From: Georgenia faecalis
GTDB lineage: Bacteria; Actinomycetota; Actinomycetes; Actinomycetales; Actinomycetaceae
Direction of reading: 5' to 3'
NCBI RefSeq assembly: GCF_003710105.1
Contig: NZ_CP033325.1
Coordinates: 1,922,001 to 1,986,000 of the forward strand
Length of the DNA stretch: 64,000 nt
Program-made: the position numbers and the translations under genes
The notes under the pieces: generated by a model
What the model was told of the DNA's origin: nothing
Databases searched by the model: none
Seen by the model: the letters and a program-made list of their open reading frames with translations, nothing else
In this document: positions 1-64,000 of the stretch, piece after piece
Numbering within the stretch: position 1 is the first letter of the stretch
Layout of the letters: each line of letters starts with the position of its first letter

Positions 1-515
1 CCGGGCGGGACGACCTTGAAGTTGTCGAACGCGGTCTGGCCCCAGCGCAGGAACTGGTAGCGCTCGTGGTTGCGCTCGTACTCGATCTCGACGTTGCGCT
101 CGAAGGCGTCGGAGCGCCCGAAGACGTCGATGACCACGGAGTGGTCGATGACCATCTCGGCGGGGGCCAGCGGGTTGATCTTCGCGGGGTCTCCCCCGAG
201 GTCGGCGACCGCCTCCCGCATCGTCGCGAGGTCAACGACGCACGGCACACCGGTGAAGTCCTGCATGACGACGCGCGCGGGGGTGAACTGGATCTCCGTG
301 CTCGGCTCGGCGGCCGGGTCCCAGGTCGCCAGCGCCCGCACGTGGTCAGCGGTGACGTTGACGCCGTCCTCGGTGCGCAGGAGGTTCTCGGCGAGGATCT
401 TCAGGCTGTAGGGCAGCCGGTCCAGACCCTCCACGGCGTCGAGCCGGAAGATCTCGTAGCTCGTGCCCGCGACGTCCAGCGCCGCCCTCGCTCCGAATGT
501 GTCGACGCTGCTCAC
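1..515 (-). CDS. acnA: Aconitate hydratase A, N-terminal part (cut by window edge)
   Basis: This is the first 171 residues of the monomeric [4Fe-4S] aconitase that converts citrate to isocitrate in the TCA cycle. The frame reads from a GTG at 515 and contains AcnA-type segments: [12 protein letters not shown] near residue 30, [15 protein letters not shown] near 80, [11 protein letters not shown] near 125 and RYQFLRWGQ near 155. The iron-sulfur cysteines and the rest of the protein lie outside the window. The GTG is preceded on the minus strand by AGGAG at good spacing, which fixes the start. A 138-nt gap separates it from the RNA methyltransferase upstream and carries a palindrome (588-605), so it probably has its own regulated promoter. 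Confidence 0.93.
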
Positions 516-587
516 AGGTGCTCCTCAGGTGTTGCTCGGCGACGGTGACCGCCGCCATCGTCCCACGGGACCACGGCGGCGACCATT

Positions 588-605
588 TATCTCGACATCA
601 AGATA
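588..605 (-). promoter_or_regulatory. Palindromic operator candidate upstream of acnA
   Basis: The minus strand reads TATCTTGATGTCGAGATA, an inverted repeat with 7 of 9 pairs matching, in an AT-rich patch within otherwise GC-rich DNA about 75 nt before the aconitase start. Its left half, TATCTT, could itself be a -10 box, so a bound protein would block transcription. The size and symmetry suit a winged-helix (MarR-like) or TetR-like dimer. I cannot name the regulator. Confidence 0.5.
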
Positions 606-653
606 CTTTGCCCGGGGGGCGCCGTCCACCTGTGGCGCCCGGCGCGTCGCCGG

Positions 654-1901
654 TCAGGCCCGCTCGAGCAGCGCGACCGCCTCGACGTGGTGGGTGTGGG
701 GGAAGAGGTCGAGCCCGCGGACCGTGCGGAGGCGGTAGCCGCGGGCCGTGGCGACCTGCAGGTCGCGGGCCAGGGCGGCGGGGTCGCAGGCGACGTAGAC
801 CACCCGCTGCGGGGCGAGGTCCGCGAGGGCGTCCATCACCGCCGGCCCGGCGCCGGCCCGGGGCGGGTCGAGGACGACGCCGTCGACCGGGTCACCGCCG
901 AGCGCCACCAGGCTCGCGGGGTCGACCCGCGCCTCGTGCAGCGCGGCGCCGGCGTGGGCGTGGAGGTTGCGGCGCGCGTCGGTCACCGCCCGGGGCTCGC
1001 TCTCCACGGCGTCGACCCGGCCGCTCTCCCCCACCGCCGTGACGAGCGGGAGCGTGAACAGGCCGGCGCCGGAGTACAGGTCGAGGAGGCGTTCCCCCGG
1101 GGTGGGCCGCAGCGCCCCGAGGACCGCGTCGACGAGCACCGGCGCGGCCCGGCGGTGAACCTGCCAGAAGCCGCTGGCCCGGACCCGGTAGGTGAGGTCG
1201 CCGAACGCCGTCGGCACCACCTCGCGCACGCTCCCCCGCGCGGGCCCGCGGCCGCTCGCCTCGGGCTCCCCGTCGACGAGGACGAGGGGGGCGCCCACGC
1301 TGGGGGCGACGACGTCGAGGCGCGTCCCGGGGCGCAGGTGCGACCAGCGGCCGGGGGCGAAGAGCCCGAGCTCGGCGATGGCGGGCACCGCCAGCGGCAT
1401 CGAGGACAGCGGGACGACGTCGTGGCTGCGGTGCCGGAACATGCCCGCGGTGCCGTCCGCGTCGACGACGAGCTCGATGCGGGTGCGCGTGCCCAGGCCG
1501 CCCGCCTCGTCGTCGCCGGGCAGGCCCTCGACGGCGACCTCGCCCTCGAGGCCGTCGAGGTCGAGGTGGCCGATCCGGGTGAGCGCCTCGCGCAGCACGG
1601 TGGTCTTCCAGCGCCGCTGCGCGTCGAGCGCGACGTGGGCGAGCTCGCCGCCGCCTACCCCGCCGGGGCCGGCCTCCGGCCACACCGAGGGGACGCGGTC
1701 GGGCGAGGCCTCGAGGACCTCGACGGCGTCCGCTCGCCAGAACTGGCGGCGGGCCTGGGTGACGCGGGCGCGCACCCGCTCGCCGGGCAGGGTGTGCCGG
1801 ACGAAGACGACGGGCCCGTCGGCGCTGCGGGCGACGCAGTGGCCGCCATGTGCGGGCGGCCCGACGACGAGCTCGACGAGGTCCGGGCCGGGCGTGCTCA
1901 T
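654..1901 (-). CDS. Class I SAM-dependent RNA (uracil-5) methyltransferase, TrmA/RlmD type
   Basis: Predicted to methylate C5 of a uridine in tRNA or rRNA. An N-terminal TRAM domain (about residues 8-65) is followed by the methyltransferase fold: SAM-binding LLDLYSGAG (272-280), DPPRAG (345-350), catalytic nucleophile Cys372 in ACDP and general base Glu408 in HHVEAV. The [4Fe-4S] ligands of RumA-type enzymes are absent: where CxxxxxCGGC is expected (about 74-85) the sequence is WPEAGPGGVGGGEL, without cysteine. Its ATG overlaps the stop of the KimA-like gene by 4 nt (ATGA), so the two are translationally coupled. The order matches the Rv2689c-Rv2690c pair of mycobacteria. The exact target nucleotide cannot be told from sequence. 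Confidence 0.88.
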   Translation of the reverse strand: MSTPGPDLVELVVGPPAHGGHCVARSADGPVVFVRHTLPGERVRARVTQARRQFWRADAVEVLEASPDRVPSVWPEAGPGGVGGGELAHVALDAQRRWKTTVLREALTRIGHLDLDGLEGEVAVEGLPGDDEAGGLGTRTRIELVVDADGTAGMFRHRSHDVVPLSSMPLAVPAIAELGLFAPGRWSHLRPGTRLDVVAPSVGAPLVLVDGEPEASGRGPARGSVREVVPTAFGDLTYRVRASGFWQVHRRAAPVLVDAVLGALRPTPGERLLDLYSGAGLFTLPLVTAVGESGRVDAVESEPRAVTDARRNLHAHAGAALHEARVDPASLVALGGDPVDGVVLDPPRAGAGPAVMDALADLAPQRVVYVACDPAALARDLQVATARGYRLRTVRGLDLFPHTHHVEAVALLERA

Positions 1902-3997
1902 CGGTGCTCCTGGGGGTCGGGGGTGCTGGTGCCGGGCGGCGCCGGGGCCGCGCCGGGGACGTCACCCGGGACGGACGGGCTCACCTCCGGCTCGGGCAGG
2001 GCGGCGGAGGCCTCCTCGCCCAGGGCGGCGCGGGCCGCGCGCTCGTCCTCCCCCTCGCCGGCGAGCTGCCACGGGACGGAGGCGAGGACGACGCCGGGCA
2101 CGAAGAGGAGCCGGCTCTCCAGACGCAGCGCGCTCTGGTTGTGGAGCAGCTGCTCCCACCAGTGTCGCACCACGTACTGCGGGAGGTAGACGACCACGAG
2201 GGCGCGCGGAGTCTCCCGGCGCACCGACCGGACGTAGTCGACGACCGGCCGGGTGACCTCCCGGAACGGGGAGGCGAGGACGGTGAGCGGGACGGGCAGG
2301 TCGGCCTCGTCCCACGCGGCGCGCAGCCGCTCGGTCTCGGCCGGGTCCACGGCCACCGTCACCGCCTCGAGCGTCGACGGGCGGGTGGCCCGCGCGTAGG
2401 ACACCGCGCGCATCGTCGCCTGGTGCAGGCGCGAGACGAGCACGATGGCGTGGACGTGCGAGGGCAGCGCCCGCGCGGCCGAGAGGTCCTCGACGACGAG
2501 CTGCGCGGCGACCCGGTCGTAGTGGCGGCGCACCGCCGTCATCGCGGCGTAGCACACGGCGATAAGGACGAGGGTGATCCAGGCGCCGAGGGCGAACTTC
2601 GTCACGAGCACCACCACGAGGACGACCGAGGTGAGGGCGAACCCGACGGCGTTGATGACGCGCGAGCGCCGCATCCGGGTCCGGCGCGCCGGGTCCACCT
2701 CGACGCGCAGCGCCTGGCCCCAGTGCCGGATCATCCCCAGCTGGCTCAGCGTGAAGGAGAGGAAGACGCCGACGATGTAGAGCTGGATGAGCCGCGGCAC
2801 CGATGCCTCGAAGGCGACGATGAGGACGATCGCGGCCACGGACAGCGCGACGATGCCGTTGGAGAAGACCAGGCGGTCCCCGCGGGTGCGCAGCTGGCGC
2901 GGGAGGTACCCGTCCCGGCCGAGGACGGACCCGAGGACGGGGAAGCCGTTGAAGGCCGTGTTGGCCGCGAGGATGAGGATGAGGCCGGTGACCGCGCTCA
3001 CGAGGGCGACGAGCAGGGGCACGTCGGCGAACACGGCGTGGGCGATCTGCCCGATGACCGGGTCCTGGTGGTAGTCCTCCCCCACCGGCACCCCGTCGCG
3101 CAGGAGCTGGCTCGCCGGGTCCTCGGCGAACCGGACGCCCGTGGCGTCGGCGAGGGAGAGGACGATGAGGAGCATCGTGGCCGAGATGGTCGCCAGCAGC
3201 GCGAGCGTCGTCGCCGCGTTGCGCGACTTCGGGGGCGTGAAGGAGGGCACGCCGTTGCTGATCGCCTCGACCCCGGTGAGGGCCGCGCACCCGGAGGTGA
3301 AGGCCCGCAGGACGAGGAACGCCCCCGCCAGGCCGGTGAGGCCGGCGTCGAAGCCGGGGTCGGCGAGCAGCTCGAGGTCGGCGCTGGGGGCGGCCGTGAG
3401 GTTCCCGGTGAGGTACTGCAGGCCCCCGACGACGGCGAGCAGCCCCACCGCACCCATGTACAGGTAGACCGGCACGGCGAACGCCCGGCCGGACTCCCGC
3501 ATGCCGCGCAGGTTGAGCAGCGCGAGCACGACGACGAGGACGACGGCGACGCTCACCTGGTGCCCGCGCAGCGCCGGGGCGACGACGACGAGGTACTGGG
3601 CGCCCGCCGAGACGGAGACGGCCACGGTGAGGACGTAGTCGACGAGCAGGGCGCCGGCCACCGTGGTCCCGGCGCGCCGCCCGAGGTTCTCGGTGACGAC
3701 CTCGTAGTCCCCGCCGCCCGAGGGGTAGGCGTGGACGGTCTGGCGGTAGGAGGCGACGACGACGAGGAGGACGACGACGACGGCCACCCCCACCCACGGC
3801 GAGACCGCGTAGGCGGTGATCCCCGCGAGCGAGAGGGTGAGGAGGATCTCGTCGGGGGCGTAGGCGACGGAGGAGAGGGCGTCGGAGGCGAAGACCGGCA
3901 GGGCGACCCGCTTGCGCAGCACGGTTCCGCCGAGCCGCTCGCTGCGCACGGGCCGTCCGACGAGCAACCGCTTCGACGCCGCGGCGATGTTGGGCAC
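1898..3997 (-). CDS. KimA-like APC-superfamily potassium importer
   Basis: An inner-membrane permease of about 700 residues, most similar by recognised motifs to Bacillus KimA, a high-affinity proton-coupled K+ importer inhibited by c-di-AMP. Shared blocks in order are SSDALSSVAYAP-type (here FASDALSSVAY), YAYPSGGG-like (HAYPSGGGDYEVV), LLVDYVLTVAVSVSAG, SGCAALTGVEAISNGVP, GDRLVFSNGI and, in the cytoplasmic C-terminal domain, HNQSALRLESRL. About a dozen hydrophobic segments precede that soluble tail. A TTG at 4006 would lie inside the -10 box, so the GTG at 3997, 8 nt after TAGGCT, is the likelier leaderless start. Two TrkA-type regulatory subunits are divergent from it 50 bp away, which supports a potassium role. 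Substrate is inferred from homology. Confidence 0.85.
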   Translation of the reverse strand: MPNIAAASKRLLVGRPVRSERLGGTVLRKRVALPVFASDALSSVAYAPDEILLTLSLAGITAYAVSPWVGVAVVVVLLVVVASYRQTVHAYPSGGGDYEVVTENLGRRAGTTVAGALLVDYVLTVAVSVSAGAQYLVVVAPALRGHQVSVAVVLVVVLALLNLRGMRESGRAFAVPVYLYMGAVGLLAVVGGLQYLTGNLTAAPSADLELLADPGFDAGLTGLAGAFLVLRAFTSGCAALTGVEAISNGVPSFTPPKSRNAATTLALLATISATMLLIVLSLADATGVRFAEDPASQLLRDGVPVGEDYHQDPVIGQIAHAVFADVPLLVALVSAVTGLILILAANTAFNGFPVLGSVLGRDGYLPRQLRTRGDRLVFSNGIVALSVAAIVLIVAFEASVPRLIQLYIVGVFLSFTLSQLGMIRHWGQALRVEVDPARRTRMRRSRVINAVGFALTSVVLVVVLVTKFALGAWITLVLIAVCYAAMTAVRRHYDRVAAQLVVEDLSAARALPSHVHAIVLVSRLHQATMRAVSYARATRPSTLEAVTVAVDPAETERLRAAWDEADLPVPLTVLASPFREVTRPVVDYVRSVRRETPRALVVVYLPQYVVRHWWEQLLHNQSALRLESRLLFVPGVVLASVPWQLAGEGEDERAARAALGEEASAALPEPEVSPSVPGDVPGAAPAPPGTSTPDPQEHR

Positions 3998-4005
3998 GAG
4001 CGCCA

Positions 4006-4011
4006 AGCCTA
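4006..4011 (-). promoter_or_regulatory. -10 box for leaderless kimA-like gene
   Basis: The minus strand reads TAGGCT, eight bases before the chosen GTG at 3997. It implies a transcript starting at or next to the start codon and excludes a 5' leader riboswitch for this potassium transporter. Confidence 0.5.
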
Positions 4012-4037
4012 GGCCCCCTCGTCCACCCCGCGCGGAG

Positions 4038-4043
4038 TACGGT
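4038..4043 (+). promoter_or_regulatory. -10 box for leaderless trkA/ceoB-like gene
   Basis: TACGGT lies seven bases before the GTG at 4051, with no Shine-Dalgarno sequence in between. Together with the opposing TAGGCT box at 4006-4011 it makes a compact divergent promoter pair between the importer and its putative K+ regulatory subunits. Confidence 0.5.
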
Positions 4044-4050
4044 TCCCCCC

Positions 4051-4716
4051 GTGCACTTCGTCATCATGGGATGCGGCCGGGTCGGGGCGTCGCTCGCCAC
4101 CCAGCTCGACGCCCACGGCCACTCCGTGGCGGTCCTCGACCAGAACCCCGAGGCGTTCCGGCGCCTGCCTCCCGACTTCGACGGACGCCGGGTCACGGGC
4201 CTGGGCTTCGACCGCGACGCCCTCGCGCAGACCGACATCGAGGAGGCGTACGGGTTCGCCGCCGTCTCCAACGGGGACAACTCCAACATCCTCGCCGCCC
4301 GGGTGGTCCGCGAGACGTTCGGGGTGGGCAACGTCGTGGCCCGCATCTACGACCCGCGTCGCGCCGAGGTGTACGAGCGGCTGGGGATCACCACGGTCGC
4401 CACCGTGCGCTGGACGGCCGACCAGGTGCTGCGCCGCCTCATGCCCATGGGCGCGGTCGCCGAGCACCGCGACGCCTCGGGCCACGTCTCGCTCGTGCGC
4501 ACCGACGTCCACCCCGGCTGGGTGGGCCTGCCGCTCACCCGCCTCGAGGAGGTCTCCGGCGCCCGCGTGGGGTACCTCACCCGGCTCGGGGTCGGCATCG
4601 TCCCCGGGGCGGGGACCATCGTCCAGGAGAACGACCTCGTCCACGTCCTCGTCGCCACCGAGCGCGTGGACGCGGTCCAGCGCGCGCTCGCCAAGCCCCC
4701 CGTGCGGGAGGCGTGA
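4051..4716 (+). CDS. TrkA/CeoB-type potassium uptake regulatory subunit (first)
   Basis: A cytoplasmic 221-residue protein with an N-terminal RCK/TrkA-N Rossmann domain (GCGRVG at 7-12, acidic residue after the second strand in VLDQNP) and a C-terminal TrkA-C domain (about 140-215). Such proteins bind NAD(H) or nucleotides and gate a potassium channel or transporter. It starts at a GTG with no SD but a -10 box 7 nt upstream, and its stop overlaps the second TrkA gene (TGATG). The pair corresponds to CeoB/CeoC of mycobacteria (Rv2691-Rv2692). No TrkH/Trk-type channel is in the window; the divergent KimA-like permease is the obvious partner. Confidence 0.88.
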   Translation: MHFVIMGCGRVGASLATQLDAHGHSVAVLDQNPEAFRRLPPDFDGRRVTGLGFDRDALAQTDIEEAYGFAAVSNGDNSNILAARVVRETFGVGNVVARIYDPRRAEVYERLGITTVATVRWTADQVLRRLMPMGAVAEHRDASGHVSLVRTDVHPGWVGLPLTRLEEVSGARVGYLTRLGVGIVPGAGTIVQENDLVHVLVATERVDAVQRALAKPPVREA

Positions 4717-5408
4717 TGCGCGTCGTCATCGCCGGGGCCGGCAGCGTCGGCCGTTCGATCGCCCGGGAGCTCCTCTCCCACGGTCACGGCGTCACCCTCA
4801 TCGACCGCCAGCCCGCCGCCATGCGGGTCGCCAGCGTGGCCGAGGCGGAGTGGATCCTCGCCGACGCCTGCGAGATCTCCACGCTCGCCGACGCGCGCCT
4901 CGCCGAGTGCGACGTCGTCGTCGCGGCCACGGGTGACGACAAGGCCAACCTCGTCGTGTCCCTGCTCGCCAAGACCGAGTTCGCCGTCCCGCGGGTGGTC
5001 GCCCGGGTGAACAACCCCAAGAACGAGTGGATGTTCGACGAGGCCTGGGGCGTGGACGTGCAGGTCTCCACGCCGCGGATCATGACGGCGCTCGTCGAGG
5101 AGGCGGTGAGCGTCGGGGACCTCGTGCGGATCTTCACGTTCCACGCCTCCGGCGCGAGCATCCACGAGCTCACCCTGCCCGCGCACTCACCCGTGGTGGG
5201 GCGTCAGGTCCGCGACGTCGTCTGGCCGCCGGACACCGTCCTCGCGGCGGTCATCCGGGCGGACCGGCCGTTCGCGCCGACCGCGGACGACACGCTGGAG
5301 GCGGGCGACGAGCTGCTGCTCGTCCTCAGCGCTGGGGCGGAGCAGGATCAGGCGGCGCTGCAGCAGCTGCTGGCTCCCGGACCAGCACCCACGTCGCCCA
5401 GAGCGTGA
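4716..5408 (+). CDS. TrkA/CeoC-type potassium uptake regulatory subunit (second)
   Basis: A 230-residue paralogue of the preceding gene with GAGSVG (7-12) and the acidic ribose-binding position in LIDRQP, then a TrkA-C domain (SPVVGRQVRDV onward). The ATG shares one base with the stop of the first gene, so the two are co-translated and probably form a hetero-octameric RCK ring. Its last 83 nt overlap, tail to tail, the end of the DUF3159 gene on the other strand. Confidence 0.88.
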   Translation: MRVVIAGAGSVGRSIARELLSHGHGVTLIDRQPAAMRVASVAEAEWILADACEISTLADARLAECDVVVAATGDDKANLVVSLLAKTEFAVPRVVARVNNPKNEWMFDEAWGVDVQVSTPRIMTALVEEAVSVGDLVRIFTFHASGASIHELTLPAHSPVVGRQVRDVVWPPDTVLAAVIRADRPFAPTADDTLEAGDELLLVLSAGAEQDQAALQQLLAPGPAPTSPRA

Positions 5409-6018
5409 GGGCCCACAGCGGCACCCCCATGACGAGCCGGGCGGTGCCCAGCCACGCGACCTCCGCCTGGAGGTAGAGGGGGAGCTGCGCGGCGAGGCGC
5501 GCCACGAACAGGGCGACCCACAGCCAGGTGGCGGCGGTGTAGCGCCGACGGCGCCAGGGGTCGGCGCGCCAGGTGCTCCCCTCCTGCCGCAGGAGCGCGA
5601 CGACCACGCCGACGAGCGGCCACCGCACGAGCAGGGAGACGAGCAGGGCGGCCGCGTAGGCGGCGTTCGTCCACAGCCCGAAGGCGAAGTAGTCCTGGGC
5701 CTGCCCGGAGCGCCACGCCCACACGACGCCGACGCCGACTCCGAGCAGCCCGCCGAGCGCCTGGGTGATGGGCGTCCCGCCGACCAGGCGCGCCACGACG
5801 AGCACGAGGGCGACGGCCAGCGAGGCGACGAGGGGGGCCGTGAGGCCCCCCACCGCGACGAACACCGCGACGAATACCGCGCCGGGCGCGACGGACTCGA
5901 GGACGCCGCGCAGGCCGCCGATGGACTCGGCGAGCGAGAAGTCCTCCCCCACCACCTGGCGCACGCCGCCGCGACCGGCCGGCGTCGCCTCGTCCGGCGG
6001 CCCCTCGGGGGCGCTCAT
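5326..6018 (-). CDS. DUF3159 family membrane protein
   Basis: A 230-residue integral membrane protein of the actinobacterial DUF3159 family (Rv2693c position). A short cytoplasmic N-terminus ends in VGEDFSLAESIGGLRG, which is typical of the family, followed by about six hydrophobic segments and the GGTPITQALGGLLGVG signature near residue 90. Function is unknown; the constant association with TrkA and the OB-fold gene hints at an envelope role. The ATG at 6018 overlaps the stop of the OB-fold gene by 4 nt. Its 3' end lies inside the convergent trkA reading frame. Confidence 0.85.
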   Translation of the reverse strand: MSAPEGPPDEATPAGRGGVRQVVGEDFSLAESIGGLRGVLESVAPGAVFVAVFVAVGGLTAPLVASLAVALVLVVARLVGGTPITQALGGLLGVGVGVVWAWRSGQAQDYFAFGLWTNAAYAAALLVSLLVRWPLVGVVVALLRQEGSTWRADPWRRRRYTAATWLWVALFVARLAAQLPLYLQAEVAWLGTARLVMGVPLWALTLWATWVLVREPAAAAAPPDPAPPQR

Positions 6019-6407
6019 GCGTCCTGGCCGAGGAGCTCGTAGGCCGGGTTGAAGATGGTGGGGCGGTCGGCGCCGCCGAAGACGATGCCCTCGGCGACCA
6101 GCCGGCGGCCGGCCTCGATGCCGGGGATCTCCCGGCGGCCCAGCCACACGAGGTCGATGCTGCCGGAGCCGTCGTAGAGCCGGGCGCGCAGGGAGACGAC
6201 GCCGTCCCGCGGACGGTACGTCACCGCGGTGAGAATGCCCGCGCAGCGGACCCGCGCGCGGGCCCGGGCGTCGCGGATCGGGGACGCGTCGTGGCGGGCG
6301 GCCGCCTCCCGCTCGTCCTGGGCGTCGATCTCGGCGCGCGAAGCGACGAGGCGGGCGAGGAGGCCGGCCCGCGGAGCGGCCAGCGGGCCGGCCCCGTGGC
6401 GGTTCAC
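6015..6407 (-). CDS. OB-fold nucleic acid binding domain protein
   Basis: A 130-residue protein. The first 45 residues are helical and charged, then comes an OB-fold strand pattern (RCAGILTAVTYRP, VSLRARLYDGSGSIDLVWLGRR, GRRLVAEGIVF). This matches the Rv2694c-type family associated with RecG-like OB domains. The start is a GTG at 6407 that overlaps the DUF3710 stop as GTGA, so it is read by coupling. It probably binds single-stranded nucleic acid; the process is unknown. Confidence 0.82.
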   Translation of the reverse strand: MNRHGAGPLAAPRAGLLARLVASRAEIDAQDEREAAARHDASPIRDARARARVRCAGILTAVTYRPRDGVVSLRARLYDGSGSIDLVWLGRREIPGIEAGRRLVAEGIVFGGADRPTIFNPAYELLGQDA

Positions 6408-7120
6408 CGGGTCTCCGTGATCTCCGGCCCGCGGGTGAGCGGGTCGGGCAGCACCGGCGGCTCGCCCGCCGTGGCGGGCGCGGCGGCGTCGGTCGCGCCC
6501 GGCATCCGCAGGGCGAGCACGTCCCGCGGGGCGCGGGCCTCCTGACCGCGGACGACGACGATGTCGGCGAAGACGTCCTCGAGGAGCGTGGCGGCGTCCG
6601 GGTCGACGGCCGCCCGGCCGCTGAGCACGCCGCGGAGGAACCACCGGGGACCGTCGACGCCGATGAACCGGGCCGGGCGGTGCCCGGTGCGCCCGTCGGC
6701 GGTGCGCACGGGCAGGCGGGCGAGGAGCTCGGGACCGAAGGGCCCCTCGACCTCGTCGGCGGTGCCGCCCTGCTGGGTGACCGAGGCGGCGATCTCCGTC
6801 CGGAGCTCCTCCCACAGGCCGTCGGTGCGGGGCGCGGCGAGCGCCTGGACCTGCAGGGACGATCCGGCGGCGGTGAGGCTGGCGGCGACGACCTGGCGGG
6901 AGGTCTTCTCCACCTCCATGCGGAGCTCGAGGCCGGGGCGGGCGGGGACCCGCAGGGCGCCGAGGTCGAGGCGGGCACCGAGTCCGGGCACGTCGGAGAC
7001 GTCCCAGGGACCGCGCTCGTCGTCGGGTCCGGCCGTGGTCGGCTCAGACGACGGCTCCGACGTGGGCGTCGCGTCGTCGGGCTCGGCGTCGTGCTTGCGC
7101 CGCCGGAAGATGGGGCTCAT
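6404..7120 (-). CDS. DUF3710 family protein
   Basis: A soluble 238-residue actinobacterial family protein (Rv2696c position). An acidic, low-complexity N-terminal 40 residues precede GPWDVSDVP and LDLGALRVP, the family's opening motif, and later [15 protein letters not shown], typical of its C-terminal half. The ATG at 7120 has a consensus AAGGAGGT eight bases upstream and overlaps the stop of dut by 4 nt; an in-frame upstream ATG lacks an SD. No catalytic motif is visible and the role is unknown. Confidence 0.85.
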
Positions 7121-7590
7121 CGGGGACCTCCTTCTGTGCCGGCGGGCGGCGTCCACCCACCGGTTGATCCGAACCCGCCGTCACCTCGGGCCGAGGTGGG
7201 CAGCTCGTCCACGGGGACGAAGCGCGCCTGGGCGACCTGCTGGAGCACGAGCTGGGCGATGCGGTCGCCGCGGGCGAGACGGACGGGGGCGTGCGCGTCG
7301 GTGTTGAGCAGCGTCACCATGATCTCGCCGCGGTAGCCCGCGTCGACGGTCCCGGGGGCGTTGACGATGGTGAGGCCGTGGCGCGCGGCGAGGCCGGAGC
7401 GCGGGTGGACGAACGCCGCCCAGCCCTCGGGCAGCGCGATCGCCACGCCGGTGGGGACGGTGGCCCGCTCCCCCGGCGCCAGGACGACGTCGGTGCGCGC
7501 CCGGAGGTCCGCGCCGGCGTCTCCCGGGTGCGCGTACGAGGGCGCGGGCAGGTCGGGGTCGAGCAGGCGGACAGCGACGTCGATACTCAC
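7117..7590 (-). CDS. dut: dUTP diphosphatase (dUTPase)
   Basis: Hydrolyses dUTP to dUMP and PPi, keeping uracil out of DNA and feeding dTMP synthesis. All five trimeric dUTPase motifs are present: DAGADLRA (about 24-31), RSGLAARHG (about 71), [14 protein letters not shown] with the catalytic Asp (about 84), [10 protein letters not shown] (about 112) and the glycine-rich C-terminal [10 protein letters not shown]. Length 157 is normal. The GTG at 7590 follows TACAGT by 8 nt, suggesting a leaderless transcript; another GTG sits two codons upstream. It is first in the operon dut-DUF3710-OB-DUF3159, joined by 4-nt overlaps. Confidence 0.95.
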
Positions 7591-7673
7591 GGGCACCGAC
7601 TGTACTGACTCCGGGCGGGGTCCTTGCCCCCGGCGCTGCCCGGCGGACGCCACCCGGCTGGCACAGTGGTCCC

Positions 7674-8165
7674 GTGGACAGCGCACCCCTGTTTCGTGAA
7701 CGGCTCACGCCGACGCCCCCCGTCCTGCTCGTGGGGGCGCTGCTGGGCGCCGCGCTCGGGCTCGTCCTGTGGCCCTTCGCCCCGCCCTGGGTGGCCGGCG
7801 GCGTGGGCGTCGTCGCCGCCGTCGCGGTCGTGGCCGCGCTCGTCCTCACCGCCCCGGTGGTCGCGGTGCGGGACGGGCGGCTGCATGCCGGGCGGGCGCA
7901 CGTCGACGTCCGGTTCCTCGGCGTGCCCGAGGTGCTCGACGACACAGAGCTGCGCCGGGCCCTGGGGCCCGGCGCAGATGCGCGCGCGTACGTGTGCCAC
8001 CGTCCGTGGGCGCGGGCCGCGGTGCGGGTCCCGCTCCTCGACCCGGCCGACCCGGCGCCGTACTGGCTCGTCGCCAGCACCCGCCCGGGCGATCTCGCCC
8101 GGGCGCTGCGAGCGTCGGCTCAGGCCGCGCACTCCGAGCAGACGAGCTGGCCGCCGTCCTCGTAG
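7674..8165 (+). CDS. DUF3093 family membrane protein
   Basis: A 163-residue protein with two hydrophobic segments (about residues 16-60) followed by a small soluble domain containing [14 protein letters not shown] and the ending [16 protein letters not shown], both hallmarks of DUF3093 (Rv2698 position). It is divergent from dut with 83 bp between starts. The GTG at 7674 lies 6 nt after CACAGT with no SD, so it is probably leaderless. Its last 46 nt overlap the DUF4193 gene on the opposite strand. Function unknown. Confidence 0.83.
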
Positions 8166-8419
8166 GCCAGCTGGCTGCGGTGGTGGACGAGGAAGCACCG
8201 CGAGCAGGTGAACTCGTCCGCCTGGCGCGGGAGGACCCGCACGGAGAGCTCCTCGCCGCTCAGGTCGGCGCCGGGGAGCTCGAAGCCCTCAGCCGCCTCG
8301 ATCTCGTCCTCGTCGACCGCGCCGGAGTTCTTCTCGGCCCGTCGGGCCTTGAGCTCCTCGATGGAGTCCTCGGAGAGGTCTTCCTCGTTCTTGCGCGGTG
8401 CGTCGTAATCGGTCGCCAT
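8120..8419 (-). CDS. DUF4193 zinc-ribbon protein
   Basis: A 99-residue actinobacterial protein (Rv2699c position) beginning MATDYDAPR, highly acidic in its first half, and ending in a zinc ribbon: CSRC near residue 72 and CSEC at 94-97. An RNA polymerase- or nucleic acid-associated role is plausible for such a ribbon but unproven. Its 3' end overlaps the DUF3093 gene tail to tail by 46 nt. About 155 nt upstream separate it from the inositol monophosphatase gene. Confidence 0.85.
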   Translation of the reverse strand: MATDYDAPRKNEEDLSEDSIEELKARRAEKNSGAVDEDEIEAAEGFELPGADLSGEELSVRVLPRQADEFTCSRCFLVHHRSQLAYEDGGQLVCSECAA

Positions 8420-8574
8420 GAAGACGTCACGCTCCGGTTCTGGTGGGTCGTTGGTCGGTCAACCTCAGCAACGCAGCAGAGCGCACGTTGTTCCCGAGGC
8501 ACCCGGATTGTGCACCATCGGGCTGGGCGGCGCCGCATCAGCAGGGCCTTGGCGGCCCCAGCGTGGCGAACGCC

Positions 8575-9447
8575 TCAGCCGGCGACGCCGGTCCGGGCGC
8601 CCGCGATCGCGCCCGCGAGGGACGCGGCGAGGTCGGGATGGGCGGCGATCGTCATCCCCGGCCCGGCCGGATCGTCGCCCAGGCCGCGGACCACGCCCCC
8701 GACCTCGCTGACGAGGAGGGCGCCGGCGGCCATGTCCCACGGGTTGAGGTACTCCTCGTAGTGGGCGTCGAGGCTCCCGGCGGCGACGTGGCACAGGTCC
8801 ACGGCCGCCGACCCGAGCCGACGGATGTCGCGCACCTGGGGCAGCAGCTCGGCGACGACGCGGCCCTGGGCGGCACGTCCTGCGGCCGAGTAGCTGAAGC
8901 CGGTGCCGACGAGGGCGCGCTCCAGCGGCGGCGGACCCGCCAGGGGCGCCAGCCGTACGCCGTCGGCGAACGCGCCCGCGCCGCGCCCGGCGGTCCAGGT
9001 GCGCCCCAGCGCGGGGGCGTGGACGCACCCGGCGAGCAGCGTCCACGACGCCGGGTCGGGCGGGCCGGCGACCACGGCGACGCTCACGGAGTAGTGCGGC
9101 AGGCCGTAGAGGAAGTTCACCGTGCCGTCGATGGGGTCGATGACCCACGTGAGGCCGGACGTGCCGGGGCGGGTCTCCTCCTCCTCACCGAGGATGGCGT
9201 CGTCGGGCCGGGCCGCGGTGATCTCGGCGCGCAGGAGCCGCTCGGCCGCCTCGTCCACCTCGGTGACGACGTCGACCGAGCTCGACTTCGTGCGGGCGAC
9301 CGTCACGGTCGTGGTGCGGGCGGCCTCGGCCACCACGCGGCCGGCCTGCCGGGCCAGCCGCTCGGCGAGCTCCATGAGGGCGGCGACGTCGACGCCCGGC
9401 GGCAACCCGTCCCCCGTGCCGCGTGCGTCCCGGTCGTGCGTTCCCAT
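8575..9447 (-). CDS. Inositol monophosphatase family protein (SuhB-like)
   Basis: A Mg2+-dependent sugar phosphatase of 290 residues. Metal-binding motifs are present in order: GEEEE (about 90), WVIDPIDGTVNF (about 102-113) and LNPWDMAAGALLVSEVGG (about 236). Family members release inositol from inositol-1-phosphate, here a likely source for phosphatidylinositol and mycothiol; FBPase or histidinol-phosphate phosphatase activity cannot be excluded. The ATG is preceded by AAGGAGG. Position equals suhB Rv2701c, two genes from sigA in mycobacteria. Confidence 0.88.
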   Translation of the reverse strand: MGTHDRDARGTGDGLPPGVDVAALMELAERLARQAGRVVAEAARTTTVTVARTKSSSVDVVTEVDEAAERLLRAEITAARPDDAILGEEEETRPGTSGLTWVIDPIDGTVNFLYGLPHYSVSVAVVAGPPDPASWTLLAGCVHAPALGRTWTAGRGAGAFADGVRLAPLAGPPPLERALVGTGFSYSAAGRAAQGRVVAELLPQVRDIRRLGSAAVDLCHVAAGSLDAHYEEYLNPWDMAAGALLVSEVGGVVRGLGDDPAGPGMTIAAHPDLAASLAGAIAGARTGVAG

Positions 9448-9582
9448 CTGGTCCTCCTTCGTCGCGGCGTACCCCGGCCATGATGTCCCTCACCCCCGCC
9501 GGAGGCGAACACACCGGACCCAATGCGCGGCCGGGGCCGGATCGGGTGGCACCCTCGGTACATACCCTCGAGGGAGGACGAC

Positions 9583-10683
9583 ATGGTCGAGCTTGAACTG
9601 CTCGGGTTGCACAGCGATGGCGAGCACCTCACGCTCACCGGCCCGAACGGGCAGCAGTACCGGCTCCTCGTCGACGACGCGTTACGCGCCGCCGTCCGCC
9701 GGGACCGCGCCCAGCTCGAGCAGCTCCGGGCGGCGGGAACGTCGCCGCTGCGCCCCAAGGACATCCAGGCGCGCATCCGCGCCGGCGCGAGCGCTGCGGA
9801 CGTCGCGGAGGAGGCGGGTCTGCCGGTCGAGCACGTCCGGCGGTACGAGGGCCCGGTCCTCGCCGAGCGGACCTGGGTGGTCGAGCAGGCCCGACGCTTC
9901 GCCATCGGCCGGTCCGAGGGGGCACCCGAGCTGGGCGACCTCGTCGTGGACCGCCTGGCCGCGCGCGGTGTGACCACCGGTGACCTCGAGTGGGACGCGG
10001 TCCGCAGCGCGGGCAAGTCCTGGGAGGTCCTCGTCCGCTTCGTCGCCGGGGACCGCCGGCGGGAGGCGCGCTGGGAGGCGGACCTCACGTCCCGCGCCGT
10101 CCACGCGCTCGACGACGAGAGCCGGTGGCTGTCGGAGACGGACCTGAGCACCCCGCCCAGCGCCGCCCGGCGGCACCTCGTCCCCGTGCCCGTGCGGCTG
10201 TACGCGCCCGAGCCCGAGACGGACCTCGGTCCCGCCATCGCCGCCGTCGACGCCACCCTCCACCTGGGCGGCGACCCGCAGCCCGTGGAGGAGGACCCCA
10301 CTGAGGGCCTGCTCGCCGAGCTCAGCGCGAGCCGCGGCACGCGTCAGGAGCTCGACCTCGGGATCGAGGACGACATCCTCGGAGCGCTCGACCTGCCGCC
10401 CGCGGCGCACCCGCCGGCCTCGCGGGCCGAGCACGCCGGGGACGCGCACGTGCTGTCCCTGCCGCCCCGTGGGCCCGACCGCCCCGTCCGGCCCGAGACA
10501 CCGCGCCCGGAGGAGCACGCACCGGCCGAGGAGCCTGCGGAGCGTCGCGCCGAGGCGCCCGCGCCGACCGCCGAGGACCCCGCCGGGCAGCCGGAGCAGG
10601 CCCCGCGGCGCGCGCGCACCAAGGGGCGGCGCACGAGCGTCCCGAGCTGGGACGAGATCGTCTTCGGCGCCAAGCCCGAGTGA
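9583..10683 (+). CDS. sepH: Septation protein SepH
   Basis: A 366-residue cytoplasmic cell-division protein. In Streptomyces SepH binds FtsZ and promotes its assembly. The N-terminal conserved region (VELELLGLHSDGEHL, residues 2-16) is followed by a helix-turn-helix-like segment (IQARIRAGASAADVAEEAGL, about 62-81) and WEVLVRFVAGDRRREARW (about 150), the family core. The C-terminal 150 residues are proline- and glutamate-rich, disordered in appearance, and end PSWDEIVFGAK, a typical SepH tail. The ATG at 9583 has GAGGGAGGA upstream. Two strong hairpins follow the stop. Confidence 0.92.
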   Translation: MVELELLGLHSDGEHLTLTGPNGQQYRLLVDDALRAAVRRDRAQLEQLRAAGTSPLRPKDIQARIRAGASAADVAEEAGLPVEHVRRYEGPVLAERTWVVEQARRFAIGRSEGAPELGDLVVDRLAARGVTTGDLEWDAVRSAGKSWEVLVRFVAGDRRREARWEADLTSRAVHALDDESRWLSETDLSTPPSAARRHLVPVPVRLYAPEPETDLGPAIAAVDATLHLGGDPQPVEEDPTEGLLAELSASRGTRQELDLGIEDDILGALDLPPAAHPPASRAEHAGDAHVLSLPPRGPDRPVRPETPRPEEHAPAEEPAERRAEAPAPTAEDPAGQPEQAPRRARTKGRRTSVPSWDEIVFGAKPE

Positions 10684-10744
10684 GCGTGCGGCGGGGCACC
10701 GCCGCACGCCCGCACGTCCGGCCCCTCCCCCCCGGGAGGGGCCG
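10684..10744. terminator. Two tandem hairpins between convergent genes
   Basis: A perfect 11-bp stem with a GGCA loop (10684-10709) starts right after the sepH stop and is followed by an 11-bp stem with a CCCC loop (10719-10744). They sit between convergent sepH and the phosphodiesterase gene, and neither has a U-tract. They probably act as a bidirectional, GC-type terminator. Confidence 0.7.
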
Positions 10745-10774
10745 CACCGCGTCCCCAGGGGCCTTGCACGCCGG

Positions 10775-11938
10775 TCAGACGACCGTGCGCACCAGCGGGA
10801 CGAGGACCTCGTCCGGCGTGAGCGAGCCATGCACGCCGACCAGGGCGATGGACTCCGCCGTCTGAGTGCGGGAGTCGACGACGGCGCGGCGCTCCCGGGC
10901 GGCGACGACGATGTCGCCGAGGACCGAGCGGTGCCGCTCGGCCACGTCGCCGAACAGCCCGGCGGCCTCGGCCTCCTCCCGCAGGAGTACCCACGCGGTG
11001 TCCCCGAGGACGTCGCGCCAGCGCTCGGCGACGGCGGCGGCCGTGCCCGGGCGGGTGTGGACGTGCACCGCCCGCGGCTCCCCGGCGACCACCTCGACGT
11101 CCTGCGCGAGACCCGGCGTCTCGGCCACGTCGATGCGGGAGTCCGGCCCCAGGTCGACCATGCCGTGGTCGGCGGTGACGAGCAGCAGGGTCCCGCGCGG
11201 GAGCTCCCGCGCCAGCCGGGCGAGCTCGGCGTCCATCGCCTCGACCTCGTCGCCCCACTGCCGCGACCCCCAGCCGTGCTGGTGGCCCATCTTGTCCACG
11301 TCGCCCCAGTACAGGTAGACGACGTCGGCGTCCCCGGAACGCAGGAGCGCCGTCGTGACGTCCACGCGGGCGGCGAGGCTCCCCGCGGCGAGGAACCGTG
11401 GGCCCCGCAACGCGGCCTCGGTCAGGCCCGAGCCGACGAACCGGGCGGGCCCGACGGAGACGATCGACGGCCCCTGCCCGCCGAGGCGCTCGGCGAGCGT
11501 GGGGACCTGCTGCCACTCGCGCGGGTGGACGGCCGTCTCCTCCCAGGAGATGAGGTTGAGGAGGGCGCCGTCGGCCGGGTTGCGCACGGTGTACCCCAGC
11601 ATCCCCGTGGTGCCGGGGACCTCGCCGGTGCCGAGCATGGTGAGGCTCGTCGCCGTGGTCGAGGGGTAGCCGCTGGTGAGGGTGAGGGCATCGGGCAGCT
11701 GGGAGCGCAGGAAGGGGGCGTGGCCGCCGCGCTCGGCGAGCATCTGCGCGCCGAGCCCGTCGACGAGGACGATGCACACGCGCCGCGCGCGAGGCAGCCC
11801 GAGGAGCTCACGGTCCTGCGCGGACGTCCGACCGGCGCTCGTCGTCGGGGCGCCGACCGCGTCCAGCGCGGCCGGCAGGACCGCCCGCAGGCACGCACCG
11901 GCATAGTCGGGCAGCGTGAGCCCGTCGGGAACGGTCAT
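10775..11938 (-). CDS. Alkaline phosphatase/nucleotide pyrophosphatase superfamily protein
   Basis: A 387-residue metalloenzyme of the type I phosphodiesterase family. It shows IVLVDGLGAQML (first metal Asp, about 55), the nucleophile Thr in GYPSTTATSL (about 94), YLYWGDVDKMGHQHGWGS (metal Asp and His, about 215) and VTADHGMVDLG (about 260). It likely cleaves phosphodiester or pyrophosphate bonds of an unknown substrate. The ATG overlaps the stop of the DUF5998 gene by 4 nt; this enzyme is the last of a three-gene operon starting with the GNAT/CoA-ligase fusion. Confidence 0.87.
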   Translation of the reverse strand: MTVPDGLTLPDYAGACLRAVLPAALDAVGAPTTSAGRTSAQDRELLGLPRARRVCIVLVDGLGAQMLAERGGHAPFLRSQLPDALTLTSGYPSTTATSLTMLGTGEVPGTTGMLGYTVRNPADGALLNLISWEETAVHPREWQQVPTLAERLGGQGPSIVSVGPARFVGSGLTEAALRGPRFLAAGSLAARVDVTTALLRSGDADVVYLYWGDVDKMGHQHGWGSRQWGDEVEAMDAELARLARELPRGTLLLVTADHGMVDLGPDSRIDVAETPGLAQDVEVVAGEPRAVHVHTRPGTAAAVAERWRDVLGDTAWVLLREEAEAAGLFGDVAERHRSVLGDIVVAARERRAVVDSRTQTAESIALVGVHGSLTPDEVLVPLVRTVV

Positions 11939-12498
11939 GCCCGGCCCACCGTCGCGGCGGAGAGGTCGCGGGCGAACTGCAGGGCGCGGGCCAGGGCGCG
12001 GGACCCCTCCGCCTGCTCGCTCACCCGCACGACGACGTCGTCGGGGCTGAGCAGCCCGGTGTAGCCGTGGTCGGCCTCGCACGCCGGGTCGTCGCACGCC
12101 ATCGGCTCGAGGTCGAGGCGCTGGATGGCCCCCCAGCCGACGGCGACGGTGAGCTCGGTCACCTGCATGCCGCCGCGCGTGCGGGCCGGGTCGGCGACGC
12201 CGTGGGTGAGGGCGACCGAGGAGATCCGGTGCAGGGGCACCGCCTCCGTGGTGGCCGAGGCCGACGGCACCTCCCCGGCGGTGTCGTCGACGTGGGCGAT
12301 GACGAGCCGGGTCGGCGTCAGCACGAGTGCGGTGAGGTGCCGGCGCACCTCCGTGTCGAAGGTCGTCTCGGGGTGGACGAGGAAGGAGATGACGGGCTCG
12401 CCGGCGAGGGCGACCTCGAGCACCCGGGCCACGAGCTCCGGGTAGTACCCCGCCCGGTCGAGGTCGGACCGCAGCTGGTCCGCGAGGTTGGACGTCAT
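11935..12498 (-). CDS. DUF5998 family protein
   Basis: A 187-residue soluble actinobacterial protein: [19 protein letters not shown] near the start, [19 protein letters not shown] in the middle and a cysteine pair in [14 protein letters not shown] (about 140). No enzyme signature is visible. The ATG at 12498 overlaps the stop of the GNAT/CoA-ligase gene as ATGA; a GTG five codons upstream (12513) is possible, but the coupling used throughout this operon favours the ATG. Confidence 0.82.
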
Positions 12499-15242
12499 GT
12501 CGGGGATGGCCACGGCTCCATCTTGGCACCTGCGGACCCCGACCCGGGAAGCACCCGTCGGCCGCCGTCCGCGCGCCCGGGCCGGGACACCTCCACGACG
12601 GCCGACAGGACCGACGCCCCCGACCGCGCGACGAGGACCGGGTTGAGCACCAGGCGGGCCACCTCGGGCAGGTCGTCGGTGAGCACCGACACCCGCCCGA
12701 GGACGTCCTCGAGGGCGGCGACGTCGAGGACCGGCAGGCCGCGGTGGCCGAAGAGGCGGGGGGCGGCGCGGACGGAGCGCACCATGTCGGCGACGTCCAC
12801 GTCGGTGAGCGGCGGCACACGGAACGCGACGTCGCCGAGGAGCTCGACGGCGTCCCCGCCGAGGCCGAAGGACACCACGGGGCCGAAGAGGGCGTCCTCC
12901 ACGCCCCGCACGACGCAGGCGACCCCGGCCGGGGCCATCACCTGGACGTCGAAGGCCGCCCCGGGCCCGGCGATCGGCTCGAGGTGCGTGCGCATGGCCC
13001 GCATCGCCTCGCGCAGCTCGTCGGGGCCGGTGAGGTCGAGCCGGACCCCGCCGAGGTCGGCGCGGTGGCGCAGCACCTCGTCGCTGGTCTTGAGGGCCAC
13101 GGGCCAGCCGAGCCGCTCGGCGGCCGCCACGGCCTCCTCGACGTCGGCGACGCGCTCCGCGGGCAGGACCGTGAGGCCGTAGCAGGCGAGGAGCTCGGCG
13201 GACTGCTCCGGGGCGAGCCGGGCGGTCTGCCCGGGGCCGAGGTCCCGGACCGTCGGCGCGAGGAGTGCGCGCGCCCGGCCGGGCGCGATCCCCGGCGGGT
13301 CGACGAGCTCGCCCCGCTCGCTCGTCGTCCACCGGGCGTAGCGCACGGCGCCGGCGAGCGCCGCGACGGCGTCCTGGACGGACGCGAAGGTGGGGACGGT
13401 GCGCGCGGTGCCGTCGGGCCCGGGGGCGCTCAGCCCGGCGGTGACGCCCACGGGGCCGTCAAGGTAGGCGAGCACCGGGCGGCCGTCCCGCGCCGCGGCG
13501 GCGGCGAGGACGCGGGCGATGGCGTCGTCGGCCGCCCCCAGGGGCGGCACGTGGACGACGACGAGGGCGTCCCAGTCGCTCCGGCGCGCGACCTCCTCCA
13601 GGGCCGCGGCGTACTCGCCGGCCCCGGCGAGGGGCGCCAGCGCCGGGTGGACGTCGACGACGTCGAGGCCGTGGGCGCGGGCCGCGCCCCCGACGAGGGA
13701 GGTGAGCGGGCCGGAGTTGGCGAGGACGCCCACGCGCCCGCCGGCGGGCAGGGGCTGGGTGGCGAAGAGCTGGGCGAGGTCGAGGAGCTCGGGGACGCCG
13801 CGGGCGCGCAGCACCCCGGCCTGGTCGAGCAGCTGCGCGAGGACGCGCTGGGGCTCCCGGGTGGTCCGTACGGCGTGCCCCGGGGGGACCACCTGGCCGG
13901 TCTGCCCGGACACGACCGCGATGACCGGGCGGGTCGCGCTGAGCCGGCGGGCGATGCGGGAGAACTTGCGCGGGTTGCCGATGGACTCGAGGTGGACGGC
14001 GGCGACGGCGGTGCCCGGGTCGTCGAGCCAGAACTGCATGGTGTCGTTGCCGGACACGTCGGCCCGGTTGCCGGCGGAGAGCAGGCTGTGGACCCCCAGC
14101 CCGCGCCGCTGCGCCGTCGCGGCGAGGATGGACCCCGCGGCCGCCGACTGGCAGAAGATCCCCACCCGTCCGTCCGGCAGCCCCGGGCGCAGGGTGACGT
14201 CGAGGCGGCCGCCCTCCCCCGCCGCGACCAGCCCGAACGAGGCGGGGCCCACCAGGCGCATCCCGTACGCCCGGGTGCGCCGCAGGAGCTCGCGCTGGAG
14301 CCGCTCGCCGGCCGGGCCGGTCTCGGCGAAACCGCCGGAGAGGACGACGACGGCGTGGGCGCCGAGCCGGCCGCACGCGTCGACGGCGGCGAGCACCTCC
14401 TCCTCCCGGCCGGCGAGGACGGCCAGGTCGACCGGGCCGGTGACGTCGGCGAGGCGCTCGTACCGGGCCGGGCGCGGGCCGGGCGCGTCGCCCGCGCCGT
14501 CGCCGAGCCCGTCGCCCGGGTCCACCGCGACGAGGTGCGCGGGGCCGGTGAACCCGCCCGCGAGGAGGGAGGCGGCGGCGCGCTCGGCGAGGACGTGCTC
14601 CGGCCCACCGAGGCCGACGACGAGCACCGACGACGCCGAGAGCAGGGCCCGCATGCTGTGCGACTCGGCGCGCTGCTCGCGCTCGGCCATGACGGACCAC
14701 GAGCGGCCCGTCTCCTCGATGTCGAAGGAGACGAGCAGGACGCCGTCGTCGAGGACCTGCGTCACCTCGTAGCCGGCGTCCCGGAAGACGCCGATCATCC
14801 GGGAGTTGGCGGGGAGGACCTCGGCGGTGAAGCGGAGGATCCCCCGTTCGCGCCCGGCGGCGGCGAGGTGCTCGAGGAGGACGGAGCCGAGGCCGCGGCC
14901 GTGCTCGGAGTCGGCGACGTAGAACGCCACCTCGGCCTCGGTGCCGTCGTCGATCCGGTCGTAGCGGCCGACCGCGAGGATCTCCTCGCCGCTGGTGAGC
15001 ACGAGCGCCACCCGGTCGTCGTGGTCGACGTGGGTGAAGCGGTGGAGGTCCCGCTCGCTGAGGCGCTCCATGGGCGCGAAGAAGCGGTAGTACACCGACA
15101 TCGGCGACTGCCGCAGGTGCATCCGCTGGAGGGCGTCGGCGTCGGCCGGCCGGATGGGGCGGATGTGCATGGGGACGCCGTCGCGCAGCACGACGTCCGC
15201 CTCCCAGTGCACCGGGTAGGGCGCGACGGCGTCCTCGCTCAT
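12495..15242 (-). CDS. GNAT protein acetyltransferase fused to ADP-forming acyl-CoA synthetase domain (Pat type, GNAT first)
   Basis: A 915-residue fusion. Residues 1-175 are a GNAT domain (acetyl-CoA loop in [13 protein letters not shown] about 113). After a linker come a CoA-binding domain ([11 protein letters not shown], about 205), a succinyl-CoA ligase-like domain and an ATP-grasp domain ([21 protein letters not shown]). Such proteins acetylate lysines, notably of acyl-CoA synthetases, and this GNAT-first order is found in actinobacterial Pat enzymes. The SHTGAL block that carries the phospho-histidine of true ADP-forming ligases is replaced near residue 460 by [12 protein letters not shown], so the ligase half is probably a sensor. 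TAGGCT 6 nt before the ATG suggests a leaderless start. Confidence 0.88.
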
Positions 15243-15368
15243 GCCGTCAGCCTAGGGGGACGGCGGGGCAGGCCGCCGGGACGTCCTTCCCGGCGTCCCG
15301 CGGATCCGTCGTCCACCGTCCGGGCGAGGCGCGTCGGGCCGGGCGTCCTCGTCGGGGACAATCGGGGC

Positions 15369-17819
15369 ATGCCACGCCGCACGTCCACTCCCGCTGCGCC
15401 CGTCCCGGAGCACATCGTCGACATCGACGTCTCCGCGGAGATGCAGGGGTCGTTCCTCGAGTACGCCTACTCGGTCATCTACGCCCGGGCGCTGCCCGAC
15501 GCCCGCGACGGCCTCAAGCCGGTCCAGCGGCGGATCCTGTTCATGATGGACCAGATGGGCCTGCGCCCCGACAGGGGCCACGTGAAGTCCGCCCGCGTCG
15601 TCGGGGAGGTCATGGGCAAGCTCCACCCCCACGGGGACACGGCGATCTACGACGCCCTCGTGCGGATGGCGCAGCCGTTCTCGCTGCGGGTGCCGCTCGT
15701 CGACGGCCACGGCAACTTCGGCTCGCTCGACGACGGCCCGGCCGCCGCGCGGTACACCGAGGTGCGCCTCGCCCCGGCGGCGCTGGTGATGACGGCGGGC
15801 CTGGACGAGGACGTCGTCGACTTCGTCCCCAACTACGACAACCAGCTCACGCAGCCCGAGGTCCTGCCCTCCGCACTGCCCAACCTGCTCGTCAACGGCG
15901 CGTCCGGGATCGCGGTGGGCATGGCGACGAACATGCCCCCGCACAACCTCGTCGAGGTCGTCGCGGCCGCCCGGCACCTCATCGCCCACCCCGACGCCAC
16001 CCTCGAGGAGCTGTGCCGCTTCGTGCCCGGCCCCGACCTGCCCTCGGGGGGCAAGATCGTGGGGCTCGAGGGCGTGCGCGACGCCTACGCCACCGGCCGC
16101 GGCAGCTTCCGCACCCGCGCCACGACGCACATCGAGTCGATCACGGCCCGCCGGCGCGGCATCGTCGTCACCGAGCTGCCCTACCTCGTCGGCCCCGAGC
16201 GGGTCATCGAGAAGATCAAGGAGGCCGTCCAGGCGAAGAAGCTCCAGGGCATCGCCGACGTCGCCGACCTCACCGACCGCGAGCACGGCCTGCGCCTGGT
16301 CATCGAGGTGAAGAACGCCTTCAACCCCGAGGCGGTCCTCGCCCAGCTCTACCGCTACACCCCCATGGAGGAGTCCTTCGGGGTGAACAACGTCGCGCTC
16401 GTCGACGGCCAGCCGCGCACCCTCGGGCTGCGCGAGCTCCTCGACGTCTACGTCCGCCACCGGATCACCGTGGTGCGGCGCCGCACGGAGCACCGCCTGG
16501 CCCGCCGACGCGAGCGCGCCCACCTCGTCGAGGGCCTCCTGCTCGCCATCGCCGACATCGACGAGGTCATCGCCGTCATCCGCGGCTCCGACGACGCCGA
16601 GGTGGCTCGCACGCGCCTCATGACGGTCTTCGACCTCTCCGAGCCGCAGGCGGACTTCATCCTCGCGCTCCGGCTGCGCCGCCTCACGAAGTTCTCCCGC
16701 CTCGAGCTGGAGAACGAGCGCGACGCCCTCGTCGAGGAGATCGCCGCGCTGGAGGCGATCCTCGCGGACGAGGCGCGGCTGCGGACCGTCGTCTCCGACG
16801 AGCTCGCGCAGGTGGCGGCCGAGCACGGCACGCCGCGGCGCACCGTCCTCCTCGAGCACGCGGGCGGGCCGGCGACGTCCGCCGAGACGCTGCGCGGCTC
16901 CGCCGTCCCCCTCGAGGTCCCCGACGGGCCGTGCTGGGTCCTCCTGTCCGGCACGGGTCTGCTCGCCCGCGTCGAGGACGCGCCGCGCCGCGAGGGCCCC
17001 CGCAACGCCCACGACGCCATCCGCGCCGCGGTCCCGGCGACGACCCGCGGCCACGTCGGCGTGGTGACGAGCGCCGGGCGCATCGTGCGCCTGGAGGTGC
17101 TCGACGCGCCGGCGCTGCCGCCCACCGACGCCGCCCCCGGCCTGTCGGGCGGGGCGCCCATCTCCGAGCTCGTCCCGCTCGGTCCCGGGGAGTCCGTCGT
17201 GTCCCTCGCCCGTCTCGACGACGACGCCCCCACGCTCGCGCTCGCCACCGCCGGGGGGACCGTCAAGCGCGTCAGCCCGGCGGACCGTCCCGGCAACAAG
17301 GACGCGTGGGACGTCATCGCGCTCAAGGACGGCGACACGGTGGTCGGGGCGGCGCACGCGGTGGAGACCGACCGTCTCGTCCTCGTCAGCTCCGACGGCC
17401 AGCTCCTCCAGTTCGACGCCGCCGCGGTCCGCCCGCAGGGCCGGGGCGCGGGCGGCATGGCCGGTATCCGGCTCGCCCCGGACGCCCGCGTCGTTGCCCT
17501 GGGCGTGGTCGGCCAGGACGACGTCTCCCGCAGCCTCGTCGTCACAGTGGCCGGCTCCAGCCTCGCCCTGCCGGGGACCACGCCCGGCAGTGCCAAGGTC
17601 ACGCCGCTCGACCGCTACCCCACCAAGGGGCGGGCGACGGGCGGCGTGCGGGCGCACCGCTTCCTGCGCGGGGAGGACAGCATCGTCCTCGCCTGGGCGG
17701 GCGTCGGTCCGGTCCGGGCGACCGGGGCCGGCGGGCAGGCGGTGCCGCTGCCCGAGCCCGACGAGCGCCGCGACGCCTCGGGCCAGCCGCTCGGCCTGCC
17801 GGTGGCGGCGATCGGCTGA
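15369..17819 (+). CDS. parC: DNA topoisomerase IV subunit A-like (second type II topoisomerase)
   Basis: An 816-residue GyrA/ParC protein that cuts and rejoins DNA. The active-site tyrosine is Tyr129 in ARYTEVRL. The quinolone region reads [10 protein letters not shown] with Thr91 and Asp95 at the positions of E. coli GyrA Ser83 and Asp87. A C-terminal beta-pinwheel of diverged repeats starts near residue 500. The GyrA-box QRRGGRG is not visible, which favours a decatenase over gyrase. The parE-like partner is 2.3 kb away on the other strand, not in one operon; standard gyrBA is expected elsewhere. The ATG follows GACAAT by 6 nt, so it is probably leaderless. Confidence 0.9.
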
Positions 17820-17875
17820 GGCACCGGGGCGTGCCGGGCCGGAGGGCCGGCCCGGTGCGGCCCGGTGCGGCCGAT

Positions 17876-17900
17876 GACCGGCGGGCCCGGCCCGCCGGTC
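17876..17900. terminator. Bidirectional hairpin between parC and tandem-GNAT gene 1
   Basis: A perfect 12-bp inverted repeat (GACCGGCGGGCC and its complement) around one base, directly after parC and covering the stop codon of the convergent GNAT gene. A second, weaker GC-rich stem lies at about 17834-17855. No U-tract. Confidence 0.6.
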
Positions 17901-18930
17901 AGGCGCCGAGCTCGAGCGTGTACAGCGTGGAGCCGCGCGTGGGCTCGTAGCCCAGGTGGGTGAACAGGCCGAACTCGCCCGTCGGGGCGGCCGCCTCGAC
18001 CCCGAGGCCGGCGTACTCCATGCCGTCGGCGGCGTAGGCGCGCATCGCCGTCGTGAGCAGGGCCGTGGCGATGCGCTTGCCCCGCCACTCCCGGCGGACC
18101 CCGAGCACCTCGGTGTACCCCTCGCTCCACCCCTGGGCCGGCCAGTCGTGCTCGTACCGCCCGGAGATGAGGTACCCGGCCACCCGGGCGCGGTCGCTCG
18201 TGCGGTCGAGCGCGACGAAGCTCCACGCGGGGGCGAAGTGGGTGCGGCCCTGGACCCACGTCTCCGGGGTGTGCTCCTGCGCGCCCCACTGGTCACGGAA
18301 GGCGTCGTTGTGGGCACGCCGGACGGCGTCGTCGAGCTCGGGCGTCCAGGGCTCCACGCGCAGGCGCGAGGCGAGCTCCACGTCGGGGATGGGGGTCGAC
18401 AGGTCGCGCCGCATCTCGGTGTACCAGCGCTGTGGGGTGAACCCGGCGCGACGCAGCAGCGCGACCGTGTCGTCCATGCCGTCCTCGACGTGGACAACCA
18501 CCCGGCCGAGCCCCGCCGCGCCGTCGCTCAGCCGCTGACGGGTGCGGGCCACCTGCCAGGCGAGGAGCGCGGCACCGATGCCGCGCTGACGCCACTGCGG
18601 GTCGACGCCGCCCTCGGCGAGCGCACGTACCGGGCCGGTCGCGCCGGTGCGCATGCGGACCATGCCGAAGGCGCGGATCTGGCCGTCGTCGTCGAAGCCG
18701 CCGATGGTGTCGCGCGCGGGGTCGGTGCCTGCCTCGGCGAAGTTCTCGGCGGACTCCTCCTCGGTCGTGCGGTACGGCGGGTTGTCGTGCTCCTCGATGC
18801 GCGCGACGAGCGCGACCAGCGCGGGGTTGTCCGCGAGGCTCAGCGCCCGCCAGGCGAGCCCGTAGGCGGGCCCGGACAGGGGCGCGGGAGGGCCGAGGGG
18901 GCGCGGGGAGGCGTCGGACTCGGCGGGCAT
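17899..18930 (-). CDS. Tandem-GNAT acetyltransferase, paralogue 1
   Basis: A 343-residue protein with two GNAT folds. In the N-terminal copy the acetyl-CoA loop is WRQRGIGAALLAWQ (about 112); in the C-terminal copy it is REWRGKRIATALLTTAMRA (about 275), followed by LFTHLGYEP. The signature RRAHNDAFRDQWGAQ (about 205) recurs in two other proteins of this window. Overall architecture resembles mycothiol synthase MshD, but the substrate is unknown. TAGGGT lies 6 nt before the ATG, pointing to a leaderless transcript. Confidence 0.82.
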   Translation of the reverse strand: MPAESDASPRPLGPPAPLSGPAYGLAWRALSLADNPALVALVARIEEHDNPPYRTTEEESAENFAEAGTDPARDTIGGFDDDGQIRAFGMVRMRTGATGPVRALAEGGVDPQWRQRGIGAALLAWQVARTRQRLSDGAAGLGRVVVHVEDGMDDTVALLRRAGFTPQRWYTEMRRDLSTPIPDVELASRLRVEPWTPELDDAVRRAHNDAFRDQWGAQEHTPETWVQGRTHFAPAWSFVALDRTSDRARVAGYLISGRYEHDWPAQGWSEGYTEVLGVRREWRGKRIATALLTTAMRAYAADGMEYAGLGVEAAAPTGEFGLFTHLGYEPTRGSTLYTLELGA

Positions 18931-19022
18931 GGGCCGACCCTACGTCCTGCCCGGCTCAGGCCGGAACCAGGTGCTCACCTATGGCGCGCCCCACGTCCGC
19001 GGGGCGCCGTACGGGTCGTGGA

Positions 19023-20036
19023 TCAGAGCTCGATGGTGTAGAGGATCCGGCTCGCCTGCGGCTCGTACCCCATCCGCTCGTAGAAGTGGTGCGCGCCGGA
19101 GGGGTTCTCGGTGTCGACGTCCAGCGCCGCCATGTCGAGCCCGTCCCGGTGGAGCGCCTCGAGGACGGCCGTGAGCAGCGCGCGGGCGACCCCCGTGCCG
19201 CGGTAGGGGCGGCGCACGCCGAGCAGCTCGGTGAACCCCTCCGTGTGGCCGAGCGCCTCCCACTGGTGCTCGTGGCGGGAGGTGAGCGCGTACCCGGCGA
19301 TGTCGTCCCCGGCGAGGGCGACCATGCTCCACTCGGGGACGAGGTCGCGGTGGATGCGGGTCCATGACTCGGCGGCAACCGGCTGGGAGCCCCAGTGGTC
19401 GGCGAACGCCTCGTTGTGGGTGAGTCGCACGCGCTCGTCGAGATCGGGGGTCCAGGAGACGATCTGCATGCCCTCGGGGACCTCGACCGGCGGGATCGGG
19501 TCGCGCAGGTTCCGCCGCATGTCGCGGTAGACGCGCTTGGGGCTGAAGCCGGCGGCGGCGTAGAGGCGCCGGCGGTCGGCGTGGTGCTCGTCGACGTAGG
19601 CGGCGATCCGGCCCGGCAGCTCCGGGTCCATCTGCGCGAGCATCTGGCGGGCACGGCCGTCCTGCCAGGCGAGGAGCGCGCGGCCGATCCCCCGGCCGCG
19701 CCACTCGGGGTCGACGGCGGCGTCGATGAACACCCGCGCGTGGCTCTCGTCGCCGGGCGGGGCGTAGACGAACGCCGACGCGCGGAGCTCGCCGGCGCTG
19801 TCGAACCCGCCGAGGCTGTCGGCGACGATCCCCCGCTCCGGGCGCGCGAGGACGCTCTCGACGTCACCGGCGTCGACGCGCAGGATCGGGGTGTCGACGG
19901 CCTCGCAGCGCCGCGCCAGCGCGAGCACCGCATCGGCGTCGCCGGGCTCCAGGGGCCGCCAGGTGAGGCCGAGGTGGGCGGCGGGGAGCTCGACGTGGTC
20001 GGGGGCAGCAGCGCGGTCGGCGAGGGGGGAGGGCAT
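19023..20036 (-). CDS. Tandem-GNAT acetyltransferase, paralogue 2
   Basis: A 337-residue paralogue of the neighbouring gene with the same layout: N-terminal GNAT loop WRGRGIGRALLAWQ (about 110), shared LTHNEAFADHWGSQ (about 203) and C-terminal loop RPYRGTGVARALLTAVLEA (about 268), then FYERMGYEP. The order and spacing of motifs show the tandem duplication happened before the paralogues split. TACGAT sits 6 nt before the ATG. It has its own promoter and is 92 nt from paralogue 1. Confidence 0.82.
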   Translation of the reverse strand: MPSPLADRAAAPDHVELPAAHLGLTWRPLEPGDADAVLALARRCEAVDTPILRVDAGDVESVLARPERGIVADSLGGFDSAGELRASAFVYAPPGDESHARVFIDAAVDPEWRGRGIGRALLAWQDGRARQMLAQMDPELPGRIAAYVDEHHADRRRLYAAAGFSPKRVYRDMRRNLRDPIPPVEVPEGMQIVSWTPDLDERVRLTHNEAFADHWGSQPVAAESWTRIHRDLVPEWSMVALAGDDIAGYALTSRHEHQWEALGHTEGFTELLGVRRPYRGTGVARALLTAVLEALHRDGLDMAALDVDTENPSGAHHFYERMGYEPQASRILYTIEL

Positions 20037-20105
20037 GGCTCGATCGTAGTCGGCGGACCGGCCGCGGCCTGCGCCCGGGCGGGCTGTGCGGGCCGGGCGG
20101 GCCGG

Positions 20106-22241
20106 TCAGGCGTCGATGCGCTCCCGGTCGATCTCCCGGGCGCCGGCGACGATGAAGTCCTTGCGCGGGGCGACGTCGTTGCCCATGAGCAGCTCGAAGA
20201 CCCGCTCGGCGTTCTCGATGGCCGCCACGTCGTTCATGCTCACCCGGCGCAGCGTGCGGTGGGCCGGGTCCATGGTGGTCTCGGCGAGCTGGTCGGCGTC
20301 CATCTCCCCCAGGCCCTTGTACCGCTGGATGGGTTCCTTGTACCGCTTGCCCGAGCGCTCCAGCTTGCGCAGGAGGGCGTTCAGCTCGGCGTCGGAGTAG
20401 ACGTAGATCTTCTCGCCCTTCTTCCCGCCGGAGCCGCTCACCTCGACGCGGAACAGCGGCGGGACGGCCGCGAAGACGCGCCCGGCCTCGACGAGCGGGC
20501 GCATGTAGCGGAAGAAGAGGGTGAGCAGCAGGGTGCGGATGTGGGCGCCGTCGACGTCCGCGTCCGTCATGAGGATCACCTTGCCGTAGCGCGCGGCCTC
20601 GAGGTCGAACGTCCGGCCGGAGCCCGCGCCGAGGACCTGGATGATCGAGGCGACCTCGGCGTTGCGCAGGATGTCCCCGGGCGAGGCCTTCTGGACGTTG
20701 AGGATCTTCCCGCGGATCGGCAGCAGCGCCTGGAAGTCGCTCTGGCGGGCGAGCTTGGCGGTGCCGAGCGCGCTGTCGCCCTCGACGATGAACAGCTCGG
20801 ACCGCTCGACGTCGTCGGTGCGGCAGTCGGCGAGCTTGGCGGGCAGCGTGGAGGTCTCGAGGGCGTTCTTGCGCCGGGAGATCTCCTTCTGCATCCGGGC
20901 GGACACGCGCGCGCGCATCTCCCCCACGACCTTCTCGAGGAGGACCGCCGCCTGGGTCTTCTCGGCGCGCTTGGTGGAGGTGAGGATCTCGGTGAGGCCC
21001 CGCTCGACGACGCGCGCGACGATCGCGCGCACCGGCGCGGTCCCGAGGACCTCCTTGGTCTGGCCCTCGAACTGGGGCTCGGGGAGCCGGACCGTGACGA
21101 CGGCGGTGAGGCCGGCGAGGACGTCGTCCTTCTCGAGCCGGGGGTCCTTGGCGGTGACCTTGAGGCGCCGCGCGTTCGCCTCCACCTGCTTGCGGATGGT
21201 CTTGACCAGGCCCTGCTCGAACCCGGCGAGGTGGGACCCGCCCTTGGGCGTGGCGATGATGTTGACGAACGAGCGCACGTGCGTGTCGTAGCCGACGCCC
21301 CAGCGCAGGGCGACCTCGACCTCGCAGGTGCGCTCGACGTCCTTGGGTCGCAGGTGGCCGGAGCCGTCGAGCTGCTGGACCGTCTCGCGGAACGTCCCGG
21401 AGCCGGTGAGCCGCCACGTGTCGGTGACGCCGGCGTCGGGCGCGAGGAAGTCGACGAAGTCGGCGGCGCCGCCGTCGTGGCGGAAGACCTCCTCGACCGG
21501 CCCGCCCTCCCCCGGCGTGCCCGGCAGGCGCCGCTCGTCCCGCACGGTGATGGTGAGCCCGGGGACGAGGAAGGTGGTCTGGCGGGCGCGGTCGACGAGG
21601 TCCTCGTAGGAGAAGTGCGCCGTCGTCGGGAAGATCTGGCGGTCGGCCCAGTAGCGCACGCGGGTGCCGGTGCGGGCGCGGGGCGTCTTACCGACGACGG
21701 CGAGCTCGCTGCCGGAGGTGAACGGCTGGAACGGCGAGTCGGGACTCGGTCCGCCCCGGTCGGCGAACGTGCCGGGCTCCCCGCGGTGGAACGTCATCCG
21801 GTGGGTCTTGCCCCCGCGGTCCACCTCGACGTCGAGCCGGGCGGACAGGGCGTTGACGACGGAGGCGCCCACGCCGTGGAGGCCGCCGGACGCCGCGTAG
21901 GACCCGCCGCCGAACTTGCCGCCGGCGTGGAGCTTGGTGAAGACGACCTCGACGCCGCTGAGGCCGACGGAGGCGACGGTGTCCACCGGGATGCCCCGCC
22001 CGTTGTCGCGGACCTCGACGGAGGAGTCCGGGTAGAGGATCACCTCGATGGCGTCGCCATGTCCCTCGAGGGCCTCGTCGACGGCGTTGTCGATGATCTC
22101 CCACAGGCAGTGCATGAGGCCGCGGGAGTCCGTCGAGCCGATGTACATGCCCGGCCGCTTGCGGACCGCCTCGAGTCCCTCGAGGACGGAGAGGTGGCGC
22201 GCGGTGTACTGCTCTGGGGAGGCGGTCGACTTGGGAGGCAC
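20106..22241 (-). CDS. parE: DNA topoisomerase IV subunit B-like
   Basis: A 711-residue ATPase subunit partnering the ParC-like protein. It shows the GHKL ATPase domain (IIDNAVDEALEG about 50; DNGRGIPV about 80; GGLHGVGASVVNALS about 118), the transducer, and the TOPRIM domain (FIVEGDSALGTAK about 445; MTDADVDGAHIRTLL about 525) and ends with YKGLGEMDADQLAETTMDP. It lacks any insertion in TOPRIM. The start is GTG at 22241, 6 nt after TAGGAT (22248-22253), consistent with a leaderless mRNA. It lies between GNAT paralogue 2 and a small zinc-ribbon gene. Confidence 0.92.
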   Translation of the reverse strand: MPPKSTASPEQYTARHLSVLEGLEAVRKRPGMYIGSTDSRGLMHCLWEIIDNAVDEALEGHGDAIEVILYPDSSVEVRDNGRGIPVDTVASVGLSGVEVVFTKLHAGGKFGGGSYAASGGLHGVGASVVNALSARLDVEVDRGGKTHRMTFHRGEPGTFADRGGPSPDSPFQPFTSGSELAVVGKTPRARTGTRVRYWADRQIFPTTAHFSYEDLVDRARQTTFLVPGLTITVRDERRLPGTPGEGGPVEEVFRHDGGAADFVDFLAPDAGVTDTWRLTGSGTFRETVQQLDGSGHLRPKDVERTCEVEVALRWGVGYDTHVRSFVNIIATPKGGSHLAGFEQGLVKTIRKQVEANARRLKVTAKDPRLEKDDVLAGLTAVVTVRLPEPQFEGQTKEVLGTAPVRAIVARVVERGLTEILTSTKRAEKTQAAVLLEKVVGEMRARVSARMQKEISRRKNALETSTLPAKLADCRTDDVERSELFIVEGDSALGTAKLARQSDFQALLPIRGKILNVQKASPGDILRNAEVASIIQVLGAGSGRTFDLEAARYGKVILMTDADVDGAHIRTLLLTLFFRYMRPLVEAGRVFAAVPPLFRVEVSGSGGKKGEKIYVYSDAELNALLRKLERSGKRYKEPIQRYKGLGEMDADQLAETTMDPAHRTLRRVSMNDVAAIENAERVFELLMGNDVAPRKDFIVAGAREIDRERIDA

Positions 22242-22376
22242 CGTCCGATCCTAAGGACTGAGCGGTCCTGTCCCCGGCTGCCGCGCGGGTCCTGGGGACG
22301 CCCGCGCGCCTCCGCTGGGAGCGAACCCCCGACGCCTGAGGGCATGGAACCGGCCCGACGGTGGTTACATGCTCAT

Positions 22377-22580
22377 GTGAACGCCACGATGACTGCACCG
22401 CTGACCGCACAGGACCGCTGTGACCGCTGTGGGGCCCAGGCCTACGTCCGGGTCGCCCTCGCCGTCGGCGAGCTGCTGTTCTGCGCGCACCACGCCCGCC
22501 AGCACAGTGAGGCCCTCGAGGGGGTCGCGACCTCGATCCAGGACGAGACGCACCGGCTCCACGAGAAGTCCGAGGCCTGA
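22377..22580 (+). CDS. DUF7455-type small zinc-ribbon protein
   Basis: A 67-residue protein with CDRCGAQAYVRV (about 17-28) and CAHHARQH (about 42-49), a split treble-clef or zinc-ribbon arrangement, then ETHRL near the end. Small proteins of this kind are conserved next to parE or sigA in actinobacteria; function unknown. The GTG at 22377 gives the family's usual N-terminus and is preceded by TACATG with no SD; an ATG four codons in is the alternative. Confidence 0.82.
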   Translation: MNATMTAPLTAQDRCDRCGAQAYVRVALAVGELLFCAHHARQHSEALEGVATSIQDETHRLHEKSEA

Positions 22581-22595
22581 CCCGACCGCACCACA

Positions 22596-22646
22596 CCGAG
22601 ACGCCGGTGGCCGCCCGCTCCTGCGGGCCGGCCACCGGCGTCTCGG
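22596..22646. terminator. Large branched hairpin terminator
   Basis: An 18-bp stem (22596-22613 with 22628-22646, one bulged base) topped by a further 5-6 bp stem with a TCCT loop, just after the small zinc-ribbon gene and 34 nt before the end of convergent GNAT paralogue 3. It probably terminates both. Confidence 0.75.
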
Positions 22647-22680
22647 CCTTCCCGCAGTGCGGCCTCCCTGGCGCGCGGGA

Positions 22681-23679
22681 TCAGCAGTCCTTCGCGTAGG
22701 CGGTCGAGCGCCGCGCCGCCGTGAAGCCCAGGCCCGTGTACAGGCGCAGGGCCCCCGAGGGGTTCTCCGCGTCGACGGCGAGGTCCGCGCGCTCCATGCC
22801 GTCGGCCCGGAAGGCGCGCATCGAGGCCGCGAGCAGCGCCGGCGCGATCCCCCGGCGCCGCCACGCGCGGCGCACGCCCAGGGCGTCGGTCCACCCGGAG
22901 CGGTACCCCTGGGCGGCCCAGTCCTGCTCGTAGGCCGAGGCCAGCGTGTACCCGGCGACCTCGTCGCCGTCGAGGACGACGAAGCTCCACTGCGGCCGGA
23001 AGGTGCGCCCGCCCACGCTCGCCCGCTCCCAGTCCTCCCGGGAGCGCGGCTCGCTCCCCCAGTGGTCGGCGAACGCCTCGTTGTGGGCGTGCCGGACGCG
23101 CTCGCTCAGGTCGTCGGTGTACGGCACCAGCCGCAGCCCGCCGCCGAGGGCGACGTCGGGGGCGGGGTGGGCGTCGTCGAGCGGGCGGGTCATCTCCAGG
23201 TACCAGCGCACGAGGCGGAACCCGGCGGCCTCGAGGAGGCGCCGGTGGGTCCCGACGTGCTCATCGGCATGGACGAGGATCCGCGAGGGGACGTCCTTGC
23301 CCGCGGCGGCGATCTTCTCCCGCCCGCGCCGCTCCTGCCAGGCGAGCACGTCCCGGCCGATGCCACGCCCGCGCCACTGGGGGTGCACGCCGCCCCAGCA
23401 GAACGCCCGCACGGCGCGGGTGTCTCCCGGGCGCACCTCGACGTGCCCGAAGGCCCGCGGGACGCCGTCCGCGTCGACGCCCATGAGCGTGTCGGCGGAC
23501 GGGTCCTTCCAGGAGCCGTCGGTGAGCTGGTCGCGCAGGTCCTCGGCGGTGTACCGCTCGCCCGGGTCGTCGACGTCCTCGATGGCCCGGACCAGCTCGT
23601 GCCAGGCGGGGACGTCGTCCGGGGTGATGGGACGCCAGGTGAGGCCGAGCGCGGTGGACGGGAGTGCGGGGAGGGTCAC
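22681..23679 (-). CDS. Tandem-GNAT acetyltransferase, paralogue 3
   Basis: A 332-residue third member of the family: N-terminal loop WRGRGIGRDVLAWQ (about 109), VRHAHNEAFADHWGSE (about 197) and C-terminal RAWRRRGIAPALLAASMRA (about 270). Unlike the other two it ends in YAKDC rather than YTxEL, with a cysteine as last residue. The start is GTG at 23679 with TACCGT 8 nt upstream. Substrate unknown. Confidence 0.82.
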   Translation of the reverse strand: MTLPALPSTALGLTWRPITPDDVPAWHELVRAIEDVDDPGERYTAEDLRDQLTDGSWKDPSADTLMGVDADGVPRAFGHVEVRPGDTRAVRAFCWGGVHPQWRGRGIGRDVLAWQERRGREKIAAAGKDVPSRILVHADEHVGTHRRLLEAAGFRLVRWYLEMTRPLDDAHPAPDVALGGGLRLVPYTDDLSERVRHAHNEAFADHWGSEPRSREDWERASVGGRTFRPQWSFVVLDGDEVAGYTLASAYEQDWAAQGYRSGWTDALGVRRAWRRRGIAPALLAASMRAFRADGMERADLAVDAENPSGALRLYTGLGFTAARRSTAYAKDC

Positions 23680-23771
23680 ACCGGCCCACGGTAGGCGCGC
23701 AAGGGCGGTGGGCCAAACGTTTTCGCGCCGGGAGGGATCGTCCGCACGCCCCGGGCTCCCCGCACCGGCGT

Positions 23772-23889
23772 CGAGTTCGCTACTTCGCGCCCAGTTCGCT
23801 GATTCATGCCGAGTTCGCCAGTTCTAGCTATCGAACTCGGCACGAACTGGCGAACTCAGCGAGTACCGGTGGGCCGAGTTCGACAGTTC
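23772..23889. repeat. Cluster of degenerate GCCGAGTTCGCCAGTTC repeats
   Basis: A 17-bp unit at 23808-23824 recurs inverted at 23844-23860 with one mismatch and direct at 23873-23889 with one mismatch. Partial copies lie at about 23772 (CGAGTTCGCTACTTC) and, inverted, at 23831-23843. The central pair can form a 17-bp stem with a 19-nt loop. The cluster fills the gene-free stretch 23680-24036, which is more AT-rich than its surroundings and in which I see nothing else. Confidence 0.75.
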
Positions 23890-24036
23890 ACGCACCCTCG
23901 ACCGATGCCCGCCGCCCTCCGCTCACAGCGGCGGGCTCCGCACCTCGGTCGCCCCGCTTGCGCACGCCCGGAGCCTCGGTGAGGGTGACGGCGACGTCGG
24001 CGAGCGCCGGCGCACGGCACGGCGGAAGGACCCCTC

Positions 24037-24249
24037 ATGAGCGAGCCACTCCCGTCCCAGGCGACGGCCGACCACGCCCGCGCCCTCGCCGAGGAGGCCA
24101 AGCGCGCCGTCCTCGGGACCGAGGCGGACGCCGACGCCGCGGCCGACACCGACGTCGAGGACGACACCGCCGTGACGGTGGACCCGCACCCCACCCGCGA
24201 GGGCGGTGGCGAGGCCGACCTCAGCGCCCCCGGCGCGCCCATGCCCTGA
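24037..24249 (+). CDS. Small acidic protein, unknown function
   Basis: A 70-residue ORF from ATG at 24037 with GGAAGGA eight bases upstream. Almost every codon ends in G or C, as in real genes here. The product is rich in Asp, Glu and Ala in the middle (repeated short acidic runs such as TEADADAAADTD) with no membrane segment, cysteine or recognisable domain; it is probably disordered. It stands alone at the edge of the atypical islet. A longer opposite-strand frame has poorer codon pattern. Confidence 0.5.
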   Translation: MSEPLPSQATADHARALAEEAKRAVLGTEADADAAADTDVEDDTAVTVDPHPTREGGGEADLSAPGAPMP

Positions 24250-24340
24250 ACCGGCGCAGTGCGTTAGGTACCCCTGGTCGAGGCACGCACGCACGAGCCG
24301 TGAAGACCACTACGCCAGCGGCCTCACCGTGTTCGAGGGC

Positions 24341-24991
24341 CTAGCCGGTGAATCGGAGCTCGAGGCTCGGGTCGAGCGTCACTAAAGCGGGCTCGCCGTT
24401 GTAGTCCTCGAATAAGAGCCACCCGAACTCCTCATCCAGACCCCTGAACGCCGTCAACCATGTGCCCGACTGACCTTGCATGAGACCGGTGGTGCAGTTC
24501 TGGCCCGAGATATACCCAGGTTGATCGACCATTAGCATCTCGCGTCCCTGCAGATCAAAGGCGCGGAGGTCCATCGAGTACGGCCCGTGACATTCCTTCT
24601 CGACCGCCTCTGCGAGGTTGTTTGTCCAGGTGATATCGACATACCAGAGCCGCTCGCCCTCACCCGCAGTAAAGGGTTCCTGATAGTCCGCGGCGATAGA
24701 GTCGCGGCGTTCGAGCACATTCACGACGATGTCGGCGGACGGGCGCCTAATCAGTTCGCCCACAGGGTAGACCTCTGGAACGTCCGCCTCAGGCGTAGGC
24801 GGGGCTGGTGGTGCGGCGGGCCGGGACGGCGGCGACGACGGGGTGCTACGCGGCGCAGTCGACGCCGCGTCCCCTTCAGGCGACTCCGACACGAGCGGTT
24901 CCGTGGGGCGAGCGTTGGTCGCGTCTTCAGCGGTACACGCGCCCAGGGCAAGTGCAGCGGCCAGGGACAAACACGCAACGCCACGTTTCAA
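24341..24991 (-). CDS. Predicted lipoprotein with C-terminal beta-rich domain
   Basis: A 216-residue secreted lipoprotein. The start is TTG at 24991, preceded by GAGGAG with 6-nt spacing; it yields a lipoprotein signal (KR, hydrophobic stretch, LGAC with Cys19). Residues 25-75 are a Ser/Thr/Pro/Ala linker. The rest (about 85-216) looks like a single beta-sandwich related to DUF4352-type domains: VVNVLERRDSI, YVDITWTNNLAEAVE and ELRFTG at the end, with two cysteines (in ECHGPY and GQNCTTG) that may pair. Base composition and codon choice are more AT-rich than in the housekeeping genes, a sign of acquisition. Function unknown. Confidence 0.72.
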   Translation of the reverse strand: MKRGVACLSLAAALALGACTAEDATNARPTEPLVSESPEGDAASTAPRSTPSSPPSRPAAPPAPPTPEADVPEVYPVGELIRRPSADIVVNVLERRDSIAADYQEPFTAGEGERLWYVDITWTNNLAEAVEKECHGPYSMDLRAFDLQGREMLMVDQPGYISGQNCTTGLMQGQSGTWLTAFRGLDEEFGWLLFEDYNGEPALVTLDPSLELRFTG

Positions 24992-25933
24992 AATGCTCTC
25001 CTCGTGTGCTCCTACGCCGTCTGGGAGACGACCCAAACGGCGCCGACGTTGTTTGACCCTTGGGGCTCGAGCGGACATCCACCGGCCAGCAGCCAGCACG
25101 GTCACTCGCACACCACCCTGGCGCGCGGACGACGCTACCTGGTGCCTGGACTGTTGGGACCGTTCCCGCGAGACGTTCTTTTCCGGACACGACGCCCCTG
25201 CGTAAGAGTTCGACACAACAGGCGAGAGCTCGCCACTGCCCCGCGCGTGGGGCGGGGGCGTGGGGCGTGGGGCGTGGGGCGTGGGATCAGCGCAGATGAC
25301 GACCCACCACTGCGTCTACTAAACGCGTGGGGCAACGCGCCTGCGGTACTCGGGTTCCACTCGGCGGTTCGCGCATGCCAGGGTCTTCCGCTTCCAACGG
25401 CCCTCGCCGCTCACCACGGCCGCGCCGCCCCGGCGGCGACACAGGGCGGCGCACTGGGGGCGCCCGTCCGCGATGCCGTTCTGGTAGTCGGTTCCCCCGG
25501 CTCAAGGGGTGGCTGCCGCCTGGACGGTGGCCTGACGAGCGTCACGACGGCGTGCCACTACCAGTCCTCTGGTGTTGAGAAAGTCTCCAGCAACGACCGG
25601 CGGCGAAGTGAGTGGGAATGTCTGATCTGGGCGTCCGCTCCAGGCTTCTCGAACTGTCCGTTGCGGATCGCGTTGCCGTCGCCGAGCAGGGTGTCTTGGC
25701 TGGCGCTGATCGACTGAGCTCCTTGAGGATCTCCCCTTGAGTCTCTCAAGCTGTGCCGACATGAGTTCGGTGCCTCCTCGGGAGGTGGCGGAAGCGTCGA
25801 CGCTATCGCTGCACACCAAGCCTTGGCCGAGTGGCCATCTACGTCCCACCGCCGGTCGTCTCCGCGGAGCGGAAGCGACCCCTGGCTTAGCGCGGGCGTA
25901 CGAGCGTCGTTCTCAACGTTCATCCCCGCGGTA
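24992..25933. other. Gene-free stretch inside the atypical islet
   Basis: Over 900 bases with no reading frame that has the codon pattern of a gene on either strand. Apart from a heptanucleotide repeat (25245-25285) and probably the promoter of the lipoprotein gene at the left end, I see nothing recognisable. It may be decayed coding DNA. Confidence 0.6.
25245..25285. repeat. Tandem GCGTGGG heptanucleotide repeat
   Basis: Four exact copies of GCGTGGG in a row (25258-25285), preceded by one exact copy and a shortened copy (25245-25257). Non-coding here. A slippage-prone simple repeat; its complement is C-rich. Confidence 0.85.
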
Positions 25934-26641
25934 TCACCACTTGCTGTATGGCTCGAGGTGCGGGGTGAACGGTACATCGGGCGGCTCTACGGCCCAACCA
26001 TGATTCCTCAGGACGTCTGCCGCTTCTCGTTGCAGGTCCCGGACTGCGGTACGGAACTGTCTCATCCGCCATCGTTGACGGCCACGTTCAAGAGCAGCTT
26101 CCCACCCGTCAACTGCATCGATGCCGCAGTCGCGGATAAGCACCTCCAGGAGATCCTCAAGACAGGGCCGGAATCGCTCGCCGCCCACCGGCAGATGCAC
26201 ACTCGACAGGTCGTGTGGCTTGCGGACCCGCCTCTGATCCGCGGCGTTTGCGATCGACAGGAGGTGAGAGAACGCCCCACGCTCGGCGTGGAACTGCCAA
26301 TGGCAGACCGGGTCGGAGTGCATGTCGGCGCGGTACTCAAGTCGGATCAACGGGGTTCGGTCAAGTGTCGAGTACACCTTGAAGTCGGAACGCGTGGTCT
26401 TGAGGTAGTTACCCGAGTGATCGAGAGTCTGGTACATCGCGACTGATAGGTCTGCCAGGTGGGTGCCAGCGACGGCCAGGGGAATCTTCTGTGCCTCAGC
26501 ATCCGCACCATCGGGGCGGACGGCGTACCGCTCGCCGTACCGCACCGAGACCATCGCTACTTCTCGGCCAAGAGCGTCCGCGAGAAGTTGCGCCACCTCG
26601 CCCGCAAACTCAAGGGAGCGTCCGGCGAGATCAGAAGTCAT
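25934..26641 (-). CDS. Unknown 235-residue protein, second gene of a toxin-antitoxin-like pair
   Basis: A soluble protein of 235 residues. Conserved-looking features are LIRLEYRADMHSDPVCHWQFH (about 97-117), HAERGAFSHLLS with HDLSSVHLPVGGERFRPCLED (about 145-165), rich in His, Cys and Arg, and a basic helix near the end (GRQRWRMRQFRTAVRDL). I recognise it only as an uncharacterised actinobacterial type, without a known catalytic site. Its ATG overlaps the end of the upstream 65-residue gene by 11 nt, so the two are translated together. Codon usage is less GC-rich than the flanks. A small acidic-tailed partner ahead of a larger protein in an islet suggests antitoxin then toxin, but this is inference. 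Confidence 0.65.
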   Translation of the reverse strand: MTSDLAGRSLEFAGEVAQLLADALGREVAMVSVRYGERYAVRPDGADAEAQKIPLAVAGTHLADLSVAMYQTLDHSGNYLKTTRSDFKVYSTLDRTPLIRLEYRADMHSDPVCHWQFHAERGAFSHLLSIANAADQRRVRKPHDLSSVHLPVGGERFRPCLEDLLEVLIRDCGIDAVDGWEAALERGRQRWRMRQFRTAVRDLQREAADVLRNHGWAVEPPDVPFTPHLEPYSKW

Positions 26642-26828
26642 CGGCAGAGTCGTCGAGGAGAAAGCTGATCTCCTCGAGCTCAGATACTGCGTCCCACTCG
26701 TCGCCGGTCAGCGAGCCGCGCAACACCCTACGACGGAACTCGTCAAGGGACACACCCAGCTGCGCGAGCACGTGCTCACGACGTGCGACCAGTTCGTCCC
26801 GGCTCACTTCGATCGTCCGAGGTGCCAT
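26631..26828 (-). CDS. Small putative regulator/antitoxin, first gene of the pair
   Basis: A 65-residue protein starting at ATG 26828 after AGGAAGG; an in-frame ATG at 26864 lies upstream of the predicted transcription start and is less likely. It begins RTIEVSRDELVARREHVLAQLG, a strand then helix, continues SLDEFRRRVLRGSLTGDEW and ends in a very acidic tail (LLDDSADDF). Small proteins of the pattern SLxELRxRAxxxxLT are known in actinobacteria without assigned function. Size, acidity and coupling to the next gene fit an antitoxin. Confidence 0.6.
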   Translation of the reverse strand: MAPRTIEVSRDELVARREHVLAQLGVSLDEFRRRVLRGSLTGDEWDAVSELEEISFLLDDSADDF

Positions 26829-26867
26829 GATCGTGACCCTTCCTGTCCTCTTGCTCTTGCCCATGAT

Positions 26868-26895
26868 GGTCTACCCGACCACTGACACGCATCAA
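26868..26895 (-). promoter_or_regulatory. Promoter of the two-gene cassette
   Basis: The minus strand has TTGATG (26890-26895) and TAGACC (26868-26873) separated by 16 nt. The transcript would begin near 26861, about 30 nt before the ATG at 26828, and would include its AGGAAGG site. Confidence 0.4.
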
Positions 26896-27042
26896 TTCAG
26901 CGGGCGTGGCCGTCATGCGGCAGCACCGCCGGCGATGGTTGCCTCATCACGGCGCTCTCGTAGGTTCGTTGCCCGTGGACAACTTGAACAGCGCCCGGAG
27001 CGGGCCGTCTGTCAGCCATCTAGTCGAGCTTGGGCGTCATGA

Positions 27043-27474
27043 GACCAATCAGGGGTCCGCAGCGGCCTCCCGTTCATCGACCAACAGGCGGCGCACCGGC
27101 GCGCGCCGAGCTGGCGGGAACGGTCAGGTGGCGGAGTCGCGTCCGGCCTCGAGCACTACCCCTTCGACGAGGACGCCGCCTGGCAGCCGAGCGACGTGCG
27201 CTCGACGACGGCATACGACGCCGCCGTGGGGCTCGTCACCGTGCTGGAGGCGGCGGCCGTGCCGCCCGGGACGGTGCACGAGCGCTACGACAACCTCGTG
27301 GTGCGTCTGACCTCGGCCGACCCCGGGCTCGTCGTCCCGGACCTCGTCCCGAACCCCTACGACTTCACGTTCCCCGAGCGACGCGGCAAGCGACCGGCCG
27401 GCACCGGGCACGCGAAAGGCCCGCGCCGTCCGGGGGACGACGCGGGCCTCACGGACGCGGATCAGTCGAGGTAG
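27043..27474 (+). pseudogene. Remnant of a protein-coding gene, 5' end missing
   Basis: From about 27043 the + strand is open without a plausible start and, from about 27130 onward, has the high G/C third positions of a real gene: SGLEHYPFDEDAAWQPSDV, then YDAAVGLVTVLEAA and DLVPNPYDFTF. The frame then runs through the sigA terminator hairpin and into the sigA 3' end, so its natural end may also be lost. A GTG at 27196 could start a short product, but no SD is seen. It lies at the islet edge, so it may have been truncated when the islet arrived. Family not recognised. Confidence 0.4.
27417..27449 (-). terminator. Terminator of sigA
   Basis: A 15-bp inverted repeat with one mismatch and a 3-nt loop, ending on the minus strand in CCTTTCG, 13 nt after the sigA stop codon. 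It has the form of an intrinsic terminator with a short U-tract. Confidence 0.75.
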
Positions 27475-28862
27475 TCGCGCAGGACCTGCGACCGGCTCGG
27501 GTGGCGCAGCTTCGACATCGTCTTGGACTCGATCTGGCGGATCCGCTCGCGGGTCACGCCGTAGACCTTGCCGATCTCGTCGAGGGTCTTCGGCTGGCCG
27601 TCGGTGAGCCCGAAACGCATGGACACCACGCCGGCCTCCCGCTCGGAGAGCGTGTCGAGGACCATGTGGAGCTGCTCCTGGAGGAGCGTGAAGCTCACGG
27701 CGTCCGCGGGGACGACGGCCTCGGAGTCCTCGATGAGGTCACCGAACTCGCTGTCGCCGTCCTCGCCGAGGGGCGTGTGGAGCGAGATGGGCTCGCGGCC
27801 GTACTTCTGGACCTCGACGACCTTCTCGGGGGTCATGTCGAGCTCCTTGGCCAGCTCCTCCGGCGTGGGCTCGCGGCCCAGGTCCTGGAGCATCTGGCGC
27901 TGGACGCGGGCAAGCTTGTTGATGACCTCGACCATGTGCACCGGGATACGGATGGTGCGGGCCTGGTCCGCCATGGCGCGGGTGATGGCCTGGCGGATCC
28001 ACCACGTGGCGTACGTGGAGAACTTGTACCCCTTGGTGTAGTCGAACTTCTCGACCGCACGGATGAGGCCGAGGTTGCCCTCCTGGATGAGGTCGAGGAA
28101 GAGCATCCCGCGACCGGTGTAGCGCTTGGCCAGGGAGACCACCAGGCGCAGGTTGGCCTCGAGCAGGTGGTTCTTCGCGAGGCGGCCGTCGTTCGCGATC
28201 CACTCGAGCTCGCGGCGCAGCTTGGGGGCCAGCTCCTCGCCGTCGTTGAGCTTCTCCTCGGCGAACAGGCCGGCCTCGATCCGCTTGGCGAGCTCGACCT
28301 CCTGCTCGGCGTTGAGGAGGGCGACCTTGCCGATCTGCTTGAGGTAGTCCTTGACCGGGTCCGCGGTCGCACCGGCGGTGACGACCTGCTGGACCGGAGC
28401 GTCCTCGTCGTCGGCGTCGGAGACGACGAAGCCCGTCTCCTCCTTGCCGTCGGCGGCAGCGGGCTCGGCGTCGGGCTTCTCCGTCGCCTTCTCGGCGTCC
28501 GGGACAGCCGCCAGCGCCGGCTTCTTGGCGCGGCTGGCCCGGGCACGCACCGGCTTGGGCGCGGGCTCCTCGACGACGTCCTCGACGAAGTCCTCCGCCG
28601 CGGCGATGATCTCCTCGTCCGGGATGATCGGCTCGTCCGGGGACGCGGCGCTCGTCGGGGTCTCGGGCTTGGCGGCAGCGGCCTTCTTCGCGGTCGGCTT
28701 CCTCGCGGGGGCCTTCTTGGCCGCGGGCTTCTTCGCGGCGGGGGTCTTCGCCGGGGCAGCAGGAGCCGCGTCGGGCTCCACCGCCACCGTGGTCTCCTGG
28801 CGGGTCGTGGCGGCCGCCTCGGCTCGGGAGCTGACGGGCGTGTTCTGGGCGAACGACGGCAC
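27462..28862 (-). CDS. sigA: Primary RNA polymerase sigma factor (RpoD/SigA/HrdB type)
   Basis: The 466-residue housekeeping sigma-70. Region 1.2 starts at [31 protein letters not shown] split as usual; region 2 has [15 protein letters not shown] and [20 protein letters not shown] (-10 recognition, about 320); region 3 [14 protein letters not shown]; region 4 [14 protein letters not shown] and [16 protein letters not shown] (-35 recognition). The first 150 residues are a Lys/Ala/Pro-rich, histone-like tail ([19 protein letters not shown]) followed by an acidic stretch, as in HrdB. The start is GTG at 28862 after GAAAGG. A consensus -10 lies 57 nt upstream. Confidence 0.96.
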
Positions 28863-28918
28863 AGAGAACCTTTCGGCGGGGACGGGAGAGTTCGGCGATC
28901 GGGCGTCGCGTCACTACA

Positions 28919-28924
28919 ATTATA
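28919..28924 (-). promoter_or_regulatory. Consensus -10 box of sigA
   Basis: The minus strand reads TATAAT within GGTTATAATTGTAG, an AT island in GC-rich DNA upstream of sigA. No good TTGACA-like -35 is seen 16-18 nt upstream. The leader would be about 50 nt. Confidence 0.6.
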
Positions 28925-29105
28925 ACCGTCGAGCGGACATTCGGCTCCGGCGCGCGGCCGGGCTGCGCGCGCCTCGATGAGGCGAGGTCCCCCCCGGTCG
29001 GTGCCGGGGCGGCACTGCGCACAGTCGTGTCAACCGCAGAGACGCCGTTTTTGTTCCTCGGCGACGGCGCGGCCGAGGGCCCCGCAGGGGCGATGCCCGG
29101 GGCGC

Positions 29106-29519
29106 TCAGCCCTTGGGCTGGTGGCCCGACGGGGCGTCGGGCTTGACCGCCATCACGGGGCACGGCGCGTCGAGGAGGATCCGCTGGGCGTTGGATCCCA
29201 GGAACAGCTTGCCCACCGGCGAACGACGCCGCAGGCCGATGACGATGAGCTCGGCGTCCAGCTCCTCGGCGGCACCGACGAGGTTCTCGGCGACGTCGGA
29301 CGTGCGGCCGGTGCGGCGCACCTCGTAGGCGACCTCCGCCTCGTCGAGGAGGTCGCGCACGTGGTCGACCTCCGCCTCGATGGCGGCGTGGTCCTCGGGC
29401 CGCGAGCGCCGGGACATGACGACGACGAGCCGCGCGTCGCGGCGCTTCGCCTCGGTGACCGCAGCATGGAGCGCCGCTTCGCCCTCCGGTGTGGAGAGAT
29501 AGCCCACGACGATGGTCAT
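29106..29519 (-). CDS. Universal stress protein (UspA family)
   Basis: A single-domain Usp of 137 residues. It begins MTIVVGYLSTPEGEAAL and ends with the nucleotide-binding loop GLRRRSPVGKLFLGSNAQRILL (about 96-117), where GKxxxGS keeps the phosphate-binding glycines, then PCPVMAVK. Such proteins bind ATP and are induced in stress or stationary phase. It lies alone between sigA and the DUF4192 gene; GGAG precedes the ATG. Confidence 0.9.
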   Translation of the reverse strand: MTIVVGYLSTPEGEAALHAAVTEAKRRDARLVVVMSRRSRPEDHAAIEAEVDHVRDLLDEAEVAYEVRRTGRTSDVAENLVGAAEELDAELIVIGLRRRSPVGKLFLGSNAQRILLDAPCPVMAVKPDAPSGHQPKG

Positions 29520-29603
29520 GCGTGCTCCGTCCTCTCCGGCCCACCGACCGGCGGGACCTCGGCAGGCTACCCGATGCGTAGCGGGACGCGGGCACGCGGG
29601 CGC

Positions 29604-30743
29604 TCAGTCCTCCCAGACCCATCCCGGCGGCATGCCCTGGGCGGTGGCGGCGGCGATGAGCTGGGCCAGGCGCTGGTCGCCGTCCTCGGCCAGCGCCTGG
29701 CGGGCCAGGACGTCGGCGCGCGCCCCGTCGCCGCCCCACCAGGCCAGCCAGGCGAGCAGGGTCAGGGCGGGCGCCGCCCGACCCCGCGGGGCGCACCGGG
29801 CGAGGCTCTCGAGGACCCTCTCCCCCGGCTGCGTCCGCACCGGTTCGGGCGGGAGCCCGCCGGGGTCGAAGACCTGGCTCAGGGCCCAGGTGATGGCTTC
29901 GGCGTCGTCGAGGTGGGCCGGCGGGGGGCCCACGAGGGAGAGGATGACGTCGTCACGCACGTACAGGTCGCTCAGGCCCACGAGCATTCGCCCGAGCTCG
30001 GGGACCGGCAGAGGGTCGCCCCGGCCGGCCGCGGCGAGGAGCCGCTCCCACCGCGAGCGCTCGCCCCGCCTCCAGGCGAGCAGCTCCCCCTCGTGCCGAG
30101 CGCGCTCGTCCGGCACCCCGAACGCGGCGCCGGGGGTCCGGCAGCGGTGACGCACCTCGGCGTAGTGCCGCTCCGCACGCGCGGCAGCACGGGCGGCGGC
30201 ACGGCGAGCCGGCGCCGGGGCGTCCCGCTCGACGGCGAGGCTCGCGCGGTCCGGCGCGACGGCGTGCCCGTGGAGCACCATCGTGGCGCCCGTCTGGGTG
30301 TACTCGAGGTCGCGGAGCGGGTCGGTGTGCGGCGCGCACTCCACGTCCTCGCCCCACACGCCGTACCCGTCGGGACCGACCACCCAGGGCCCCGGCGGGT
30401 CGCCCCAGTCGACGAGGGCACGCAGGTGGGCGAGCGACCGTCCGACCGGCGTGTCACCCGCGAGGCTGGCCCGGTCCTCGGCGGTGTAGACGACGACGAA
30501 GGCGTCGTGCGCGCCGTCGTCGAGGAGGTGGCCGACGAGCCGCTGGGCGTACGCGGGCCCGTGGACCGCGTGGCCGGCGTCGGCGAGGTCGGCCCGGATG
30601 ACGAGGCCGATGCGGTTGCGGGGACCGCGCAGCCCGAGGAGCACGAGCGACTCCCGGGGGACGAAGCCGAGGCGGTACGGGATGTAGGCGAGGACCTCGC
30701 GGGGCTCGCTGACCCGGAGCACGGTGGGGGTGGTGGTGTCCAT
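29604..30743 (-). CDS. DUF4192 family protein
   Basis: A 379-residue actinobacterial protein. The family opening REVLAYIPYRLGFVPRESLVLLGL (about 13-36) follows the chosen ATG at 30743; the frame is open further upstream but that stretch is not conserved-looking. GDGARADVLARQAL near the end is also typical. No membrane segment or catalytic motif is visible; function unknown. It is divergent from the polyprenyl synthase gene, 120 nt away. Confidence 0.82.
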   Translation of the reverse strand: MDTTTPTVLRVSEPREVLAYIPYRLGFVPRESLVLLGLRGPRNRIGLVIRADLADAGHAVHGPAYAQRLVGHLLDDGAHDAFVVVYTAEDRASLAGDTPVGRSLAHLRALVDWGDPPGPWVVGPDGYGVWGEDVECAPHTDPLRDLEYTQTGATMVLHGHAVAPDRASLAVERDAPAPARRAAARAAARAERHYAEVRHRCRTPGAAFGVPDERARHEGELLAWRRGERSRWERLLAAAGRGDPLPVPELGRMLVGLSDLYVRDDVILSLVGPPPAHLDDAEAITWALSQVFDPGGLPPEPVRTQPGERVLESLARCAPRGRAAPALTLLAWLAWWGGDGARADVLARQALAEDGDQRLAQLIAAATAQGMPPGWVWED

Positions 30744-30851
30744 GGCCTCATGCCACACCGTCGATGCCCCCGCCGGGGCGGCGCGGCGGGGCGTCGGTGG
30801 ACGGCGCCCCACGCCGGTGGTCTGTGCAGGAATGGGCACCCGCCCCGCCCG

Positions 30852-30857
30852 TAGGCT
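30852..30857 (+). promoter_or_regulatory. -10 box of leaderless polyprenyl synthase gene
   Basis: TAGGCT lies 6 nt before the ATG at 30864, with no SD, so transcription probably begins at the A of the start codon. Confidence 0.5.
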
Positions 30858-30863
30858 GCCCGC

Positions 30864-31955
30864 ATGACGACCTCACCGGTACCGACGGTGCCCTCCCTCG
30901 TCTCCGCCCGGGTGCTGGAGGCGCTGCGGGCGCACACCGCCCCGTTCGCCGGGCTCGGCGAGCCGATCGAGGACCTCCTGGCCCCGGCGCGCGACCTGCT
31001 CGGCGGCGGCAAGCGCCTGCGGGCCGAGTTCTGCGCCGCCGGGTGGGCGGGCTTCTCCGACGAGCCGGCCCTCGCCGGTTCCCCGCCGATCCTCGCCGGC
31101 GCGGCGATCGAGCTCTTCCAGGGGGCGGCCCTGGTCCATGACGACGTCATGGACGGCTCGCACACCCGCCGCGGCATGCCCGCCGTCCACCGCCGGCTCG
31201 CGGCCGAGCACGCGGCCGCCGGGTGGCTCGGCTCGGCCGACCGGTACGGCGAGGCCGGCGCGATCCTCCTCGGCGACCTCCTGCTCAGCGTGTCCTCGAT
31301 GGAGATCGACCGCGCCCGCGCCGCGGTCGGCCCGGGGGCGAGCGCCCGCGCCCGCGAGGTGTGGGACCTCATGACGAGCGAGGTCGCCGTCGGGCAGTAC
31401 CTCGACATCCGCTCCCAGGCACAGCCGTGGGCCGAGGACGGCGCCCCGGCCGTGGAGATGGCGCTCGAGGTGGTGCGGATGAAGTCCGCCCGGTACAGCG
31501 TCGAGCACCCCCTCACCCTCGGCGCCGCCCTCGCGGGCGCCGACGACGACGCCCTGGCGCGGCTGCGCGCCGTCGGCCTGCCGCTCGGCGAGGCCTTCCA
31601 GCTGCGCGACGACGTCCTCGGCGTCTTCGGCGACCCGGCGCTCACGGGCAAGCCCGCCGGCGACGACCTCCGCGAGGGCAAGCGGACGGTGCTGCTCGGC
31701 CTGGCGATGCACCGGGCTGACCCGCCGGCGCGCGAGCACCTGCGCACCCAGGTGGGGCGCGCGGACCTCACGTACGACGACGTCGCGCGGCTCCAGGAGA
31801 TCCTCGTCGGCAGCGGCGCCGTCGCGGCCCACGAGGACCTCATCGCCGAGCGCCTGCGCGTCGGCCTCGCCGAGCTGGAGCGGGCGGACCTGCCCGACGC
31901 CGTGTCGGAGGAGCTCACCCGGCTCGCCGACGCGCTCGCCGCCCGCCAGGCCTGA
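30864..31955 (+). CDS. Polyprenyl (geranylgeranyl-type) diphosphate synthase
   Basis: A trans-isoprenyl diphosphate synthase of 363 residues that condenses isopentenyl diphosphate onto allylic diphosphates. It shows GGGKRLRAEFC (about 47), the first aspartate-rich motif in LVHDDVMDGSHTRRG (about 91) and the second in EAFQLRDDVLGVFGD (about 246), with KSAR at about 206. Position before the Rv2175c-like and kinase genes matches idsA2 (Rv2173). Residues just before the first DDxxD are ALVH, without a bulky aromatic chain-length floor, so C20 or longer products are plausible. Chain length is not decided by sequence alone. Confidence 0.9.
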   Translation: MTTSPVPTVPSLVSARVLEALRAHTAPFAGLGEPIEDLLAPARDLLGGGKRLRAEFCAAGWAGFSDEPALAGSPPILAGAAIELFQGAALVHDDVMDGSHTRRGMPAVHRRLAAEHAAAGWLGSADRYGEAGAILLGDLLLSVSSMEIDRARAAVGPGASARAREVWDLMTSEVAVGQYLDIRSQAQPWAEDGAPAVEMALEVVRMKSARYSVEHPLTLGAALAGADDDALARLRAVGLPLGEAFQLRDDVLGVFGDPALTGKPAGDDLREGKRTVLLGLAMHRADPPAREHLRTQVGRADLTYDDVARLQEILVGSGAVAAHEDLIAERLRVGLAELERADLPDAVSEELTRLADALAARQA

Positions 31956-31957
31956 CC

Positions 31958-31996
31958 GCGCGCGGGGCTGCGCCACGCCGGCGCGCCCCCGCGCGC
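31958..31996. terminator. Hairpin between convergent ids and Rv2175c-like genes
   Basis: A 10-bp perfect stem (GCGCGCGGGG with its complement at 31987-31996) with an internally pairing 19-nt loop, 3 nt after the synthase stop and 48 nt from the end of the opposing gene. Confidence 0.6.
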
Positions 31997-32043
31997 CCGG
32001 CCGCCTACCCGCGGGGCCAGTCCGCGCCCCGGCAGGCCTCAGG

Positions 32044-32415
32044 TCAGAACGCCAGCGCCTGCGCCACCCGCCGGACGGCGTGCACCTGGCCGGCCCGCAG
32101 GGCGGCGATGGGCGTGCTGCCGAGGGCCTCGTCCGGACGCAGGAGCCACCGGACGGCGTCCTCCTCGGAGTAGCCGGCATCGGAGAGCTGGATGAGCGTG
32201 CCGCGCAGCGCGGGCAGCGGGCCGGGTGCCTCGTCGGCCGCGTCGGTGCTCAGGAAGTCGGCGGGGACGAGGTACGCCGAGGACGGGCCGCGGCGCATCC
32301 CCGCGAGGCGCTGCTCGCGCACCATCGCGCGGACCTCGCGCAGCTGGAGACCGAGCGCGTCGGCCACCTCGGGGAGGGAGAGCCAGTGGTTCTGGGAAAG
32401 GTCGTCATCGGTCAC
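32044..32415 (-). CDS. Rv2175c-like winged-helix DNA-binding protein
   Basis: A 123-residue protein with an N-terminal winged helix-turn-helix (WLSLPEVADALGLQLREVRAMV, about 11-32) and a C-terminal Rv2175c domain ending with VHAVRRVAQALAF. In M. tuberculosis the homologue binds DNA and is a substrate of the kinase PknL encoded next to it. A PASTA kinase gene lies 1.5 kb away here, so the kinase-substrate link may be kept. TAGGCT lies 15-20 nt upstream of the ATG. Confidence 0.87.
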   Translation of the reverse strand: MTDDDLSQNHWLSLPEVADALGLQLREVRAMVREQRLAGMRRGPSSAYLVPADFLSTDAADEAPGPLPALRGTLIQLSDAGYSEEDAVRWLLRPDEALGSTPIAALRAGQVHAVRRVAQALAF

Positions 32416-32486
32416 CGCCCCAGCCTACGTACCCCTCCGCCTTTACGCGGACGGGGTTCCCGGATACTGTCGCCTCGATCACACAC

Positions 32487-32518
32487 GTCACTTGCTCCCC
32501 AGCCGTCACATGCGTCAC
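32487..32518 (+). promoter_or_regulatory. Three GTCAC direct repeats upstream of the LysM transglycosylase
   Basis: GTCAC occurs at 32487, 32505 and 32514, spaced 18 and 9 nt, that is on a 9-bp grid. A possible -10 (TACTGT, 32465-32470) precedes them. Direct repeats of GTNAC type are known boxes for OmpR-class regulators such as MtrA, which controls cell-wall hydrolase genes in actinobacteria; the assignment here is inference. Confidence 0.35.
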
Positions 32519-32551
32519 ACGCGGCAGCGGAGCGCATCAGCTGGAGGATCC

Positions 32552-33859
32552 ATGACCCAGTCCCGCCCGCGCAGCAGCGTGGCCACAAGAAACGCAGGGC
32601 GGGCGGGGATAGGGCTCGCGCTCGCCGCAACGACCGTCGCCGCGATGGCCGTGCCCGCCGGCGCCGCCACCCAGCCCGCCCGCGCCACCACGACGTCCAC
32701 CGTCACGGCCGGCGCCACGGCGCTGGCCCTCCCCCGCGTCAAGGTGCCGTCGGCCCTGCCGACCGTCGCCCCCGCGATGACCTACCGCGTCCAGGCCGGC
32801 GACACCGTCAGCCACATCGCGCTGCGCACCGGCGCCAGCGTGTCCGCCATCGTCCAGGCGAACGGGCTCGACTCCCGCGCCTTCATCCGCGTCGGCCAGA
32901 TGCTCCGGATCCCCGTCCCCGGCTCCGCCGCGCCGGTGGCCGCACCCGCCCCGAGCGGGACGGCCGCGCGGACCCACACCGTCGCCGCCGGCGAGACCGT
33001 CTCCGGCCTCGCCGCCCGCTACCGCTCGTCGGTCTCGGCCATCACGTCGGCGAACGGCCTCAACTCCCGCGCCCTCATCCGGATCGGGCAGCGCCTCACC
33101 ATCCCGGCGGGCGGCTCCGCGGGCGCGCCGAGCGCCCCCGCCCCGGCTGCACCGGCCCCGAGCGCCCCGCAGGCGGGCGGCTCCCACACCGTCGCCTCCG
33201 GCGAGACCGTCTCCGGCCTCGCCGCCCGCTACGGCACGTCGGTCTCGGCCATCGTGTCGGCCAACCGGCTCAACTCCCGCGCCCTCATCTTCGTCGGGCA
33301 GCGCCTCACCATCCCCGGCGCCGGTTCCGGGACCGGCGCGGCGCCCGCCCCGACGTCGCCGTCCGCCGGGCCGCTGGTGCCCGACTCGTTCCTCGGACGG
33401 ACCTACCCCCAGCAGGTCGTCGCCGCCGCGAACGCCAACAAGGCGACGCTCAACGCGATGAGCGTGCCGTCGCGCGCGGAGATGCAGTCGATCGTCGCGG
33501 CCACCGCCCGCGACATGGGGGTCGACCCCGCCCTCGCGCTGGCCATCGCCCAGGCCGAGTCCGGCTTCGACGCCAGGGCCGTCTCCCCCGCCAACGCCCT
33601 GGGTACCATGCAGGTGATCCCCAGCTCGGGCGAGTGGGCCTCGAACCTCGTCGGGCGCCGGCTCAACCTCCTCAACCCGCGCGACAACGTCGTCGCGGGC
33701 GTGGCGATCCTCCGCCAGCTCGTGCGCACCGCGCCCAACCAGTACCCGGCGATCGCCGGGTACTACCAGGGCCTGGCCGGCGTGCTCCGCGACGGCATGT
33801 ACGCGGACACCCGCACCTACGTCGCCAAGATCAAGACCAACATGGCGCAGTACCGCTGA
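32552..33859 (+). CDS. Secreted lytic transglycosylase with three LysM domains
   Basis: A 435-residue peptidoglycan hydrolase. A signal peptide (residues 1-39, cut after PAGAA) leads to three LysM modules starting YRVQAGDTVSHIALRTG (about 77), HTVAAGETVSGLAARY (about 142) and HTVASGETVSGLAARYG (about 212), joined by Ala/Pro linkers. The C-terminal SLT (GEWL-type) domain has the catalytic Glu in AIAQAESGFD (about 335) and LGTMQVIPSS. The second and third LysM are nearly identical, a recent duplication. The ATG at 32552 follows GGAGG. It lies between the Rv2175c-like gene and the PASTA kinase, a cell-wall control context. Confidence 0.92.
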   Translation: MTQSRPRSSVATRNAGRAGIGLALAATTVAAMAVPAGAATQPARATTTSTVTAGATALALPRVKVPSALPTVAPAMTYRVQAGDTVSHIALRTGASVSAIVQANGLDSRAFIRVGQMLRIPVPGSAAPVAAPAPSGTAARTHTVAAGETVSGLAARYRSSVSAITSANGLNSRALIRIGQRLTIPAGGSAGAPSAPAPAAPAPSAPQAGGSHTVASGETVSGLAARYGTSVSAIVSANRLNSRALIFVGQRLTIPGAGSGTGAAPAPTSPSAGPLVPDSFLGRTYPQQVVAAANANKATLNAMSVPSRAEMQSIVAATARDMGVDPALALAIAQAESGFDARAVSPANALGTMQVIPSSGEWASNLVGRRLNLLNPRDNVVAGVAILRQLVRTAPNQYPAIAGYYQGLAGVLRDGMYADTRTYVAKIKTNMAQYR

Positions 33860-33923
33860 TCACCCCCCGGACGCGCCGACCGCCGAGCCCTCGAGCCTCG
33901 CCGGTTCGGCGCGTCCTGGCACA

Positions 33924-33929
33924 TAGACT
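33924..33929 (+). promoter_or_regulatory. -10 box of leaderless PASTA kinase gene
   Basis: TAGACT lies 7 nt before the GTG at 33937 with no SD in between, which selects this GTG over in-frame codons. Confidence 0.5.
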
Positions 33930-33936
33930 CCCGACC

Positions 33937-35856
33937 GTGCAGCCCGCCGTCTCCGACCCGATGACCGGCCGTCTGGTCGACGGCCGGTACGAGGTCGTGG
34001 GCCGGATCGCCCGCGGGGGCATGGCCACCGTCTACCGCGCGGTGGACCGGCGGCTCGACCGGACGGTCGCCCTCAAGGTGATGCACCCCCACCTCGCCGA
34101 GAGCGCTGATTTCGTCGCCCGGTTCCGCCGCGAGGCGCGTGCCGCAGCGCGCCTGAGCCACCCCGGCATCGTCGCGATCTACGACCAGGGCTTCGAGGGC
34201 GACTCCAGCTACCTCACCATGGAGTTCGTCGACGGCCCCAACCTGCGCACGGTGCTGCGCGCGCGCGGCGCCCTCTCCCTCGGCGAGGCACTCGACCTCC
34301 TCGACGCGGTCCTCGACGCGCTGGCCGCCGCCCACCGCGCCGGCCTCGTCCACCGCGACGTCAAGCCCGAGAACGTGCTGCTCACCTCGGCCGGGCGGCC
34401 GAAGGTCGCCGACTTCGGGCTCGCGCGGGCGGTCACCGAGGCGACCGCCGCCTCGACGGGCACCGTCCTCGGGACGGTCGCCTACCTCGCGCCGGAGATC
34501 GTCACCTCCGGACTGGCCGACGCCCGCGCCGACGTCTACGCGTGCGGCGTGCTCCTCTACGAGCTCCTCACGGGCACCCAGCCGTTCGAGGGCGAGGCGC
34601 CCATCCAGGTCGCCTACCAGCACGTCCACACCGACATCCCCGCCCCGTCCGAGCGGGTCGCCTGGCTGCCGGCCGAGGTCGACGAGCTCGTCGCCGCCCT
34701 CACCGCCCGCACGCTCGACGAACGTCCCGCCGACGCCGGCGCCGCGCTCGACCTGCTGCGGCGCACCCGTGACGCGGTCGACGACGCCACGTTGGCCCGG
34801 GTCGCCGACGTCGCCCCCCGCGGCCCCGCCGCCGAGGCCGACGACCCCCACTCCACCCGTGTCACCCCGGTCCACGAGGTTCGCGGGACGGTCGCCCTGC
34901 CCATCGGCGCCATCGCCCGGCCCACGCCGGAGCCCGACCCCGCCGGTCCCCGGCGCCGCCGTCGACGCCGTCGCGCCGTCGCGCTGTCGGTCCTCGCCCT
35001 GGTGCTCGCCGTCGTCGTGGGTGGGTCGGCGTGGTGGTTCGTCGCCGGCCCCGGGGCCTACACGCCGGTCCCCGCCGTCGTCGGCCTGGACGAGGACAGC
35101 GCGGTCACGCTGCTCGCGGACGCGGACCTGGGGGTCGACGTCCAGCGCGAGCACCACGACACCGCGCCCGCCGGGGAGGTCGTCAGCGCGGACCCGGCGC
35201 CCGGGGAGCCGGTGCGGCGTGACGGCACGGTCCGGCTGCTCGTCTCCCAGGGCATCCTCATGGTCGAGGTCCCCCCGCTGGCCGAGCTCCCGCTCGAGGA
35301 CGCCGTCGCGGCACTCGAGGAGGTCGGCCTCACGCCCGGCGCCGTCGAGGAGCCGTGGAGCGACGACGTCCCCGCAGGTGTCGTCATGTCCTCCGCTCCC
35401 GGTGCCGGGGAGGTCGTGCCCCACACCCAGCCCGTGGACCTCGTCGTCTCCGCCGGCCGGGAGCCGGTCGCGCTGGTCTCCGTGGTGGGAGCGACCGCGG
35501 AGACCGCCCAGGCGGACCTCACGGCGGCCGGGCTCACGCCCGTCGTCGCCGAGGAGTACTCCGCCGCCGTCGCGGCGGGCCGGGTCATCCGCCAGGACCC
35601 CTCCCCCGGGCCCGACGTCCAGCTCTACCGCGGCGACGAGGTGACCATCGTCGTCTCCCTCGGCCCGGAGCCGGTGCCGGTGCCCGACGTCGTCGGCCAA
35701 CAGATCGGCGCGGCACGGACCACCCTCGAGGAGGCGGGCTTCGTCGTGGAGGTCGAGGAGATCCTCGGCGGCTTCTTCGGCACGGTGCGCAGCATGTCCC
35801 CCGGCGCCGGCGAGGCCCTGGTCCCCGGGAGCACGGTGACCCTCACCGTCGTGTGA
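33937..35856 (+). CDS. PASTA-domain Ser/Thr protein kinase (PknL/PknB type)
   Basis: A 639-residue membrane sensor kinase. The cytoplasmic kinase has the glycine loop GRIARGGMATVYRA (about 20), Lys in VALKVM (about 48), catalytic HRDVKPEN (about 140), DFG (about 162) and APE (about 185). A basic juxtamembrane run precedes one transmembrane helix (about 350-372). Outside are four PASTA repeats, each starting VPxVVG-like (last one VPVPDVVGQQIGAA), which bind muropeptides. It likely phosphorylates cell-wall, division and DNA-binding targets, possibly the neighbouring Rv2175c-like protein. It ends 5 nt from the convergent Mo-enzyme gene. Confidence 0.93.
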   Translation: MQPAVSDPMTGRLVDGRYEVVGRIARGGMATVYRAVDRRLDRTVALKVMHPHLAESADFVARFRREARAAARLSHPGIVAIYDQGFEGDSSYLTMEFVDGPNLRTVLRARGALSLGEALDLLDAVLDALAAAHRAGLVHRDVKPENVLLTSAGRPKVADFGLARAVTEATAASTGTVLGTVAYLAPEIVTSGLADARADVYACGVLLYELLTGTQPFEGEAPIQVAYQHVHTDIPAPSERVAWLPAEVDELVAALTARTLDERPADAGAALDLLRRTRDAVDDATLARVADVAPRGPAAEADDPHSTRVTPVHEVRGTVALPIGAIARPTPEPDPAGPRRRRRRRRAVALSVLALVLAVVVGGSAWWFVAGPGAYTPVPAVVGLDEDSAVTLLADADLGVDVQREHHDTAPAGEVVSADPAPGEPVRRDGTVRLLVSQGILMVEVPPLAELPLEDAVAALEEVGLTPGAVEEPWSDDVPAGVVMSSAPGAGEVVPHTQPVDLVVSAGREPVALVSVVGATAETAQADLTAAGLTPVVAEEYSAAVAAGRVIRQDPSPGPDVQLYRGDEVTIVVSLGPEPVPVPDVVGQQIGAARTTLEEAGFVVEVEEILGGFFGTVRSMSPGAGEALVPGSTVTLTVV

Positions 35857-35861
35857 GCGGG

Positions 35862-36476
35862 CTACTCCTGGTAGGCGTAGCGCTCCTCGCGCCACGCGTC
35901 CCCGCGCAGGTGGTAGCCGCGGGACTCCCAGAAGCCCCGCTCGGGCTCGGTGAGGTAGTTCCACCCCCGGACCCACTTGGGGCCCTTCCAGCTGTACAGG
36001 TGCGGGAGGACGAGCCGCATCGGACCGCCCCGCTCGTCGCTCAGCGGTGCACCGTCGTGGTGGGTGGCAAGCACCGCCCGGGGTGAGGCGAGGTCCTCGA
36101 CCCGCACGTTCGCGCTGTAGCCGTACTCGGCGAAGACGAGGACGTGCTCGACGGCCGCGGCGGGCGGGAACGCCGTGAGGACGTCCCGCGCGGCGACGCC
36201 GGACCACCGCTCGTCCAGCGTCGACCAGCGCGTCGAGCAGTGCAGGTCCGCGACGACCTCGACCCCGCGCAGGCCGAGCACGTCGTCGAACGTGAGGGCG
36301 TGCTCGGCGCCGTCGGCCGTCGCCCCACCCACGGTGAACCGCCAGCGCTCCGGCCGACGGCGGGGCACCGGCCCGTAGTGCATGACGGGCGCCTCGGGGA
36401 GCAGGTGCTGCCCCGGGGGCAGGCTCCGCTCCGGTGGCACCTCGATGCCGCCGGGCCCCGCCCCCGCCCCCGTCAC
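35862..36476 (-). CDS. Molybdopterin-dependent oxidoreductase (sulfite oxidase fold)
   Basis: A 204-residue cytoplasmic protein with only the SUOX Mo-cofactor domain. The Mo-ligand cysteine is in ADLHCSTRWS (about 79), followed by VFAEYGYSANV and GPMRLVLPHLYSWKGPKWVRG (about 150-170), the pterin-binding stretch. No Tat signal, heme or dimerisation domain is present, so it resembles small YedY-like enzymes rather than true sulfite oxidases. The GTG start lies one base after the DAHP synthase stop, so the two form an operon. Substrate unknown. Confidence 0.87.
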   Translation of the reverse strand: MTGAGAGPGGIEVPPERSLPPGQHLLPEAPVMHYGPVPRRRPERWRFTVGGATADGAEHALTFDDVLGLRGVEVVADLHCSTRWSTLDERWSGVAARDVLTAFPPAAAVEHVLVFAEYGYSANVRVEDLASPRAVLATHHDGAPLSDERGGPMRLVLPHLYSWKGPKWVRGWNYLTEPERGFWESRGYHLRGDAWREERYAYQE

Positions 36477-36477
36477 G

Positions 36478-37827
36478 TCACCCCCGGAGCATCTCCGAGA
36501 CCGCGAACGCCATCTCGAGCGACTGCTGGTGGTTGAGCCGGGGATCGACGAGCGTCTCGTACCGGCGGCTCAGCGCGCCCTCGTCGATCTCCTCGCTGCC
36601 GCCGAGGACCTCGGTGACGTCGTCACCCGTGAGCTCGACGTGCAGCCCGCCGGGCACCGTGCCGGCCGCCTGGTGGGACTCGAAGAACCCGCGGACCTCG
36701 TCGAGGACCGTGCTGAACTGTCGCGTCTTGTAGCCGTTCGGCGAGGCGAAGGTGTTCCCGTGCATGGGGTCGCAGACCCACGTGACCGGGCCACCCTCGG
36801 CGCTCACGCGCTCGAGCAGCGGCGGGAGCACGTCGCGGATCCGCTCCGCCCCCATCCGCGTGATGAAGGTGAGGCGGCCCGGCTCGCCGGTGGGGTTGAG
36901 CTTGTCCATGAGCGCCAGCGCCGTCTCCGGCGTGGTGGACGGACCGAGCTTGACGCCCACGGGGTTGCGCACCCGGGAGAGCAGGTCGACGTGCGCGCCG
37001 TCGATGTCGCGGGTGCGCTCCCCGATCCACAGGAAGTGCGCGGAGGTGTTGTACGGCTGGCCGGTCCGGGAGTCGATGCGCGTCATCGCGCGCTCGTAAT
37101 CGAGGAGCAGCGCCTCGTGGCTGGAGTAGAAGTCGACGGTGCGGAGGGCGTCGAAGTCGGCGCCCGCGGCGGCCATGAACCGGATGGCGCGGTCGATCTC
37201 GTTGGCCATGGCGTCGTAGCGCTTGTAGGCCGGGTTGGCCATGAAGCCGCGGTTCCACTCGTGGACGCGGCGCAGGTCGGCGAAACCGCCGCCGCTGAAC
37301 GCCCGGATGAGGTTGAGCGTGGTCGCGGAGTAGTGGTAGGCGCGCAGCAGCCGACGGGGGTCGGGGATGCGGGACTCCGGCGTGAAGGCGTGGCCGTTGA
37401 CGGCGTCGCCGCGGTACGCGGGCAGCGTGGTGCCGTCGCGCTCCTCGAGGTCGCTGCTGCGGGGCTTGGCGTACTGCCCCGCCATGCGGCCCATCTTGAT
37501 GATGGGCAGGCTCGCACCGTAGGTGAGCACGACCGCCATCTGCAGGATCGTGCGGATCTTGTTGCGGATGTTGTCCGCGGTGGACTCCGCGAAGACCTCG
37601 GCGCAGTCGCCGCCCTGGAGGAGGAACGCCTCCCCGCGGCTCGCCGCGGCGAGCGACTCGCGCAGCTGGTCCGCTTCGCCGGCGAACACCAGGGGCGGGG
37701 ACATCTCGAGCTCCGCGCGGACGGCGGCCAGCGCGGCGGCGTCGGGCCACGCCGGCTGCTGCGCGGCGCGCAGCTCCCGCCAGTGGTCGAGACCGGCGAG
37801 GACGTCGGGATCTGCCTGAACACTCAC
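36478..37827 (-). CDS. aroG: 3-deoxy-7-phosphoheptulonate synthase, class II
   Basis: Catalyses the first step of the shikimate pathway, joining PEP and erythrose 4-phosphate. The 449-residue protein is the plant-like class II type used by actinobacteria. It contains LLQGGDCAE (metal and PEP site, about 75), RMAGQYAKPRS (about 117), KLGPSTTP (about 293), WVCDPMHGNT (about 359) and LNHQQSLEMA near the end. The GTG at 37827 follows TATCCT by 7 nt; the frame is open upstream but that part is not conserved. Position equals Rv2178c, close to pknL. Confidence 0.95.
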   Translation of the reverse strand: MSVQADPDVLAGLDHWRELRAAQQPAWPDAAALAAVRAELEMSPPLVFAGEADQLRESLAAASRGEAFLLQGGDCAEVFAESTADNIRNKIRTILQMAVVLTYGASLPIIKMGRMAGQYAKPRSSDLEERDGTTLPAYRGDAVNGHAFTPESRIPDPRRLLRAYHYSATTLNLIRAFSGGGFADLRRVHEWNRGFMANPAYKRYDAMANEIDRAIRFMAAAGADFDALRTVDFYSSHEALLLDYERAMTRIDSRTGQPYNTSAHFLWIGERTRDIDGAHVDLLSRVRNPVGVKLGPSTTPETALALMDKLNPTGEPGRLTFITRMGAERIRDVLPPLLERVSAEGGPVTWVCDPMHGNTFASPNGYKTRQFSTVLDEVRGFFESHQAAGTVPGGLHVELTGDDVTEVLGGSEEIDEGALSRRYETLVDPRLNHQQSLEMAFAVSEMLRG

Positions 37828-37834
37828 GCTGGCA

Positions 37835-37840
37835 AGGATA
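37835..37840 (-). promoter_or_regulatory. -10 box of leaderless aroG
   Basis: The minus strand reads TATCCT seven bases before the GTG at 37827, with no SD. Confidence 0.5.
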
Positions 37841-37929
37841 GGCGAGCGGCCCCCGCTCGCCCGCCACAGTCCAGCGGGTGGGCCGCAGGCGAGGCCGTCC
37901 GCCGCGCGGGGGTGCCTGCCGGGGCGGCG

Positions 37930-37966
37930 GGGGTGACCGCCTCCCACGTGGGGAGGCGGTCACCCC
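37930..37966 (-). terminator. Hairpin terminator after the GH84 gene
   Basis: A perfect 16-bp stem with a 5-nt loop, seven bases downstream of the GH84 stop codon. No clear U-tract. Confidence 0.75.
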
Positions 37967-37972
37967 GCCGGG

Positions 37973-40888
37973 TCAGTCGGCGCTCACGCGCCGCCGGGCG
38001 AGCGCCAGGCCGCCGGCCGCGGCGAGCAGCAGCGCCAGCGCGGCGTACGCCGCGGCGGTGCCGGCGCCGGTGCTCGGCAGGTCACCGCCGGGCGCGGGCG
38101 CCCCGGTGGGCGCCGGCGTGGCGCCGTCGCCCGGCTGGTCGGGCGTCGGAATCACCGGCGCCGTGGGCTCCGCCGTCGGCGTCGGCGTGGGCTCCTCGGT
38201 GGGCGGCACCGGCTGGGCGACGTCCACCGTGAGCTCCGCGGCCGTGGCCCACGGCCGGTCGGCCACCTCGGAGAGCGCCACGAGGCGCACGTACCGGGCC
38301 TCGCTCACCTCGAACGGGATCCACCGCTCGTGCCGGCCGCTGCCCAGGCTCCCGTTCGAGACGGGCTCGCCCCAGGTCTCGCCGTCCGTGCTCACGTAGA
38401 TCTCGTACTCGTCGATCTGACCGTTGTCGGCGTCCGTGCGCGGGTAGTACGTCAGCGCGCACACCCGCGTGAGCTCGCCGAGGTCGAGGTCGATGGTGTG
38501 CGGCGGGACGGGCTCGGCACCGGACCACTGCGTGTGCCAGAACGTCGTGAGGTCGCCGTCGATGGCGTTGACCGCGCCGGCGTCCTCACCCTCCACCTCC
38601 TCGCTGCTCACCGCGTGGATGCCGGTCGGGCTCGAGCCCGCCGGGGCGCAGGCGGCCTGCAGCGGGACGTCCGCCGTCGTCGAGGCCTCGGTGCCCGCGG
38701 TCCAGGTGACCGTCGCCGTGAGCGACGTCGACCGCGCCGCCGGGGCGCCCGGCCACTGCACGTCCACGGTGGTGGACGCGGACGTCCCCACGGGGATGTC
38801 CCCGAGCTCGACCTCGACGGGCTCGACCGTGCCGCCGTCGTCGACCTCGAGCTGCACCGTGAAGCCGGTGGCCCCCGCGGCGAACTGGTTGGCGACGGTC
38901 AGCGGGACGCTGACCCCGCCCTCGGCGTCGAGGAGCACGCGCTCGGGCGCCGTCACGGTGACGTCCTCGCTGCCGAGCTCGAGGAGGTCCGCGACGAGCA
39001 CGTCGAGGACGCCGTCGCCCACCTTGACGCGGGCGTCGGCGGGCCACCGGTTCCGCAGCGGGTTGACGCGCACGTCCGCGGCGGCATCGGCGTCGGCCTG
39101 CGCCGCGGCGGCCAGGGCGTCCGCCGCGTCGCCGTCGCCGGCCATCCGGGTGCGGAGCGAGGCGACCGCGCCGGTGAGCGCATCGCCCCACAGGTCGGTC
39201 GCGTCGAGCCAGTTGGCGGCGTCGGCGACGAGGCCGTCGTCCGCCCCGGCCCGGATGGTCTCCGGGGCGGCGGCGAGGGTCTGCGCGTACTCGTCGAGCG
39301 CGGTGAGCGCCGCCGCGCCCTCACCCGCGTCCCAGGCCGCCCAGAAGTCCGCGGCCGCCTCGGCCAGGGCGGGGGCCTGCGGCTGCCAGGGCACGGAGCC
39401 GAAGGTCGGCGCCATCCGGGACAGGTCCGCGAAGACCTCCAGGGCGGCCGCCAGCTCGGCGTCGTCGTCGGCAAGGAAACCGATCGCGCTGCGCCAGGAG
39501 GCCTCGGCCTCGAAGGCGGTGTCGTTCCACGCGAAGTCGGCGACCGAGGCGACGACGAGCTGCGAGGCGTACGGCTGGTTCATCGGGTTGGACACGATGC
39601 CCGTGAGGTGCTCGGACAGGCCGTTGTCCCGGTGCGCGTACGGCCCGAGCAGGAGGCGGCCCGAGGTGTCCCCGAAGTCGTTGACCGGGTAGTTGTCCCA
39701 GAGGAAGACCTTGCGGTCGTACAGCCCGGCGACGGTCTGGGCGTCGGCGTTGGTGATGGAGCGCGGGACGACGTCCGTGCCCGTCCACTGGACGACGACG
39801 GCCGGGTCGAGCTCGGCGCGGAAGACGTCCTTGTACTCGGTGTCGGCGATGTCGCCGTACTCGGTGGGGACCATCTGGAGCGGGCGGGCGCCCTCACGCT
39901 CGGCGATCCAGGTGCGCTGGACGTCGTTGAGCAGGTCGACCTGGGCGGCCGCGGCGGTGGCCGGGCTGGGCGCACCGTAGGTGGTCTCGTCGGAGACGCA
40001 GTTCCAGCTCGTGTAGGCGATGTCGTCGAGCGCGATGTAGAAGGACCGCGCGCCGAGGTCGTAGATGGCGTCGAGCTTGGCCTTGAGGTCGGCGCGGTGC
40101 TCGGGGTCGGAGTAGCACATGGAGACCCCGGGCGAGACGGCGAAGGTGAACTGCACGTGGTGCGCGTTCGCCTGGTCGACGAGCTCGCCGAGCTGCGCCA
40201 GCTGGTCGGCCGGGTAGGGCTCGCGCCACTGGTCGCGGTGGTACGGGTCGTCCTTGGGCGCGTAGATGTACGTGTTCGCCTTGACCGAGCCGAGGAAGTC
40301 GATGTGCTCGAGGCGCTCTGCGTGGGTCCAGGGGCCGCCGTAGAAGCCCTCGATCGTCCCGCGCAGCGACATGGCCGGTGCGTCGGCGACGACGGCGTCG
40401 CGCAGGTGGGGGGCACCGTCGACGTCGGCGACGAGCTGGTCGAGGGTCTGGACGCCGTAGAACTGCCCGGCGCCGTCGCGCCCGGCGATGACCGCCCCGT
40501 CCGCGCCTGCGACGACGGCGTAGCCCTCGGCCGCGTCCGGCACGTCGGTACCCTCGTCGACGGCGTCCTCCCCGGCGGTGGCGAGGACGACGGCGAAGTC
40601 GGTGGGCGTGGTGCCGGGCTCGAGGACGTCGACGTCGGTGACGCCGTGGCCGTCGAGGACGGCGAGGAGCTCCGCCAGCGCGGCGGGGTCCGTCGTCGCC
40701 GTGGTGACGACGTCGACGCTGCCGAGCGCCGTCGCCCCCCCGGGGTAGCTCGCCCGGGCCGGTGTCGGCAGGACCTGCGGGGCGGGGAGGGCGGCGGCCG
40801 CGGGGACGGACGCGGAGGGCAGTGCGAGGGCACCGGCCCCGGCCAGCGCCAGGCTCACCCCCGACGCGATGATCGACCTTCTTCTCAA
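37973..40888 (-). CDS. Sortase-anchored GH84 beta-N-acetylglucosaminidase
   Basis: A 971-residue secreted glycosidase removing beta-linked GlcNAc from glycans. A signal peptide leads to a GH20b-like domain (to about 160) and the GH84 catalytic domain (RGTIEGFYGGPWTH about 180; catalytic Asp pair in YIALDDI about 285; VQWTGTDVVP). Helical linkers, an Ig-like domain and an F5/8 type C module (HAVSSEEVEGEDAGAVNAIDGD, about 770) follow, then a Pro/Thr spacer and LPSTG, a hydrophobic segment and RRR, so it is fixed to the wall by sortase. The start is probably TTG at 40888, seven nt after AAAGG; an ATG five codons upstream (40903) has no SD. Confidence 0.88.
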   Translation of the reverse strand: MRRRSIIASGVSLALAGAGALALPSASVPAAAALPAPQVLPTPARASYPGGATALGSVDVVTTATTDPAALAELLAVLDGHGVTDVDVLEPGTTPTDFAVVLATAGEDAVDEGTDVPDAAEGYAVVAGADGAVIAGRDGAGQFYGVQTLDQLVADVDGAPHLRDAVVADAPAMSLRGTIEGFYGGPWTHAERLEHIDFLGSVKANTYIYAPKDDPYHRDQWREPYPADQLAQLGELVDQANAHHVQFTFAVSPGVSMCYSDPEHRADLKAKLDAIYDLGARSFYIALDDIAYTSWNCVSDETTYGAPSPATAAAAQVDLLNDVQRTWIAEREGARPLQMVPTEYGDIADTEYKDVFRAELDPAVVVQWTGTDVVPRSITNADAQTVAGLYDRKVFLWDNYPVNDFGDTSGRLLLGPYAHRDNGLSEHLTGIVSNPMNQPYASQLVVASVADFAWNDTAFEAEASWRSAIGFLADDDAELAAALEVFADLSRMAPTFGSVPWQPQAPALAEAAADFWAAWDAGEGAAALTALDEYAQTLAAAPETIRAGADDGLVADAANWLDATDLWGDALTGAVASLRTRMAGDGDAADALAAAAQADADAAADVRVNPLRNRWPADARVKVGDGVLDVLVADLLELGSEDVTVTAPERVLLDAEGGVSVPLTVANQFAAGATGFTVQLEVDDGGTVEPVEVELGDIPVGTSASTTVDVQWPGAPAARSTSLTATVTWTAGTEASTTADVPLQAACAPAGSSPTGIHAVSSEEVEGEDAGAVNAIDGDLTTFWHTQWSGAEPVPPHTIDLDLGELTRVCALTYYPRTDADNGQIDEYEIYVSTDGETWGEPVSNGSLGSGRHERWIPFEVSEARYVRLVALSEVADRPWATAAELTVDVAQPVPPTEEPTPTPTAEPTAPVIPTPDQPGDGATPAPTGAPAPGGDLPSTGAGTAAAYAALALLLAAAGGLALARRRVSAD

Positions 40889-41110
40889 GGCACAACCTTT
40901 CATCTGGTCGCGTCGGCGCGAGGTGCGGCGGCGCCCGGCCAGTCTCTCGGGGCGCACGCGTGAGACCAAGCCCACAGCGATCGGGGTCCACACGTGTCGA
41001 CGAAGGTCGAGCGGTACGAAGGTCGAGCGGTACGCGAGACGCCCGGCCCCTCGCCGCCCGCGTGGCGGGAGGTGAGGGACCGGGCGCCGGTGGCTCGGTG
41101 GAGCGGGTGC

Positions 41111-42337
41111 TCAGTGCTCCGCGGGGACGGCGGGGACGACGGCCTGGCCGATGTCGCCCATGAGGGTCTCGAACCAGTCCTGGGAGACGTCGAAGGCCTT
41201 GCCGCCGGCGATCCGGGGGAACTCGATGGCCCGGAGGGTGTCGTCCTGGCCCTCGTCGTGGCCGATGACGCCGGAGATGTCGGAGAGGGCGCAGTCGACG
41301 GCGAGGTCGGTCATCGTCTTGATGAGCGCGAGGTCCTCGTCGTTGGGAGCCGCGGAGCGCGAGAAGTAGCCGCTCTTCTGGACCATGACCTTCTCGGCGC
41401 CGATGAGCTGGGCGAACTGCTTGGCGAACCACTGCCCGGGGTTGATGGTGTCGAGCTTGACGTGGCCGAAGGGGTCGCGCTGGACCTCCTCGCCCTTGGC
41501 CTCGAGCTCGGCGATGATCTCGGGGACGCCCGCACCCTCGGACAGGAAGATGTTGACGTTGCCGATCTCGTCCATGACGGCGCGCAGGCGGGTGGCCTCG
41601 GCCTCGAGGTCGAGGGCGAGCTCCGGCAGGAACACGGCGTGGACGTCCCACCGCTCCTTGGACAGGCCGATGCTGGGGCTCCACTCCTGGGTGTCGAGCC
41701 ACCCGCGGTACTTCGCCGCGGCGGCGGCGGTGAGCCACCCGCAGTGCCGGCCCATGACCTCGTGGACGATGAGCATCCGGGGGTTGGAGCGGTGCTCGCC
41801 GATGATGTTCTGGGCGAAGACGCTCGCCTGCTCGGCGGCGGTGATCGCGCCGAGGGACTGCCGGATCGGGACGATGTCGTTGTCGATCGTCTTCGGCAGG
41901 CCCACCACGGTCATGTGGTAGCCGTGCTCCTCGAGGTAGGCCGCGAGGTCGGCGGCGGTGGTGTTGGTGTCGTCGCCGCCGATGGTGTGGAGGACGTCGA
42001 CGCCGTCGGCGCGGAGCTGCTCCGCGGCCACCTGGAGGGGGTTCTGGCCCTCCTGGACGAGCCCGCGCTCGACGAGGTTCTTGGCGTTGGTGAGCTTGAC
42101 GCGGCTGTTCCCGATCGGGCTGCCGCCGAAGCGGTGGAGCAGGCCGGCCTTGGCGCGGGCCTCGTCGTCGACGACGACGCTGTTACCCGTGAGCAGCCCG
42201 TGGTAGCCGTACTGGTAGGCGATGATCTCCACGTCGGGGGCGACCTCGGTGTAGCGCTCGATGAGCCCTCCGACGGCGGAGGACAGGCACGGGGCAAAGC
42301 CCCCGGCGGTGAGCAGGGCGACGCGACGGACCGACAT
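41111..42337 (-). CDS. 6-phosphofructokinase, PPi-dependent type predicted
   Basis: A 408-residue group II phosphofructokinase of glycolysis. The nucleotide/PPi site reads GGDDTNT (about 120), and the catalytic segment is PKTIDNDI (about 149). Asp as the second acid of GGDD and Lys in PKTIDND are the residues that select PPi over ATP, so a reversible PPi-linked enzyme is expected. MGRHCGWL (about 196) is the fructose-6-phosphate site. The ATG at 42337 is 6 nt after GAAAGG; a TTG two codons earlier is less likely. It follows plsC by 68 nt containing two hairpins. Confidence 0.88.
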   Translation of the reverse strand: MSVRRVALLTAGGFAPCLSSAVGGLIERYTEVAPDVEIIAYQYGYHGLLTGNSVVVDDEARAKAGLLHRFGGSPIGNSRVKLTNAKNLVERGLVQEGQNPLQVAAEQLRADGVDVLHTIGGDDTNTTAADLAAYLEEHGYHMTVVGLPKTIDNDIVPIRQSLGAITAAEQASVFAQNIIGEHRSNPRMLIVHEVMGRHCGWLTAAAAAKYRGWLDTQEWSPSIGLSKERWDVHAVFLPELALDLEAEATRLRAVMDEIGNVNIFLSEGAGVPEIIAELEAKGEEVQRDPFGHVKLDTINPGQWFAKQFAQLIGAEKVMVQKSGYFSRSAAPNDEDLALIKTMTDLAVDCALSDISGVIGHDEGQDDTLRAIEFPRIAGGKAFDVSQDWFETLMGDIGQAVVPAVPAEH

Positions 42338-42361
42338 CGGCAACCTTTCGTTGGCAGGACG

Positions 42362-42398
42362 GGCCGCCGGAAGGCGGCCGTGCGGGGGGAGCCCCCGC
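42362..42398 (-). terminator. Two hairpins between plsC and pfk
   Basis: Seven-bp perfect stems GGCCGCC/GGCGGCC (42362-42379) and GCGGGGG/CCCCCGC (42382-42398). On the minus strand they follow the plsC stop and lie in the pfk leader, downstream of TAGGAT at 42403-42408, which overlaps the plsC stop. They may terminate plsC transcripts or attenuate pfk. Confidence 0.45.
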
Positions 42399-42405
42399 GA
42401 GCATC

Positions 42406-43389
42406 CTAGTTGCGTCCCCCCGGACGGGCCTCGGGACCGGTGTCCCGCCCCGGCTCGCCGCCGTCGTCGGCACGCGCCGCGCCGGGCTCGGGCGCGTCGT
42501 CGGCGCCACCCGCCACGGTGGTGGGCGGCAGCTCGACGCCGGCGTCGGGAATGACCGGCATGCCGTCGGCGTCCGTGGCGACGGCGGGGATGCCGGCCGC
42601 CTCGAGCCGCTCCTTGCCCGCAGCCAGCTCCGCGTCGGTGGGCTCCGGCACGACGACGGCCGGTGCCGGTCGTCCGCCCGGTGCGCCGGGACCGGAGGCC
42701 GCGGCCTCCTTCTTCGCGGACAGGCGGGCCTTCATCGTCGAGGCGTAGACGTCGACGTACTCCTGCCCGGACAGCCGCATGATCTCGTACATGATCTCGT
42801 CGGTGATCGAGCGCAGGACGAAGCGGTCGTTCTCCAGGCCGGCGTACCGGCTGAAGTCGAGCGGCTCGCCGATGACGATGCCGATCCGGTGGAGGCTCGG
42901 GATCCGCTTGCCGATCGGCTGGGCGATGTTCGTCCCGATCATCGCCACGGGGATCACGGGTGCGCCGGACTCGAGCGCGAGACGCGCGACGCCGGTCTTG
43001 CCGCGGTACAGCCGACCGTCGGGGCTGCGGGTGCCCTCCGGGTAGATGCCGAAGAGGCCGCCCTCGCGCAGGCGCCGCACGCCCGTGGCGATGGCGGCCT
43101 CGCCCGCCTTGCCTCCGGTGCGGTCGACGGGGATGGTCCCCACGCCCCGCATGAACGAGGCCACCAGCTTGCCCTTGACGCCACGGCCGGTGAAGTAGTC
43201 CTGCTTGCCGAGGAAGACCAGCTCACGCGGGACCATGAGCGGGAGGAAGAACGAGTCGATGACGGCGAGGTGGTTGCTCGCGAGGATCGCCGGGCCCTCG
43301 GCCGGCACGTTCTCGGCGCCGCGCACCCACGGCTGGTAGAACACGCGCAGCACCGACCCGAGGGTCGCCTTCATCAACGAGTAGAACAC
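42406..43389 (-). CDS. 1-acyl-sn-glycerol-3-phosphate acyltransferase (PlsC family)
   Basis: A 327-residue acyltransferase making phosphatidic acid or a related lipid. Motifs: NHLAVID (HX4D variant, about 39-45), FMRGVGTIPVDR (about 78), YPEGTRS (about 116-122) and VIPVAMIGT (about 145). The usual fold ends near residue 220; the extra 100 residues are Pro/Ala/Asp-rich and look disordered. The GTG is preceded by GGAGG at 7 nt. Position fits Rv2182c. Divergent from a small membrane protein gene across a perfect palindrome. Confidence 0.87.
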   Translation of the reverse strand: MFYSLMKATLGSVLRVFYQPWVRGAENVPAEGPAILASNHLAVIDSFFLPLMVPRELVFLGKQDYFTGRGVKGKLVASFMRGVGTIPVDRTGGKAGEAAIATGVRRLREGGLFGIYPEGTRSPDGRLYRGKTGVARLALESGAPVIPVAMIGTNIAQPIGKRIPSLHRIGIVIGEPLDFSRYAGLENDRFVLRSITDEIMYEIMRLSGQEYVDVYASTMKARLSAKKEAAASGPGAPGGRPAPAVVVPEPTDAELAAGKERLEAAGIPAVATDADGMPVIPDAGVELPPTTVAGGADDAPEPGAARADDGGEPGRDTGPEARPGGRN

Positions 43390-43431
43390 GCACTCACCTC
43401 CGCGAGCTCACCCGGGCCGGTCCCGTGCTCG

Positions 43432-43449
43432 GAGCACTCTAGAGTGCTC
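43432..43449. promoter_or_regulatory. Perfect palindrome covering divergent -10 boxes
   Basis: GAGCACTCTAGAGTGCTC is an exact 18-bp palindrome. Its centre supplies TAGAGT on both strands: on the + strand 7 nt before the ATG at 43453 (leaderless spacing), on the - strand 47 nt before the plsC start. A dimeric repressor here would control both genes. The half-site GCACTC resembles CIRCE halves, but the spacing is 2 instead of 9 nt. Confidence 0.55.
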
Positions 43450-43452
43450 AGC

Positions 43453-43935
43453 ATGGCTGGACCTACCCGCGGCGGGGCCGGTGGCGACGATCCGGGCCGT
43501 GACGACATCGATGCGCAGTGGGCGGACCTCACCGCCCGACTCGGCGAGCTGCGCCTCCCGCCGCCCGCCGACGGCGAGGACGAGCCGGTGGCGCCGCCCG
43601 CGCGCCCGGCCCCCGACCTCGGTCCGCGGGACTACGTGCCCGGCGATCCCGGGCCCGACGACGAGGACGACGACCCGGGCCGCGACCTCGTGGACGGCTT
43701 CTCCCCGCCCGACCCGGACCCGATCTCCGGCGCGCACCCCGTCGTGGCGGTGGGCTGGTCCGCCGTCGTCACGGGGCTGGCGCTGCTGTTCGTGTGCGCG
43801 ATCGTGTGGCGCACCGCGCCCACGCTGGTGTGGATCGGCGCGGTGGCGGCCCTCGTCGGCGGCGTTGGGCTGCTCCTGTGGCACATGCCCGCGCACCGGG
43901 ACCCGGACGACTACGACGACGGCGCCGTCGTCTGA
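43453..43935 (+). CDS. Acidic membrane protein, unknown function
   Basis: A 160-residue protein: about 90 N-terminal residues rich in Asp, Pro and Gly (DEDDDPGRDL), then two hydrophobic helices (AVVTGLALLFVCAIVW and LVWIGAVAALVGGVGLLLW) and a short acidic tail (DPDDYDDGAVV). It resembles DUF308-like two-helix actinobacterial proteins but I cannot name it. The start ATG has no SD and a -10 box 7 nt upstream inside a palindrome. Confidence 0.75.
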   Translation: MAGPTRGGAGGDDPGRDDIDAQWADLTARLGELRLPPPADGEDEPVAPPARPAPDLGPRDYVPGDPGPDDEDDDPGRDLVDGFSPPDPDPISGAHPVVAVGWSAVVTGLALLFVCAIVWRTAPTLVWIGAVAALVGGVGLLLWHMPAHRDPDDYDDGAVV

Positions 43936-44000
43936 GCCGGGTCTGCTAGGCCGCCGGCGGCCGCCCGCTGGGGGCTGCCCGGGCCCGGCCGGCGGCTGAC

Positions 44001-44032
44001 GCCGTCCGGATGCCCGCGCCGTCCGGATGCCC
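44001..44032. repeat. Duplicated 15-mer GCCGTCCGGATGCCC
   Basis: Two exact copies (44001-44015 and 44018-44032), period 17, in the 243-nt gap between the membrane protein gene and the glucokinase. The gap has no gene. Confidence 0.85.
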
Positions 44033-44115
44033 ACGTGCGACGTACTGACGCACATACGCACCGGCGCCAGATGCACCGGCGCCCGGCGCCACCGCGTGAG
44101 CGGCGGGGCCGGGCG

Positions 44116-44156
44116 TCGCGCCTGGTGCGTCCGTGCCAGGCATCGCGCCTGGTGCG
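44116..44156. repeat. Duplicated 14-mer TCGCGCCTGGTGCG
   Basis: Two exact copies (44116-44129 and 44143-44156), period 27, just downstream of the glucokinase stop region. With the other duplicated 15-mer this suggests local slippage in a non-coding gap. Confidence 0.85.
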
Positions 44157-44178
44157 GCAGCGCGGGGTGCCGGGCGGG

Positions 44179-45117
44179 TCAGTGCCGGGCGAGGTCCGCC
44201 GCGCCGACGATGCCCGCCTCGTTGCCGAGGCGCGCGATCTCCAGCTGGGCCTCCGGGCGGAAACCCCGCGCCGAGAGCTGCGCGCGGAACTCCTCGCGGG
44301 CCGGCTCGAGGAGCAGGTCCCCGGACTCCGCCACGCCGCCGCCGATGACGACGATCTGGGGGTCGAGGACGGCGACCAGGTCGGCGATCCCGGCGCCCAC
44401 CCAGTGGCCGAGCTGGATGACGAGCTCGCGGGCCAGCGGGTCCCCCTCCGCGGCGGCGGCCGTCACGTGCGGGCCCTTGACCTTCCCGCCGTCGGCGGCG
44501 GCGAGCTCCAGCAGGCGCTGGCCACGGCTGGCGTCGGTGATGATGGCGTTACGGGCCGCGCGGGTGAGCGCACGGCCGGAGGCGTACATCTCCCAGCAGC
44601 CCTCGTGGCCGCAGCCGCAGTAGTGGCCATTGGGCACCATGCGCATGTGGCCGATCTCCCCGGCCGCACCGAACGAGCCGCGCAGGAGCATGTCGTCGAG
44701 GACGATCGCGCCGCCGAGCCCGGTCCCGACGGTGAGCATGACCATGGACCGCGCCTCGCGCGCCACGCCGAAGCGGAACTCCGCCCAGCCCGCGGCGTTG
44801 GCGTCGTTCTCGATGACGATCGGCAGGTCGATGCCGAGCGCGAGGCGCTCACGCAGGGGGTAGTCGCGCCAGGCGATGTTGGGGGCAAACACCACGCCGT
44901 CCCGGCGGGGGCTGATGAACCCGGCAGCGGCCACACCGACGGCCCCGACGTCCCACTGGGCGCGGAGCTCCGAGACGGCCGCCACGACGGCGTTCTCGAT
45001 CGCCGCGGGGTCCTGGGGGTCGGTGTCCCGCCGGGTGTGGGCGAGCAGGTTGCCGTCCTCGTCGACCACCCCCGCCGCGATCTTCGTGCCGCCGATGTCC
45101 ACGCCGATGGTGTCCAT
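44179..45117 (-). CDS. ROK family glucokinase
   Basis: A 312-residue sugar kinase, probably phosphorylating glucose with ATP or polyphosphate. Motifs: DIGGTKIAAGVVD (phosphate loop, about 7-19), ENDANAAGWAE (catalytic Asp, about 110), TVGTGLGGAIV (about 135) and the ROK zinc site GHYCGCGHEGCWE (about 168-180), with VVIGGGVAESG near 265. No N-terminal winged helix, so it is an enzyme and not a NagC-type repressor. GGGAG precedes the ATG. It is divergent from the acyl-CoA ligase gene. Confidence 0.92.
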   Translation of the reverse strand: MDTIGVDIGGTKIAAGVVDEDGNLLAHTRRDTDPQDPAAIENAVVAAVSELRAQWDVGAVGVAAAGFISPRRDGVVFAPNIAWRDYPLRERLALGIDLPIVIENDANAAGWAEFRFGVAREARSMVMLTVGTGLGGAIVLDDMLLRGSFGAAGEIGHMRMVPNGHYCGCGHEGCWEMYASGRALTRAARNAIITDASRGQRLLELAAADGGKVKGPHVTAAAAEGDPLARELVIQLGHWVGAGIADLVAVLDPQIVVIGGGVAESGDLLLEPAREEFRAQLSARGFRPEAQLEIARLGNEAGIVGAADLARH

Positions 45118-45267
45118 GCTTCTCCCTGCTTTCCTGGTGCGTCGTTGCCCGGCAGCCCCACCACGCGCGATGAAGGGGACCGTATCGGTGAGTAATGGCG
45201 CGGCTGGGCACGGTTCTGCGGATATCGTGTCGCACATCACCGCCGCGCTACTGCCACTGGAGCCAGT

Positions 45268-47115
45268 ATGGACGAGTTCCGCGTTCCCCTGCGTGTCACC
45301 ACCGAGCCCACGATGAGCATCAGCGACCTCCTCATCGGCCACGCGCGCCACGAGCCGGGGCGGGTGCTCCTCGAGGAGCAGGTCGACGGCGCCTGGCGCC
45401 GTCACGGCGCCGCCGAGGTCCTCGCCGTCGTCGAGGCCACCGCGAAGGGCCTCATCGCCGCCGGGGTCGGGCCGGGCGACCGCGTGGCGATCATGTCGCG
45501 CACCCGCTACGAGTGGACGATCCTCGACTTCGCCATCTGGCACGCCGGGGCGGTGCCCGTGCCGGTGTACGAAACGTCCTCGGCGGACCAGACCCGCTGG
45601 ATCCTCTCCGACGCCGCCGCGTGCGCGGTCGTCGTGGAGACCGCCGCCCACGCCGCCGTCGTCGCCGAGGCGCGGGACACCGATGGAGGCCTTCCGGAGC
45701 TGCGCGAGGTGTGGCAGATCGACGACGGCGCGCTGGCGCAGCTCGCCGCCCTGGGCAAGGACGTGCCCGACGCCGACCTCGCCGCCCGGCACGCGGCCGT
45801 CGGCCTGGCGGACCTCGCCACGATCATCTACACGTCGGGGACGACCGGTCGCCCCAAGGGCGCGATGCTCACGCACGGGAACTTCGTCGAGCTCACCCGC
45901 AACTCCGTCGCGGACCTCGCCGTCGTCGTCTCGAGCCCGGGGGCGCGGACGCTGCTGTTCATGCCCCTGGCGCACGTGTTCGCGCGCTTCGTCGAGGTCC
46001 TCGCCGTCGCCGCCGGCGTCGCGCTCGGGCACACGCCGGACACGAAGACGCTGGTGGCCGACATGGGCACCTTCAAGCCGTCGTTCATCCTCTCGGTCCC
46101 CCGCGTCTTCGAGAAGGTCTACAACTCGGCGGAGCAGAAGGCCGCCGCGGGCGGCAAGGTGAAGATCTTCCGGTGGGCGGCGCGCGTGAGCATCGCCTAC
46201 TCCCGGGGCCTGGACTCCCCCGGCGGGCCCGGTGTGCGCCTCAAGGCGATGCACAAGGTCGCCGACGCCCTGGTGCTCAAGAAGATCCGTGGGGCCCTCG
46301 GCGGCAACGCGCAGTACGCCATCTCCGGCGGCGCCCCGCTCGGTGAGCGCCTCGGGCACTTCTTCCGCGGCGTCGGGCTGGTCGTGCTCGAGGGGTACGG
46401 CCTCACGGAGACGACGGCGCCGACGAACGTCGCGCGTCCCGGGAAGGTGAAGATCGGCACGGTGGGGACCCCGCTGCCCGGCACGGCGATCCGCATCGCC
46501 GAGGACGGCGAGATCCTCGCCTCCGGCATCCCGGTCTTCGCCGGTTACCACAACGACCCGGAGGCGACGGCGGCCGCCTTCACCGGTGAGTGGTTCCACA
46601 CCGGCGACCTCGGCTCGATGGACGAGGAGGGGAACCTGGCGATCACCGGCCGCAAGAAGGAGATCATCGTCACCGCCGGTGGCAAGAACGTCGCCCCCTC
46701 GCACCTCGAGGACCCGCTGCGGGCCCACCCCCTGGTCTCCCAGTGCGTGGCGATCGGTGACCGTCGCCCGTTCGTCAGCATGCTCGTCACCCTCGACGCG
46801 GAGATGCTCCCCGCGTGGCTCAAGGCGCACGGGAAGGACGACATGCCCGTCTCGCGGGCCATGGCGGACCCTGACGTCCTGCGCTCGATCCAGCTCGCCG
46901 TCGACCGGACCAACACGAAGGTGTCCCGCGCAGAGTCGATCCGCCTGTTCCGGGTGCTCGAGCAGGACTTCACCGTGGAGAACGGCTACCTGACGCCGTC
47001 GCTCAAGGTGAAGCGGAACCTCGTCCTGGCCGACCACGCGGACCTCGTCGACCAGCTCTACGCCGACGCGGCCGCCGAGCGCGGGCGCGAGCAGGGCTCG
47101 GCGACGCACGCGTAA
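45268..47115 (+). CDS. Long-chain fatty acid CoA ligase (FadD15-like)
   Basis: A 615-residue AMP-forming ligase that activates fatty acids to acyl-CoA. Motifs: YTSGTTGRPKGAMLTH (P-loop, about 190), GYGLTETTAPT (about 376), GEWFHTGD (about 443) and GRKKEIIVTAGGKNVAP (about 463), with the catalytic Lys in SLKVKR near 575. No signal peptide or membrane helix. GGAG lies before the ATG. Position equals Rv2187. Confidence 0.92.
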   Translation: MDEFRVPLRVTTEPTMSISDLLIGHARHEPGRVLLEEQVDGAWRRHGAAEVLAVVEATAKGLIAAGVGPGDRVAIMSRTRYEWTILDFAIWHAGAVPVPVYETSSADQTRWILSDAAACAVVVETAAHAAVVAEARDTDGGLPELREVWQIDDGALAQLAALGKDVPDADLAARHAAVGLADLATIIYTSGTTGRPKGAMLTHGNFVELTRNSVADLAVVVSSPGARTLLFMPLAHVFARFVEVLAVAAGVALGHTPDTKTLVADMGTFKPSFILSVPRVFEKVYNSAEQKAAAGGKVKIFRWAARVSIAYSRGLDSPGGPGVRLKAMHKVADALVLKKIRGALGGNAQYAISGGAPLGERLGHFFRGVGLVVLEGYGLTETTAPTNVARPGKVKIGTVGTPLPGTAIRIAEDGEILASGIPVFAGYHNDPEATAAAFTGEWFHTGDLGSMDEEGNLAITGRKKEIIVTAGGKNVAPSHLEDPLRAHPLVSQCVAIGDRRPFVSMLVTLDAEMLPAWLKAHGKDDMPVSRAMADPDVLRSIQLAVDRTNTKVSRAESIRLFRVLEQDFTVENGYLTPSLKVKRNLVLADHADLVDQLYADAAAERGREQGSATHA

Positions 47116-47270
47116 CGGAGGCCTCGCGGTCCTGCGTGTCGCGGGCCCGGCCGGCCGGTGCGCTGGCTGGGCGCGCGCCGCCGGTCGCTGTCCGGGTCGG
47201 CGGCTGGGCGACGCACGCCTAGCCTGCCGCCGGTCTGGGCGGGGCTTTCGGACGCGGGGACGCCGCGTCC

Positions 47271-47492
47271 TCAGCCCGTCTCGGCGCGGACCATCCTCAG
47301 CGGCGGCACGAGCCCGGAGTCGGCGAGGACAGCGATCGCCGTCTGCTCGTCCTCCCCCAGCTCCGGCGTCGGCACCGCTCGTAACGAACCGCGCGCGCTT
47401 GCCGGCGGACCGACCGGAATGGTCAGAAACGTGACCACGCAGTCGTCGCAGGCGATGTCACGCATCGTGCAGCTATTGCAGTCGATCATCAT
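47271..47492 (-). CDS. Small cysteine-rich conserved protein, unknown function
   Basis: A 73-residue protein with two CxxC pairs in MMIDCNSCTMRDIACDDCVV (residues 5, 8, 15 and 18), a compact zinc or Fe-S site, and the ending AVLADSGLVPPLRMV, which I associate with an uncharacterised actinobacterial family located near the DnaQ-UvrC-like gene. The ATG at 47492 is 7 nt after TACGGT (47500-47505, minus strand), so it is probably leaderless; an upstream in-frame ATG at 47522 would precede the promoter. Confidence 0.75.
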   Translation of the reverse strand: MMIDCNSCTMRDIACDDCVVTFLTIPVGPPASARGSLRAVPTPELGEDEQTAIAVLADSGLVPPLRMVRAETG

Positions 47493-47616
47493 GCTCGTGA
47501 CCGTAGGACCGACCACTGACATTGCCCGGCGATGATCATGTGGACGGTTCGCGGGCTCGCGCACACACCGCTATTCGCACGGCACCGGCCGCCGTGCGCC
47601 CCTTACGCCCCGCCGC

Positions 47617-47677
47617 GCGCCCTTGAAGTGGTGCCGTACGCGTGGCCCACCACCCGGACGGCACCACTCAAGGGCGC
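47617..47677. repeat. Long near-perfect inverted repeat
   Basis: Arms 47617-47637 and 47658-47677 (starting GCGCCCTTGAAGTGGTGCCGT) pair over 20 bp with one bulged A, around a 20-nt loop. It lies in the 618-nt stretch 47493-48110, which has no gene. No transposase or target duplication is evident. Confidence 0.75.
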
Positions 47678-47864
47678 ACAGCCAAGATCATTAGCGGCCA
47701 GCCGCTCACGGCGACGCGTTGCTCCCATTCGAGCGCGTCACTCGCGGATCACCGGAGCGCGGGTAAAGCACCTGCTTGAGAGCACGAGCCATCGGCGCAG
47801 CGCCGGGGCCATCAGCGCTGAATGCACCGGGCGCCTCCTTTCCCGGCAGCAGGTCAGCGCCGCA

Positions 47865-47907
47865 ATGGGTGAGATCGCGGTGCCTATAGCGCTGGAACCT
47901 CACCCAT
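47865..47907. repeat. Inverted repeat ATGGGTGAG/CTCACCCAT in the same gap
   Basis: Nine-bp perfect arms at 47865-47873 and 47899-47907, enclosing 25 nt that can pair further (CGC...GCG). It could fold as a stem of a structured RNA or be an operator. The rest of the gap (to 48110) is C-rich and featureless. Confidence 0.5.
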
Positions 47908-48097
47908 AGGGGCCGCCACCGCGGCGGGAGGAGATCCCGCCCCCCCGCCGTGCCGAGGCCGCCGCCCCGCACCCCCGCGCCATACCCCGCACCCCCCGCG
48001 CCCCGCCCCGGCGCCCCGCCGCGCAGCGTGGCGCGGATCGCTCCGCCCCGTAGCACCACCCCGGCGTGGCCCCGGCCGGGATGTCAGTGGCCGGTCG

Positions 48098-48103
48098 TAG
48101 CGT
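48098..48103 (+). promoter_or_regulatory. -10 box of leaderless DnaQ-UvrC-like gene
   Basis: TAGCGT lies 7 nt before the GTG at 48111; no SD precedes that codon. Confidence 0.45.
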
Positions 48104-48110
48104 GCGGAAC

Positions 48111-49877
48111 GTGGTTCAGACCTTCCTCCCTCACCCCCCGGGGGCCCGCCTGGCGCTCGAGGACGCCACTCGCGCCCGCACCGGTAGCCCGGTCCAGATG
48201 GGCCTCGACGAGCTCGGGACCCCGCTGTCCCAGACCACGTTCGTCGTCGTCGACCTCGAGACCACCGGCGGCTCCCCCACGTCGTCGGAGATCACCGAGA
48301 TCGGCGCGGTCAAGGTGCGCGGCGGGGAGGTCCTCGGCGAGTTCCAGACCCTGGTGGACCCGGGCTCCCCCGTCCCGCCGATGATCACCGTGCTCACCGG
48401 CATCACGGACGCCATGCTCGTCGGCGCCCCCCGCATCGGCGAGGTGCTGCCCGCGTTCCTCGAGTTCGCCCAGCTCGGTGCGGGCACGGTCCTCGTCGCC
48501 CACAACGCCCCCTTCGACGTCGGCTTCCTCCGCGCGGCGGCGGACCGGATGTCGCTGCCCTGGCCCCGCGTCCAGGTGGTCGACACGGTCAAGCTCGCCC
48601 GGCGGGTCGTCACCCGGGACGAGGCCCCCAACAACAAGCTCGGCACGCTGGCCGCCCTGTTCGGTGCGACGGTGACGCCGGACCACCGCGCCCTGCACGA
48701 CGCGCGCGCCACCGTCGACGTCCTCCACGCCCTGCTCGCCCGGATGGGCCCGCTGGGGGTCACCCACCTCGAGGACCTGGTCACCGCGTCCGACCCGGTC
48801 CCCCACCAGCGGCGACGCAAGTCGCACCTCGCGGAGCACCTGCCCGGCGGACCCGGGGTGTATCAGTTCCTCGGCCCGCGCCGCGAGGTCCTCTACGTGG
48901 GCACGGCCGTCGACATCCGGCGCCGCGTGCGCTCCTACTTCACCGCGGCCGAGAAGCGCCGGCGCATCGGGGAGATGGTCGACCTCGCGGAGGAGGTACG
49001 CGCCGTCCCGTGCACGACGGCGCTCGAGGCCTCGGTCCGCGAGCTGCGGCTCATCGCCGAGCACGACCCGCCGTACAACCGCCGCTCGCGCCGCCCTGAG
49101 CGGCGCCCGTGGGTCCGCCTCACGGACGAGGCCTTCCCGCGCCTGACGATCGTCCGCCAGGTCACGCCCGACGACGACGCCATCGGCCCCTTCAGCTCCC
49201 GCCGCGCGGCCGAGGAGTGCGTCGAGGCGATCCAGGAGGCGTTCGCGCTCCGGCGGTGCACGCCCCGGCTCCCGCGGCTGGCCCGCGCCGGGGCGAGCGC
49301 CTGCGTCCTCGCCGAGATCGGCCGGTGCGGAGCGCCGTGCACCGGAGCGCAGGACGTCCCGTCCTACGCCGTCGTCGCCGGGGCCGTCCGGGCCTGCCTG
49401 CGGGAGGACGCCGAACCGGTCGTCGCGGCCGTCCACGCCCGGATCGCCACCCTCGCGGTGCAGGAGCGGTTCGAGGAGGCCGCCGTCCAGCGCGACCGCC
49501 TGCGCTCCTTCCTCGTCGCTGCGCGCCGTACCCAGCGCCTGCGCCCGCTGTGGCGCTGCCCGGAGCTCGTCGCCGCCCGCCGCGCGGCCGACGGCGGATG
49601 GGAGCTCGTGCTGGCCCGGTACGGCCGCCTCGCGGGGACCTGCCTGGTCCCCCGCGGGGTCGACCCCATGCCCGCAGTCGAGGCCCTCGTGGCGACGGGT
49701 GAGGTGGTCGCCGCCCCTACGACCGCCATGGGGGCGGCGAGCTCGGAGGAGACCGAGCTGCTCGCCGACTGGATCGAGGACCCGGCCACCCGCCTGGTCC
49801 GCTGGGACGAGAGCGACACCCCGTTGGCGTGCCCGGTGCGCGGCGCGGCCCGTCACGCGGTGCCCGCCCGGGGGTGA
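48111..49877 (+). CDS. DEDD exonuclease fused to GIY-YIG/UvrC-like domain (Rv2191 type)
   Basis: A 588-residue DNA repair nuclease. The N-terminal DnaQ-like 3'-5' exonuclease has DLETTG (about 48), VAHNAPFDVGFL (about 130) and HRALHDARATV (about 195). The second half starts with a GIY-YIG endonuclease core (GVYQFLGPRREVLYVG, about 248-263, then RRRVRSYF) and continues as in the UvrC N-terminal part with a cysteine cluster (CVLAEIGRCGAPC, about 402). It lacks the UvrC C-terminal RNase H and HhH domains. The start GTG is leaderless by spacing. This Cho-plus-exonuclease fusion is typical of actinobacteria. Confidence 0.92.
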   Translation: MVQTFLPHPPGARLALEDATRARTGSPVQMGLDELGTPLSQTTFVVVDLETTGGSPTSSEITEIGAVKVRGGEVLGEFQTLVDPGSPVPPMITVLTGITDAMLVGAPRIGEVLPAFLEFAQLGAGTVLVAHNAPFDVGFLRAAADRMSLPWPRVQVVDTVKLARRVVTRDEAPNNKLGTLAALFGATVTPDHRALHDARATVDVLHALLARMGPLGVTHLEDLVTASDPVPHQRRRKSHLAEHLPGGPGVYQFLGPRREVLYVGTAVDIRRRVRSYFTAAEKRRRIGEMVDLAEEVRAVPCTTALEASVRELRLIAEHDPPYNRRSRRPERRPWVRLTDEAFPRLTIVRQVTPDDDAIGPFSSRRAAEECVEAIQEAFALRRCTPRLPRLARAGASACVLAEIGRCGAPCTGAQDVPSYAVVAGAVRACLREDAEPVVAAVHARIATLAVQERFEEAAVQRDRLRSFLVAARRTQRLRPLWRCPELVAARRAADGGWELVLARYGRLAGTCLVPRGVDPMPAVEALVATGEVVAAPTTAMGAASSEETELLADWIEDPATRLVRWDESDTPLACPVRGAARHAVPARG

Positions 49878-50110
49878 GTGAGTGACGGCGGGGTGATCGA
49901 TGCGGGGCGCGTGCCGACCGGGGCCGAACAACGGCGGCGCCACTTGATGCGGGTGGGCAGTCGGCCCGGCGAGGAATGCGTGTGTGAGCCGCGAGGGGCG
50001 AGCGGCCGCCCCTGTCGGCCGCGGCGCACCGCCCGGTCGTCGTCAGGCGCGCGCGTGGGAGATCATGGAGCGGCGCCGCCACGGCGCCGTGCCCTGACGA
50101 AGGAGAGACC

Positions 50111-50392
50111 ATGATCACCGCGATCGTCCTCATCGACGCCGACGTCGCCCGTATCCCGGAGGTCGCCCAGGAGGTCGCCGAGCTGGACGGGATCACCGAG
50201 GTCTACTCGGTCACCGGCAACGTCGACCTCATCGCCCTCGCGCGCGTGCGGCGCCACGAGGACCTGGCCGAGGTCGTCGCCGACCGCATCGGCAAGGTCG
50301 AGGGCGTGCGCAGCATGCAGACCTACATCGCCTTCCAGGCGTACTCCACCCACGACCTCGAGCAGGCCTTCGCCATCGGTCTCGAGGACTGA
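50111..50392 (+). CDS. Lrp/AsnC effector-domain protein (stand-alone RAM domain)
   Basis: A 93-residue protein consisting only of the Lrp ligand-binding RAM domain: MITAIVLIDAD, GITEVYSVTGNVDLIALARV (about 27-46) and MQTYIAFQAYSTHDLEQAF. There is no helix-turn-helix, so it may sense an amino acid or modulate a partner regulator. AAGGAG precedes the ATG. It is convergent with trpD, 48 nt away, so tryptophan-pathway sensing is possible but unproven. Confidence 0.88.
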   Translation: MITAIVLIDADVARIPEVAQEVAELDGITEVYSVTGNVDLIALARVRRHEDLAEVVADRIGKVEGVRSMQTYIAFQAYSTHDLEQAFAIGLED

Positions 50393-50440
50393 CCCGCCCG
50401 CGAAGCGGCCGGGGTCTTCCGGCGAGCCCGCCGGCAGCCG

Positions 50441-51529
50441 TCAGCGCACGCCGCGGCGGCTGAACTCGGCCCAGCGCTCGAGGGCACCGGCCGCGAGGCC
50501 GTCGTCCACCGCCCGGGCGGCGTGAGCCATCCCGGCCCGGAGCCGCTCGACGAAGATCCCGTCCTCGGCCCCGGTCCCGGGCAGGGAGGCGTGGGCGACG
50601 AGCGCCGCACCCGCGTTGAGGAGCACCGCGTCGCGGACCGGGCCGCCGCGCCCCGCAAGGATCTCGCGGGCGACGCCGGCGTTGAAGGTCGCGTCGGCAC
50701 CGCGCAGGTCCTCGATCGTCGCGGGGGCGAGACCGAGCTCGGTGCGGGCGTCGAAGAGGTGCTCCGTGACCTCCCCGCCCTGCACGTGCCAGACCCGAGC
50801 GGGCGCCGTCGTCGTCAGCTCGTCGAGGCCGTCCTCCCCGCGGAAGACGACCGCGTCGACGCCGCGCCCCGCGAGGACGCCCGCGACGAGCGGGGCGATC
50901 CGGCGGTTGGCGACCCCGATGGCCGCGGCGCGGGGACGGGCCGGGTTCGTCAGCGGCCCGAGGACGTTGAACGCCGTCGCCACACCGAGCTCGCGCCGGA
51001 CGGCGCCGGCGTGACGCATGGAGGGGTGGAACGTCTGGGCGAAGCAGAAGGTGATCCCGACCTCGCGGAACGCCTCCTCCACCTGCGGCACGGTCATGTC
51101 GAGGCGGACCCCGAGGACCTCGATGACGTCGGCGGAGCCGCTCGCCGAGCTGGAGGCACGGTTGCCGTGCTTGGCCACCGGCACGCCTGCGCCGGCGACG
51201 ACGAGCGAGGCCATCGTCGAGATGTTCACCGTGCGTGCCCGGTCCCCGCCGGTGCCGACGATGTCGACGGCGTCGCGGGAGATGTCGACGGGCACGGCGT
51301 GGGCGAGCATCGCGTCGGCGAGCCCGGTGAGCTCGGCGACCGTCTCGCCCTTCGCCGCCAGCGCGGTGAGGAACCCGGCGAGGACGACCGGGCTGGTGAG
51401 ACCGGACATCACCTGGTCCATGGCCCAGGACGCCTGGTCGACGTCGAGGTCACCGCCGGCGATGAGGGAGGAGGTGAGCTCCGACCACGTCGGGGTGGAC
51501 GGCGCGGCGTTCTCCGCCGCCACGCTCAT
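50441..51529 (-). CDS. trpD: Anthranilate phosphoribosyltransferase
   Basis: Transfers phosphoribose from PRPP to anthranilate in tryptophan synthesis. The 362-residue protein has GTGGDRARTVNISTM (PRPP site, about 85-99), KHGNRASSSASGSADVIE (about 112), FCFAQTFHPSMRH (about 147) and NVLGPLTNPARP (about 178). Length is normal. Its ATG overlaps the stop of an atypical response regulator by 4 nt, so the two are co-translated. Other trp genes are not in the window; trpD next to ctaE matches Rv2192c-Rv2193. Confidence 0.95.
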   Translation of the reverse strand: MSVAAENAAPSTPTWSELTSSLIAGGDLDVDQASWAMDQVMSGLTSPVVLAGFLTALAAKGETVAELTGLADAMLAHAVPVDISRDAVDIVGTGGDRARTVNISTMASLVVAGAGVPVAKHGNRASSSASGSADVIEVLGVRLDMTVPQVEEAFREVGITFCFAQTFHPSMRHAGAVRRELGVATAFNVLGPLTNPARPRAAAIGVANRRIAPLVAGVLAGRGVDAVVFRGEDGLDELTTTAPARVWHVQGGEVTEHLFDARTELGLAPATIEDLRGADATFNAGVAREILAGRGGPVRDAVLLNAGAALVAHASLPGTGAEDGIFVERLRAGMAHAARAVDDGLAAGALERWAEFSRRGVR

Positions 51530-51954
51530 GCCTCCTGCGCGCGCAGGAAGCCGGCGACGACGCGCTGGATCTCGATCGGGTCGAGCGGCACCTGGACGAC
51601 GGCGTCCGCCTGGCACGACGCGGCCAGCCAGGCGTCCTGCGGGCGGGCGGTGAGGACGAGGACCGGCGGGCACTGGTACAGCTCGTTCTTCAGCTGCTTG
51701 CTCACCGCCATGCCACCGGCCTTGGCGCTCTCGCCGTCGAGGATGAGCAAGGCGTAGCCCCCCTGCTCCGCCTCGCGGACGACCGCGCCGTGGGTGGCCA
51801 CCTCCGTCCACCGGATCTTCGGCAGGTCCTTCGCGGCCCGACGGCCGACGGCCCGCTGCACCTGCTCCCGGGTGGTGACGTCGTCGCTGTACAGGAGGAT
51901 GTCGACCACCTCGGTCGTCGCGTCGCTCGAGGCGTCGGTGTTCACGGGCGTCAT
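51526..51954 (-). CDS. Atypical stand-alone response-regulator receiver domain
   Basis: A 142-residue REC-fold protein without output domain. It keeps the acidic pair in LLYSDDVTT (about 22), the phosphoacceptor Asp in LLILDGE (about 72) and Thr in VLTARPQD (about 101). The conserved Lys of the last strand is replaced: VQVPLDP, with Leu at the Lys position. Phosphorylation-dependent switching is therefore doubtful. ATG 51954 follows GAGAGG; a TTG one codon earlier is possible. Translationally coupled to trpD, a pairing that needs explanation. Confidence 0.8.
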   Translation of the reverse strand: MTPVNTDASSDATTEVVDILLYSDDVTTREQVQRAVGRRAAKDLPKIRWTEVATHGAVVREAEQGGYALLILDGESAKAGGMAVSKQLKNELYQCPPVLVLTARPQDAWLAASCQADAVVQVPLDPIEIQRVVAGFLRAQEA

Positions 51955-52281
51955 CAAGGGTCCTCTCGGTCCGGTTCCCGGCTCCTCGCGCGGGTGCGGC
52001 GTCGACCGGACGCCGTCGGGTGCATCGTAGTGGCCACCTCCCGGCTCATCCCGCCCGTCCGAGCCCGTAGCAGCCCGGGCCCCCGCTGGGGCCGGTCCCG
52101 CCCGCGCCGGACGCAGTGAGCCCGGTCCTCACCTGGCCGCGGCACCGCAGGCCAGGACCTTGGTCACCCGCCGCGCGCGGGCCGCCGCAATACCATGGTG
52201 ACGATCAACACGGGGCCCGATGTGGCGACTCGCGCCCGTCCGGGTGTCCCCAGCCGGTGGGTTTCGGGCCATAATGGCGAG

Positions 52282-52917
52282 GTGTCGTCGACAACGGCTG
52301 TCCCCAGCGCCCCGTCAGTGAGTGTCACCCGACCCAACGCGGTCTCGGTAGGCACCATCGTTTGGCTGTCCAGCGAGCTCATGTTCTTCGCCGGGCTCTT
52401 CGCCATGTACTTCACCCACCGCACGGTGTCGTCGGAGATCTGGGCCTCGGAGAGTGCCCACCTCGCCGTCCCGTTCGCCCTGGTGAACACAGCGGTGCTG
52501 GTGGCCAGCTCGATCACCTGCCAGATGGGCGTCTTCGCCGCCGAGCGGTTCCAGCCGCGGCGCACCGGCTCGCTGCTGGACGTGCGCCGCTGGGGCCTGC
52601 AGGAGTGGTTCACGCTCACCTACATCATGGGCGCCGTGTTCGTCGCCGGTCAGGTCTTCGAGTACGCCGAGCTCGTGCACGCGGGGCTGACGATCTCCTC
52701 CAGCCCGTACGGCTCGGTCTTCTACATCACGACCGGCTTCCACGCGCTGCACGTCGTCGGCGGCCTCATCGCGTTCCTCTTCGTCATCGGCCGCTCCTTC
52801 GCGGCCAGCAAGTTCGGGCACCTCGAGGCGACCAGTGCGGTCGTCGTGTCCTACTACTGGCACTTCGTCGACGTCGTGTGGCTCGCCCTCTTCTTCATCA
52901 TCTACTTCCTGCGCTGA
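52282..52917 (+). CDS. ctaE: Cytochrome c oxidase subunit III
   Basis: The third core subunit of aa3 oxidase, 211 residues, with five membrane helices as in actinobacterial CtaE. Motifs: [17 protein letters not shown] (about 28), [20 protein letters not shown] (about 137) and [14 protein letters not shown] (about 190), including the lipid-binding Glu and His positions. The start GTG at 52282 follows CATAAT by 6 nt; the frame is open 29 codons upstream but that stretch is unlike the family. It is first in the operon ctaE-qcrC-qcrA-qcrB. Confidence 0.93.
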
Positions 52918-52957
52918 CCCCGCGCTGCTCCCGACGTCCGAGACGAGGAATCCCACT

Positions 52958-53743
52958 GTGAAGGCTCTTGCCGCCAGCAGGAGGCACCGGTTCGCACCGG
53001 TGGTTCTCCTCCTGCTTGCCCTCCTGCTCACCGGCGTGGCGTACGCCACGCTCAGCCCCGGGTCGGCGTCCGCGTCGACCGAGGACTCCCGGGAGGAGAT
53101 CGAGGCCGGCGAGGCGCTCTTCGCGGCGAACTGCTCGACGTGCCACGGCCTCGACGCGCAGGGCACGGACATCGCGCCGTCGCTCATCGGCGTCGGCGCC
53201 GCGGCGGTGGACTTCCAGGTGAGCACGGGCCGCATGCCCATGGCCGACGTCAGCTCACCGCAGAACGAGCGCAAGCCCCCGCAGATGAACGCGGAGCAGA
53301 CCCGCCAGCTCTCGGCCTACGTCGCGAGCCTCGGCCCCGGCCCGGCCATCCCGTCCGACGAGCAGGTCGACCCGGCCCTCGGCAGCGCCGCTCGCGGCCA
53401 GGAGCTCTTCCGCACGAACTGCTCGATGTGCCACAACGCCACGGGCGCCGGTGGTGCGCTCAGCGACGGCAAGGTCGCGCCGAGCCTCTACGAGGCGACG
53501 CCCACCCAGATCTGGGAGGCCATGCGCACGGGCCCGCAGCCCATGCCCGCCTTCAACGAGGCGGCCATCGACGACGAGGGGGCGCGCGACATCATCGCCT
53601 ACCTCATGGAACAGCGAGAGACGAGCCCCGCCGGCATCTCGCTCGGCAACATCGGCCCCGTCACCGAGGGCCTGTGGGTGTGGATCGTCGGTATCGGCAG
53701 CCTCATCGGTGCCGCTGTGTGGATCGGAGCGAAGTCCTCGTGA
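52958..53743 (+). CDS. qcrC: Diheme cytochrome c subunit of bcc complex
   Basis: The 261-residue cytochrome cc that links the bc complex directly to aa3 oxidase in actinobacteria. An N-terminal membrane anchor (about 12-32) is followed by two heme-c sites, CSTCH (59-63) and CSMCH (155-159), with Met ligands in later segments, and a C-terminal transmembrane helix (EGLWVWIVGIGSLIGAAVW). The GTG start has GAGGAA upstream. It ends in GTGA, overlapping the qcrA start. Confidence 0.95.
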   Translation: MKALAASRRHRFAPVVLLLLALLLTGVAYATLSPGSASASTEDSREEIEAGEALFAANCSTCHGLDAQGTDIAPSLIGVGAAAVDFQVSTGRMPMADVSSPQNERKPPQMNAEQTRQLSAYVASLGPGPAIPSDEQVDPALGSAARGQELFRTNCSMCHNATGAGGALSDGKVAPSLYEATPTQIWEAMRTGPQPMPAFNEAAIDDEGARDIIAYLMEQRETSPAGISLGNIGPVTEGLWVWIVGIGSLIGAAVWIGAKSS

Positions 53744-54804
53744 GCAGTGACAACCGTCCGTCGGACGCCGTCTCCCCCGCCGGGCGCGAGTCCGAGGGCG
53801 CGATGAGCACCGTCGTCGGCCACGACGGCGCCCCCGACCACTTCGAGAACCCCGGGCTCCCGCCGCACCACAGCCGGATGTCCGACCGGGACCCGCGCGC
53901 CGCCAAGCGCGCCGAGCGCCAGGTCGTGGTGATCTTCGGGATCTCGATCCTCGCGTCCATCGCCGCCCTCGTCGGCTACTTCACCATCCCGGTCGGCACC
54001 ACCCTCGCCAGCATCCGGCTGTCCACGCTGGTCCTCGGCGTCGGGCTGGGCGTCGGCATGCTCGGCATCGGCGTGGCCGCCGTCCACTGGGCCAAGACGC
54101 TCATGTCGAACGTCGAGCACGTCGAGAAGCGCAAGGTCATCGGCTCCGACCCGGAGATCCGCAACACCGCCATCACCGACCTGCGCGAGGGCATCGAGGA
54201 CGCCAACATCGCCCGCCGGCCCCTGCTCAAGGGCGCCCTGGCCGGCGCGGTCGCCCTGGCCCCGCTGCCCTTCCTCGTGCCGCTCATCGGCAACCTCGGC
54301 GGCGACTGGAACGTCGGCAGCTTCCGGCACACCGCGTGGCGCGAGGGCCGCCGCCTCGCCACGGACCCCGACGACGTCCCCATCCGCGCCGCCGACGTCA
54401 CCGTCGGCTCGGTCTTCCAGGTGATCCCCCACGGCCTGCCCGACGAGGAGCACTACCTCGAGGAGAAGGCCAAGGCCATCGTCATCATGACGCGGCTCGA
54501 CCCCTCCGAGCTCATCGTCCAGGAGGGCCGCGAGGACTGGCAGTACGAGGGCATCGTCGCCTACTCCAAGGTGTGCACCCACGTGGGATGCCCCGTCGCG
54601 CTCTACGAGCAGGACACCCACCACCTCCTGTGCCCCTGCCACCAGTCGACGTTCGACGTGGCCGACGGCGCAAAGGTGGTCTTCGGACCCGCCAACCGGG
54701 CCCTGCCGCAGCTGCCCATCACGGTGGACGACGAGGGCTACCTCGTCGCTCGCAGCGACTTCACCGAGCCCGTGGGCCCGAGCTACTGGGAGCGTCTCAA
54801 GTGA
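53740..54804 (+). CDS. qcrA: Rieske iron-sulfur subunit of bcc complex
   Basis: A 354-residue actinobacterial Rieske protein with three N-terminal membrane helices (about 65-180; an ARRPLLKGALAGA segment precedes the third), unlike the single-helix forms of other bacteria. The 2Fe-2S ligands are in CTHVGC (about 278) and CPCHQSTFD (about 297). It accepts electrons from menaquinol and passes them to QcrC. Start and stop both overlap neighbours by 4 nt (GTGA). Confidence 0.95.
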   Translation: MSSDNRPSDAVSPAGRESEGAMSTVVGHDGAPDHFENPGLPPHHSRMSDRDPRAAKRAERQVVVIFGISILASIAALVGYFTIPVGTTLASIRLSTLVLGVGLGVGMLGIGVAAVHWAKTLMSNVEHVEKRKVIGSDPEIRNTAITDLREGIEDANIARRPLLKGALAGAVALAPLPFLVPLIGNLGGDWNVGSFRHTAWREGRRLATDPDDVPIRAADVTVGSVFQVIPHGLPDEEHYLEEKAKAIVIMTRLDPSELIVQEGREDWQYEGIVAYSKVCTHVGCPVALYEQDTHHLLCPCHQSTFDVADGAKVVFGPANRALPQLPITVDDEGYLVARSDFTEPVGPSYWERLK

Positions 54805-56546
54805 GCACCACGACGAAGGCGCCCACCGCGGCGCCGGCCGCACGCAAGGCGCCCCGCGGCGCCGCGGCGGCCGACTTCCTCGACACGCGCGTCGGCGCAG
54901 GCAAGCTCGTCAAGGAGTTCGCCCGCAAGGTCTTCCCCGACCACTGGTCGTTCCTGCTGGGCGAGATCGCCCTCTACAGCTTCATCGTGCTGCTGCTCTC
55001 GGGCACCTTCCTCACGATGTTCTTCGTGCCGAGCATGGCGCACACGACCTACCCCGAGGACGCGCTCCCGCTGCAGATGCAGGGCGTGGCGATGTCCGAG
55101 GCGTTCGCCTCGACGGTGCACATGTCCTTCGAGGTCCGTGGCGGCCTGCTCATGCGGCAGATCCACCACTGGGCGGCGCTCCTCTTCGTGGCGTCGATCG
55201 TCGCGCACATGATGCGGGTGTTCTTCACCGGCGCGTTCCGCAAGCCCCGCGAGCTCAACTGGATGGTCGGGTTCACCCTCCTCGTCCTGTCGCTGCTCGC
55301 CGGCTTCTCCGGCTACTCCCTGCCCGACGACGTCCTCTCCGGCAACGGCCTGCGGATCGCCGACGGCGTCGCGCGCTCGATCCCCCTCATCGGCTCGTAC
55401 GCCTCCTACGCCCTCTTCGGCGGGGAGTTCCCGGGCACGGACATCATCCCCCGCCTGTTCACGGTGCACATCCTCCTCATCCCGGGCCTCATCCTCGCCC
55501 TCATCGCCGTGCACCTCATCCTCGTCGTCGTGCACAAGCACACGCAGTTCCCCGGGCCCGGCAAGACCGAGCGCAACGTCGTGGGTTACCCCGTCCTGCC
55601 CGTCTACGCGGCGAAGGCCGGCGGCTTCTTCTTCATCGTCTTCGGCGTCCTCGCCCTCATGGGCGCGACCATGGCGATCAACCCGGTGTGGATCCACGGG
55701 CCGTACGACCCCACGCCCGTGGGCGCCGGCGCCCAGCCCGACTGGTACATGCTCTTCCTCGAGGGCGGCCTGCGGCTCATGCCCGGCATCGAGGTGGTGC
55801 TGTTCGGCTTCACGATCCCGCTGAACATCCTCATCCCCGGCGTCGTCGTGCCGGGCCTGCTGTTCACCGCCATCGCGATCTACCCGTTCCTCGAGGCCTG
55901 GGTGACGCCGGACAAGCGCGAGCACCACCTCCTCGACCGCCCGCGCAACGTCCCGGTGCGCACCGCCCTCGGCGTGGCGTTCCTCTCGGTGTGGATCGTC
56001 CTCGCGCTCGCCGGCTCGAACGACATCATTGCGACCCACTTCGAGCTCTCCCTCAACGCCATCACCTGGGTGCTGCGGGTCGCGTTCTTCGTCCTCCCCG
56101 TGCTCTCCTTCTGGGCGACGAAGCGCATCTGCCTGGGCCTCCAGCGCCGCGACCGCGAGCTGGCCCTCCACGGCCACGAGACCGGGCGCATCGTGCGCAT
56201 GGACTCCGGCCAGTACATGGAGGTCCACCAGCCGCTCACCGACGAGGAGCGCTGGGTGCTCGTCGACTACGAGGCGCACCGGCCCGTGGAGATCGGCCCG
56301 GCAGAGGACGCCCGAGGCGTGCGCCGCCCCGGCTACCGCCTCGACCGCCTGCGCCAGCGCGTCTCCGGGTTCTTCTACGAGGACCGCGTCGAGCCCGTCA
56401 CCCCCGCCGAGCTCGCCGCCGCCCAGCACGAGCACGAGCTGCCCGCTCGTGAGGCCGCGCCGCAGATCGAGGACGAGGGTCCGCACGGCCGCTCCGAGCG
56501 GACCGCCGCCGCCGTCGGCGCGCCGGACCCCCGCACCGGGTCGTAG
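54801..56546 (+). CDS. qcrB: Cytochrome b subunit of bcc complex
   Basis: A 581-residue membrane subunit with two b hemes. Heme-ligand histidines lie in RQIHHWAALLFVASIVAHMMRVFF split across helix B (about 115-135) and in LFTVHILLIPG and AVHLILVVVHKH of helix D (about 220-245); the quinol-site PDW is in AQPDWYMLF (about 313). The C-terminal 110 residues are a hydrophilic extension typical of actinobacteria. It starts at GTG overlapping the qcrA stop. It is the last gene of the operon. Confidence 0.95.
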   Translation: MSTTTKAPTAAPAARKAPRGAAAADFLDTRVGAGKLVKEFARKVFPDHWSFLLGEIALYSFIVLLLSGTFLTMFFVPSMAHTTYPEDALPLQMQGVAMSEAFASTVHMSFEVRGGLLMRQIHHWAALLFVASIVAHMMRVFFTGAFRKPRELNWMVGFTLLVLSLLAGFSGYSLPDDVLSGNGLRIADGVARSIPLIGSYASYALFGGEFPGTDIIPRLFTVHILLIPGLILALIAVHLILVVVHKHTQFPGPGKTERNVVGYPVLPVYAAKAGGFFFIVFGVLALMGATMAINPVWIHGPYDPTPVGAGAQPDWYMLFLEGGLRLMPGIEVVLFGFTIPLNILIPGVVVPGLLFTAIAIYPFLEAWVTPDKREHHLLDRPRNVPVRTALGVAFLSVWIVLALAGSNDIIATHFELSLNAITWVLRVAFFVLPVLSFWATKRICLGLQRRDRELALHGHETGRIVRMDSGQYMEVHQPLTDEERWVLVDYEAHRPVEIGPAEDARGVRRPGYRLDRLRQRVSGFFYEDRVEPVTPAELAAAQHEHELPAREAAPQIEDEGPHGRSERTAAAVGAPDPRTGS

Positions 56547-56660
56547 GTTGGAGCGGTGCGCCGGGTGCGTCTTCGGATGCGCCCGGCGCGGACCTCGGCG
56601 CCCCGCGCGTCTCTGACCCTGCACGAGGCGCCGCCGGCGCCGCCAACCGAAGGAGGACAC

Positions 56661-57293
56661 ATGGCCGAGTACACGCTCCCGGACCTGCCCTACGACTACA
56701 GCGCGCTGGAGCCCCACATCTCCGGCAAGATCATGGAGCTGCACCACGACCGCCACCACAAGACGTACGTGGACGGGGCGAACACCGCGCTGGCGAAGCT
56801 CGCGGAGGCCCGTGAGAGCGGCGACCACGCCCTGGTGAACCTCTACGAGAAGAACCTCTCGTTCAACCTCGGCGGCCACGTCAACCACACCGTCTTCTGG
56901 GAGAACCTCTCCCCCGACGGCGGTGGCCAGCCCGAGGGTGAGCTCGCCGCGGCGATCGTCGACCAGCTCGGCTCGTTCGAGGGCTTCCAGGCGCAGTTCG
57001 CCGCCGCCGCCACGGGCATCCAGGGCTCGGGCTGGGCGGTCCTGGCCTGGGACTCCATCGGGCAGAAGCTCGCGATCTTCCAGCTCTTCGACCAGCAGAA
57101 CAACGTGCCGCTCGGCCTCACGCCGATCCTCATGCTCGACATGTGGGAGCACGCCTTCTACCTCGACTACCTCAACGTCAAGGCGGACTACGTCAAGGCG
57201 TTCTGGAACATCGTCAACTGGGCCGACGTCGCCGCGCGGCTCGAGCGCGCGCGCACGCAGACCTCGGGCCTCATCGTCACCGGGACCCTCTGA
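56661..57293 (+). CDS. sodA: Superoxide dismutase, Mn/Fe family
   Basis: A 210-residue cytoplasmic enzyme converting superoxide to O2 and H2O2. Metal ligands are His in MELHHDRHH (about 27) and NHTVFW (about 77), Asp and His in [12 protein letters not shown] (about 167-178). [10 protein letters not shown] (about 125) precedes. The active-site Gln occurs as TGIQGSGW, at the position of many Mn or cambialistic enzymes; metal choice is uncertain. AAGGAGG precedes the ATG. Placing it between the bcc and oxidase operons fits respiratory oxidant defence. Confidence 0.95.
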
Positions 57294-57317
57294 GAAGCAC
57301 CCACGCTTGGCTGACAG

Positions 57318-57350
57318 GCCCGCCGCGCCCCTAGGGGTGCGGCGGGCTTT
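57318..57350 (+). terminator. Intrinsic terminator of sodA
   Basis: A 13-bp stem (one G-U pair) with a CTAG loop followed by TTT, 24 nt after the sodA stop. Confidence 0.85.
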
Positions 57351-57454
57351 GCCGTAGCCGGAGCCGGTCCGCTCCCCCGGGCCGCCGGCGGCCAGCGCGA
57401 CAGCCGGCGCCGCCGTCCGTCGCCCCAGCGCGCGACGTCCGCGCCGGACCTGGG

Positions 57455-57775
57455 TCAGCCGTGTGCGCCGCGCACGACCTCGTAGCGGGTGCTGGTCATG
57501 CCGGTGTCGGAGGTCGAGTTACCGCGGTGGACCAGCCGGATCTCGTGGGGCAGCTCGTGGAACAGCGGGAGCCCGCGGCCCATGACGAGGTGGCTGACTC
57601 CAGCGGTGAAATCGTCGTAGCCCTCCGGAGCGTGGTCCTCCGCCCAGCCCGGCACGTGGCGCGGCTCGGGCGGCGGGTCCGTCAACCAGGCCAGGTCACC
57701 GTCGGGCAGGGCGATGAACCCGTCCACGCTCGCCGCGATGAACACGGCCCCCTTCCAGGGCCGGTGCTCGGGCAT
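57455..57775 (-). pseudogene. Dihydrofolate reductase-like (RibD C-terminal domain) protein with in-frame internal deletion
   Basis: The 106-residue frame joins the start of a DHFR/RibD_C-type protein (VFIAASVDGFIA, ending SHLVMGR at residue 67) directly to its end (GLPLFHELPHEIRL, then TGMTSTRYEV). Full proteins of this kind have about 180 residues; the central strands with the NADPH site are missing. Frame and codon pattern are intact, so the deletion is in frame and perhaps recent (junction near 57574). Probably non-functional; an assembly artefact is the alternative. Confidence 0.65.
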
Positions 57776-57828
57776 GCCAGTGCCTCCAGGAGGTCGTGGA
57801 CAACGGCGCCGGGGTCGGCCCGGACGCC

Positions 57829-57866
57829 GCAGGGCCCGGTCACCGCGTGCGGTGACCGGGCCCTGC
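57829..57866 (-). terminator. Terminator of the ctaC-ctaD-ctaF operon
   Basis: A perfect 17-bp stem with a CGTG loop beginning 23 nt beyond the ctaF stop codon. No U-tract is visible, but the stem is among the strongest in the window. Confidence 0.8.
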
Positions 57867-57889
57867 GCGAGACAAGCTGAGCGTGAGCG

Positions 57890-58366
57890 TCAGTGCGCGT
57901 GCTGCCCGCGGGAGAACTCGAAGAGCTGGCCGACGAGGCCGACCACGCCCACCACGACGCCGACACCGAGCATCCACCAGGCGTCGACGGCGGGGCCGAG
58001 GAAGACAAGCATCGCCGCGACACCGAGCACGAGCGGCCACCAGCTGTGCGGTGCGTAGACGCCCATCTCACCGGCGTTGTCCTCGACGTTCGCCAGCGGG
58101 TCGTCCTCGGGGCGGGGGTCCACCCGCTTCGAGAGCATCCACAGGTACCCGCCGGCGAGCGAGTAGAGCCCCGCGAGCAGGAAGAACGCCGTCGTCCCCA
58201 CGGACTCCCAGTCCGAGAGGAACCCGTAGACGATGCCGACCGGGACGAAGAACACCGGACCGGCGGCGAAGAGCAACGTCTCCACCCGCATGGGCTTGGG
58301 CGCTGCCGGCTCCTGCTCCCCGGGCGTGGTCTTGCGCTGGTCGCGCTCGGACTCCGCAGCCCTCAT
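57890..58366 (-). CDS. ctaF: Cytochrome c oxidase subunit 4, actinobacterial type
   Basis: The 158-residue fourth subunit of the actinobacterial aa3 oxidase, with four hydrophobic helices ([41 protein letters not shown]; two near the end). [15 protein letters not shown] (about 101) is the family signature and HAH is the C-terminus. It stabilises the supercomplex; it has no redox centre. Its ATG overlaps the ctaD stop by 4 nt. Confidence 0.93.
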
Positions 58367-60198
58367 CGGACGTTCCCCTCCTCGTCGTCACGGCGCGCGC
58401 GCCGCTCGTCCGTCACACGCTCACGCACGGCGGTGCCCGTCGCGCGCTGCTCGCGCGCGCCCTCCTCGGCGTTCGCCTGGCGGCCCGTGCGCTCGGCGTC
58501 GCCGTACACGGCGTCGAGCATCCCCTGGTCGGGCTCGGCGTGATCCATCGCGGCGACCTCGGGGTGGTGCAGGTCGAACGCGGGGCGCTCCGAGCGGATG
58601 CGGGGCAGCGACGTGAAGTTGTGCCGCGGCGGCGGGCAGCTCGTCGCCCACTCGAGCGAGTTGGAGAAGCCCCACGGGTCGTCGACGAACACGGTCCGCG
58701 GCTGGCGGGCGGTCTTGTAGACGTTCCACAGGAACGGCAGCGTCGAGAGGGTGAGCAGCGCGGCGCCGACCGTGGAGATCTGGTTGAAGAACGTGAACCC
58801 GTCCTCGGGCATGTAGTCGGCGTACCGACGCGGCATGCCCTCGACCCCCAGCCAGTGCTGGATGAGGAACGTCGTGTGGAACCCGACGAACAGGGTCCAG
58901 AAGTGGACCTTGCCCAGCCGCTCGTCGAGCATCCGGCCGGTGAACTTGGGCCACCAGAAGTAGAAGCCGGCGAACATCGCGAAGACGACGGTGCCGAACA
59001 CCACGTAGTGGAAGTGCGCGACGACGAAGTAGGAGTCGTGGACGTGGAAGTCCATCGCCGGGCTCGACAGGATGACGCCGGTGAGGCCACCGAAGACGAA
59101 GGTGACGATGAAGCCGAGCGACCACAGCATCGGCGTGTCGAAGGTGAGCTTCCCCCGCCACATCGTGCCGATCCAGTTGAAGAACTTGATGCCCGTGGGG
59201 ACCGAGATCGTCATGGTCATGAGCGCGAAGAAGCTGAGCATGACGGCGCCGGTCGTGTACATGTGGTGCGCCCACACCGTCACGGAGAGCGCCGCGATCG
59301 CGATCGTCGCGAAGACGATGCCCTTGTAGCCGAACAGCGGCTTGCGCGAGAAGACCGGGATGACCTCGGAGATGATGCCGAAGAACGGCAGCGCGAGGAC
59401 GTAGACCTCAGGGTGCCCGAAGAACCAGAACAGGTGCTGCCACAGCAGGGCGCCCCCGCTCTCCGGGTTGAAGATCTGCGCGTCGAGGATGCGGTCGGCG
59501 GCGAGCCCGAAGAGCGCCGAGGCGAGCACCGGGAACGCCATGAGCACGAGGATCGACGTGATGAGGATGTTCCAGGTGAACACCGGCATCCGGAACATCG
59601 TCATCCCGGGCGCACGCATGGTGATGACCGTGGCGATGAAGTTCACCGACCCGAAGATCGTGCCGAAGCCGGTCATGGCCAGGCCGAGGACCCACAGGTC
59701 ACCGCCGACACCCGGCGAGAACGCGTTGTCCGACAGGGGCGCGTACGCCGTCCAGCCGAAGCTCGCCGCACCGCCGGGGGTGAGGAAGCCCGCGACGACC
59801 ATGAGCCCGCCGAAGAGGAACATCCAGTAGCTGAACATGTTCATCCGCGGGAAGGCGACGTCCGGCGCGCCGATCTGGAGCGGGACGAGCACGTTGCCGA
59901 AGCCCACGAACAGCGGGGTGGCGAAGAGGAACAGCATCACCGTCCCGTGGATGGTGAAGAACTGGTTGTACTGCTCCTTGGACAGCAGGAGCATGCCGGG
60001 CTCGAAGAGCTCGAGCCGGATGAGCATCGCGAGGACGCCGGCAAAGAGGAAGAAGAGGAACGAGGTGATGAGGTAGAGGTAACCGATCGTCTTGTGATCG
60101 GTGGAGGTCACCCAGTTGATGACCGTCCGCCCGAGGCTCTGCCGCTGGGGGCGCAGGCCCGGCACGAGCTCCGTGCGGGTGTCTTCGATCGCGGCCAT
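58363..60198 (-). CDS. ctaD: Cytochrome c oxidase subunit I
   Basis: The 611-residue catalytic subunit with heme a, heme a3 and CuB. Motifs: [15 protein letters not shown] (heme a His, about 84), [23 protein letters not shown] (CuB His and Tyr, K-channel, about 260), WAHHMYTTG (CuB His pair) and [14 protein letters not shown] (heme ligands, about 385). The Glu of the D-channel is in HPEVY-adjacent helix VI. A 90-residue hydrophilic tail follows. The ATG shares one base with the ctaC stop (TGATG). Confidence 0.96.
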
Positions 60199-61085
60199 CA
60201 GTTGTTGCCCTCTCCTTCGCCCTGCTCGGGCACGCGCCGCTCGTCACCGGTGTAGACGCGGTCGAGCTCCTCACCGCGGACGCCGACGTTACCCGCCTCG
60301 CGCAGGTCCTCCATCTCGGCGTCGTACGTCTCACGGTCGACGACGGCGACGTTGAAGAGCATCTCCGAGTGGAACTCCCCGCAGAGCTCGGCGCACTTGC
60401 CCTGGTAGACGCCCTCCTGCTGCGGCGTCACCTGGAACGTGTTCGTCATGCCGGGGATCATGTCGAGCTTGAAGAGGAACGCGGGGATCCAGAACGAGTG
60501 GATGACGTCGCGCGAGTCCAGCGTGAACTCCACCGTCTCCCCCACCGGCAGGTACAGCGTGGGCAGCGTCTCCTCGACGCCCTCCTCACCGGTGAGCGAG
60601 ATCCGGTCGCCCGAGTAGTAGACGCCGTCGTCGAGGTAGTTGAAGTCCCAGCTCCACTGCTTGCCGTAGGCCTGGATGTGGAGGTCCGCCTCCTCCTCCT
60701 CGACCGCGACGACGTCACCCGTGACGCGCGCGGAGTAGAAGAAGAGCACGCCGACGATGAGGATCGGCAGGATCGTGTACATGAGCTCGAGCGGCACGTG
60801 GTAGCGCAGCTGCACGGGCATGGCGTTGTCGCCCTTGCGCCGGCGGTAGGCGACGATGCACCAGATCGTCAGCGCCCAGACGATGACCCCGACGATGAGG
60901 GCGGCGATCCACGAACCCGTCCACAGGTCGATGACGCTGCCCGTCTTGTCGGTCATCCCCTCGTTGCTCGGGAGGAAGCCATTCCTCACCGACTCCGACG
61001 AGCAGCCGGCCAGCAGCAGCGCTGCGCCGGCGGAAAGGGCCACCAGACGCACGGGGCGCCTGCTGGTCGAGAACGGTGATCGCAC
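60198..61085 (-). CDS. ctaC: Cytochrome c oxidase subunit II (lipoprotein)
   Basis: A 295-residue subunit carrying CuA. A lipoprotein signal (AALLLAGC, Cys about 28) leads to two membrane helices and an outer cupredoxin domain. CuA ligands are in [10 protein letters not shown] (His, about 185) and [14 protein letters not shown] (Cys, Cys, His, Met, about 222). The aromatic electron-entry stretch is [11 protein letters not shown]. The start is GTG at 61085, eight nt after GGAGGG; upstream in-frame codons have no SD. It is first in the operon ctaC-ctaD-ctaF. Confidence 0.93.
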
Positions 61086-61129
61086 GCTGGGGACCCTCCA
61101 CGCAATGCTCAAACGAATGAGATCGGGCA

Positions 61130-61147
61130 TGTCGGGCAAGCCCGACA
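61130..61147. promoter_or_regulatory. Palindrome upstream of ctaC
   Basis: TGTCGGGCAAGCCCGACA is a perfect 8-bp inverted repeat around AA, 45 nt before the ctaC start. It could be an operator for a respiratory regulator or a leader hairpin; the promoter itself is not clear. Confidence 0.4.
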
Positions 61148-61260
61148 GGGACCTTCGTCCCTCCTGTGCAGCCTACCGGTCCGCCCACCAGGCGCCTACG
61201 TGGAGCCGGCCGCGAGTCCGCGCCGATCACGTCACACCGCGCCCCGGTCCGGGACGCAGA

Positions 61261-61296
61261 ACAGCCGGTGGGGTGCGTGTGCACCCCACCGGCTGT
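61261..61296 (-). terminator. Terminator of erpA
   Basis: A perfect 16-bp stem (ACAGCCGGTGGGGTGC and complement) with a GTGT loop, 49 nt after the erpA stop on the minus strand. Confidence 0.8.
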
Positions 61297-61344
61297 CGGC
61301 GTCGTCCTGCGCTCACCGGTCCCTGGACGCGGCGGCGGATCCGA

Positions 61345-61707
61345 TCAGTGGAAGGAGTCCCCGCACGCGCACGAGCCCGAGGCGTTGGGGTTGTCGATGG
61401 TGAAGCCCTGCTTCTCGATCGTGTCGGCGAAGTCGATGGTCGCGCCCACGAGGTAGGGGACGCTCATCTTGTCGACGACGACCTCGACGCCCGCGAAGTC
61501 GCGGACCGCGTCGCCGTCGAGCAGCCGCTCGTCGAAGTAGAGCTGGTAGATGAGGCCGGAGCAGCCGCCGGGCTGGACCGCGACGCGCAGGCGCAGGTCG
61601 TCACGCCCCTCCTGCTCGAGCAGGGAGCGCACCTTGTTCGCCGCGACGTCGGTCAGCTCGACCTCGTGCGTGGTGGTGGCCTCGGTCGGTGCTGTCGTCT
61701 CGCTCAT
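61345..61707 (-). CDS. erpA: Iron-sulfur cluster insertion protein (A-type carrier)
   Basis: A 120-residue A-type Fe-S carrier that delivers clusters to apoproteins. The three ligand cysteines are in PGGCSG (about 49) and SCACGDSF (about 112-114) near the C-terminus. A Thr/Glu-rich 15-residue N-terminal tail precedes the fold. GGAGAA lies before the ATG. Position next to glycerate kinase and ctaC matches Rv2204c. Client proteins may include aconitase and the Rieske protein. Confidence 0.92.
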   Translation of the reverse strand: MSETTAPTEATTTHEVELTDVAANKVRSLLEQEGRDDLRLRVAVQPGGCSGLIYQLYFDERLLDGDAVRDFAGVEVVVDKMSVPYLVGATIDFADTIEKQGFTIDNPNASGSCACGDSFH

Positions 61708-61774
61708 CTGGTTCTCCGCATCGTCTGGGCGTGGTGCAGGGGTAACGCTCGCTGGTCCCGATGTTGTTCCCAGC

Positions 61775-62983
61775 CTACGGCCGAACCGACCAGGTGCGAG
61801 CCAGGCGCTCGGCCCACGCCTCCAACGTGGCGAGGCCGGTGCTCGGCTCGACCGGGTCCAGCCGGTAGGTCGCGCTGATCCCGGCGCGCGCTGCCTCGCG
61901 CCGGCTCACGTGCACCTCCTCGGCCACGACGACGACGGGGAGGCCTTCGGCCAGGGCCGCCTCCGCCACCGTGGCGACGACGGACCCGACGAGCGTGCCG
62001 GGGTCGAGCTCCGCCGCGGCGGTGACGACGAGGTCGGCGCCGGCGACCGCGCGGGAGAGCCCGACGGCGCCCGCGACGACCTCCGCGCCGGGCAGCCGGC
62101 GGCCCCCGACGAGGGTGAGCGCCAGCCCGGCCCCGCCGCCGGCGCCCGACCCGGCGGCGCGGGCCGCACGCCCGGCGCCGAGGTGGCGGGCCGGTGGCGC
62201 GCCGGCGCCGGAGGCGAGACTGAGCACCTGGCGGGCCGGCAGCGCGGCCGCGCTCCGCTCGAGGAGGTCGGCGAGGTGCCCGACGCACCCGTCGAGCTCC
62301 TGCGCGTCGGCGGGTGAGATCCCCGGGCGCTCGGCGAGGAGCGCGCCGGCCCCGTGCAGGCCCAGCAGCGGGACGTCGTCGGCGGTGGCGAGGACGAGGT
62401 CGCGGCCCCGGAGGAGCTGCCCGACGGCGGCGAGGTCGGGGAGGTCACCCGGGGCCAGCGTCCCGAGGGCGCGGGCGCCGGCGAGCGACGTCTCGGCGGG
62501 CGCGGTGCCGGTGCCCGCGGCGGCGAGGACGGCCAGCGCCCCGGTCCCGGCGTCGTGCGCGGCCCCGGCACCGAGGCCGACGACGACGCGGCTCGCGCCG
62601 GTGCGCAGCGCCGCCAGGACGAGGTCGCCGAGACCGGCGCTGGTGCCGGCCTCGGCCCGCCGCAGCTCCTCCCCCGGCGGCGTGAGGTGGGTGCCGAGGA
62701 CCTGGTCGGCCTCGACGTAGGCGGTGCCGCCGGCGTCGCCGGGGACGTGCAGGACGGCGGCCGGTACCGGCTCACCGAGGGGGCCGCGGGCGGTCAGCGG
62801 GACCAGCCGGCCGCCGCACGCGGCGTGGACGACGTCGACCAGCCCGGCCGACCCGTCGGACAGGGCCAGCCGGGTGAGCTCGTCACCGGCCGCGCGCCGC
62901 TGCCAGCCGCGGGCCAGCGCGGCCGCCGCCTGGACGGCGCTGAGCGGCCCGGAGAGCCGGTCGGGCGCGAGGAGGACGCGCAC
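61775..62983 (-). CDS. Glycerate kinase
   Basis: A 402-residue type I (GlxK-like) glycerate kinase that phosphorylates glycerate with ATP. Recognised by LLAPDRLSGPLSA (about 4-16; the usual PDSFKGSLSA is modified), GASRVVVGLGAGAAHDAGTGAL (about 129-150), GAGGGAGLALTLVGGRRLPGAEVV (about 279) and the late DLVVTAAAELDPGTL, where family members usually have TGEGxxDxQT. These departures from consensus leave activity uncertain, as also for the Rv2205c homologue. The start is GTG, 12 nt after the stop of the dipeptidase gene. Confidence 0.82.
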   Translation of the reverse strand: MRVLLAPDRLSGPLSAVQAAAALARGWQRRAAGDELTRLALSDGSAGLVDVVHAACGGRLVPLTARGPLGEPVPAAVLHVPGDAGGTAYVEADQVLGTHLTPPGEELRRAEAGTSAGLGDLVLAALRTGASRVVVGLGAGAAHDAGTGALAVLAAAGTGTAPAETSLAGARALGTLAPGDLPDLAAVGQLLRGRDLVLATADDVPLLGLHGAGALLAERPGISPADAQELDGCVGHLADLLERSAAALPARQVLSLASGAGAPPARHLGAGRAARAAGSGAGGGAGLALTLVGGRRLPGAEVVAGAVGLSRAVAGADLVVTAAAELDPGTLVGSVVATVAEAALAEGLPVVVVAEEVHVSRREAARAGISATYRLDPVEPSTGLATLEAWAERLARTWSVRP

Positions 62984-62995
62984 CGCGGCGCGGGC

Positions 62996-64000
62996 TCAGA
63001 CCTGGCGCGCGAGGCGCGCCAGGAGCAGCGCCTCGGCGAGGACGACCCGCTCCAGCTCGCCGAGGTGAACCGACTCGTCCTCGGAGTGGGCCCGCGAGTC
63101 GGGGTCCTCCACGCCGGTGACGAGGATGGCCGCCTGCGGGTACGCCTCGAGGAGGTCGGCGATGAAGGGGATGGAGCCCCCGACGCCGATGTCGACCGGT
63201 TCGGTCCCCCACGCGGAGGTGAACGCCCAGCGCGCCGCGCGCATCGCCTCGGAGTCGGCCGGGGCCTGGAACGCCTGGCCCCGCTCCCCCCGCTCGACCC
63301 GCACCCGCGCACCGAAGGGGGCGTGGCTCACGAGGTGCTCATGGAGGGCGGCCTCCGCCGCGGCCGGGTCCTGCCCGGGCGCGATGCGCAGGGAGAGCTT
63401 CGCCCGGGCGCTCGGGGTGATCGTGTTGGAGGCGTGGTCGACCGTGGTGGCGTCGATGCCGATGACGGACAGGGCCGGCTTGGTCCACAGCCGGGCGGCG
63501 AGGGAGCCGGTGCCGGCCAGCGCGACGCCGTCGAGCACGCCGGCGTCGGCGCGCAGGTCGTCCTCCGGGTAGTCGACGGTGGGCGACGGCGCCGTGGTGA
63601 GGCCGGCCACAGCGACGTCCCCCGCGTCGTCGTGCAGCGTGGCGACGAGGCGGGACAGGAGGGTGAGCGCGTCGAGGACGGGCCCGCCGAACATGCCGGA
63701 GTGGACCGCGTGGTCGAGGACGCTCACCTCGACGACGCAGTCGACGAGGCCGCGCAGCGACGTCGTGAGGGCGGGGACGCCGACCTTCCAGTTGTTGGAG
63801 TCGGCGACGATGATGACGTCCGCGGCGAGCCGGTCGCGGTAGGTGTGGAGGAACCGGGAGAAGGTCGGGGAACCGACCTCCTCCTCGCCCTCGACGAAGA
63901 CGGTGACGCCGACCCCGAGGTCGTCGCCGAGCACGCGCAACGCGCCGACGTGGGCGACGATGCCGGCCTTGTCGTCCGCGGCGCCGCGACCGTAGAGCCG
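62996..64000 (-). CDS. M20 family dipeptidase, N-terminus beyond window
   Basis: The C-terminal 334 residues of a zinc aminoacyl-peptidase of the M20/CNDP type. Seen are RLYGRGAADDKAG (metal-bridging Asp, at the edge), FVEGEEEVGSP (catalytic Glu and metal Glu), DHAVHSGMFGG (dimer-interface His), the lid domain with SNTITPSARAKLSLRIAP, and SRAHSEDESVHLGEL (metal His near the end). The first part, including the first metal His, lies past position 64000. It is followed after 12 nt by glycerate kinase. Confidence 0.92.
   Translation of the reverse strand, partial: RLYGRGAADDKAGIVAHVGALRVLGDDLGVGVTVFVEGEEEVGSPTFSRFLHTYRDRLAADVIIVADSNNWKVGVPALTTSLRGLVDCVVEVSVLDHAVHSGMFGGPVLDALTLLSRLVATLHDDAGDVAVAGLTTAPSPTVDYPEDDLRADAGVLDGVALAGTGSLAARLWTKPALSVIGIDATTVDHASNTITPSARAKLSLRIAPGQDPAAAEAALHEHLVSHAPFGARVRVERGERGQAFQAPADSEAMRAARWAFTSAWGTEPVDIGVGGSIPFIADLLEAYPQAAILVTGVEDPDSRAHSEDESVHLGELERVVLAEALLLARLARQV

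What the first reader, a model, noticed from the sequence alone, without database searches (positions are those of the whole stretch)
25934..26864. Candidate new toxin-antitoxin-like or defence cassette
A 65-residue protein (strand-helix start, acidic tail) overlaps by 11 nt a 235-residue His/Cys/Arg-rich protein with the unusual block HDLSSVHLPVGGERFRPCLED. They share one promoter in an islet of odd composition. Neither matches a family I can name. The order small-then-large with coupling is the common antitoxin-toxin arrangement.
Basis: inference. Interest (0 to 1): 0.65.

Follow-up and report, generated by a model that had tools for sequence, protein, structure and literature searches.

The report
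Unnamed mobile toxin-antitoxin-like gene pair
A small and a larger gene that always travel together through actinobacteria, their plasmids and their prophages look like a not yet described toxin-antitoxin pair, distantly resembling the TumA-TumE system, although nobody has yet tested whether the larger protein is toxic.

Summary
On the minus strand a 65-aa gene (26828-26631) overlaps by 11 nt a 235-aa gene (26641-25934), in the lowest-GC stretch of the window (62% against 74%). Neither protein matches Pfam, NCBIfam, PADLOC or PHROGs at a meaningful score. The pair recurs: 62 loci with an intact large gene were collected from actinobacterial chromosomes, plasmids and (pro)phages. In 61 the small gene lies directly upstream on the same strand, often overlapping; the exception is cut by a contig end. 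Several loci keep the small gene beside a broken large one. Two M. abscessus prophages and one viral contig carry the pair between lysis genes and the integrase; other copies lie beside restriction-modification genes or a type I-E cas operon. By profile comparison the small protein resembles TumA, the antitoxin of TumA-TumE (score 23; 200 shuffles reached at most 13). Two confident AlphaFold models of the large protein show a helix, seven strands, then helices, matching the published description of TumE's elements; no PDB structure matches. The direct large-TumE sequence link is not significant, and the conserved residues differ. Best reading: a new type II toxin-antitoxin family, possibly a distant TumA-TumE variant. 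Toxicity and defence are untested.

The parts
26631..26828 (-). small gene, 65 aa, putative antitoxin (TumA-like); a longer ATG at 26864 would give 77 aa
   Evidence: SD-like AGGAAGGG upstream of ATG 26828; homologous small ORF upstream of 61 of 62 intact large genes; profile similarity to TumA
25934..26641 (-). large gene, 235 aa, putative toxin; N-terminal helix, seven strands, C-terminal helices
   Evidence: (pLDDT 87, pTM 0.86); no Pfam/NCBIfam/PADLOC/PHROGs match
26631..26641 (-). 11-nt overlap of the two reading frames (probable translational coupling)
   Evidence: similar spacing in homologues
26153..26197 (-). codons of the most conserved block, H149-x-P-x-G-G-x-R-x-R-P-x-x-E-D163, candidate active site
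   Evidence: H149, P151, G153, G154, R156, R158 in 62/62 and P159, E162, D163 in 61/62 aligned homologues
26288..26302 (-). codons of H114-x-x-x-H118; H114 is in 61/62 homologues, H118 is lost in the divergent clade
27130..27474 (+). C-terminal gene fragment next to the cassette and rpoD, absent beside rpoD in 14 family relatives; may mark the edge of an insertion

Best explanation
This is a two-gene type II toxin-antitoxin-like module carried horizontally among Actinomycetota. Shown: a 60-70 aa helical protein and a 220-250 aa protein are encoded together, small first, in 61 of 62 loci, on chromosomes, plasmids and prophages; they co-vary as a unit and are under purifying selection. Inferred: the small protein is the antitoxin, made first and in excess through coupled translation, and binds the large protein. 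The large protein is the toxin, a helix-plus-seven-strand domain with a conserved His/Arg/Glu/Asp cluster (H114, H149, R156, R158, E162, D163, R188), which by analogy with TumE would stop translation, possibly as an RNase (itself unproven for TumE). The unit may stabilise its mobile element and/or act as an abortive-infection or superinfection-exclusion module in lysogens.
For: Co-occurrence and order: 61 of 62 intact large genes. Decay asymmetry: large gene broken while small is intact at L016, L031, L056, L112, L114, L116 and probably L032, plus orphan small genes. Mobile context: M. abscessus prophages, between integrase and lysis genes; the same place in viral contig L063 (assignments by eye); plasmids of Curtobacterium, Streptomyces and Rhodococcus, one copy beside type I-E cas genes and one beside integrases; neighbours of 20 chromosomal loci matched 186 PADLOC model families against 15 in matched controls, mostly restriction-modification (families, not proteins, are counted). 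Foreign GC. Small vs TumA: hhalign score 23.3-24.5, P about 2-3e-4, probability 39-45%; 200 column shuffles at most 13.3; cross-comparisons 7.5-11.6. TumA-TumE pairs L124 and L125 show the same small-first layout with the same 11-nt overlap. Fold: helix + seven strands + helices in two models from clades about 26% identical; TumE is described as two helices packed on a seven-stranded antiparallel sheet without PDB matches (PMC10584680), and ours has none either. TumE is experimentally toxic, neutralised by TumA, and inhibits translation.
Against: No toxicity data exist. The large vs TumE sequence comparison is not significant (score 18.4; 5 of 300 shuffles as high), and the Pfam TumE model finds nothing in the genomes searched that carry this pair. 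The conserved residues differ: TumE has RxD...H...HHxH, here HxPxGGxRxRPxxED. The small-TumA match is moderate (probability below 50%) and covers only about 40 residues. TumE and the large protein could not be superposed, so the fold match is by element order only. At 220-250 aa the protein is larger than TumE (about 120 aa). In G144 the large gene is intact while the small one is split across contig ends.
Confidence: 0.6

Rival explanations
1. The pair is mainly a phage-defence or superinfection-exclusion module: the large protein is an effector triggered by an infecting phage and the small one is its sensor or regulator, rather than an addictive toxin-antitoxin pair.
For: Position between integrase and lysis genes in prophages; pairs in viral contigs near HTH and antirepressor-like genes by eye; one copy beside type I-E cas genes; neighbours rich in restriction-modification models; patchy distribution, 34 of 396 genomes of the order.
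Against: No PADLOC model matches either protein. Toxin-antitoxin pairs also sit in such places, so location does not separate the two. The small protein resembles an antitoxin rather than a sensor.
Confidence: 0.25
2. The large protein is a true remote member of the TumE superfamily, enlarged by an insertion between the last strand and the C-terminal helix (residues about 119-148) and a C-terminal helical extension.
For: Same element order (PMC10584680); same gene order and overlap; small protein TumA-like; the low-threshold profile path runs collinearly, with RLEYRAD against RYDST and RPCLEDLLE against KPEIIQVLK.
Against: Profile-profile score within the upper tail of shuffles; no Pfam TumE hit; TumE's HHxH and fully conserved R are not kept.
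Confidence: 0.4
3. An ordinary regulatory or metabolic gene pair: the large protein is a housekeeping-type enzyme and the small one its partner or regulator, with no toxicity.
For: The strongly conserved HxPxGGxRxRPxxED block looks like an enzyme active site. No toxicity test exists.
Against: Patchy presence, plasmid and prophage carriage, foreign GC, frequent decay of the large gene alone, and no consistent third gene in the viral and plasmid loci compared.
Confidence: 0.2

Closest known systems
TumA-TumE (DUF6516, PF20126) translation-targeting type II toxin-antitoxin (Durairaj et al. 2023, PMC10584680)
   Same: Small upstream gene with the same 11-nt overlap in the annotated pairs; antitoxin profile similarity; helix plus seven-strand element order; no PDB match; carriage on plasmids.
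   Different: Large protein twice as long, not matched by the Pfam TumE model, different conserved residues (HxPxGGxRxRPxxED rather than RxD...HHxH); toxicity unknown; found here in Actinomycetota, mostly genomes without PF20126.
att-linked toxin-antitoxin and defence cassettes of mycobacterial prophages (PMC8092301)
   Same: Located beside the integrase at a prophage end, on the integrase strand, opposite to the lytic genes.
   Different: The passages of that paper read here do not name this pair; its genes 77/78 in prophi102-2 and prophiGD54-1 are annotated only as hypothetical.
Polymorphic toxin-immunity cassettes of M. abscessus prophages (PMC8092301)
   Same: Placed near an attachment junction and carried as prophage cargo.
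   Different: Those have about 50-kDa WXG-100 toxins and an immunity gene downstream; here the small gene is upstream, the large protein about 26 kDa, and no WXG-100 gene lies between the integrase and lysis genes in the annotation.

Membership tests
Type II toxin-antitoxin system | Two adjacent co-oriented genes that co-occur across genomes | tested here: met
   61 of 62 intact loci
Type II toxin-antitoxin system | Toxin inhibits growth and the antitoxin protein neutralises it | not testable with these tools
   needs an expression assay
Type II toxin-antitoxin system | The two proteins form a complex | not testable with these tools
Type II toxin-antitoxin system | Carried on mobile elements, patchy distribution | tested here: met
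TumE (PF20126) | Match to the Pfam TumE model | tested here: not met
   and no match in genomes carrying the pair
TumE (PF20126) | Conserved R-x-D ... H ... HHxH residues | tested here: not met
   only an R/H-x-E/D pair and two conserved His in similar order
TumE (PF20126) | Two helices packed on a seven-stranded antiparallel sheet | tested here: inconclusive
   helix, seven strands, helices in two models, but strand order and packing not compared
TumE (PF20126) | Inhibits translation | not testable with these tools
   shown for A. tepidum TumE only (PMC10584680)
TumA antitoxin | Profile similarity of the small protein | tested here: inconclusive
   score 23.3-24.5, P 2-3e-4, probability 39-45%, far above shuffles and cross-comparisons, but not at family-assignment level
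Known anti-phage defence systems (PADLOC v2) | Match of either protein to a model | tested here: not met
Ubiquitin-conjugating E2-like fold (considered from HxPxGG...RPCLEDVLE) | Structural match to solved E2 proteins | tested here: not met
   no E2 match worth following among those listed and none of any kind at E <= 0.001 in PDB searches of two models

The most novel reading that the evidence does not exclude
A widespread, unnamed actinobacterial toxin family with a fold not in the PDB and an HxPxGGxRxRPxxED active site, paired with a TumA-like antitoxin and used by prophages and plasmids as an anti-phage module; its chemistry would be new rather than TumE's.
Probability: 0.3. Interest if true: 0.75.

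Novelty: new variant of a known kind. Interest (0 to 1): 0.5.

Why it matters
The pair is in roughly 6-9% of sampled genomes of its order and class, on plasmids, and in prophages of Mycobacterium abscessus, yet no general family library covers it and its fold has no solved relative. If it is a toxin-antitoxin or abortive-infection system, it adds a target or chemistry to that class, extends the recently found TumA-TumE idea in Actinomycetota, and gives an immediate candidate for explaining how such prophages affect superinfection. Useful natural controls (broken copies, orphan antitoxins, two diverged clades) already exist.

Tried and rejected
Pfam, NCBIfam, PADLOC and PHROGs scans gave no meaningful hit. 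The weak small-protein hits DUF6400 and CsrA (E 0.04-0.08) are below cut-offs. PDB sequence searches with both profiles found nothing significant. Foldseek of two models against PDB and of one against viral proteins found no match at E <= 0.001; the best viral hit, a salmon isavirus p32 fragment (E 3.5e-3, TM 0.27), was rejected for low TM-score and 8.5 A rmsd. An E2-like (HPN...C) fold was considered and rejected. Small genes coupled to ABC transporters (L110, L111, L113, L115) were judged unrelated from weak E-values. A TumE search in viral contigs found none. No sigma-70-like promoter was found, which says little for an actinobacterium.

Full report
What is there. On the minus strand, a 65-codon gene (ATG at 26828, stop at 26631) with an AGGAAGGG motif about 9 nt upstream overlaps by 11 nt a 235-codon gene (26641-25934). 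The stretch 25934-26864 has 62.4% GC; no other sampled 931-bp stretch of the 64-kb window is lower (mean 73.7%). GC3 is 0.70 for the large and 0.73 for the small gene against 0.96 for rpoD next door. Beside it lies a gene fragment (27130-27474, plus strand) that is not found next to rpoD in 14 relatives of the family. This fits recent horizontal arrival.

Not in the libraries. Neither protein reaches a meaningful score in Pfam, NCBIfam, PADLOC or PHROGs, nor do 24 homologues of the large protein or 13 divergent small proteins in Pfam. Named records in plasmids and phages call them hypothetical.

A conserved two-gene unit. Homologues of the large protein are in 34 of 396 genomes of the order, 25 of 395 of the class with a profile, and 5 of 149 of the phylum; these figures include the window's own genome. 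They are also on five plasmids, in two M. abscessus prophages, and in 12 viral contigs. After removing duplicates, 62 loci hold an intact large gene, and 61 have the small gene directly upstream on the same strand, from overlapping by about 20 nt to several tens of nt apart. The one exception, in genome G144, starts at a contig edge, and the rest of its small gene appears to be at the end of another contig. Distances among small and among large proteins correlate (Mantel r 0.70, 2000 permutations at most 0.17, 45 loci), and dN is well below dS. The 62 loci are not all independent in descent.

Decay is lopsided. At L016, L031, L056, L112, L114 and L116, and probably L032, the large gene is frameshifted, truncated or internally deleted while the small gene is open. 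Orphan small genes exist, one in the same genome at G000:C1:3398540. A toxin may be lost freely but an antitoxin may not, so this is the expected direction, though the numbers are small.

Where it sits. In prophi102-2 and prophiGD54-1 of M. abscessus the pair (genes 78 and 77) lies between the tyrosine integrase and the holin/lysin genes, on the integrase strand. In viral contig L063 it again lies between lysis-type genes and a tyrosine integrase, and in L070 and L073 near HTH and antirepressor-like genes; these assignments were made by eye. On a Streptomyces albus plasmid it is next to a type I-E cas operon, on a Rhodococcus megaplasmid next to integrases and transposases, and on a Curtobacterium plasmid a few kb from a ParA gene. 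The 133 nearest genes at 20 chromosomal loci matched 186 PADLOC families, against 15 for 135 genes taken 22-100 kb away in the same genomes. The output counts families, and a few restriction-modification proteins match many, so this shows a tendency rather than a measured enrichment. No third gene recurs with the pair in all of the viral and plasmid loci compared.

Structure. Two AlphaFold models were made: the window protein (pLDDT 87, pTM 0.86) and a divergent clade member about 26% identical (pLDDT 92, pTM 0.89). Both show an N-terminal helix, seven strands, then helices. Foldseek found no PDB match at E <= 0.1 for either. Conservation over 62 sequences is concentrated in H114 and in H149-x-P-x-G-G-x-R-x-R-P-x-x-E-D163, followed by R188, Q195 and R201. 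This looks like a catalytic or RNA-binding site; that is inference.

Link to TumA-TumE. TumE (DUF6516, PF20126) is a toxin shown to stop growth and translation in E. coli and to be neutralised by the upstream TumA. Its fold is described as two helices on a seven-stranded antiparallel sheet with no PDB match (PMC10584680), and no TumE structure was found in the PDB by sequence. Annotated TumA-TumE pairs on Nostoc plasmids have the same order and the same 11-nt overlap. The small protein matches TumA with hhalign score 23.3-24.5 (P 2-3e-4, probability 39-45%); 200 column shuffles reached at most 13.3, the reversed profile 10.8, and comparisons with unrelated profiles 7.5-11.6. The two clades of small proteins match each other at 96% probability. 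The large protein against TumE scored 18.4, and 5 of 300 shuffles did as well, so this is not significant by itself; it is higher than large against TumA (10.8). The Pfam TumE model finds nothing in the searched genomes that carry this pair, and TumE's HHxH signature is absent. Hence 'works like TumA-TumE' is plausible and 'is TumE' is not established.

How it probably works. Translation of the small gene feeds the large one through the overlap, so antitoxin is made first and in excess (inferred from layout). The antitoxin masks the large protein (inferred). When antitoxin supply fails, after loss of the element or on infection, the large protein acts, most likely on RNA or the translation apparatus (by analogy with TumE only). 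Whether the benefit is maintenance of the element or defence against other phages cannot be decided here.

Verdict. A real, widespread, unannotated mobile gene pair, most likely a new variant of type II toxin-antitoxin system; toxicity, target and role need experiments.

Noticed in passing
G000:C1:3398540-3398710 (L105): A second, orphan copy of the small gene in the same genome (E 3e-13) with no recognisable large partner nearby; an orphan antitoxin or a pair with an unknown partner.
   Followed up: partly
window 27130-27474 (+): A C-terminal gene fragment (SGLEHYPFDEDAAWQPSD...) converging on rpoD, with no Pfam match and not found beside rpoD in 14 family relatives.
   Followed up: partly
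window 24341-25216 (-): A 291-aa ORF, by eye lipoprotein-like, of 64% GC, also in the low-GC stretch; no Pfam match; may belong to the same acquired islet.
   Followed up: no
L107 and L006 (genome G144): The small gene appears split between the ends of two contigs (C4 and C21), as if interrupted by a repeated element, while the large gene is intact.
   Followed up: partly
L133 (genome G893): An actinobacterial TumE homologue (PF20126, 38 bits) with a diverged HHIQ motif and a TumA-like ORF upstream; a possible intermediate between TumE and the large protein here.
   Followed up: partly
L110, L111, L113, L115: A small protein of similar pattern (weak E-values) upstream of an ABC-transporter ATPase gene in at least three of four genomes; probably unrelated but recurrent.
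   Followed up: no
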